Below, one piece after another: positions 1 through 34,142 of a stretch of DNA of 34,142 bases (the stretch's first letter is position 1; the number at the start of each line of letters is the position of its first letter). This stretch comes from Pseudoroseomonas ludipueritiae (lineage in GTDB: Bacteria; Pseudomonadota; Alphaproteobacteria; Acetobacterales; Acetobacteraceae): assembly GCF_014490445.1 (NCBI RefSeq), contig NZ_JACTUZ010000034.1, forward strand, positions 1 through 34,142, given 5' to 3'. Made by a program: the position numbers and the translations under genes. The notes under the pieces were generated by a model, which saw only the letters and a program-made list of their open reading frames with translations, made no database searches and was not told where the DNA came from.

Positions 1-2231
1 CCACGGCGGCGGCGGCGGCGGCGGCGCTTGCGGCCCTCGCCCTCGGCACCGTTCTCACCCTGCGGGGCAGCCTCGGCGCGCGGCGCGGCTTCCTCCGGCA
101 CCACGGCCTCGGCTTCCTCCTCCACCGGCAGCGGCTCGGGCGCGTAATCCATGCGCAGCGCGCTGGGGGCGGAGACGGGCTCGGCCACCAGCTGCTGCCT
201 AATGCGCTCGATCCGCAGCTGCGGCGGGATCAGCTTGGGGTCGGGTTCGAAGAGCACGGCCATGCCGTAGCGCTCCTCGATCTGCGCCAGGCGGTCGCGC
301 TTGCGGTTCAGCAGGTGCAGGGCCAGCTCCGGCGCCACATGGACGCAGATCTCGGCGGCCTTGCGCTTGCCGCCCTCTTCCTCGATCGCGCGCAGCACCT
401 GCAGCGCGGCGCTGTCCGGGCTGCGGACGATGCCCAGGCCCTGGCAGTGCTTGCAGGTCTCGAAGGAATGCTCGGTCAGGCTGGTGCGCAGCCGCTGGCG
501 GCTCATCTCCAGCAGGCCGAAATGGCTGATGCGGCCGACCTGGATGCGGGCGCGGTCGTTCTTCAGCGCCTCCTTCAGCCGGCGCTCCACCTGCGCGTCG
601 TTGCGCGAGGCTTCCATGTCGATGAAGTCGATGACGATCAGGCCGGCTAGGTCGCGCAGCCGCAGCTGGCGGGCGATCTCCTCCGCCGCCTCGCAGTTGG
701 TGCGCAGCGCCGTGTCCTCGATATGCCGGTCGCGCGTGGCGCGGCCCGAGTTCACGTCGATGGAAACCAGCGCCTCGGTCTGGTTGATGACGATATAGCC
801 GCCGGACTTGAGCTGCACGACCGGCGACATCATGGCGTCGAGCTGCGCGTCCACCCCGTTGCGGGCGAACAGCGGCGTCACGTCGCGGTGCAGGCGGATC
901 TTGCGCTCGTGCTGCGGCATCAGCATGCGCATGAAGTCGCGGGCCTGGCGGTAGGCGTCCTCGCCCTCGATCTGGATTTCCTCGATGCCCGTGTTGAAGA
1001 CATCGCGGATGGAGCGCTTGATGAGGTCCGCTTCCTCATAGACCAGCGCGGGCGCGGTGGATTCCATGGTGCGGTTGCGGATCTCGTCCCAGAGCCGCAG
1101 CAGGTAGTCGCCGTCGCGCACGATCTCGGGCTTGGGGCGGGCGGCGCCGGCGGTGCGGACGATCAGGCTCATGCCCTTGGGCAGGCCCACTTCCTGGATG
1201 GCGTCGCGCAGGCGCTTGCGGTCGCCGGCCGAGGTGATCTTGCGGGAGATGCCGCCGCCGCGCGGGCTGTTCGGCATCAGCACGGAGAAGCGGCCGGCCA
1301 GGCTGATATAGGTGGTCAGCGCCGCGCCCTTGTTGCCGCGCTCCTCCTTCACGACCTGCACCAGCATGATCTGCCGGCGGCGGATCACTTCCTGGATCTT
1401 GTAATGCCGCATGAAGCGGGAGGGGATGCGGCGCTCGCGGGAGACCTCTTCCTGGTCGCCCTCATCCTTGCTGCCGCGGCCGCCCAGGGTCTCGGGCGGG
1501 GTCTCGTCCTCGTCCTGCTCGCCCTCGTCCTGGGCCATCATGGCCTCGGCGGCGGCAAGCTCCTCCCGCGTGGCGGAGCGGGTCTCGCCATGCACGGACA
1601 TCGGCTGGGCGCGGCCGGCCGGGGTTTCCTCCCGTGGCAGCGTCTCGGCATCCGGGTTGTCGGCGGGCTCGTCGCCCGGCAGGGGCTGAGGCTGCGGTTG
1701 CGGCTGGGCCGGCGGCTGCGGGGCCAGGGCCTCGACGGGGTGGACATCCTCCGGCGCCACGTGGCGCGGGTTCTCACCCTCGGGCTCGACGGATTCGGTG
1801 AAGACGGAAGGATTGGCGGCGGCGCCCTCGGTGGCGGCGAGGCGCTCGGCCTCGTCGGCATCGGCGATGGCCTCGATCTCCGCCACCATGGCCTCGGCCT
1901 CGGCCTCGGTCACTTCCTCAGCGTCGTCGTCTTCCTCATCCGCCTCGGCGGCCTGCATCTCCAGCAGGCGCTGACGGTCGGCGACGGGGATCTGGTAGTA
2001 GTCGGGGTGGATTTCGCCGAAGGCGAGGAAGCCGTGGCGGTTACCGCCGTATTCCACAAAGGCCGCCTGGAGGCTGGGTTCTACCCGGACCACCTTGGCC
2101 AGGTAGATATTGCCCTTCAGGGGCTTCTTGTTCTCGGTTTCGACGTCGAATTCTTCGAGCCGGTTGCCGTCCAGCACCACCACGCGGGTTTCTTCCGGGT
2201 GGGATGCATCGATCAGCATGCGCTTGGTCAT
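1..2231 (-). CDS. rne: Ribonuclease E/G family endoribonuclease (3' end beyond window)
   Basis: RNase E makes single-strand endonucleolytic cuts in mRNA and rRNA precursors and scaffolds the degradosome. About 743 codons are visible; the C-terminus lies off the left edge. The protein opens MTKRMLIDASHPEETRV, followed by an S1 RNA-binding fold (GNIYLAKV... around residue 40). An acidic/proline-rich low-complexity segment (about residues 85-265) interrupts the S1 domain, as in known alphaproteobacterial RNase E, before the fold resumes at RFMRHYKIQEVI. The Mg2+-binding catalytic motifs SIDVNSG (about residue 490) and IDFIDM (about 532) are intact. A Zn-link-type CKHC lies near 593. The visible end is Ala/Glu/Arg-rich (RKRRRRRRR), typical of the degradosome-scaffold tail. 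The ATG at 2231 has GGAG about 15 nt upstream. It is divergent from the amidase across an unusually long leader. Identification is secure; only the C-terminal extent is unknown. Confidence 0.95.
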   Translation of the reverse strand, partial: MTKRMLIDASHPEETRVVVLDGNRLEEFDVETENKKPLKGNIYLAKVVRVEPSLQAAFVEYGGNRHGFLAFGEIHPDYYQIPVADRQRLLEMQAAEADEEDDDAEEVTEAEAEAMVAEIEAIADADEAERLAATEGAAANPSVFTESVEPEGENPRHVAPEDVHPVEALAPQPPAQPQPQPQPLPGDEPADNPDAETLPREETPAGRAQPMSVHGETRSATREELAAAEAMMAQDEGEQDEDETPPETLGGRGSKDEGDQEEVSRERRIPSRFMRHYKIQEVIRRRQIMLVQVVKEERGNKGAALTTYISLAGRFSVLMPNSPRGGGISRKITSAGDRKRLRDAIQEVGLPKGMSLIVRTAGAARPKPEIVRDGDYLLRLWDEIRNRTMESTAPALVYEEADLIKRSIRDVFNTGIEEIQIEGEDAYRQARDFMRMLMPQHERKIRLHRDVTPLFARNGVDAQLDAMMSPVVQLKSGGYIVINQTEALVSIDVNSGRATRDRHIEDTALRTNCEAAEEIARQLRLRDLAGLIVIDFIDMEASRNDAQVERRLKEALKNDRARIQVGRISHFGLLEMSRQRLRTSLTEHSFETCKHCQGLGIVRSPDSAALQVLRAIEEEGGKRKAAEICVHVAPELALHLLNRKRDRLAQIEERYGMAVLFEPDPKLIPPQLRIERIRQQLVAEPVSAPSALRMDYAPEPLPVEEEAEAVVPEEAAPRAEAAPQGENGAEGEGRKRRRRRRRR

Positions 2232-2927
2232 GAACCGGGATGCTCCGTGCCGCCGGCGCCGATGGGCGAAGGGCGGCAGCAATGGGTGGGCATGCCCGAG
2301 TGAGCAGTGTGGATCAGGCGGCGCGGCGATACACAGGCCATGCGGCTGCGATCCGACCTCTCTACTCGGCGGGCCGGTGCCCCGTGATGCCGGGGACGGC
2401 CCTGTTGTGTGCGCGCCACGCGCGAGCCCCGTGCAACCTGGGCGGCCGCAAAAGGCGGCACCAGCAGGCGCGGGCGGGCCAGCGGACAGGCGCGGGACGC
2501 GGACGGTGGCTGGATGACAGGCCTCACCGCCCCCTCCTCGCCATTGTGCGACAGCCGGTGGAGCGGACGGTGGGAGACCCGGCAGAAGCGGGAAACGGGA
2601 CCCCGCGTCGTGGCGGAGGCACAGCCCGGTGCCGGAGGAATCCTTCGGGCCACCCTGAACCGGGGCCGCCGCCAAGCTGGCGGGGTGGCACCGGGAAACA
2701 GGCCGGGCAGCCGCGCCCAAAACCTCCACCGGCGGCACTGACCGCCGGGGCAATGCACAATAGGCGTGTCATTCCTGTTCCACAAGGCTGCGGCACGTTC
2801 AGATGTTACATTCGGTAAAGCCGTGACGACGCTGTATTATCGTATAGGTTAGGCCCAGCAGGGTTCCGTCGGGGGGCGGAGCCATGCGTGATGATTCGTC
2901 GACTGGCTTAAGGGGGGAGCATAGGCC
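2232..2927. promoter_or_regulatory. Long divergent intergenic region between rne and the amidase gene; probable rne leader
   Basis: This 696-bp stretch holds no convincing gene. The frames crossing it have no ribosome-binding site or recognisable domain. Most of it (2232-2790) is very GC-rich with many short inverted repeats, for example CCCCG/CGGGG near 2381-2396. The stretch at about 2795-2855 is the only AT-richer island and contains TATTAT at 2835-2840 on the + strand. That is the likeliest place for divergent promoters, although I found no good -35 box. If rne starts there, its mRNA leader would be roughly 550-600 nt. Long autoregulatory rne leaders are known in enterobacteria. A role here is inference. 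Confidence 0.4.
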
Positions 2928-3725
2928 ATGCCGTTTTCATGCAGCCGCAGGCGGCTGCTGCAACTCGCCTTCGGGATGGTGGCGGCGGGTGCGCCGGGCC
3001 TGGCGGAGGCCGCGCCGCGCCGCCGCGTGCCCCTGCCACTGGTGGTGCTGGACCCCGGGCATGGCGGCAAGGACCCCGGCACCATCGGTGTCACCGGCAC
3101 CCATGAGAAGCGGATCACCCTGGCCGCGGCGCAGGAGCTGAAGAAGCGGCTGGAGGCCACCGGCCGCTGCCGCGTCGCCCTGACCCGCAGCCGCGACACC
3201 TTCGTGCCGCTGGGCAGCCGCGTGGAATTCGCCCGCAAGCGAGAGGCCGCGCTCTTCGTCTCCCTGCATGCGGACAGCGCGCCCGGAGCACGTGGCGCCA
3301 GCGTCTATACCCTGTCGGACCGCGCCTCCGACTCGCTATCCGCCGGGCTGGCGCAGCGGGAGAACCGGGCGGACCTGCACGGCGGGCTGCGCCTGCCGCC
3401 GGTCTCGCCGGAGGTGGAGCGCATCCTCTTCTCCCTGGTGCGGCAGGAAACCCGGGCGGGCTCCGCACGCATGGCGGCGCAGGTGGTGCGCAGCCTGGGC
3501 GGCACCGTGCCGCTGCTGCCCAATACCCACCGGCAGGCCGCCTTCGCGGTGCTGAAGGCACCGGACGTTCCCTCGGTGCTGGTGGAGATGGGCTTCCTCT
3601 CCGACCGCCGGGACGAGGCCGACCTGAAGCGCCCCGCGCATCGTGCTAGGCTGGCCCGGGCGCTGGCGGAGGGCATCCATGGCTGGCTGGTGCGCCGCGA
3701 GGCCGGGCTGGCCAGCGCCGGCTGA
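2928..3725 (+). CDS. N-acetylmuramoyl-L-alanine amidase (Amidase_3), exported
   Basis: A zinc amidase that cuts the bond between MurNAc and the stem peptide, used in septal peptidoglycan splitting. It has 265 aa. The N-terminus CSRRRLLQLAFGMVAAGAPG has the twin-arginine form RRxLL followed by a hydrophobic stretch and AEA, which suggests Tat export as for several AmiA/AmiC-type enzymes. The catalytic domain starts at LVVLDPGHGGKDPGT (first Zn His), continues with HEKRITL (Glu ligand) and SLHADS (second His), and ends with VEMGFLS, which carries the catalytic Glu. There is no AMIN domain, so it is a short single-domain version. The start ATG at 2928 has AGGGGGGAG just upstream. In many alphaproteobacteria an amiC-type gene lies next to rne, usually followed by a penicillin-binding protein gene, which is absent here. 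It is convergent with secA. Confidence 0.9.
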   Translation: MPFSCSRRRLLQLAFGMVAAGAPGLAEAAPRRRVPLPLVVLDPGHGGKDPGTIGVTGTHEKRITLAAAQELKKRLEATGRCRVALTRSRDTFVPLGSRVEFARKREAALFVSLHADSAPGARGASVYTLSDRASDSLSAGLAQRENRADLHGGLRLPPVSPEVERILFSLVRQETRAGSARMAAQVVRSLGGTVPLLPNTHRQAAFAVLKAPDVPSVLVEMGFLSDRRDEADLKRPAHRARLARALAEGIHGWLVRREAGLASAG

Positions 3726-3732
3726 AACAGGA

Positions 3733-3756
3733 AAGGGCGGGGTTTCCCCCGCCCTT
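3733..3756. terminator. Bidirectional hairpin between the amidase gene and secA
   Basis: A perfect 10-bp stem (AAGGGCGGGG / CCCCGCCCTT) with a 4-nt loop lies between the two convergent stop codons, 7 nt after the amidase stop and 7 nt after the secA stop. The minus-strand read is followed by a mixed T-rich stretch (TTTCCTGTTTC). The plus-strand read has no T tract. Confidence 0.75.
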
Positions 3757-3763
3757 CGTGCCT

Positions 3764-6505
<2,742 letters not shown>

Positions 6506-6621
6506 GGTGCTTCGAGTCTCTCCGAGAGCCGGGGCCCACCCCTCTTCCCCCGGATAGCGGATGCCGCGCCGGGCCAAGCCCCGTGCGACCCGGGGTCGGG
6601 CAACAGGCTACGTCACGCGCA

Positions 6622-6650
6622 CAGATAGGCGGGGGTTGGGCCAGGGTCAA
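6622..6650 (-). promoter_or_regulatory. Predicted sigma-70-type promoter of secA
   Basis: Read on the minus strand there is TTGACC (-35, 6645-6650), exactly 17 bp, then TATCTG (-10, 6622-6627). The -35 matches consensus at 5 of 6 positions and the -10 at 3 of 6. Transcription would start near 6615, giving a leader of about 110 nt before the secA ATG. Confidence 0.55.
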
Positions 6651-6767
6651 CGAAGGGCACCGTCAATGTGGCCTCCGCTCCTCCCTTTCCGCCGCCGATC
6701 CCATTTGCCGGCGGCCCCGCTCTGCGCCATCTTGCGCCCTCCCCCGCCGGGAAGGCACATCCTCTCC

Positions 6768-7703
6768 ATGCGCTCATCCGCCCTTATCCTCCCCCTGCTG
6801 CTCGCGGCCGCCCAGCCGGCCCTGGCCCAGGGCACCCCGCCGGCCCCTGCCACGCAGCCCCCGGCCGCCGCCGCCCCGGCCCAGCCCACCGCGGAGGACC
6901 CGCTGCTGGCCCGTGTGGACGGGCAGGAGATCCGCCGCAGCGACGTGCAGGCCGCCATCGCCGAGCTGCCGCCCGAACTGCGCTCGGCGCCGGAGAGCGT
7001 GCTCTCCCCGCTCGTCATCGACCAGATGATCACCCAGAAGGCGCTGGTGGCCGCCGCCCGCGCCCAGAAGCTGCAGGACCAGCCCGAGGTTCAGGCCCGC
7101 CTCAAGCGCGCCGAGGAGCAGGAGCTGCAGCAGGCCCTGCTGCGCCAGGAAATCTCACCCAAGCTGACGGATGAGGCCCTGCGCGCCCGCTATGCCCGCG
7201 ACATCGCCGGCAAGCCGGGCGAGGAAGAGGTGCATGCCCGCCACATCCTGGTGGCCAACGAGGCCGATGCCAAGAAGGTGGAGGCCGAGGTGCGCAAGCC
7301 CGGCGCCGACTTCGCCGCCATCGCCCGCAGCCGTTCCACCGGCCCCGGCACCGAGCAGGGCGGCGACCTCGGCTTCTTCAAGAAGGGCGACATGGTGCCG
7401 GAATTCGCCGAGGCCGCCTTCGCCATGAAGCCCGGCGAGATCAGCCAGCCCGTGCGCTCCCCCTTCGGCTGGCACGTGATCAAGGTGGAAGCCCGCCGCA
7501 CCGCCGAGGCGCCGAGCTACGAGGACAGCCTGGAGACGCTGCGCCAGGCCGCCTTCGACGAGACGGTGCAGGACACCGTCAACCGCATCCGCGCTTCCGC
7601 CAAGGTGGAGCGCTTCAACGAGGACGGCACGCCGCGCGCGGCGGAAAAGCCCGCGCCCTCGCTGCTGGACGGCGCCACGCCGCCGCCGGCCCAGCGCCGC
7701 TGA
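6768..7703 (+). CDS. Periplasmic parvulin-type peptidyl-prolyl cis-trans isomerase
   Basis: A PpiC/SurA-like foldase that accelerates prolyl isomerisation of secreted and outer-membrane proteins. It has 311 aa. The signal peptide [21 protein letters not shown] (cleavage after ALA) is followed by a Pro/Ala-rich linker. A SurA_N/trigger-like helical segment comes next ([19 protein letters not shown]...), with the parvulin core in the second half ([39 protein letters not shown]). The open frame reaches back to 6561, but the signal peptide and GGGAAGG upstream of 6768 support this start. It lies between divergent secA and co-directional argJ, an arrangement common in alphaproteobacteria. The C-terminal tail is Pro/Ala-rich. 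The exact orthology (SurA, PpiD or PrsA-like) cannot be settled by eye. Confidence 0.9.
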
Positions 7704-7776
7704 ATACCCTGGCGGTGCGCCACCCGGCGTGCCGCCCTTCCCTGCCCCGCGAACCGAATACCTGAGGACTTGGCCC

Positions 7777-9015
7777 ATGGCCGGTAAGGACCTGCCCACC
7801 TCCCCTCTCGCCGTGCCGCTGCCGGCCGTGCCGCCGGTGGCCGGCGTGCGCCTGGGCGTCGCCGCCGCGGGCATCCGATACAAGGGCCGGCCGGACCTGA
7901 CGATGTTCGAATTCGCCCCGGGCACCACGGTGGCGGGCGTCTTCACGCGCAACAAGTGCCCCGGCGCGCCGGTGGACTGGTGCCGCGCGGCGCTGAAGGG
8001 CGGCAAGGCCCGCGCGCTGGTGGTCAATGCCGGCAATGCCAATGTCTTCACCGGCAAGCTGGGCCGGGACGCCGTGCAGGCCACGGCGGATGCCGCCGCC
8101 AAGCTGGTGGGCTGCAAGGCGAAGGAGGTCTTCCTGGCCTCCACCGGCGTGATCGGCGAGCCGCTGCCGCATGAGAAGCTGACCGCCGCCCTGCCCGCGC
8201 TGTTTGGCAAGCTGCGAGACAAGAACTGGGAAGATGCCGCGCGCGGCATCATGACCACCGACACCTTCCCCAAGGCCTGCGTCCGCAAGGTGATGATCGG
8301 CGACACGGAAGTCACCATCGCCGGCATCGCCAAGGGCAGCGGCATGGTGGCGCCGGACATGGCGACGATGCTCTGCTTCATCGCCACCGATGCCAAGATC
8401 CCGGCGGCGGCGCTGCAGGCGGCGCTGAAGAAGGGCACCGACGCCAGCTTCAACCGCACCACGGTGGATTCCGACACCTCCACCAGCGACACCGTGCTGG
8501 TCTTCGCCACCGGCCAGGCCAAGCACCCGCGCGTGCCGGCCGAGGGCGGCCCGATGCTGCGGGACTTCGTGAAGGCGCTGCACGAGCTGCTGCTGGACCT
8601 GGCCCTTCAGGTGGTGCGCGATGGCGAGGGCGCGCAGAAGTTCATCCGCATCGACGTGACGGGCGCCACCACCGCGCGCTCGGCGCAGCGGATCGCCATG
8701 GCCATCGCCAATTCGCCGCTGGTGAAGACCGCCATCGCGGGCGAGGACGCCAACTGGGGCCGCATCGTCATGGCGGTGGGCAAGGCGGGCGAGCCGGCGG
8801 ACCGCGACAAGCTTTCCGTGGCGGTCGGCGGCACCTGGATGGCGCGCGACGGCGGCGTGGTGCCGGGCTATGACGAGACGCCGGTGGTGGCCCATATGAA
8901 GGGCCGCGAGATCGAGATCACCGTCGATATCGGCCTCGGCAAGGGCAAGGGCACCGCCTGGACCTGCGACCTGACGCACGGCTACATCGACATCAACGGG
9001 TCTTACCGCAGCTAA
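7777..9015 (+). CDS. argJ: Bifunctional glutamate N-acetyltransferase / amino-acid N-acetyltransferase ArgJ
   Basis: ArgJ transfers the acetyl group from N-acetylornithine to glutamate and can also acetylate glutamate from acetyl-CoA, which closes the cyclic arginine pathway. It has 412 aa from the ATG at 7777, where TGAGGA lies 8 nt upstream; an upstream in-frame ATG at 7729 gives a non-homologous extension. The family hallmarks are present: [36 protein letters not shown], and the self-cleavage site DMA|TMLCF with nucleophile Thr197 that splits the precursor into alpha and beta chains. [13 protein letters not shown] and ANWGRI, conserved in the beta chain, are also intact. The gene follows the parvulin gene by 73 bp and is probably co-transcribed with it. 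The GNAT and mutT genes that often follow argJ in related genomes are absent. Confidence 0.96.
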
Positions 9016-9253
9016 GCCGCGTTGCGTTTCTGCGGCGCGGGTGCCCTGGTGAGGCTCCGCGCCGCCGCCCTGGCGGATGGCGCGGGCTGGGAAGCCCGTG
9101 GCCGCCGGGCAACTGCTGCTCCGGCGGCCGGCCACCGTGCCGCAGCTTCATCGAAACCGATGGAACGGCGGGTGCCGTTATCCTTGGGCAGGGCGTGGCG
9201 CCCCGCCACAGGTTGCGGGGGGATGCCGGTATCCGAGCCCTCAGGGAATGGCC
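9016..9253. other. Intergenic gap between argJ and accA with no supported gene
   Basis: These 238 bp lie between the convergent argJ and accA stop codons. Frames cross it, but all are extensions of shadow frames with no ribosome-binding site or recognisable motif. I see no T-tracted hairpin. Confidence 0.5.
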
Positions 9254-10210
9254 TTACGCCACGCCCTGCTTGCCCATCTCCAGGAACTTCTCGCGCCGGC
9301 GGGCGCGCAGCGTGGCGGCATCCAGGTCCAGCAGCGGTTCCAGGCTGGCCCAGACCTTGTCCGCCACCGCCTGCACTGTGGCCTGCGGGTCGCGATGCGC
9401 GCCGCCCAGCGGCTCCGGCACCACGCTGTCGATCAGCGCGAGGCGCGAAAGGTCCTGCGCCGTCAGCTTCAGCGCATCGGCGGCGGTGCTGGCCTGGGCG
9501 GCGTCGCGCCACAGGATGCTGGCGCAGCCCTCGGGGCTGATCACGGAATAGATCGAATGCTCCAGCATCAGCACGCGGTCGGCGGCGGCCAGCGCGATGG
9601 CGCCACCGGAACCGCCCTCGCCGATGATGGTGGCGACGAAGGGCACCGGCGCGTCCAGTCCGGCCTCGATGGCGCGGGCGATGGCCTCGGCCTGGCCGCG
9701 CGCCTCGGCCTCGATACCCGGGAAGGCGCCGGAGGTATCGACAAAGGAGATGATCGGCAGGCCGAAGCGCCCGGCCAGTTCCATCAGGCGCCGCGCCTTG
9801 CGATAGCCCTCGGGCTTGGCCATGCCGAAGTTATGCTTCACGCGGCTTTCGGTGTCGGTGCCCTTCTCGGTGCCCAGCACCATCACGGAATGGCCGCGGA
9901 AGCGCCCCATGCCGCCGATGACGGCCGCATCGTCCGCGAAGGCGCGGTCACCGGCGAGCGGCGTGAAATCCTCGATCAGCGCCTCGACATAGGTCAGGCA
10001 CTTGGGGCGGTCGGGGTGGCGGGCCACCTGCGCCTTCTGCCAGGGCGTCAGCTTGGCATAGGTGCTGGCCAGCAGCTTGTCGGCCTTGGACTGGAGGTTG
10101 CCGACTTCCTCGGCCACGTCGATGCCACCGGCATCGGTGGTCCGGCGCAGTTCTTCGATTTTACCTTCAAGCTCCGCCAGGGGCTTCTCGAAGTCCAGGA
10201 AGTGGCGCAT
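9254..10210 (-). CDS. accA: Acetyl-CoA carboxylase carboxyltransferase subunit alpha
   Basis: The alpha subunit of the carboxyltransferase that, with AccD, moves CO2 from carboxybiotin to acetyl-CoA to make malonyl-CoA, the first step of fatty-acid synthesis. Its 318 aa match the usual length. The N-terminal helical region (HFLDFEKPLAELEGKIEELR) precedes the crotonase-fold core, which has RFRGHSVMVLGTEKG, NFGMAKPEGYRKA, FVDTSGAFPGIEAEARGQAE, IIGEGGSGGA and MLEHSIYSVISPEGCASILW, all AccA signatures. The ATG at 10210 agrees with the family start; its ribosome-binding site is weak. It is the last of three same-strand genes (small membrane protein, xerD, accA), 95 bp after xerD. Confidence 0.97.
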   Translation of the reverse strand: MRHFLDFEKPLAELEGKIEELRRTTDAGGIDVAEEVGNLQSKADKLLASTYAKLTPWQKAQVARHPDRPKCLTYVEALIEDFTPLAGDRAFADDAAVIGGMGRFRGHSVMVLGTEKGTDTESRVKHNFGMAKPEGYRKARRLMELAGRFGLPIISFVDTSGAFPGIEAEARGQAEAIARAIEAGLDAPVPFVATIIGEGGSGGAIALAAADRVLMLEHSIYSVISPEGCASILWRDAAQASTAADALKLTAQDLSRLALIDSVVPEPLGGAHRDPQATVQAVADKVWASLEPLLDLDAATLRARRREKFLEMGKQGVA

Positions 10211-10305
10211 TTCGGTTCCGTCTCAGCTTGCCGCGAAAGCCGCGCGGGCGCCTGCCCCTAGCCCAGCCGGGGCCGCAACGCCAGCCCGGGCGCGCAGGAT
10301 GCCCT

Positions 10306-11199
10306 TCAGGCGGGTGCCGCCGCGCGGGCCAGCGGGTGGTGTTCCTCGACCAGCGCGCGCAGCCGTTCCTCCAGCACCCGGGTATAGATCTGCACCGTGG
10401 CGATATCGGAATGCCCGAGCAGGATCTGCAGGCTGCGCAGGTCCGCCCCGCCTTCCAGCAGGTGCGTGGCGAAGGAATGGCGCAGCACGTGCGGGCTGAC
10501 GCGCTCCGGATCCAGCCCCGCCGCCAGGGCGGCCTGGTGCACCAGCCCGTGCAGGCTCTGCCGCGTCAGATGCCCCGCCGCGCCACGGGATGGGAAGAGC
10601 CACCTGGAGGGCTTCTTCGGGTCCTGCAACGCCTGGGCGGCGGCGCGGGCGCGGGCCGAGATAGGCACCAGCCTTTCCTTGCCGCCCTTGCCGCGCACCA
10701 TCACCAGCGGCGCCTCGGAGGAGAGGGCCGTGACCGGCAGGGAGACCAGCTCGCTGGCACGCAGCCCGGCGCAATAGAGCAGTTCCAGCGCCGCCACCGC
10801 CACAGCGCCGCGCTTGCCCGGCAGGGTGGCGGCGGCATCCAACAGCGCCGTCACCTCCTCCCGCCGCAGCGCCTTGGGCAGGGGCGCTGGCAGGCGCGGG
10901 CTGTCCAGCAGCTCGGTCGGGTCGTCGGTGCGGACGCCTTCCCGCACCAGGAAGCGGAAGAACTGCCGCAGGGCGGACAGCCGCCGCGCCGCCGTGCGGG
11001 GGGAAAGCCCCGAATCCGTCAGCCCGGCGATGTAGCGGCGCAGCAGCTCGGGATCGGCGGCGGCCAGCGCCGCATCCCCGCGCCGCCTGGCGAAGCCGGC
11101 GAAATCGGACAGGTCGGCCTCATAGGCGGCCAGGGTGTTGCGGGCGGCGCCACGCTCGGCCGCCAGCATCTCCAGGAAGGCTTCGAGGTGCCGGTCCAT
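10306..11199 (-). CDS. xerD: Site-specific tyrosine recombinase XerD
   Basis: With XerC, this recombinase resolves chromosome dimers at dif before cell division. It has 297 aa from the ATG at 11199, which has GGAG 8 nt upstream; a GTG three codons earlier (11208) is possible but sits too close to that site. An N-terminal SAM-like core-binding domain (about 1-105, LSPRTAARRLSALRQFFRFL) precedes the catalytic domain. The catalytic residues are Arg147 in CAGLRASEL, Lys171 in RGKGGKERL, His237/Arg240 in PHVLRHSFATHLL, His263 in LLGHSDI and Tyr272 in IYTRV. The accA-xerD-aroK neighbourhood is typical of alphaproteobacterial XerD and argues against a mobile-element integrase. Confidence 0.94.
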   Translation of the reverse strand: MDRHLEAFLEMLAAERGAARNTLAAYEADLSDFAGFARRRGDAALAAADPELLRRYIAGLTDSGLSPRTAARRLSALRQFFRFLVREGVRTDDPTELLDSPRLPAPLPKALRREEVTALLDAAATLPGKRGAVAVAALELLYCAGLRASELVSLPVTALSSEAPLVMVRGKGGKERLVPISARARAAAQALQDPKKPSRWLFPSRGAAGHLTRQSLHGLVHQAALAAGLDPERVSPHVLRHSFATHLLEGGADLRSLQILLGHSDIATVQIYTRVLEERLRALVEEHHPLARAAAPA

Positions 11200-11229
11200 G
11201 CTCTGCACTCCGGCCGCGAGGCGGGCCGC

Positions 11230-11376
11230 TTAGCGGGTGTTGAAGCGCTCGTTGGGCAGGGTCCGCTCCACCGGCTGCTGCGCCACCGGCGGCGGAAAGG
11301 CGCCGATCACCAGCAGGCCGCCCAGAATGGCGACAATCAGGATCAGGATCAGGAGCAACAGGGGTCGGCGGAACAT
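11230..11376 (-). CDS. Small single-pass membrane protein (48 aa)
   Basis: A short gene opening MFRRPLLLLILILIVAILGG, with one strongly hydrophobic helix (residues 4-26), an extracytoplasmic Pro/Gln-rich stretch (FPPPVAQQPVER) and the end TLPNERFNTR. The two N-terminal arginines favour an N-in, C-out topology. GAGG lies about 13 nt before the ATG. It stops 30 bp before the xerD ATG on the same strand and is divergent from aroKB across only 51 bp, so it probably begins the xerD-accA transcript. I do not recognise a family. The gene-like spacing, hydrophobic profile and clean start and stop support it as real. Its function is unknown; a regulatory microprotein or an envelope anchor are both possible. 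Confidence 0.7.
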   Translation of the reverse strand: MFRRPLLLLILILIVAILGGLLVIGAFPPPVAQQPVERTLPNERFNTR

Positions 11377-11427
11377 CTGGCCTGGGTTACCTCGCGCGCT
11401 TGGCCCGATGTGCTACCTTCCGTCCCC

Positions 11428-13179
11428 GTGTCACGCAACCTCGGCTTTGCCATCGTTCCGCCCGCCGCATCTTCGGCCCCCGACCTCGCCGCCCCGCAGG
11501 ACCGGCCAGAGGCGGCCGCGCGCCCGCCCGCATCCAGCCTGGCGCGCCCTGTTTCCATTGTGCTCGTCGGCATGCCGGGCGCGGGCAAGACTTCCGTGGG
11601 CCGCCGCCTGGCACAGCGCCTGGGCCTTCCCTTCAAGGACGCGGACACCGAGATCGAGGCCGCCGCCGGCCAGCCCGTGACGGAAATCTTCGCCCGCTAT
11701 GGCGAGCCGCATTTCCGCGAGGGCGAGCGCCGCGTCATCGCCCGCCTGCTGGAAGGCCCGCCGATCGTGCTGGCCACCGGCGGCGGCGCCTATAACGACC
11801 CGCAGACCCGGGCCGCCATCCGCGCCGCGGGCGCCGTCACGGTCTGGCTGCGCGCCACGATGCCGACGCTGCTGGGCCGCGTCGCCGGCCGCACCACCCG
11901 GCCGATGTTCCTCAACGCCGACCCGGTGGCGGTGCTGTCCCATCTGATGCAGACCCGCCACCCCTTCTATGCCGAGGCCGATCTCGTGACCGATTGCCTG
12001 GATGCCGATACCCCCGACCTGACCGCCGAGAAGGTCCTCACCGCCCTGGATGGCTGGCACCCGCCCGCCCGCCTGCCGGTGGCCCTGGCCGGGCGTGGCT
12101 ACGAGGTGCTGGTGGGCGAGGAGCTGCTGGCCCGGGCCGGTGCCCTGATGGCACCGGTGCTGCCGGCACGCCGCGTAGCCATCGTGACGGATGAGAGCGT
12201 CGGCCCGCTGCATCTGGAGACGCTGCGCGGCGGGCTCGAAGCGGCCGGCTTCGAGATCCGCGCCACCGTGGCCGTGCCGCCGGGCGAGGGCAGCAAGAGC
12301 TTCACGCATCTGGCCACCGTGCTGGAGGCGCTGATGGCCGCCGGCGTGGACCGCCGCACCGCCGTGGTGGCGCTGGGTGGCGGCGTGGTGGGGGATCTCG
12401 CGGGCTATGCCGCCGCCTCCGCCCTCCGCGGCCTGCCCTTCGTGCAGGTGCCGACCACGCTACTGGCGCAGGTGGACAGTTCCGTCGGTGGCAAGACCGG
12501 CATCAACCTGAAGGCGGGCAAGAACCTCGCCGGGGCCTTCCACCAGCCCGCCGTGGTGCTGGCCGATACCGACACCCTGGCCACCCTGCCGCCGCGCGAG
12601 CTGCGCGCCGGCTATGCCGAGGTGGCCAAGCACGGGCTGCTGCAGGGTCCGCTCTGGGACTGGTGCGAGCAGCATGGCGCCCGCGCCGTGGCCGGCGAGG
12701 CCGATGCGCTGCGCCACGCCGTGCTGGAAAGCTGCCGGCTGAAATCGGCGGTGGTCGCGGCCGATGAGCGGGAGGAAAGCGCCGAGGGCGGCCGCGCCCT
12801 GCTCAACCTCGGCCATACCTTCGGCCACGCGCTGGAAGCCGAATGCGGCTACGACGGCAGCCTGCTGCATGGGGAGGCGGTGGCCATCGGCCTGGGGCTG
12901 GCGGCGCGGCTTTCCGCCCGGCTGGGCCATTGCGACGCCGGCCTGCCGGCGCGGGTGGAGGCGCATATCGCCGCCGTGGGCCTGCCCGCCCGCATCCGCG
13001 ACCTGCCGCGCGGCTTCACGGTGGAAGCGCTGATGGGGCGGATGCGCAAGGACAAGAAGGTGCGGGACGGCGCGCTGCGCTTCGTGCTGCTGCGCGCGCC
13101 GGGCCAGGTCTTCACCACCGGCGAGGTGCCGGCGGCGGAGGTCGCGGCCCTGCTGCGGGAAGAAGGCTGCGCGGGCTGA
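11428..13179 (+). CDS. aroKB: Fused shikimate kinase / 3-dehydroquinate synthase (AroK-AroB)
   Basis: One continuous frame of 583 aa encodes two steps of the shikimate pathway. After a Pro/Ala-rich leader (about 1-40), shikimate kinase shows Walker A GMPGAGKT (48-55), the shikimate-binding DADTEIE and TGGGAYNDP (118-125), and a lid GRTTRPM. A short linker (about 205-220) leads into 3-dehydroquinate synthase: VALGGGVVGDLAGY, PTTLLAQVDSSVGGKTGIN, the AEVAKHG Glu ligand (398) and the Zn-binding LGHTFGHALE (His463) and LLHGEA (His481). No stop or frameshift separates the halves. Related bacteria usually have adjacent aroK and aroB genes, but this fusion is known in Acetobacteraceae. The start is uncertain: GTG at 11428 or GTG at 11410 are both in frame and neither has a clear ribosome-binding site. 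Confidence 0.94.
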   Translation: MSRNLGFAIVPPAASSAPDLAAPQDRPEAAARPPASSLARPVSIVLVGMPGAGKTSVGRRLAQRLGLPFKDADTEIEAAAGQPVTEIFARYGEPHFREGERRVIARLLEGPPIVLATGGGAYNDPQTRAAIRAAGAVTVWLRATMPTLLGRVAGRTTRPMFLNADPVAVLSHLMQTRHPFYAEADLVTDCLDADTPDLTAEKVLTALDGWHPPARLPVALAGRGYEVLVGEELLARAGALMAPVLPARRVAIVTDESVGPLHLETLRGGLEAAGFEIRATVAVPPGEGSKSFTHLATVLEALMAAGVDRRTAVVALGGGVVGDLAGYAAASALRGLPFVQVPTTLLAQVDSSVGGKTGINLKAGKNLAGAFHQPAVVLADTDTLATLPPRELRAGYAEVAKHGLLQGPLWDWCEQHGARAVAGEADALRHAVLESCRLKSAVVAADEREESAEGGRALLNLGHTFGHALEAECGYDGSLLHGEAVAIGLGLAARLSARLGHCDAGLPARVEAHIAAVGLPARIRDLPRGFTVEALMGRMRKDKKVRDGALRFVLLRAPGQVFTTGEVPAAEVAALLREEGCAG

Positions 13180-13186
13180 AGCGCAG

Positions 13187-13216
13187 GCCCGGCCAGGTGA
13201 CGCCACCCGGCCGGGC
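13187..13216. terminator. Bidirectional hairpin between aroKB and the TPR protein gene
   Basis: The stem GCCCGGCC/GGCCGGGC is followed inward by one mismatch, GGTG/CACC, and a 4-nt loop. It lies 7 nt after the aroKB stop and 8 nt before the convergent gene's stop. It has no T tract, so it may work as a stabilising or factor-assisted terminator. Confidence 0.65.
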
Positions 13217-13224
13217 ATGAGCCC

Positions 13225-14964
13225 CTAGCGCCCGAAGAAGGCCCCCAGGAAGCGGCGCAGGCCGGAGGGGCGCTGGTCTTCCGCTTCCTCCACCGGCTCC
13301 GGCCTGGCCGCGTCGGGCGGACCCATGCGGCGGTGGATGGCCTGCACGCGCGTGTCATGCGGCAGGGCGGCGGCGGCATCGGCGGCCACGTGGCGCGCCT
13401 CCTCCAGCCGGCCGGTGCGCTCCAGCGCCCGGGCCAGGCCGATATGCGCGGCGCCGACCTGCGGCGCCAGTTCCAGCGCCACGCGGAAATGCGGCTCGGC
13501 CTCCAGGGGCTCGCCCACCACCAGCAGAAGCTGGCCCAGCCAGACGCGCATGCCGGCATCCCGCGGCGCCAGCTCAATGGCTTCGCGCATCAGCTCGATG
13601 GCCTCGGCCTGGCGGCCATAGGCGGCCAGCACGTTGCTCTTGCCGGTCAGCGCGCCAGCGTGCTGCGGCAACTGGCCCAGCACGATCTCGAACTGCGCCT
13701 GGGCATCCTCCAGCCGGGCGGCGTTCAGCAGCAGGTAGCCCAGGTGGATATGCAGGTCGGCATCGCCCGGCACGGTGCGGATGCCGTCCATCGCGATGTC
13801 GATGGCCTCGTTCACCCGGCCCTTGGAGGCCACCACCAGGCTGAGCCCGCCATAGACATTGGCGATGTCCTGCCGCAGCGCCAGCGAGGCGCGGAAGGGC
13901 TCCTCGGCCGCCTCCCCTTCCCCCATGCCCACGAGGATGTGGCCGATCTGCGCCAGCGCCACGGCATCGCCGGCGCATTCCCCGGCGCGCCGCAGCGCCA
14001 GGGCGCGGGCTTCCTCCCGCCGGCCCTTGTCGATCAGCCGGCGCATGGCATCGCCCAGCAGGCGCATCACCTCCTGCTCGCGGATCTGGCGGTCCAGGCC
14101 CAGTTCCTCGGCGCGGTCCCACAGCCGGGTCGCCAGCGCCACCCTGTTGCGCAGGAAGGCGTGATGGGCCACCCAGAAGAACCAGTGCACATTCTCCCGC
14201 CGCCGTGCCCGCAGCATCGCCGCCAGCGTCGCCATGTCGGAAGCCCCGATCAGGTCGAACACCTGGCGCAGGAAGGCCGTCTCGGTCAGCAACCAGATGG
14301 CGGCATGGCCGACAAAGGGCGTGCGCAGCCAGTGGATGCCGCCATCCGCCGCCAGCATATGGGCGTTCAGGCGGTCGTCCGGGTGATAGGGATCGGCCAT
14401 CATGACGCCGAATTCGGGCGCATCGGCCGGGGTCAGCCGCATGCCGGCATGCAGCGCGCGGTCATGGAACTTGTGGAAGCGCTTGTCCTCCGGCAGGTCG
14501 GCCGGGCTGATGCTGGCCTGCGGGCAGACCCCCAGCGCGCGGGAGACGCCCAGCAGCCGGGCATATTTCAGCGCCGCATAGCCGCCCATGCTGTAGCCGT
14601 AGCAAAGCGCCGGCCGCCCCCCCAGCAGGGCGCGCACCGCCGGTGCCGCCTTCCGCATGGAGGCGGCGGGGAACCAGTTCTCCCGCTTGGCGACAAAGCC
14701 GATGGCATCCAGCCCCAGCTTGGTCGCCGGCTCCTGGCCCCAGATGGCATCGCCATCGGGGCGGAAGGTCAGGTCGGCGAAGGTGACCAGCGTCAGCGGC
14801 GCCGGCGCGGTGAGCCCGCCGGGCAGTTCCGCCCCCGCCTCCGCCCCCCGCGCCACGGCATCGCGGGCCACGGGGCGGTGGATGACAAGGATTTCCTCAT
14901 CCTCGTAGAGGATGGCGCTGCCGGAAGCAGCCTCGGCCACCGGTATGCCCTGCGTCTCGCTCAA
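13225..14964 (-). CDS. Alpha/beta-hydrolase-like domain fused to TPR repeats
   Basis: A 579-aa protein of unknown role. The N-terminal half resembles an alpha/beta hydrolase. It has the nucleophile elbow CYGYSMGGYAAL (Ser125), an acidic loop MMADPYHPDDR (Asp191 or Asp196/197) and His220 in TPFVGHAAIWLL, in the right order for a Ser-Asp-His triad. From about residue 290 to 540 it has degenerate tetratricopeptide helices (AEEPFRASLALRQDIANVY, ADLHIHLGYLLLNAARLEDA, AEPHFRVALELAPQVGAAH), so it probably docks a partner. The tail is RFLGAFFGR. The start is TTG at 14964, which overlaps the bolA stop (TTGA) and suggests translational coupling; an in-frame GTG at 14940 is the alternative. No signal peptide is visible. 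The hydrolase assignment is inference from motif order. Confidence 0.75.
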   Translation of the reverse strand: MSETQGIPVAEAASGSAILYEDEEILVIHRPVARDAVARGAEAGAELPGGLTAPAPLTLVTFADLTFRPDGDAIWGQEPATKLGLDAIGFVAKRENWFPAASMRKAAPAVRALLGGRPALCYGYSMGGYAALKYARLLGVSRALGVCPQASISPADLPEDKRFHKFHDRALHAGMRLTPADAPEFGVMMADPYHPDDRLNAHMLAADGGIHWLRTPFVGHAAIWLLTETAFLRQVFDLIGASDMATLAAMLRARRRENVHWFFWVAHHAFLRNRVALATRLWDRAEELGLDRQIREQEVMRLLGDAMRRLIDKGRREEARALALRRAGECAGDAVALAQIGHILVGMGEGEAAEEPFRASLALRQDIANVYGGLSLVVASKGRVNEAIDIAMDGIRTVPGDADLHIHLGYLLLNAARLEDAQAQFEIVLGQLPQHAGALTGKSNVLAAYGRQAEAIELMREAIELAPRDAGMRVWLGQLLLVVGEPLEAEPHFRVALELAPQVGAAHIGLARALERTGRLEEARHVAADAAAALPHDTRVQAIHRRMGPPDAARPEPVEEAEDQRPSGLRRFLGAFFGR

Positions 14965-15245
14965 TGCCCTGGCCTCGCTTCATCCGGCGTCATCAGCCGC
15001 AGCGACAGCGCATGCAACCCGCTGCCGAACTCGGCCTCCAGCACCTGGTGCACGGCGCGGGAGCGCGCGACGCGGCTCATGCCCGCGAAGGCCGGGCTGA
15101 CCACCTGCACCGCATAATGCGTCTGCCCACCCGGCGCGGCGCCGGCATGGCCGGCGTGGCGGTGGCTGTCATCCTGGATCACGATCTCGGCAGAAGCGAA
15201 GGCATTGCTGAGCAAGTCGCGGATACGATCGGCACGGAGCGTCAT
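14961..15245 (-). CDS. bolA: BolA family protein
   Basis: BolA proteins adopt a KH-like fold and pair with monothiol glutaredoxins in iron/Fe-S handling; some affect cell shape and transcription. It has 94 aa: MTLRADRIRDLLSNAFA, EIVIQDDSHRHAGHAG, HYAVQVVSPAFAGMSRVARSR, AVHQVLEAEFGSGLHALSLR. The conserved His residues and the RxRxVHxxL helix are in place. The ATG at 15245 follows a strong GGGAGG; the frame is open further upstream but only this start fits the family. It overlaps the downstream TPR gene and is divergent from the J-protein gene across 96 bp. The bolA / J-protein / cobS / cobT order recurs in alphaproteobacteria. Confidence 0.92.
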   Translation of the reverse strand: MTLRADRIRDLLSNAFASAEIVIQDDSHRHAGHAGAAPGGQTHYAVQVVSPAFAGMSRVARSRAVHQVLEAEFGSGLHALSLRLMTPDEARPGH

Positions 15246-15305
15246 GGGCCTCCCTTTTCCATGCCGGAGCAGCCCTGCCAAGCGAAAGCTGCGATATCTG
15301 CCGCC

Positions 15306-15334
15306 TTGCGGCGACATGCTTCCGCGATCATAAC
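15306..15334 (+). promoter_or_regulatory. Predicted promoter of the J-protein/cobS/cobT cluster
   Basis: TTGCGG (-35, 15306-15311), exactly 17 bp, then CATAAC (-10, 15329-15334). The -10 ends 7 nt before the ATG at 15342, so transcription would start at or next to the start codon. No Shine-Dalgarno sequence precedes that ATG, so the mRNA may be leaderless. Confidence 0.45.
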
Positions 15335-15341
15335 CCGTTAA

Positions 15342-15947
15342 ATGGCCCGACGCGGCGAACGTCCCCGTTTCGACAAGTCCCTTCCTCCCTCCGGCCCGCC
15401 CTGCGACGCGCCGGGCTGCGAGGCCGTGGGAGAATTCCGTGCGCCGAGAGACCGCTCCCGGCTGCGCGACTATTACCATTTCTGCCTGGAGCATGTCCGC
15501 GCCTACAACCAGGCCTGGGACTATTACAAAGGCATGACGGCGGCGGAGATCGAGAACAATCTCCGTGATGATTCCGGCTGGCAGCGGCCCACTTGGCCGC
15601 TCGGACGTCTTGGAAACACCAAGCTCAATCCCGAAATCTTCCGTGACCCGCTGGGCCTGTTCGGCCAGGCGCCGCCGACGCCGCGCAAAAGCGCGAAGGA
15701 AGCGCCGCCCGAGCTGCGCGCGGCACTGGACCTCCTTGGCCTCGGCTGGCCACTGGAGGAAGCCACGCTGCGCGCCCGCTACAAGGAACTGGCCAAGCGC
15801 TACCACCCCGACAGCAATGGCGGGGACCGGTCCTTCGAGGACAAGATGAAGGACATCAACCGGGCCTATAGTCTGCTGCGCAAGCGGTTGGCTGCGGCCC
15901 ATGACGCTGGCCCCCCTTCCCAAGAGGCATCCAGCAGGGCAGCCTGA
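15342..15947 (+). CDS. J-domain (DnaJ-like) co-chaperone with a Cys/His metal-site candidate
   Basis: A 201-aa J protein that should stimulate the ATPase of an Hsp70 (DnaK). The J domain is C-terminal (about 124-185): [16 protein letters not shown] with the essential HPD at 155-157, then [15 protein letters not shown]. The N-terminal part is unlike classical DnaJ. Cys21 and Cys26 (CDAPGC) and Cys48/His51 (FCLEH) could form one Zn site, and a conserved-looking aromatic stretch ([11 protein letters not shown]) follows. There is no G/F region or DnaJ zinc finger. The gene lies 38 bp before cobS on the same strand, a linkage seen across alphaproteobacteria, so a role in cobaltochelatase assembly is a reasonable inference but not shown. 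The cluster continues with cobT. Confidence 0.88.
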
Positions 15948-15985
15948 AGCACGCCCCAAGCGACAAAGATCCGAGAGCAAGCCCG

Positions 15986-16993
15986 ATGAGCCAGGTCGCC
16001 ACCCTTACCGAAACCCGCAGCACCCCCGCGATCAACCTGCCCGATACCACGGTCAAGGTTCGCGAGGTCTTCGGAATCGACAGCGACCTGGAGGTGCCTG
16101 CCTTCTCCGTCGCCACCGAGCACGTGCCCGAGCAGGACCCCACCTACCAGTTCGACCGCGAGACGACGCTGGCGATTCTCGCCGGCTTCGCCTTCAACCG
16201 CCGTGTCATGGTCCAGGGCTACCACGGCACCGGCAAGTCCACGCATATCGAGCAGGTGGCCGCGCGCCTCAACTGGCCCTGCCTGCGCGTGAACCTGGAC
16301 AGCCACATCAGCCGTATCGACCTGATCGGCAAGGACGCGATCGTCCTGAAGGATGGCAAGCAGGTCACGGAATTCCGCGAAGGCATCCTGCCCTGGGCCC
16401 TGCAGCGCCCCTGCGCCATGGTCTTCGACGAATACGATGCCGGCCGCCCGGACGTGATGTTCGTGATCCAGCGCGTGCTGGAGGTCGAGGGCAAGCTGAC
16501 GCTGCTGGACCAGAACAAGGTCATCCGCCCGCATCCGGCCTTCCGCATCTTCGCCACGGCCAATACCGTGGGCCTGGGCGACACCACCGGCCTCTATCAC
16601 GGCACGCAGCAGATCAACCAGGGTCAGATGGACCGCTGGAACATCGTGGCCACGCTGAACTACCTGCCGCATGCGCAGGAAAGCGCGATCGTCGCCGCCA
16701 AGCTCGGCATCAAGCCGGGCGATGCCGCGGCCAAGAAGCGCATCGACGCCATGGTGGCGCTGGCCGACCTGACGCGCGCGGGCTTCATCGCCGGCGATAT
16801 CTCCACCGTCATGTCGCCGCGCACCGTCATCACCTGGGCGGAAAACACCCGCATCTTCGGCGATGTCGGCTTCGCCTTCCGCGTCACCTTCCTGAACAAG
16901 TGCGACGAGGCGGAGCGCGCCACCGTCGCCGAATACTACCAGCGCTGCTTCAACGAGGAGATCCCGACCGGCCTCCTCGCCCGCAAGGGCTGA
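15986..16993 (+). CDS. cobS: Aerobic cobaltochelatase AAA+ subunit CobS
   Basis: CobS is the AAA+ ATPase that, with CobT and CobN, inserts Co2+ into hydrogenobyrinate a,c-diamide in aerobic cobalamin synthesis. It has 335 aa, the family length. The N-terminal segment [16 protein letters not shown] is characteristic. Walker A is [10 protein letters not shown] (78-87), Walker [12 protein letters not shown] (143-153), and the sensor region is [16 protein letters not shown] precedes the ATG. The large subunit gene cobN is not in this window. CobS and CobT form a stacked hexamer complex in the Brucella/Rhodobacter systems. Confidence 0.96.
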
Positions 16994-16999
16994 CCGGCG

Positions 17000-17018
17000 C
17001 CGGGGCCCTGTGCCCCGG
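17000..17018 (+). terminator. Hairpin between cobS and cobT
   Basis: A perfect 7-bp stem (CCGGGGC / GCCCCGG) with a 5-nt loop followed by TT sits 6 nt after the cobS stop and 32 nt before the cobT start. It could attenuate cobT relative to cobS or protect the cobS mRNA end; it is too weakly T-tracted to call a full terminator. Confidence 0.45.
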
Positions 17019-17050
17019 TTTCCATCCAGACGGCAGCCGGAGAGAGAGCG

Positions 17051-18919
17051 ATGAGCGGCAGCAAGGACCAGACGCGCCAGGAAGAATTCAAGCGCGCGAC
17101 GGCAGGCGCTTTGCGCGCCATCGCCCGCAGTGCCGAGGTGCAGGTGGCCTATCAGCCCGGCCCCTCCGGCCTCGCGGGCAAGCGGGCACGGTTGCCGCTG
17201 CCGACACGCTCCCTCCCCCCCGCCGAGATGGCGCGGCTGCGCGGAGCGGCGGATGCCATCGCGCTGCGCCTGCGCCACCATGACGAGGCGGCCCATGCCG
17301 CCCGCACTCCGCCCCGGCGCGAGGCCAAGGAGGTCTTCGACGCGCTGGAGCAGGCGCGGGTGGAGGTGGTGGGCAGCCAGCACATGCCCGGCGTCGCCGC
17401 CAACCTCAATGCCAAGCTGGCCGAGCAATGCGAGGCCGAGGGCTACGACCGCATGACCCGCAAGGACCAGTTGCCGCTGACGGCGGCGCTGTCCCTGCTG
17501 GCGCGCGAACGCCTCTCCGGCGAGCCGGCCCCGGCCCCGGCGCAACGCATCCTGGAGATGTGGCGCGACACGCTGGGCGAGGCCGCGGATACCGCCCTGG
17601 CCGAGATGGCCGAGGCGCGGGACAACCAGGAAGACTTCGCCCGCGCCGCCCGCAAGCTGCTGACGGCGCTGGACCTGGCGGAAGCCGAGGTCGAGGCGGA
17701 ATCGGAAGAAGAATCCGAAGGCGAGGATTCCGGCGAATCTTCCCCGCAGCAGGACAGTTCCACCGAGGGCGAGAGCCAGAGCCAGGAATCCGAATCCGCC
17801 ATGGGCGCGCAGCCCGAGGCGATGCAGGGCGATGCCGCGGACGAGGAAGGCGAGACGCAGGAAGAGGAAGGCGTCGCCGCCGAGGGCGAGGACCGCCCGG
17901 GCGGGCCGCAGCAGCGCAAGGAAGTGGCGCCCAGCGACGATTCCTCCGTCTACCGCGCCTATACCAAGCAGTTCGACGAGGAGATCGAGGCCGAGGATCT
18001 GTGCGATGCCGAGGAACTGGCGCGGCTGCGCCAGCAGCTCGACCAGCAGCTCTCGCATCTCCAGGGCGTCGTCTCCAAGCTGGCCAACAGGTTGCAGCGG
18101 CGCCTGCTGGCGCAGCAGCAGCGCGCCTGGGAATTCGACCTGGAGGAAGGGATGCTCGATGCCGCGCGGCTCGCGCGCATCGTGGTCAACCCGATGCTCT
18201 CCCTTTCCTACAAGCGGGAGCGGGAGGCGGATTTCCGCGACACCGTGGTCACGCTGCTGATCGACAATTCCGGCTCCATGCGCGGCCGGCCGATCTCGGT
18301 GGCCGCGATGTGCTGCGACATCCTGGCCCGCACGCTGGAACGCTGCTCGGTGAAGGTGGAGATCCTGGGCTTCACCACGCGCGCCTGGAAGGGCGGCCAG
18401 AGCCGCGAGCGCTGGGTGCAGGAAGGCAAGCCGCGCAACCCCGGCCGCCTGAACGACCTGCGCCACGTCATCTACAAATCTGCCGACGCGCCCTGGCGCC
18501 GCGCCCGCAAGAACCTGGGCCTGATGCTGCGCGAGGGCCTGCTGAAGGAGAACATCGACGGCGAGGCGCTGGACTGGGCCTATCGCCGCCTGCTGGCGCG
18601 GCCGGAGAAGCGCCGCATCCTGATGGTGATCAGCGATGGCGCGCCGGTGGATGACAGCACCCTGTCGGTGAACCCCGGCAATTACCTGGAGCGGCACCTG
18701 CGCAAGGTGATCCACGATATCGAACACCGCGACATCGTGGAGCTGATCGCCATCGGCATCGGCCACGACGTGACGCGCTACTACCGCCGTGCCGTGACCA
18801 TCGTGGATGCCGAGGAACTCGGTGGCACCATGATGAAGAAGCTGGCGGAGCTCTTCGACGAGGATGCCGCCGCCGCCTTCCAGCGTGCCGCCGCCGAGCG
18901 CGCCCCGGCCCTGATCTGA
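17051..18919 (+). CDS. cobT: Cobaltochelatase subunit CobT
   Basis: CobT partners CobS in the aerobic cobalt chelatase. It has 622 aa with three parts: an N-terminal helical domain (about 1-210), a strongly acidic linker rich in Glu/Asp/Ser/Gln (about 211-290), and a C-terminal von Willebrand A domain. The VWA metal-ion-dependent adhesion site is [11 protein letters not shown] (Asp405, Ser407, Ser409), followed by [13 protein letters not shown] (second site) and [10 protein letters not shown]. The arrangement parallels the BchD/ChlD subunits of magnesium chelatase. GGAGAGAGAG precedes the ATG at 17051. It lies 57 bp after cobS and 2 bp before the next gene. The acidic linker produces a long antisense shadow frame. 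Confidence 0.96.
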
Positions 18920-18921
18920 CC

Positions 18922-19872
18922 GTGCCGATTGGCCGGCGCCGCCTGCTGGCGGCGCTGGGGGGCCTCGGGCTCCTGGCCGCCTGCGGCGCCGACGCGCCGC
19001 CGGCTACCCCCCTGCCCCCGCTCACCCTTCCTGCCAATACGCCCCTGGTCTCGCTGGGCGGCTTGCTGCTCGACCGCAAGGCCATGGGCTTCGGCGGCCT
19101 CTCCGGCCTGCATATCGACCCCGACCTGACGCTGACCGCCGTCAGCGACCTGGGCCGCTGGCTGCAGGCGCGGCTGGTGCTGGATGAGGAAGGCCGGCCC
19201 CAGGGGCTGGAGGCGCTGCGCAATGGCCGCCTTTCCGACGGCCTGCCGATCAGCCTGCCCGGCAAGCTCTCCCGCGATGCCGAATCCCTGGCGCGGCTGC
19301 CGGATGGCACCTGGCTGGTGGGCCTCGAGCGTTGGCACCGCATCCGTGCCTATGACCGCATCGATGGCTGGGGGAGGCCGGCGGAGATGCTGCCGGACCT
19401 GCGGCGGGCGCCATTGAACGGCGGGCTGGAGAGCCTGACGGTGCTGGCCGATGGCCGTTGGCTGGCGGTGGCCGAGGACCTGCGTGTGGGCGATGGCGGC
19501 CGCCTGCGCCGCGCCTGGGTCGGCCGCCCCGGCGCCTGGACACTGCTCTCCTATCGCCCCACCCCGGGCTATGTGCCCACCGATGCCGCGGCCCTGCCGG
19601 ATGGCGGCGCGGTGCTGACGGAGCGCAGCTTCAGCCTGCTGGGCGGCTTCCATGGGCAATTGAAGCGCATACCGGCCGCGGCCCTGGCCGACCCCGCCCC
19701 CGGCGCCGTGCTGGAGCCCGAGACGCTGCTGGATGCCGCCACCCTGCCCACCGAGAACTGGGAAGGCACGGCCAGCTTCTCCTGGCGCGGCCGGCAGTTC
19801 CTGGCGCTGATGACCGACGACAACGAATTCTTCCTGCAGCAGGGCCTGCTGCTGCTCTTCGCCTTCCGCTAG
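18922..19872 (+). CDS. Phytase-like esterase-domain lipoprotein
   Basis: A 316-aa exported protein starting with GTG. The N-terminus GRRRLLAALGGLGLLAACGA combines Tat-like arginines with a lipobox LAAC, so it is probably a lipoprotein. The rest resembles the 'esterase-like activity of phytase' family, a beta-propeller: FGGLSGLHIDPDLTLTAVSDLG, DAESLARLPDGTWLVGLERWHRI, NGGLESLTVLADGRWLAVAED, ENWEGTASFSWRGRQFLALMTDDN. The GLSGL, DAESL and GLESL blades recur as expected, and the Asp/Glu residues may bind Ca2+. It begins 2 bp after cobT, so it is transcribed and probably translated together with it. Its substrate is unknown, and no biochemical link to cobalamin is established. Confidence 0.82.
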   Translation: MPIGRRRLLAALGGLGLLAACGADAPPATPLPPLTLPANTPLVSLGGLLLDRKAMGFGGLSGLHIDPDLTLTAVSDLGRWLQARLVLDEEGRPQGLEALRNGRLSDGLPISLPGKLSRDAESLARLPDGTWLVGLERWHRIRAYDRIDGWGRPAEMLPDLRRAPLNGGLESLTVLADGRWLAVAEDLRVGDGGRLRRAWVGRPGAWTLLSYRPTPGYVPTDAAALPDGGAVLTERSFSLLGGFHGQLKRIPAAALADPAPGAVLEPETLLDAATLPTENWEGTASFSWRGRQFLALMTDDNEFFLQQGLLLLFAFR

Positions 19873-19916
19873 AACAGATCCCGGTCGGGTGAAGATGCTC
19901 GCAAAGCCAGACCGCT

Positions 19917-20705
19917 CTAGGCCGGCAGCGGCTCCAGCACCCGGCTGCGCGGCAGGGTCAGCCAGGCACGGGCGCCGATGCCGGGCACGGCCTCTATGGT
20001 CAGGTCGCCGCCATGGGCGCGCATCAGGTCATGCGCCACCACCAGCCCCAGGCCCAGCCCACGGGTGCCGCGGCCCAGGGCCAGCCCGTTCAGATCCTCC
20101 GCCGCATGGCCGGCGCCGTCATCCTCCACCACGATGGCCACGCTTTCATCGGCCCGCACCAGCCGCATCTGCACCGAATCGCCATCCCCTGTCTGGCGCA
20201 CCGCCCGGGCCAGCACCTGCCGCAGCGCACCACTCAATGCCCGCCGGTCGGCGCTGAGGGTCAGGCCACGCAGCTCCGGCGCCACCTGCCAGTGGCGGCG
20301 GCCGGGGGTCAGGGCCTGCACGATATGGCCGATCACCTCGTCCAGCACCGGGCCGAGGGGGGTGGCGTCCTCCTTCAGCACACGGGGGCCGGCGCCCTGG
20401 GCCAGCAGGTCGGAAACATCGGCGGAAAGCCCCATGAGGGCCCGTGCGCGGCCTTCCAACCCGGTGTCGCGCGCGGCGCCGGCGGTGGTGCATGGCGCGG
20501 TGGCATAGCCCAGCAGCGCAAGGCCATGGCCCTGCATCTCCTGCGCGAGCAGGCCCAGGTAGCGGCTGCGCGCTTCCAGCACCTGCTCAACGGCGCGGCT
20601 ACGTTGCTCGGCGCGGCGGCGCTCCAGCACCGCCCCAAGGGCGAGAAGGGCCAAGGCCAGCATGCCCGCGCCGCTGAGCAGCAGGATCGGTAAGGAGGAC
20701 TCCAT
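19917..20705 (-). CDS. Degenerate sensor-histidine-kinase-like membrane protein
   Basis: A 262-aa protein with one N-terminal membrane helix (about 5-27), a coiled segment (LERRRAEQRSRAVEQVLEAR), a dimerisation-like helix and a C-terminal HATPase_c domain. The ATP-lid glycines are present: VEDDGAGH (G1, about 193-200) and GRGTRGLGLGLVVAHDLM (G2, about 211-228), then HGGDLTIEAVPGIGARAWLTLP. The phospho-acceptor His is replaced: the motif reads LLAQEMQGH, with Gln55 where the His of the H-box should be. The N-box reads DRRALSGALRQVLARAV, with Gln163 and Arg167 in place of the Asn residues. No periplasmic sensor domain or response regulator is adjacent. The start is taken as the ATG at 20705 just before the membrane helix, although the frame extends to 20771. 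It may bind ATP or a kinase partner rather than autophosphorylate. Confidence 0.75.
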   Translation of the reverse strand: MESSLPILLLSGAGMLALALLALGAVLERRRAEQRSRAVEQVLEARSRYLGLLAQEMQGHGLALLGYATAPCTTAGAARDTGLEGRARALMGLSADVSDLLAQGAGPRVLKEDATPLGPVLDEVIGHIVQALTPGRRHWQVAPELRGLTLSADRRALSGALRQVLARAVRQTGDGDSVQMRLVRADESVAIVVEDDGAGHAAEDLNGLALGRGTRGLGLGLVVAHDLMRAHGGDLTIEAVPGIGARAWLTLPRSRVLEPLPA

Positions 20706-20775
20706 GCCTTCATGCTGTGGGAGAAAGGTGAACGGAACCTTAACGCCAGGCTCGAAAATGAGACGCCGCAATCAC

Positions 20776-20809
20776 GAAAAAGGGCGCTCCCGCATGGCGG
20801 AAGCGCCCT
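20776..20809 (-). terminator. Rho-independent terminator of rpmB
   Basis: On the minus strand AGGGCGCT/AGCGCCCT pairs, extended by an inner CCGC/GCGG, with a CAT loop, and TTTTT follows. It lies 25 bp after the rpmB stop, a textbook intrinsic terminator. Confidence 0.9.
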
Positions 20810-20833
20810 GATCTCGTCCTGCTGGAAGCAGGT

Positions 20834-21145
20834 TCAGGCGGCGGCAGCGGCGGCCGTGGCCTTCTTCGCCTGGGCGCGCTGGATGCGGCGCTTCAGGACC
20901 TGCGCCTCTTCCGGCAGGTTCCGGTTCGGCGTGCCGAGCAGGAAGGCGTCCAGGCCGCCATTGTGCTCGATCGTGCGGATACCGTTGGTGGAGAGACGGA
21001 TCTGGATCGAGGTGCCCAGCACGTCGGAGAAGAAGGACGTCTCCTGCAGGTTCGGCAGGAAGCGGCGGCGCGTCTTGTTGTTGGCGTGGCTGACGTTGTT
21101 GCCAGCCTGGACGCCCTTACCGGTGATCGCGCAACGGCGAGCCAT
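20834..21145 (-). CDS. rpmB: 50S ribosomal protein L28
   Basis: L28 is a component of the large ribosomal subunit. It has 103 aa: [34 protein letters not shown] is the classic L28 start, followed by [20 protein letters not shown] and an alanine-rich tail typical of longer alphaproteobacterial versions. AGAGGG precedes the ATG. It has its own promoter and intrinsic terminator, so it is probably a monocistronic unit. Only the first of the possible Zn-type cysteines remains, so this looks like a C-minus form. rpmG (L33) is not adjacent. Confidence 0.97.
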
Positions 21146-21222
21146 GGCAGTACCCTCTAAATTTCGGCAGGCTGGGCACGCACGGGCACCACTCGCCTTG
21201 ATCGATGGAGAACAGGAGGCGG

Positions 21223-21251
21223 CGTATGGCCCGCCTGCCTCACTGAGTCAA
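21223..21251 (-). promoter_or_regulatory. Predicted sigma-70-type promoter of rpmB
   Basis: On the minus strand TTGACT (-35, 21246-21251), 17 bp, CATACG (-10, 21223-21228). The start would be near 21216, about 70 nt before the rpmB ATG. Confidence 0.55.
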
Positions 21252-21270
21252 GGATTCGGAAGCGCGGGCT

Positions 21271-21537
21271 TCAGCCGTTGCCGGCGGTCGGCGGGCTGGA
21301 CTGGCGCAGTTCCTCCAGCTCCCCCGATTCGACCGAGGCCAGCGCGCTGCGCAGCACATTGGCGATGGCCTGGTCCTTCATGCTGCGGGCCATCAGCCCC
21401 AGCGCGCCGCCCAGCAGGGCGGAGGCCACCGAGATCGGCGCGATATTCTGCCCCACCATGTATTCGATGGCCTTGTCCACCACCGAACCGGCGTGGCTGA
21501 GGTCCTCGGGGGCCATTCCCTGCGGATCGAGTTGCAT
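21271..21537 (-). CDS. Small hypothetical protein (88 aa)
   Basis: An 88-aa protein opening MQLDPQGMAPEDLSHAGSVV. The middle, QNIAPISVASALLGGALGLMARSM, is moderately hydrophobic and could be an amphipathic or membrane-associated helix. The end is acidic and Ser/Pro-rich (SVESGELEELRQSS). AGGAGGG lies 5 nt before the ATG, a strong ribosome-binding site. It lies 81 bp downstream of the Atm1-type exporter on the same strand and upstream of rpmB's own promoter, so it may be the tail of the exporter transcript. I do not recognise the family. Coding is supported by the ribosome-binding site, codon pattern and position. Confidence 0.72.
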   Translation of the reverse strand: MQLDPQGMAPEDLSHAGSVVDKAIEYMVGQNIAPISVASALLGGALGLMARSMKDQAIANVLRSALASVESGELEELRQSSPPTAGNG

Positions 21538-21618
21538 GCTGTGCCCTCCTGGATACCCGGCGTCACATAGTCAGTGCGGGGCGGATGCGAAAGACCCGAA
21601 GGTGCGGCTTATCGACCT

Positions 21619-23478
21619 TCATGGCGCGACGCCCGCCTCCCGCGCCGCCTCCTGCGCGGCGGCGGCGGCCTCGGCGGCGGCCACGGCCTCGGACTGGCGG
21701 CGCCACATCTGGGCATAGAGCCCGTCCTGCGCCATCAGCGCCATGTGGCTGCCGCGCTCCGCGATGCGGCCCTCGGCCAGCACGATGATCTCATCCGCCT
21801 CCACCACGGTGGAGAGCCGGTGCGCGATGACCAGCGTGGTGCGCCCGGCCGAGACGCCGCGCAGCGCCGCCTGGATCTCCTGCTCCGTGCGGGTATCCAG
21901 CGCGCTGGTGGCTTCGTCCAGGATCAGGATGCGCGGGTCCTTCAGGATGGTGCGGGCGATGGCCACGCGCTGCTTCTCGCCGCCCGAGAGCTTCAGCCCG
22001 CGTTCGCCCACGCGGGTGTTGTAGCCATCCGGCAGGCGCAGCACGAAGTCATGCACCTGCGCCAGCTTCGCCGCTTGCTCGATCTCGGCATCGGTGGCGC
22101 CAGGGCGGCCATAGGCGATGTTGTAGCGGATGGTGTCGTTGAACAGCACGGTGTCCTGCGGCACCACGCCGATGGCGGCGCGCAGGCTGTCCTGCGTCAC
22201 GCTGCGGATGTCATGGCCATCGATGCGGATGGAGCCGCCCTGCGCGTCATAGAAGCGGAACAGCAGGCGGGAGATGGTGGACTTCCCCGCCCCCGTCGGA
22301 CCCACGATGGCTAGCGTCTTGCCGGGCGGCACGCTGACGGAGACACCCTTCAGGATGATGCGGTCGGGCCGGTAGCCGAAGCGGACGTTGTCCAGTTCCA
22401 GCGCGCCGGGGCCGGGCGGCAGGGGCTTGGCGCCAGGGGCATCGGCGACCTCGCGCTCCTCCCGCATCAGGGTGAACATGGCTTCCATGTCCGTCAGGCC
22501 CTGCTTCAACTCGCGGTACACGAAGCCGAGGAAGTTCAGCGGCAGGTAGAGCTGGATCAGGTAGGTATTCACCAGCACGAAGTCGCCCACCGTCATGCTG
22601 CCGTTCTGCACGCCGCGCGCGGCCATCAGCATCACCGCCGTCAGGCCCAGCGCGATGATCGCGGCCTGGCCCATGTTCAGGTAGTTCAGCGTGACCTCGG
22701 AGCGGATATAGGCGCCCTCGTAGCGCGCCAGAGAGGCGTCGTAGCGGCGCTCCTCATGCTTCTCGTTGCCGAAATACTTCACCGTCTCGTAGTTCAGCAG
22801 GCTGTCGACGGCCTTGGTATTGGCATCCTGGTCCATCTCGTTCATCGCGCGCCGGAAGCGTAGCCGCCAGTCGGTGAAGACCAGCGTGAAGGCGATGTAG
22901 AGCCCGATGGTGACCAGCGTGACCACGGCGAAGGACCAGTCGAACATCCCCCAGAGGATGAAGGCGACCATCAGCACCTCGAGCAGCGTCGGGATGATGC
23001 TGAAGACCATGTAGTCCAGCACGAAGTTGATGCCCTTGGTGCCGCGCTCGATCAGGCGCGACAACCCGCCGGTCTGCCGGTCCAGGTGGAAGCGCAGCGA
23101 GAGCGCGTGCAGGTGATGGAAGACCTGCAAGGCGATGACGCGCGCCGCCCGCGCCTGCACCCGCACGAAAACCGCGTCCCGCAGTTCCGCGAACCAGGAG
23201 GAGGCGACGCGCAGCAGGCCGTAGCCCAGCACCAGCGCGATAGGGATGGCCACCATGGCGGCGGCACCCTGCTTCGGCGTCAGGGCATCCACGGCGCGGG
23301 CATAGACGATGGGCACCAGCACATTGGCGCCCTTGGCCAGCAGCATCAGCACCAGGGCGATGACGACGCGCGCCTTCAGCCCGCCCTCGCCCTTGGGCCA
23401 GAGATAGGGAGCAAGGGTGCGCAAAGTTGAAGCATGGCCGCGCGCGGTGGCGGGCGCGGCTTTGGTCTCGGGGGGCAA
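21619..23478 (-). CDS. Atm1-type ABC exporter (heavy-metal/glutathione type)
   Basis: A 619-aa half-transporter with fused membrane and nucleotide-binding domains, working as a homodimer. Six membrane helices span about 37-310. The segment LNYETVKYFGNEKHE (228-242) is a hallmark of the Atm1/ABCB7/HMT1 subfamily. The nucleotide-binding domain has Walker A GPTGAGKST (393-401), Q-loop Gln441, signature LSGGE (497-501), Walker B ILILDE (517-522) and H-loop His553, all intact. Bacterial Atm1 proteins export glutathione derivatives and metal conjugates; mitochondrial relatives support cytosolic Fe-S assembly. The start is TTG at 23478 with GGAG 9 nt upstream. It is divergent from the Nudix gene. 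The actual substrate cannot be read from sequence. Confidence 0.93.
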   Translation of the reverse strand: MPPETKAAPATARGHASTLRTLAPYLWPKGEGGLKARVVIALVLMLLAKGANVLVPIVYARAVDALTPKQGAAAMVAIPIALVLGYGLLRVASSWFAELRDAVFVRVQARAARVIALQVFHHLHALSLRFHLDRQTGGLSRLIERGTKGINFVLDYMVFSIIPTLLEVLMVAFILWGMFDWSFAVVTLVTIGLYIAFTLVFTDWRLRFRRAMNEMDQDANTKAVDSLLNYETVKYFGNEKHEERRYDASLARYEGAYIRSEVTLNYLNMGQAAIIALGLTAVMLMAARGVQNGSMTVGDFVLVNTYLIQLYLPLNFLGFVYRELKQGLTDMEAMFTLMREEREVADAPGAKPLPPGPGALELDNVRFGYRPDRIILKGVSVSVPPGKTLAIVGPTGAGKSTISRLLFRFYDAQGGSIRIDGHDIRSVTQDSLRAAIGVVPQDTVLFNDTIRYNIAYGRPGATDAEIEQAAKLAQVHDFVLRLPDGYNTRVGERGLKLSGGEKQRVAIARTILKDPRILILDEATSALDTRTEQEIQAALRGVSAGRTTLVIAHRLSTVVEADEIIVLAEGRIAERGSHMALMAQDGLYAQMWRRQSEAVAAAEAAAAAQEAAREAGVAP

Positions 23479-23548
23479 AGGGGAATACTCCGGGAAGTAG
23501 TCGTTGCCCGTTACATGGCGGCGGCGGTGGAGGCTGACAATGCATGGC

Positions 23549-23565
23549 GGTCCGGAACCCGGACC
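23549..23565. promoter_or_regulatory. Perfect 7-3-7 inverted repeat in the Atm1/Nudix intergenic region
   Basis: GGTCCGG-aac-CCGGACC lies in the 125-bp gap between two divergent starts. It could be an operator or a hairpin in the Nudix mRNA leader. Confidence 0.4.
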
Positions 23566-23603
23566 ATTGCCGCCGCCGCGCCGCCGCGCCAGAAACCAGG
23601 GCC

Positions 23604-24473
23604 ATGGAACCTGCTGCCACCCCCACCGGCTTCATGCGGCACATCGAGGCCTGCAACAATCTCCACTCCCCGGCGGGGCTGATCCCCTTCCGCATCGGGG
23701 GAGAGCAGGTGGGCTGGCTGCAGCCGGACCTGGCGCGCTGGCTGGCCTACCGGCCGCAGCATTTCCATTTCGACGCGGCGGGCGTGTCGCTCTCGGCCGG
23801 GCTGCGCGGCATCGCGCGGCGGGATGCCGCCCTGGCCGATGCCGTGAAGGGATTGGCCAAGGCCGGCCACCTGCGGGTGCGGGAAGAGCCCTTTGATGTG
23901 CGCGCGACGCCCGAAGGCCCGGTGCTGGCGCGGCTGGACCGCGGCGCCATCCCCGCCTTCGGCATCCAGGCCCAGGGGGTACACCTGAACGGGCTGGTGC
24001 GGCGGCCGGAGGGGCTGCACATCTGGCTCGGCTTCCGCTCCCGCACCAAGGCGGTGGCGCCGGGGCAATGGGACAACATCGTCGCCGGCGGCACGCCGGC
24101 CGGGCTGGACGCGGTGGAGACCCTGGCCAAGGAGGCCGGCGAGGAAGCGGGCCTGCCGCCGGAGATGGTGGCCCAGGCGCGGCGGGTGGCGCGGATCTCC
24201 TACAACATGCAGCAGCCGGATGGCGGGCTGCGCCGCGACATCCTGCATGTCTTCGACCTGGAGCTGCCGGAGGACTTCACCCCCACCCCGCATGACGACG
24301 AGGTGGAGCATTTCGAACTCTGGCCCGCCCAGCGGGTGCTGGAACTGGTGCGGGACACCGACACGGTGAAGTTCAACGTCAACCTGGTGCTGATCGACCT
24401 CTTCCTGCGCGAAGGGCTGATCGACCCCAATGGCGCCGAGGGCCGGGCGCTGGCCGCTGGCCTGCGGGACTGA
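23604..24473 (+). CDS. DUF4743/Nudix hydrolase, oxy-thiamine-diphosphatase-like
   Basis: A 289-aa protein with an N-terminal DUF4743 domain (FMRHIEACNNLHSPAGLIPFRI...LRGIARRDAALADAVKGL) and a C-terminal Nudix domain. The Nudix box reads GGTPAGLDAVETLAKEAGEEAGL. Its final REUxEExGU part is KEAGEEAG, with Lys for Arg as is usual in this branch. This architecture matches yeast YJR142W and its relatives, which hydrolyse oxidatively damaged thiamine diphosphate. The assignment is by family and not proven for this protein. The ATG at 23604 directly precedes the conserved start; an upstream in-frame ATG at 23544 adds non-conserved residues. The gene is followed by a GC hairpin and the PEP-CTERM control region. 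Confidence 0.87.
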   Translation: MEPAATPTGFMRHIEACNNLHSPAGLIPFRIGGEQVGWLQPDLARWLAYRPQHFHFDAAGVSLSAGLRGIARRDAALADAVKGLAKAGHLRVREEPFDVRATPEGPVLARLDRGAIPAFGIQAQGVHLNGLVRRPEGLHIWLGFRSRTKAVAPGQWDNIVAGGTPAGLDAVETLAKEAGEEAGLPPEMVAQARRVARISYNMQQPDGGLRRDILHVFDLELPEDFTPTPHDDEVEHFELWPAQRVLELVRDTDTVKFNVNLVLIDLFLREGLIDPNGAEGRALAAGLRD

Positions 24474-24476
24474 AGC

Positions 24477-24493
24477 GGGGCGCCGGCCGCCCC
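24477..24493 (+). terminator. GC hairpin after the Nudix gene
   Basis: GGGGCG/CGCCCC with a 5-nt loop starts 3 nt after the Nudix stop. It lacks a T tract; probably a weak or factor-assisted terminator. Confidence 0.4.
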
Positions 24494-24537
24494 TGCGCGA
24501 TGAAAGCGGCCGCCATTCATCGATCATGATGATGTTT

Positions 24538-24550
24538 TTCCAGGCTGGAA
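24538..24550. promoter_or_regulatory. 13-bp palindrome, candidate upstream activator site
   Basis: TTCCAGgCTGGAA is a perfect inverted repeat 166 bp upstream of the sigma-54 -24 element. That distance and symmetry suit an enhancer-binding protein dimer. The assignment is inference; I see no second close copy. Confidence 0.35.
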
Positions 24551-24686
24551 TTTTCACTCTGAAGGCGAAAACACAGCCCCGGCCTCTTCCGAAGCCCCAA
24601 GGGTGATCGGCAAATTTATGGCCCAGCCTTAGATTGCTGAGTCGAAATATTTTACGCCGCACGATCCCTTGAGGAATATGGATAAA

Positions 24687-24699
24687 TAAGCTTTTGATT
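24687..24699 (-). promoter_or_regulatory. Candidate IHF-binding site
   Basis: TAAGCTTTTGATT matches the reverse of the IHF consensus (YAANNNNTTGATW) at every defined position. It sits in AT-rich DNA 16 bp upstream of the sigma-54 -24 element, where IHF bends DNA to bring an enhancer-bound activator to the polymerase. Confidence 0.5.
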
Positions 24700-24715
24700 T
24701 AATTCGTATTTTTCT

Positions 24716-24732
24716 TTGGCATCGGTATTGCA
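24716..24732 (+). promoter_or_regulatory. Predicted sigma-54 (-24/-12) promoter of the PEP-CTERM gene
   Basis: TTGGCATCGGTATTGCA fits TTGGCACGNNNNTTGCW except for one or two bases between the two elements. The essential GG and GC doublets are 10 bp apart, as required. Transcription would start about 24743, leaving a leader of about 39 nt. RpoN-dependent control of PEP-CTERM genes (with PrsK/PrsR) is described in other bacteria. Confidence 0.65.
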
Positions 24733-24743
24733 AGAGATCTCGC

Positions 24744-24757
24744 GGGGCACGTGCCCC
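24744..24757. promoter_or_regulatory. Perfect 14-bp palindrome at the predicted start of transcription
   Basis: GGGGCACGTGCCCC starts one base after the predicted sigma-54 start site. It could be a repressor operator or, in RNA, pair between transcripts or between its own arms. Confidence 0.45.
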
Positions 24758-24781
24758 TAAGCCGCAGTGTGGAGATCACCG

Positions 24782-25447
24782 ATGACATCATTCAAATGGC
24801 TTGGTACGGCGATCCTCGCCGGCTTTGCCTGCCTCAGCATCTCGGCCGCCCAGGCCGCCCCCGTCGTCTCGAACCCGACCTTCACCGCCGGGGCCCTGAC
24901 CTTCGACACCTTCACCGTGTCCGTGACGAGCTTCGGGCAGGCCTTCCCGAACGCGGATGACCAGGTCAACGTCAACCTGATCCCCGGCAATCCCAGCCCG
25001 GGGCTGGAGTTCTCGAGCGGCTTCATCGCCCAGAACAACGGCTTCAGCGATGCGGCGATCTCCTACGTCGTCCGCGGCGCCACGGCGGTGAGCTCCGTCG
25101 GCCTCTCCTTCGATGGCAGCTTCCTCGGCCAGGCGATCGCCTCCGTGACGGAAACCATCTGGGCTGACGCCGCGCGGACGATCATGATCGGCCAGGCCTA
25201 TGTTTCCTGCGCGATCGCCGGCTGCAGCCTGTCCGATGTCGTGACGCTGAGCGGTTCCTACGAGACGCTCTACATCACCAAGGACATCAACGTGAGCGCC
25301 TTCGTGCAGGGCGACCGCGCGCAGACCAGCATCATCAACCAGACCTTCAACCCCACCCCGGTTCCGGAGCCCGCGACCCTCGCGCTCTTCGGCACGGGCC
25401 TGGCGGCCCTGGGCCTGGTGCGCCGGAAGCGCAGCAAGGCCGCCTAA
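24782..25447 (+). CDS. PEP-CTERM sorting-domain protein
   Basis: A 221-aa exported protein. The signal peptide MTSFKWLGTAILAGFACLSI ends near AAQA|AP. A beta-rich Ser/Thr/Asn-rich ectodomain follows (VSVTSFGQAFPNADDQVNVN, LEFSSGFIAQNNGFSDAAIS), with a possible disulfide loop CAIAGC. The C-terminus is a textbook PEP-CTERM tripartite signal: VPEPATLALFGTGLAALGLV then RRKRSKAA. Exosortase cuts such tails and the proteins end up at the surface with exopolysaccharide. No exosortase or EPS gene lies in this window. GGAG 8 nt before the ATG at 24782 favours it over the in-frame GTG at 24767. The ectodomain family is not recognised. The predicted sigma-54/IHF promoter region lies directly upstream and an intrinsic terminator follows. 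Confidence 0.9.
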   Translation: MTSFKWLGTAILAGFACLSISAAQAAPVVSNPTFTAGALTFDTFTVSVTSFGQAFPNADDQVNVNLIPGNPSPGLEFSSGFIAQNNGFSDAAISYVVRGATAVSSVGLSFDGSFLGQAIASVTETIWADAARTIMIGQAYVSCAIAGCSLSDVVTLSGSYETLYITKDINVSAFVQGDRAQTSIINQTFNPTPVPEPATLALFGTGLAALGLVRRKRSKAA

Positions 25448-25469
25448 AGGCCAGCGACCAGCAACTGAA

Positions 25470-25499
25470 AAGGGCCGGACCCGCATGGGTCCGGCCCTT
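25470..25499. terminator. Bidirectional terminator between the PEP-CTERM and SYLF genes
   Basis: A perfect 13-bp stem (AAGGGCCGGACCC / GGGTCCGGCCCTT) with a GCAT loop. It is followed by CCTTTA on the + strand and TTTT on the - strand, so it should stop both convergent genes. Confidence 0.88.
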
Positions 25500-25515
25500 C
25501 CTTTATGGCGGCGCC

Positions 25516-26319
25516 TCAGCGCAGCGGCGTGGACTGCACCCCGCCCTGGCTGGCCTGGGGCTGGTAGGTCGGCATGGCCTCACCCTGCGGCTGGGCGGGC
25601 TGCGGCGGCACGGCGCCCTGCGCGGGCGGGCCGAAGCGCATCAGCATGCCACGCAGCGGATCGGCGCCCGGATTATGCGCGGCCATGTCGATCACGATCT
25701 GCCTCGCCGAATAGCCCTGGCCATAATAAGCGCGGTTCGACTCGCTGCGGTTGCTCATCAGGGAGCCGTCCAGCGATAGGCCAGCGTAAAGGCCGCGGCT
25801 TCTGGCGACCGTGACGATATCGGCACCCACCGCCGCCGTGGTGGAGCCGGCGATGCCGCCGCCGATGGTCGCCACCGCGACCGAGGCATCGGCGCCGATC
25901 TTGAACTGGCTGTCCAGCAGCGCGCCCAGGCCCTTGTTGGTCAGGATCATCATCATGACCTGCGCGTCCTGCACGCCGATCTGGAAGCCGATGGAACCCG
26001 CGCCCAGCGTATAGAAGGCCGGCGAGGACCAGGACCCTCCCCCGTCCCGTGCCAGCAGCACGCAATCGCCGCCCTGGCCGCCCAGGATGAAGCCGGCACG
26101 GAAGATGCGCGGGCAGACCATCACGGCCCGGGCCCGGCGCAGCAGGCTCTGCGCATCGGTCTGCGGCCCTTCGGAGCCGCTGAGCATTTCCTGCACCGTC
26201 AGGGTGGCGCGATCCACCAGCACCTGCTCCTCACCCTGGGCGGTGCCGGCGCAGGCAGGCAGTACCAGTGCCAGGGCCATCACGGCCCCCCGGGCTTTCA
26301 GGGAGATAGAGCGCTGCAT
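25516..26319 (-). CDS. SYLF (Ysc84-type) domain lipoprotein
   Basis: A 267-aa exported protein. The signal ends in a lipobox-like VLPACAG, so it is probably a lipoprotein. The SYLF domain (about 65-215) shows RARAVMVCPRIFRAGFILGGQGGDCVLL, WSSPAFYTLGAGSIGFQIGVQDAQVMM, FKIGADASVAVATIGGG and SRGLYAGLSLDGSLM, close to the lipid-binding Ysc84/SH3YL1 family. The C-terminal tail is Pro/Gln-rich (PPQPAQPQGEAMPTYQPQ). GGAGG lies 5 nt before the ATG at 26319; upstream in-frame ATGs do not fit the signal peptide. It lies 78 bp downstream of the histidine phosphatase. The cellular role of bacterial SYLF proteins is poorly known; phosphoinositide-like lipid binding is known for eukaryotic members. Confidence 0.88.
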   Translation of the reverse strand: MQRSISLKARGAVMALALVLPACAGTAQGEEQVLVDRATLTVQEMLSGSEGPQTDAQSLLRRARAVMVCPRIFRAGFILGGQGGDCVLLARDGGGSWSSPAFYTLGAGSIGFQIGVQDAQVMMMILTNKGLGALLDSQFKIGADASVAVATIGGGIAGSTTAAVGADIVTVARSRGLYAGLSLDGSLMSNRSESNRAYYGQGYSARQIVIDMAAHNPGADPLRGMLMRFGPPAQGAVPPQPAQPQGEAMPTYQPQASQGGVQSTPLR

Positions 26320-26397
26320 GAAAGACCTCCGCCAAACCTTTGGCATGACATGGACTTCCAGCGCGGGCGTGGCAAGCCAAACTTGCGCCAACACCGC

Positions 26398-27027
26398 TCA
26401 GGGCAGGCTCAGCGGCGGCTCCTCGTTCACCGAAACCACGCGCCAGTCGCCCTGGTGCCATTCCAGCCGCGTCAGCGACAGGTTCTTGACCGAGAACTGG
26501 AAAGCCTGGTGCGGGTCCAGCCGCAAGGCATAGGCCAGCGCGGCGCGGATGGAGCCGCCATGGGCAATCACCACCACATCCTGCCCCGGCATCTGCTCCA
26601 CCATATCCTCCAGCGCCGGGCCGACGCGGCCGATCACATCGGACAGCGCCTCTCCGCCGGGCGGCCGCTCATCGGCGGCATGGGGCCAGAAGGGATGCGG
26701 CGGGGCGGTCAGGCGGGCGGTGAATTCCTCATGCGTGATACCCTGCCATTCCCCCAGGTGCTGCTCCACGAAGCGCGGCTCCACCTCCGGCTCCACCATG
26801 CGGTAGCCGGCGGCGAAGATGGCGGCGGCGGTGGAGCGGGTGCGCGCCAACGGCGTGGTGAACCAGCGCGCGCCTTCCGGCAGGCGCGCGGCCAGCCACT
26901 GATAGGCGGCGCTGTCCTGCGCCAGGGCCATGGCGCAGATGGATACATCCATGTCGCCATACATCACGGTTCTCGCCGAAGGCTCGACGATGGCGTGGCG
27001 GATCAGAAAGAAGCGGGTCGGGTTCAC
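26398..27027 (-). CDS. Histidine phosphatase superfamily protein
   Basis: A 209-aa phosphoglycerate-mutase-like enzyme. The phospho-acceptor motif is RFFLIRHAIVEPS (Arg10-His11, RHA rather than the commoner RHG). The second Arg lies in FTTPLARTRSTAAAI, the acid catalyst region is EQHLGEWQG, and the second His is in VVVIAHGGSIRAAL. This set is complete, so the enzyme should be active on a phosphoester. Substrates in this family range from cobalamin intermediates (CobC) to sugar phosphates and cannot be told from sequence. The start is GTG at 27027, fixed by the motif's usual N-terminal position; the ribosome-binding site is weak. It lies upstream of, and on the same strand as, the SYLF lipoprotein gene. 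Confidence 0.85.
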   Translation of the reverse strand: MNPTRFFLIRHAIVEPSARTVMYGDMDVSICAMALAQDSAAYQWLAARLPEGARWFTTPLARTRSTAAAIFAAGYRMVEPEVEPRFVEQHLGEWQGITHEEFTARLTAPPHPFWPHAADERPPGGEALSDVIGRVGPALEDMVEQMPGQDVVVIAHGGSIRAALAYALRLDPHQAFQFSVKNLSLTRLEWHQGDWRVVSVNEEPPLSLP

Positions 27028-27214
27028 GCCAGGTCTTTAAGCCCTCCGCCCCGGCGGGGAAATGCGGGCGCGGATGAATTCGCCGCGCCTGCCGTCCGGT
27101 TCACCCTTTGTTCAAGGAAGGCCCGGCAGGATGCGCGCCGCGGCCCCCTTGCCCTCAAAAGGACGGCAGGCCCCGCGCAACAGCCCCGGCACGCGGGGCC
27201 AGGAGGAGGCCAGA

Positions 27215-27454
27215 ATGTCCCTTGCCGCATCTTCCCCCGCAGGTCGGGAGGCGGCCCTGAGCCTCGCGCTCTGGCCGGAGCCGGAGCCCGAGCCGGACTG
27301 GGTTTCCGAGATCAGCATGGCCCTGCCGCCGCTGCCCGAGTCGCTGCCGCCGGTAACCTTCTCCCTGCCTCCCGGCAGCGGCGATCCCTATGAGCGGCTG
27401 CTGGCGGCGCTGTCCGGCCGGGACGGCAGGGCGGATTCCATCTGGTTCGGCTGA
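27215..27454 (+). CDS. Small hypothetical protein (79 aa), Pro/Trp-rich
   Basis: An ATG preceded by AGGAGGAGG 5 nt upstream begins a 79-aa protein, MSLAASSPAGREAALSLALW, followed by PEPEPEPDW, a Pro/Leu-rich middle (ALPPLPESLPPVTFSLPPGS) and the end DPYERLLAALSGRDGRADSIWFG. There is no signal peptide or membrane helix. The very strong ribosome-binding site and a hairpin 4 nt after the stop make it a plausible real gene, although it has no recognisable domain. It stands alone between divergent and co-directional genes. The in-frame ATG at 27062 is rejected because its extension looks like shadow sequence. Confidence 0.6.
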   Translation: MSLAASSPAGREAALSLALWPEPEPEPDWVSEISMALPPLPESLPPVTFSLPPGSGDPYERLLAALSGRDGRADSIWFG

Positions 27455-27458
27455 CCCG

Positions 27459-27474
27459 CCCCCTTCCAAGGGGG
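27459..27474 (+). terminator. Hairpin after the 79-aa protein gene
   Basis: CCCCCTT-cc-AAGGGGG, a near-perfect palindrome without a T tract, 4 nt after the stop codon. The 2-nt loop means the real pairing would lose a few inner bases. Confidence 0.35.
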
Positions 27475-27512
27475 ACGTGCGGCGGCGCCGTGAATCTGCT
27501 GAGTTGCGCCGC

Positions 27513-28211
27513 ATGTCCTTCTCTCCCCCGCTCCAGCCGGCCCCGGGCCGCCTGCCGCCCGGTCTCCGCGTCTATGCCATTGGCGACGTGCATGGCCGCG
27601 ATGACCTGCTGGCCCGGCTCCATGCCGCCATCGCGGCGGACTGGGCGGCGGCGCCAGCCGCGCGGGCGGCGGTGGTGCATCTGGGCGATTATGTGGACCG
27701 CGGGCCGGACAGCCCTGGCGTGCTGCGCCGCATCGCCGGTCCGCCCCCCATCCCGGGCGCCGAGTCGGTCACGCTGCGCGGCAATCATGAGGCTCTGATG
27801 CTGGATGCCCTGGCCCCCGGTGCCTCGGCCCAGGCGCAGTTCCTGTGGCAGGTCAATGGCGGCCAGGCCACGCTCACCGCCTATCGCGGCCATGTGCCGG
27901 AGCGGGACCGCGAGATCCTGCGCGGCCTCGCCCTGTCCTGGCGCGCGGGCGATTACTTCTTTGTCCATGCCGGCATCGACCCTCGTAAGCCGCTGGAAGC
28001 GCAGGCGGAGGCCGACCTGATCTGGGTGCGCGAGCCCTTTCTCTCCTGGCCCCGGCCGCTCGGCGTGGTGGTGGTGCATGGCCATACGCCGGCGCCCTGG
28101 CCGGAGATCAGGCCCCACCGCATCGGCATCGACACGGGCGCGGTGGGGGGCGGCGCGCTGACCTGCCTTGTGCTGGAGGAAAGCGGTCTGCGCTTTCTTT
28201 CGGCCTCCTGA
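27513..28211 (+). CDS. PPP-type serine/threonine metallophosphatase
   Basis: A 232-aa calcineurin-like phosphatase of the bacterial PPP branch (lambda-phosphatase/PrpA-like). The dimetal site motifs are complete and in order: YAIGDVHGRDDLL, HLGDYVDRGPDS, LRGNHEALML, FVHAGIDP, and the second His in VVHGHTPAP, then GIDTGAVGGG. It should act on phosphoproteins or on small phosphoesters such as diadenosine tetraphosphate. The ATG at 27513 is 18 residues before the fold; the ribosome-binding site is weak. It is co-directional with hldE, 66 bp upstream. Confidence 0.92.
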   Translation: MSFSPPLQPAPGRLPPGLRVYAIGDVHGRDDLLARLHAAIAADWAAAPAARAAVVHLGDYVDRGPDSPGVLRRIAGPPPIPGAESVTLRGNHEALMLDALAPGASAQAQFLWQVNGGQATLTAYRGHVPERDREILRGLALSWRAGDYFFVHAGIDPRKPLEAQAEADLIWVREPFLSWPRPLGVVVVHGHTPAPWPEIRPHRIGIDTGAVGGGALTCLVLEESGLRFLSAS

Positions 28212-28277
28212 AGGCATCTGCGTTACGCCATCCGCATGAGGCTGTCTTGCGCCTCAGGCCGGGGCTGCGCTAGGCCC

Positions 28278-29804
28278 ATGGCAATGCAAGGCCCCTTGCC
28301 CCCCGCGGACCCGGCGAATCCGGTGGATCGCACGCCCAATTCCGTCACCGACACGCCCGGCCCCGATCTGGCCGAGGCGGTGCGGCAGCTCAAGCGTGCC
28401 TCTGTGCTGGTGGTGGGCGATGCCATGCTCGACCGCTACGTCTATGGCCAGATCAAGCGCATCTCGCCCGAGGCCCCGGTGCCGATCCTGGGTGTGGAGC
28501 GCGAGGTGGCCATGCCCGGCGGCGCCGGCAATGTGGTGCGCAACCTGACGGCGCTGGGCGCGGCGGTGGCCTTTCTCTCCGTGGTGGGCGACGACCAGGC
28601 GGGCAGCGACCTGACCGGGCTGATCGGCGGCCAGCCGGGCGTCGAGCCCTGGCTGCTGGTGCAGGGCGGCCGCGCCACCACCACCAAGACACGCTTCATC
28701 GCCAGCGGCCAGCAGGTCATGCGGGCCGACCACGAGATCGCCCGCCCGATCCATGAGCGGCTGGCGGACCGTCTTGTGCGCATCGCCGCCGATACGGTCG
28801 CCGCCACCAGCGTCATGGTGCTGTCGGACTACAACAAGGGCGTGCTGTCCAACGACGTGCCGGCGCGGCTGATCGCCGCCGCCCGCGCCGCTGGCCGCCG
28901 CGTGGTGGTGGACCCCAAGGGGCACGATTATTCCCGCTACGCGGGTGCCGACATCATCACCCCCAACCGGGCCGAGCTTGCCCTGGCCACCGGCCTGCCG
29001 GTGGAGACGGAGGAGGAGATCGTCGCCGCCGCCCGTGCGCTGCGCGAGGCCCATGGCTTCGGCGCCGTGCTGGTGACGCGCAGCGAGGACGGCATGACGC
29101 TGCTGGACGGCGACACGCTGCACCATTTCCCGGCCGAGGCGCCGGAGGTGCATGATGTCTCCGGCGCGGGCGATACCGTGGTGGCGGTGCTGGCGGCGGG
29201 CGTCGCCTCCGGCCTGCCGCTGCCGGTCGCGGCGCGGCTGGCGAATATCGCGGGCGGGCTGGTGGTCGGCAAGGTGGGCACGGCCGTTGCGCGGGAGAAC
29301 GACCTGCTGGAGGCGCTGACGCCCGAGCGCGGCACGCTGCGCAAGGTGATGCGCCGCGCTTCCGCCGCCGAGCAGGTGGAGCGCTGGCGCCAGCGCGGCT
29401 GGCGCGTCGGCTTCACCAATGGCTGCTTCGACCTGCTGCATCCGGGCCATGTGCATCTGCTGGAACAGGCGCGAAGCTGGTGCGACCGGCTGGTGGTCGG
29501 CCTGAACGCCGATTCCTCCGTGAAGCGGCTGAAGGGCCCGAGCCGCCCGATCCAGCAGGAAGCGGCGCGGGCCGCCGTGCTGGCCTCCCTCTCCACCGTC
29601 GACCTGGTCACCATCTTCGAGGAAGACACGCCGGTGGAGCTGATCCGCCTGCTGCGCCCGGATGTGCTGGTGAAGGGCGCCGATTATACCGTGGCCCAGG
29701 TGGTGGGCGGCGAGCTGGTGCAGGAATGGGGCGGCGTGGTGAAGCTGGCGGAGCTGCTGCCGGGCAATTCCACCACCGCCACCGTGGCCCGCATCCGCGG
29801 CTGA
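28278..29804 (+). CDS. hldE: Bifunctional heptose-7-phosphate kinase / heptose-1-phosphate adenylyltransferase
   Basis: HldE makes ADP-heptose for the lipopolysaccharide inner core: the N-terminal ribokinase-type domain phosphorylates D-glycero-D-manno-heptose 7-phosphate at C1 and the C-terminal domain adds AMP. The 508-aa protein shows kinase motifs DAMLDRYVYGQIKRISPEAP, MPGGAGNVVRNL, DPKG and the anion hole DVSGAGDTV. The nucleotidyltransferase follows with GFTNGCFDLLHPGHVHLL (about 378-395; HPGH catalytic) and VVGLNADSSVKRLKGPSRP. The two-domain form is usual. The start is taken as the ATG at 28278, with upstream ATG 28236 and downstream 28284 as alternatives; none has a strong ribosome-binding site. 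A roughly 30-residue low-complexity N-terminus precedes the fold. dgt follows 21 bp later. Confidence 0.95.
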   Translation: MAMQGPLPPADPANPVDRTPNSVTDTPGPDLAEAVRQLKRASVLVVGDAMLDRYVYGQIKRISPEAPVPILGVEREVAMPGGAGNVVRNLTALGAAVAFLSVVGDDQAGSDLTGLIGGQPGVEPWLLVQGGRATTTKTRFIASGQQVMRADHEIARPIHERLADRLVRIAADTVAATSVMVLSDYNKGVLSNDVPARLIAAARAAGRRVVVDPKGHDYSRYAGADIITPNRAELALATGLPVETEEEIVAAARALREAHGFGAVLVTRSEDGMTLLDGDTLHHFPAEAPEVHDVSGAGDTVVAVLAAGVASGLPLPVAARLANIAGGLVVGKVGTAVARENDLLEALTPERGTLRKVMRRASAAEQVERWRQRGWRVGFTNGCFDLLHPGHVHLLEQARSWCDRLVVGLNADSSVKRLKGPSRPIQQEAARAAVLASLSTVDLVTIFEEDTPVELIRLLRPDVLVKGADYTVAQVVGGELVQEWGGVVKLAELLPGNSTTATVARIRG

Positions 29805-29825
29805 GGCAGGACGGCACCGGGTGCC

Positions 29826-31145
29826 ATGAACTGGCGCGACCTGTTCAACACCGGGCGCTTCCCGGACCGGCCGGCGCGGGACGACCCCGCGCGCAACCCC
29901 TTCCAGATCGACCAGGACCGCATCGTCTTCTCCCGCCCCTTCCGGCGGCTGCAGCAGAAGACGCAGGTGCATACCATGATCGGCAACGCCCATGTGCGGA
30001 ACCGGCTGGTGCATACGCTGGAAGTGGCCTCCATCGGCCGCTCCATCGGCTTCGGCGTCGGCGCGGCGCTGCGGCAGGATCTCGCCGCCGCCGGGCGCAC
30101 GCCGGACGACCTGGGCTACCTCGTGCAGGCGGTCTGCCTGGCGCATGACATCGGCAACCCGCCCTTCGGCCATGCCGGGGAAGAGGTGATCGCCCATTTC
30201 ATGCAGGACTGGCTGGCCGGACCCGGCGCGAAAAGCGGCCTGGAGCTGGATGCCGACCTCGGCTTCTTCGACGGCAATGCCCAGGGCTTCCGCATCCTCA
30301 CCCGCTCGGACGGCTACCGGGAGCGCGGCGGGCTGCGGCTGACCTTCGCCAGCCTTGGCGCCTTCATCAAATATCCCTGGTCCGCTTCCGACCCTCGTGC
30401 CGCGCGGCGCGGCATGCCGGGGGTGAAGTTCAACCATTTCGCCACCGAGGCCGAAGCCTTCGGCACCGTGCTGCGGGAATGCGGCATGGCCGGCCCCCTG
30501 CCCCGCCACCCGGCTGTCTGGCTGATGGAAGCGGCGGACGACATCACCTACGGCCTCGCCGATATGGAAGACGCGGTGGAGCTGGAGATCGTGCCCTTCC
30601 GCACCTATCGCGACCTGGTCATGCCGCTGACCGACATCACCGAGGCGCGGCTGGCCGAGGAAGAGGGCATCCCGCAGAAGATCGCGCTGCTGCGCTCGGC
30701 GGCGGCGGGGCGCCTAATCGTCGCCGCCGTCGAGGCCTTCTGCCAGCGGCAGGCGGATTTCCTGGCCGGCCAGCCGCTGCGCGGTGCCAAGGGCCTGACA
30801 GACCTCCTGCCGCCGGAACTGGCGGAGCCTTTCCGGGCCCTGGCCCAGGCCAATAGCGACACGCTCTACATGCATCCGCGCAAGGTGCAGTTCGAAATCG
30901 GCGCGCGGGACGTGCTGGAAAAGACGCTGGGCGTTTTCCTGGAAGCCAGCCTCGCCTTCGTGCAGGCGGGCGGCAGCGAGGAACGCCTGCCGCTGCGCGC
31001 GCAGCAGGCGCTGGTGCTGATGCAGGACTACCGCCCCCGTCCCGGCTTCTCCGCCAGCGAGACGCTGCGCTGCGCCATCGACTTCGTGGCGGGCATGACG
31101 GACGACTATGCCGCCAATCTGGCGGCGCGGCTGCGCGGCCTTTAG
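29826..31145 (+). CDS. dgt: Deoxyguanosinetriphosphate triphosphohydrolase-like protein
   Basis: An HD-domain dNTP triphosphohydrolase that releases triphosphate from deoxynucleotides and helps control dNTP pools. It has 439 aa. The opening RNPFQIDQDRIVFSRPFRRLQQKTQV is the family signature. The HD metal site is NRLVHTLEVAS (His63) and CLAHDIGNPPFGH (His107-Asp108), followed by EGNAQ-type FDGNAQGFRIL and MEAADDITYGLADMEDA with the last metal Asp. The N-terminus is MNWRDLFNTGRF and the ATG directly follows hldE. The dNTPase name covers several substrate specificities. The stop codon overlaps that of a convergent lipoprotein gene by 4 bp. Confidence 0.94.
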   Translation: MNWRDLFNTGRFPDRPARDDPARNPFQIDQDRIVFSRPFRRLQQKTQVHTMIGNAHVRNRLVHTLEVASIGRSIGFGVGAALRQDLAAAGRTPDDLGYLVQAVCLAHDIGNPPFGHAGEEVIAHFMQDWLAGPGAKSGLELDADLGFFDGNAQGFRILTRSDGYRERGGLRLTFASLGAFIKYPWSASDPRAARRGMPGVKFNHFATEAEAFGTVLRECGMAGPLPRHPAVWLMEAADDITYGLADMEDAVELEIVPFRTYRDLVMPLTDITEARLAEEEGIPQKIALLRSAAAGRLIVAAVEAFCQRQADFLAGQPLRGAKGLTDLLPPELAEPFRALAQANSDTLYMHPRKVQFEIGARDVLEKTLGVFLEASLAFVQAGGSEERLPLRAQQALVLMQDYRPRPGFSASETLRCAIDFVAGMTDDYAANLAARLRGL

Positions 31146-31597
31146 CGCCCCACCGGCTCCATGCTCACCGCCGGCGCCGGGACGGGCGCGCGGGCTGGCA
31201 CCGGCTGGCGCAGGCAGCCGCGCACGATGGGGGCGCAGACGCCGTTCTCGCCGCCCCGGTCGTCATTGTCGCCGGTATAGTTCAACCCGATCACGCGCCC
31301 CTCCGCCACGCGGAACAGCGCGTGGCAATAGCTGCCGCTGCCGGCCAGGTTGAAGCCGCCCACCAGCGGCAGCGTGACATTCACCCCGCCGATATTGCCG
31401 TTCTTCTGCTCGTAGGACAGCAGCTCCGTCCCGTCCTCCAGTTGCTTGGTGCGGGTCGGGATGCCGGCGCAGGCCTGGAGGTCGTCGGTCCGCATCCCCA
31501 CCAGCTTCTGCTGCGCTTCCTCGGCGACGCGGGAACCGGCGGTGCCGCAGGCGGTGAGGGCCAGGAACAGGAACGGAGTCAGGCAGGCAAAACGCAT
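31142..31597 (-). CDS. Small BamE-like lipoprotein
   Basis: A 151-aa exported protein. The signal peptide MRFACLTPFLFLALTACGTA ends in a lipobox LTAC. The mature part VGMRTDDLQACAGIPTRTKQLEDGTELLSYEQ resembles the BamE/SmpA pattern (GM...dl....G.P......dG.e...Y), with an unusual Cys in the helix. Three further Cys residues (YCHALF, GVCAPIVRGC) suggest disulfides. The C-terminus is Pro/Ala-rich. AAGGAGAG lies 5 nt before the ATG at 31597. The similarity to BamE is weak and by eye only. A small outer-membrane assembly or envelope lipoprotein is the most likely reading. Confidence 0.72.
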   Translation of the reverse strand: MRFACLTPFLFLALTACGTAGSRVAEEAQQKLVGMRTDDLQACAGIPTRTKQLEDGTELLSYEQKNGNIGGVNVTLPLVGGFNLAGSGSYCHALFRVAEGRVIGLNYTGDNDDRGGENGVCAPIVRGCLRQPVPARAPVPAPAVSMEPVGR

Positions 31598-31897
31598 CGT
31601 CTCTCCTTCGGCGAAAGGGCTCGCAGGCGGCAGGTGGGGCCTTGGGTGTCCCGGTTGAACCCCGGCGCGCGATCCTGCTTGACGCCGGGGCGGCGGAGGT
31701 TCATCAGCCCCGGCATGCGGCAAGGGCAGGCTCCCGCCTGCCGGCGCCGCTTTCCAGGAACCCCAAGCATCATGCCAAGCGACAGTCCAGGCGACAGTTA
31801 CAGTCGATTGTCCAAGCCGCTCGCGGCCGTCGCGGACTGATCCGGCAGGGTCGGCTCACCGCGCGCCGCGCCAGCGGCGGGACGCAACAGGTGAGCC
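31598..31897. other. 300-bp intergenic region upstream of mgtE
   Basis: It lies between the divergent lipoprotein and mgtE genes. A TTGACG -35-like sequence is at 31679-31684 on the + strand, but the hexamer 17 bp further on (CATCAG) is poor. Two direct copies of GCGACAGT (31779-31786 and 31791-31798) are followed by ACAGTCG, which could form a small hairpin. A 22-codon frame from 31772 is too short and lacks a ribosome-binding site. I do not see an M-box-type magnesium riboswitch. Confidence 0.35.
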
Positions 31898-33265
31898 ATG
31901 CACGACCTCATCACCCCCGCCGCGCCCGGGCCCGGCGGCGACACTTATTCCCTGGCCACACTGCATGTGGCCGACCTGGTGGAATACCTCAACGACCTGC
32001 CGGAAGCGGTGGCGGCGGAAACGCTGGCGCGGCTGCCGCTGGAGCGCGCCACCGAGGTTTTCGACCGGCCCGAGCTGAACCGCAGCGGCGAGCTGTTGCA
32101 GGCCCTGCCCGCGGCCCTCAGCGCCAGTATCCTCATCGAGATGTCGGCCGACCGCGCCGCCGATGTGCTGCGGCTGCTGGACCGCGCCTCGCAGGCCCGG
32201 CTGCTGGCGCCGCTGGAGCCGGAGCCCGCCGGCACGCTGCGCCGCCTGCTCTCCTACCCCGAGCACAGCGCCGGCAGCCTGATGACCACCGAGCTGGTTT
32301 CCCTTCCCGCCACCGCCACGGTGGCCGAGGCGCTGCGCCATATCCGCGAGGTCGAGCGGACGCGGGAGACGGTTTATGCCATCTACCTGCTGGACCCGCG
32401 CACGCGGGTGCTGCTGCGCACCATCTCGCTCCGCCGCCTGATCACCGGGGAGCCGGAGCAGAAGGTCATGGACCTCGCCCTGGCGCGGGAGCCGGTGACG
32501 GTGACGCCCGAGACCGACCGGCGCGAGGTGGCGCGGCTCTTCGCCCGGCACGATCTGCTGGCGGTGCCGGTGGTGGATGCGCGCCGGCAGGTGCTGGGCA
32601 TCGTCACCGTGGACGACGTGATCGACGCCATGGTGGAACAGGGCACCGAGGAAGCGCACCGCTTCGGCGGGCTGGAGGCGGTGGACAAGCCCTACCTGCG
32701 CCTGGGCTTCGGGCAGATGCTGCGCTCCCGCGCCGGCTGGCTCTGCGTGCTGTTCCTGGGGGAGATGCTGACGGCCAGCGCCATGCAGCATTTCGAGGCG
32801 GAGCTGGAGAAGGCCATCGTCCTCACGCTCTTCATTCCGCTCATCATGTCCTCGGGCGGCAATTCGGGCTCCCAGGCCACCTCGCTCATTATCCGCGCCC
32901 TGGCGCTGGGGCAGGTGCGGCTGCGGGACTGGTGGCGCGTGGCGATGCGGGAGGTACCGACCGGGCTGGCGCTGGGGGGTATCCTGGGGCTGCTCGGCAT
33001 CGGGCGCATCGCGCTCTGGCAGCAGCTTGGCATCTACGACTATGGCGAGCACTGGGCGCTGGTGGCGCTGACGGTGGGGCTGGGGCTGCTGGGCATCGTG
33101 CTCTTCGGCTCGCTCACCGGTTCCATGCTGCCCTTCGCGCTGCAAAGGCTGGGCTTCGACCCCGCCAGCGCCTCCGCCCCCTTTGTCGCCACGCTGGTCG
33201 ATGTGACGGGGCTGGTGATCTATTTCAGCGTGGCGCTGATGGTGTTGCGGGGAACACTGCTCTAG
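31898..33265 (+). CDS. mgtE: Magnesium transporter MgtE
   Basis: MgtE is a dimeric Mg2+ channel of the inner membrane, gated by its own cytosolic Mg2+-sensing domains. It has 455 aa. The N-terminal helical domain (about 1-140, with LVEYLNDLPEAVAAETLARLP) is followed by two CBS domains (about 140-255; DLLAVPVVDARRQVLGIVTVDDVIDAMV) and a membrane domain with five helices from about 275. The pore signature SSGGNSGSQATSLIIRALALGQ-like segment (about residues 318-340) is exact for the family. AGGTGA lies 4 nt before the ATG. The family is self-regulated by Mg2+ binding. The gene is followed, 72 bp on, by a metal ATPase. Confidence 0.96.
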   Translation: MHDLITPAAPGPGGDTYSLATLHVADLVEYLNDLPEAVAAETLARLPLERATEVFDRPELNRSGELLQALPAALSASILIEMSADRAADVLRLLDRASQARLLAPLEPEPAGTLRRLLSYPEHSAGSLMTTELVSLPATATVAEALRHIREVERTRETVYAIYLLDPRTRVLLRTISLRRLITGEPEQKVMDLALAREPVTVTPETDRREVARLFARHDLLAVPVVDARRQVLGIVTVDDVIDAMVEQGTEEAHRFGGLEAVDKPYLRLGFGQMLRSRAGWLCVLFLGEMLTASAMQHFEAELEKAIVLTLFIPLIMSSGGNSGSQATSLIIRALALGQVRLRDWWRVAMREVPTGLALGGILGLLGIGRIALWQQLGIYDYGEHWALVALTVGLGLLGIVLFGSLTGSMLPFALQRLGFDPASASAPFVATLVDVTGLVIYFSVALMVLRGTLL

Positions 33266-33337
33266 CCGGCGCCCCGCCATCACGTTCCGGGTCCAGTTTG
33301 TGCCATGCTGGAACGGAGCGATCCGGAGATGCCGACG

Positions 33338-34142
33338 ATGCGCCGCTACCTCCTTCTTGGCTGGGTGATCGCGGGGCTGGCCATGGGCGGCGTGCTGGCC
33401 CTGATGGGCGGCCACCGCACAGCGGCCTGGGTCTGGTCGGCGGCCGCCGCCCCGGTGGCGCTGCATGTCGGCCTCAACCTCCTGCGCTCACTGACGGGCG
33501 GCCGGCTGGGCGTCGACGTGATCGCCTTCGCCGCCATTCTGGGCGCCGTGGCCCTGGGCGAGGCGGCGGCGGCGGCCGTTATCGCCCTGATGGTATCGGG
33601 CGGGGAGGCGCTGGAAGCCTGGGCGGAAGGCCGCGCCACACGGGCCTTGACCGACCTGATGGCACGCGCCCCGCGCCGCGCCGCGCGCCTCAGCGGCGAT
33701 GCGGTCGAGGAGATCGATGTCTCCGCCATCCGCCCTGGCGACCTGCTGCTGATCCGGCCGGGCGATACCCTGCCCGCCGACGGCCTGCTGGTGGATGCCG
33801 TGGCCATCCTGAACGAGAGCATGCTGACCGGCGAGCCCCTGCCCGTGGAGATCCGCCAGGGCGGCCGGCTCCGCAGTGGCGGGGTCAACGCGGGCGGCGC
33901 CTTCAGGCTGCGGGCCGAGCGGGAGGCGGCGGCCAGTTCCTACGCCGCCATCCTGCGCCTCACCGAGGAAGCGGCGGCCGCGCGCGCGCCGCTCACCCGG
34001 CTGGCGGACCAATGGGCCCTGGGCTTCGTGGCCTTCACCGCCGCGCTGTCCTCCGCGGCCTGGGCCCTGACCGGCGACCCGGTGCGGGCGCTCGCGGTGC
34101 TGGTGGTGGCCACCCCCTGCCCGCTGATCCTGGCCGCCCCCG
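33338..34142 (+). CDS. Heavy-metal-translocating P1B-type ATPase (N-terminal part; cut by window end)
   Basis: The first 268 residues of a P-type ATPase that pumps metal ions across the inner membrane. There is no N-terminal HMA metal-binding domain. Four hydrophobic helices are visible (about 5-23, 28-50, 58-72, 75-88), then the actuator domain with GDLLLIRPGDTLPADG (134-149) and TGEP (164-167), two further helices, and the membrane metal-site motif ATPCPLILA (258-266). The TPC form replaces the commoner CPC or SPC, so the metal may not be Cu or Zn. The ATG at 33338 has GGAG 9 nt upstream and is preferred over in-frame ATGs at 33305 and 33329. Catalytic DKTGT and C-terminal domains lie outside the window. 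Confidence 0.9.
   Translation, partial: MRRYLLLGWVIAGLAMGGVLALMGGHRTAAWVWSAAAAPVALHVGLNLLRSLTGGRLGVDVIAFAAILGAVALGEAAAAAVIALMVSGGEALEAWAEGRATRALTDLMARAPRRAARLSGDAVEEIDVSAIRPGDLLLIRPGDTLPADGLLVDAVAILNESMLTGEPLPVEIRQGGRLRSGGVNAGGAFRLRAEREAAASSYAAILRLTEEAAAARAPLTRLADQWALGFVAFTAALSSAAWALTGDPVRALAVLVVATPCPLILAAP

Follow-up and report, generated by a model that had tools for sequence, protein, structure and literature searches.

The locus raises the question of how a PEP-CTERM protein gene set between ordinary neighbours (a NUDIX protein upstream and, on the opposite strand, a SYLF-type protein downstream) is controlled, and whether it is a single orphan substrate, as a sequence-only reading of the same DNA had proposed, or one member of a larger set. 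The gene lies in a stretch of 34,142 nucleotides that was analysed as a whole and is referred to here as the window. Its 221-aa product matches both PF07589 (30 bits; cut-off 20.7) and TIGR02595 (29; cut-off 16), and its N-terminus, judged by eye, is signal-peptide-like. Directly 3' of the gene, RNA folding places an intrinsic-terminator-type hairpin of -29.5 kcal/mol (z -5.16; none of 200 shuffles was equally stable), which suggests that the gene is transcribed on its own. The coding unit comprises the following features:

24771-24774, plus strand: Shine-Dalgarno-like GGAG, from the sequence
24782-25447, plus strand: PEP-CTERM protein gene, 221 aa
25358-25426, plus strand: VPEP C-terminal sorting motif of the 221-aa protein, placed by the profile match
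25470-25499, plus strand: intrinsic-terminator-type hairpin, from RNA folding

Upstream of the gene, the region contains a composite promoter with these features:

24640-24656, plus strand: motif 1, AGTCGAAATATTTTACG, putative site of the enhancer-binding protein PrsR, from de novo EM motif discovery
24687-24699, minus strand: IHF-consensus element, AATCAAAAGCTTA, an exact WATCAANNNNTTR and candidate IHF binding site
24716-24732, plus strand: motif 2, sigma-54 -24/-12 element, TTGGCATCGGTATTGCA, read from the sequence
24743, plus strand: predicted transcription start, 12 bases past the C of the -12 GC

The sequence-only reading had taken TTGGCA-N6-TTGCA, with GG and GC 10 bp apart, as an RpoN signature, and direct reading confirms a -24/-12 element: TTGGCA occupies 24716-24721, followed by N6 and by TTGCA at 24728-24732, so placed that GG (24718-19) and GC (24730-31) stand 10 bases apart in a TGGCAC-N5-TTGCW context. 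Eleven of 13 positions of TTGGCATCGGTATTGCA agree with the sigma-54 consensus YTGGCACGNNNNTTGCW, and the element lies 49 bp from the PEP-CTERM ATG. The predicted start at 24743 follows the general geometry of sigma-54 promoters. A perfect palindrome, GGGGCACGTGCCCC, begins one base past this position (24744-24757); folding of the 5' leader that carries it is no more stable than that of shuffles (z -0.19).

A sigma-54 promoter alone proves little, because the loose consensus is equally common in shuffled sequence: TGGCACN5TTGC with up to two mismatches occurs 45 times in the window, as compared with 45.66 expected from shuffles. This equality is what favours reading the element as a chance TGGCA-N-TTGC string before an unrelated gene that uses an ordinary promoter, an explanation that we consider extremely improbable. 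The strict form, TTGGCANNNNNNTTGCW, occurs only three times in the genome, and two of these matches end 49 and 39 bp 5' of the ATGs of PEP-CTERM genes. The third TTGGCA match (C384) was rejected; it is coding, falling within the 3' end of an ORF resembling, by eye, a TetR regulator.

Searching the assembly (5.35 Mb, 394 contigs, 99.78% complete) with the PEP-CTERM model returned 15 matches at E values up to 10; the ten over the Pfam cut-off were kept and the five weaker ones dropped, and the start of the C212 gene was set at its second in-frame ATG. A GG-N10-GC element precedes all ten genes, starting 53-100 bp 5' of the ATG. Additionally, EM recovered de novo a 17-mer, nGTCGGnAnnTTTTACR, in each of the ten upstream regions, although C329 and C212 are by eye close paralogues and the ten genes are thus not fully independent. 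This is motif 1, which in the window spans about -103 to -87 relative to the predicted start; it constitutes a third part of the promoter that the earlier reading had overlooked. A search upstream in the window for a second copy of motif 1 gave a next best score of 7.2, overlapping the main site (26.4).

Motif 1 and motif 2 were regained at the same place in ten of ten leave-one-out trials, with scores of 23.5-43.9. The comparison set of 325 upstream regions, which were taken from ORFs of the fetched loci (spurious ORFs included) and scored with the all-ten model, had a median of 1.0 and a 95% point of 12.1. PEP-CTERM upstream regions fill its top eight places (seven regions, one represented twice); the weakest of the genome's own promoters (C16, 23.5) ties with the best non-PEP upstream region (23.5). 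Motif 1 is also matched on C329, upstream of an ORF (pair score 23.5), and on C27, the contig that carries prsT, where a good match (L117 4617-4633; 24.8) precedes a glycosyltransferase-like ORF; neither was counted, since both lack a good -24/-12 element. A motif pair scoring 22.9 was also observed on C122. The composite pattern GTCGN5TTTKAC-N38-68-GGCN7TTGC occurs six times in the genome, every time upstream of a PEP-CTERM gene, and its reversed-pattern control not at all.

Since all ten PEP-CTERM genes carry motif 1 together with a sigma-54 element, the gene in the window belongs to a dispersed regulon and is no single orphan. The expectation that other PEP-CTERM, exosortase and EPS genes would share the element was borne out for the PEP-CTERM genes, but the exosortase contig (C224), scored along its whole length, yielded no composite or pair above 22; exosortase and EPS genes are therefore not shown to share it.

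The core of this arrangement has a precedent. Haft 2006 (PMC1569441), in the part of the paper available to us, describes a PEP-CTERM cis-site of Proteobacteria built of a 17-nt motif 1 ending in TTTACA, a spacer of 62.8 bp (sd 10.6; range 32-92) and a 17-nt sigma-54 motif 2 located 71 bp (sd 38.5) from the ATG; motif 1 is assigned to the activator PrsR, and PrsR, PrsK and PrsT co-occur with the site. The promoter described here agrees with that account in the 17-nt length of motif 1, its TTTAC-R 3' end, the 59-bp spacer between the two motifs, the sigma-54 type of motif 2 and its distance from the ATG (49 bp), as well as in heading a single-gene unit in a genome that has an exosortase and several PEP-CTERM genes. 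It differs in two additions, a positionally fixed IHF-consensus element and spacing classes of helical-turn size; the same accessible text names no element in the spacer and contains neither "integration host" nor "phas".

Both additional features were compared across the family. Among 150 Acetobacteraceae genomes, the composite matched 69 times in 33 genomes, and the reversed control nine times. We examined 59 of the 63 matches outside the genome studied here, four without a full motif 1 being left out. The full motif 1 is present in 51 of the 59, of which 37, distributed over 19 genomes, lie upstream of a PEP-CTERM-like ORF (under the laxer rule; a stricter first rule gave 17 of 30 loci, with the genome's own L102 and non-full-motif matches included). 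The remaining 14 have no PEP-CTERM-like ORF downstream, and some of them lie at contig ends.

The exact IHF consensus that the sequence-only reading had placed 16 bp upstream of the promoter is indeed present, on the minus strand, with 16 bases between it and TTGGCA. The IHF consensus WATCAANNNNTTR has no other exact match in the window and two in 244 kb of other stretches of the genome. By itself the match is of modest significance (0.013, from 400 order-1 resamplings of the 59-bp AT-rich spacer); its weight comes from recurrence of the same position in other promoters. The nine other promoters of this genome average 6.0 matches, as compared with 3.53 (sd 0.40) for permuted consensuses, none of 5000 of which scored as high. 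At least seven of nine positions match in six of the ten promoters, that of the window included; the remaining four, at offsets 16-17, match at one (C335), six (C16), four (C369) and five (C35). Among the 37 promoters from 19 relatives, an element 16-17 bp before motif 2 matches at a mean of 6.43 of nine positions. The site, the weakest claim of the earlier reading, has thus gained support from its conserved position, as judged by sequence comparison.

The promoter and PrsR box could nonetheless be real and the fixed element not that of IHF, reflecting HU, a second regulator or an intrinsic bend instead. The poor match in four of the ten promoters is consistent with this, as is column -19, where the relatives mostly have A (15 A and 7 T of 25) and the consensus has T. 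However, the other informative IHF columns fit in the same 25 (-30 Y in 20, -29 A in 19, -28 A in 17, -23 Y in 22, -22 T in 20, -21 G in 18, -20 A in 16, -18 W in 22), and none of 4000 permuted consensuses (mean 3.87, sd 0.51) did as well on the 37 promoters. In addition, AT content is high in the 15 bases that separate the element from motif 2 (0.63, as compared with 0.41 upstream of the element), and this is the side on which an AT-rich tract often accompanies IHF sites; IHF between the enhancer and -24 is also a general theme of sigma-54 promoters. We regard a non-IHF origin of the element as unlikely, while giving it serious weight, and retain IHF as the preferred candidate.

The distance from motif 1 to the promoter falls in classes one helical turn apart, at 49-52 or 59-62 bp. 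The ten spacers of this genome are 40, 49, 49, 59, 60, 60, 61, 61, 61 and 62 bp, and those of the 37 promoters in relatives comprise 12 at 49-52, 25 at 59-62 and none at 53-58. Across all 57 full-motif rows (the genome's own six included), 14 fall at 49-52, 39 at 58-62 and two at 40-41, with single rows at 37 and 54, in a sample for which the pattern admits only spacers of 35-65 bp and to which many genomes contribute several rows. The 18 rows below 57 bp are non-uniform (simulated p 0.00025), with a poorly defined period because most belong to one class. Since the distance from the IHF-type element to motif 2 is the same in both classes, the one-turn change would lie 5' of the element, after motif 1.

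The genome also contains a single match to rpoN (PF04552, 228 bits) and a single exosortase, XrtA (291 bits; cut-off 208), inside its gene cluster on C224. The sequence-only reading had named absence of rpoN or exosortase as grounds for abandoning it, and one of each was found. Taken with the element at all ten PEP-CTERM genes, the one rpoN supports the control by RpoN that it had proposed, and rpoN and XrtA together support its suggestion of a dispersed exosortase regulon.

For PrsR and PrsK, no match over cut-off was found in the assembly, the best score against the PrsR model being 359 bits (cut-off 502.6). A prsR 3' end of 39 codons is nevertheless present at the edge of contig C122, and the flanking contigs break inside prsT, whose 3' part lies at a contig end (C27), and inside the chain-length gene. 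These contig ends indicate that the apparent absence of PrsR and PrsK most likely reflects a gap in the assembly, and on their evidence loss of PrsR, though considered, was set aside. A joined query of the sugar transferase, the export protein and the first third of PrsT found distant matches (31-43% identity, C44 and C146) or none. Separately, 49 identical bases occur at the contig ends L025 17202-17250 (C224) and L071 1-49 (C158), where two diverged copies of a chain-length/P-loop gene pair mark a second EPS-type locus; on C158 the second copy is followed by a 1058-aa ORF that by eye resembles an RND transporter.

The low PrsR score, together with three strong sigma-54 activators in the assembly, is what speaks for another possibility, namely that PrsR has been lost and the box is read by NtrC (697 bits), NtrX (699 bits) or a DctD-like protein, the last of which adjoins dctA with a dCache kinase. 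Given the prsR 3' end at the contig edge, this seems quite improbable. A fourth sigma-54 activator match (C394, 29 bits) covers part of the domain only.

Across the family, PrsR scores over cut-off in 35 of the 150 genomes, a count that may miss some because ten candidates were scored per genome. Box and PrsR occur together in 20 genomes (33 have the box, 35 PrsR; Fisher 1e-7, phylogeny ignored), while 15 of the 35 PrsR genomes have no strict composite match. Of two genus-mates, one with PrsR (G107) and one without (G016), neither has a strict composite. Among the 24 genomes with a full-motif match (that studied here included), eight have no PrsR over cut-off among the ten candidates scored per genome, and six of the eight (G000, G004, G045, G050, G119 and G137) have boxes before PEP-CTERM ORFs. 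In G045, three boxes precede PEP-CTERM-like ORFs (L134, L090; on a contig of 3.37 Mb), and tblastn found no PrsR, PrsK or XrtA in the 120 kb around them; G045 may genuinely possess the box while lacking PrsR.

Taken together, the three cis elements with their common geometry, rpoN, XrtA and the prsR 3' end, all directly observed, make it highly probable that the region is a PEP-CTERM-box promoter: sigma-54-dependent, activated by PrsR, part of a dispersed XrtA/PEP-CTERM regulon and equipped with a built-in IHF site. With less confidence, though we favour it, the PEP-CTERM box may be a three-part, rigidly phased enhancer unit, in which a PrsR site is followed by an IHF bend, fixed 16-17 bp ahead of the sigma-54 element, and motif 1 is favoured only at about 40, 50 or 61 bp. 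Binding by PrsR, IHF and RpoN, the signal and the co-expression of the PEP-CTERM genes enter as parts of a proposed mechanism. PrsR, phosphorylated by PrsK, would occupy the 17-bp motif 1 at 24640-24656; IHF bound at 24687-24699 would bend the DNA, bringing the AAA+ ring of PrsR into contact with the sigma-54 RNA polymerase that waits in closed form at 24716-24732; and this contact would open the polymerase, such that transcription begins near 24743. Spacer lengths that differ by steps of about one helical turn would hold PrsR to a single face of the helix. The surface protein would then be exported and sorted by XrtA, with other PEP-CTERM genes switched on together.

In IHF-assisted sigma-54 promoters such as those of nif and Pu, the order is activator site, IHF site and -24/-12, as in the promoter proposed here; unlike in those promoters, the putative activator site is close (59-bp spacer) and its activator would be of PrsR type. 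A second parallel is pepA of Aquincola tertiaricarbonis, a PEP-CTERM gene preceded by an enhancer-like sequence and a -24/-12 element of GG/GC type, for which RpoN1 dependence and a start at -24/-12 are reported on the basis of an rpoN1 mutant and primer extension (PMC9850573). That gene belongs to another bacterium and is tied there to floc formation, and the accessible part of the report mentions no IHF site. The RpoN/PrsR box is thus already known (Haft 2006, PMC1569441), whereas no description of the IHF-type third element or the turn-sized spacing at PEP-CTERM promoters was found in the papers that were searchable.

For draft genomes of this group, these results counsel caution, as "PrsR absent" can reflect a duplicated prs locus that has been left with gaps in the assembly. 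RpoN dependence has been shown (PMC9850573), and the mode of box binding is reported in the accessible parts of neither PMC1569441 nor PMC9850573; a fixed IHF-type element with turn-sized spacing supplies a concrete geometry, and predicts that expression of exosortase substrates needs IHF. Members of the regulon become recognisable from DNA by three elements, where formerly there were two. If the three-part phased unit is true, expression of exosortase substrates would depend on IHF, a growth-phase factor, in addition to PrsK/PrsR.
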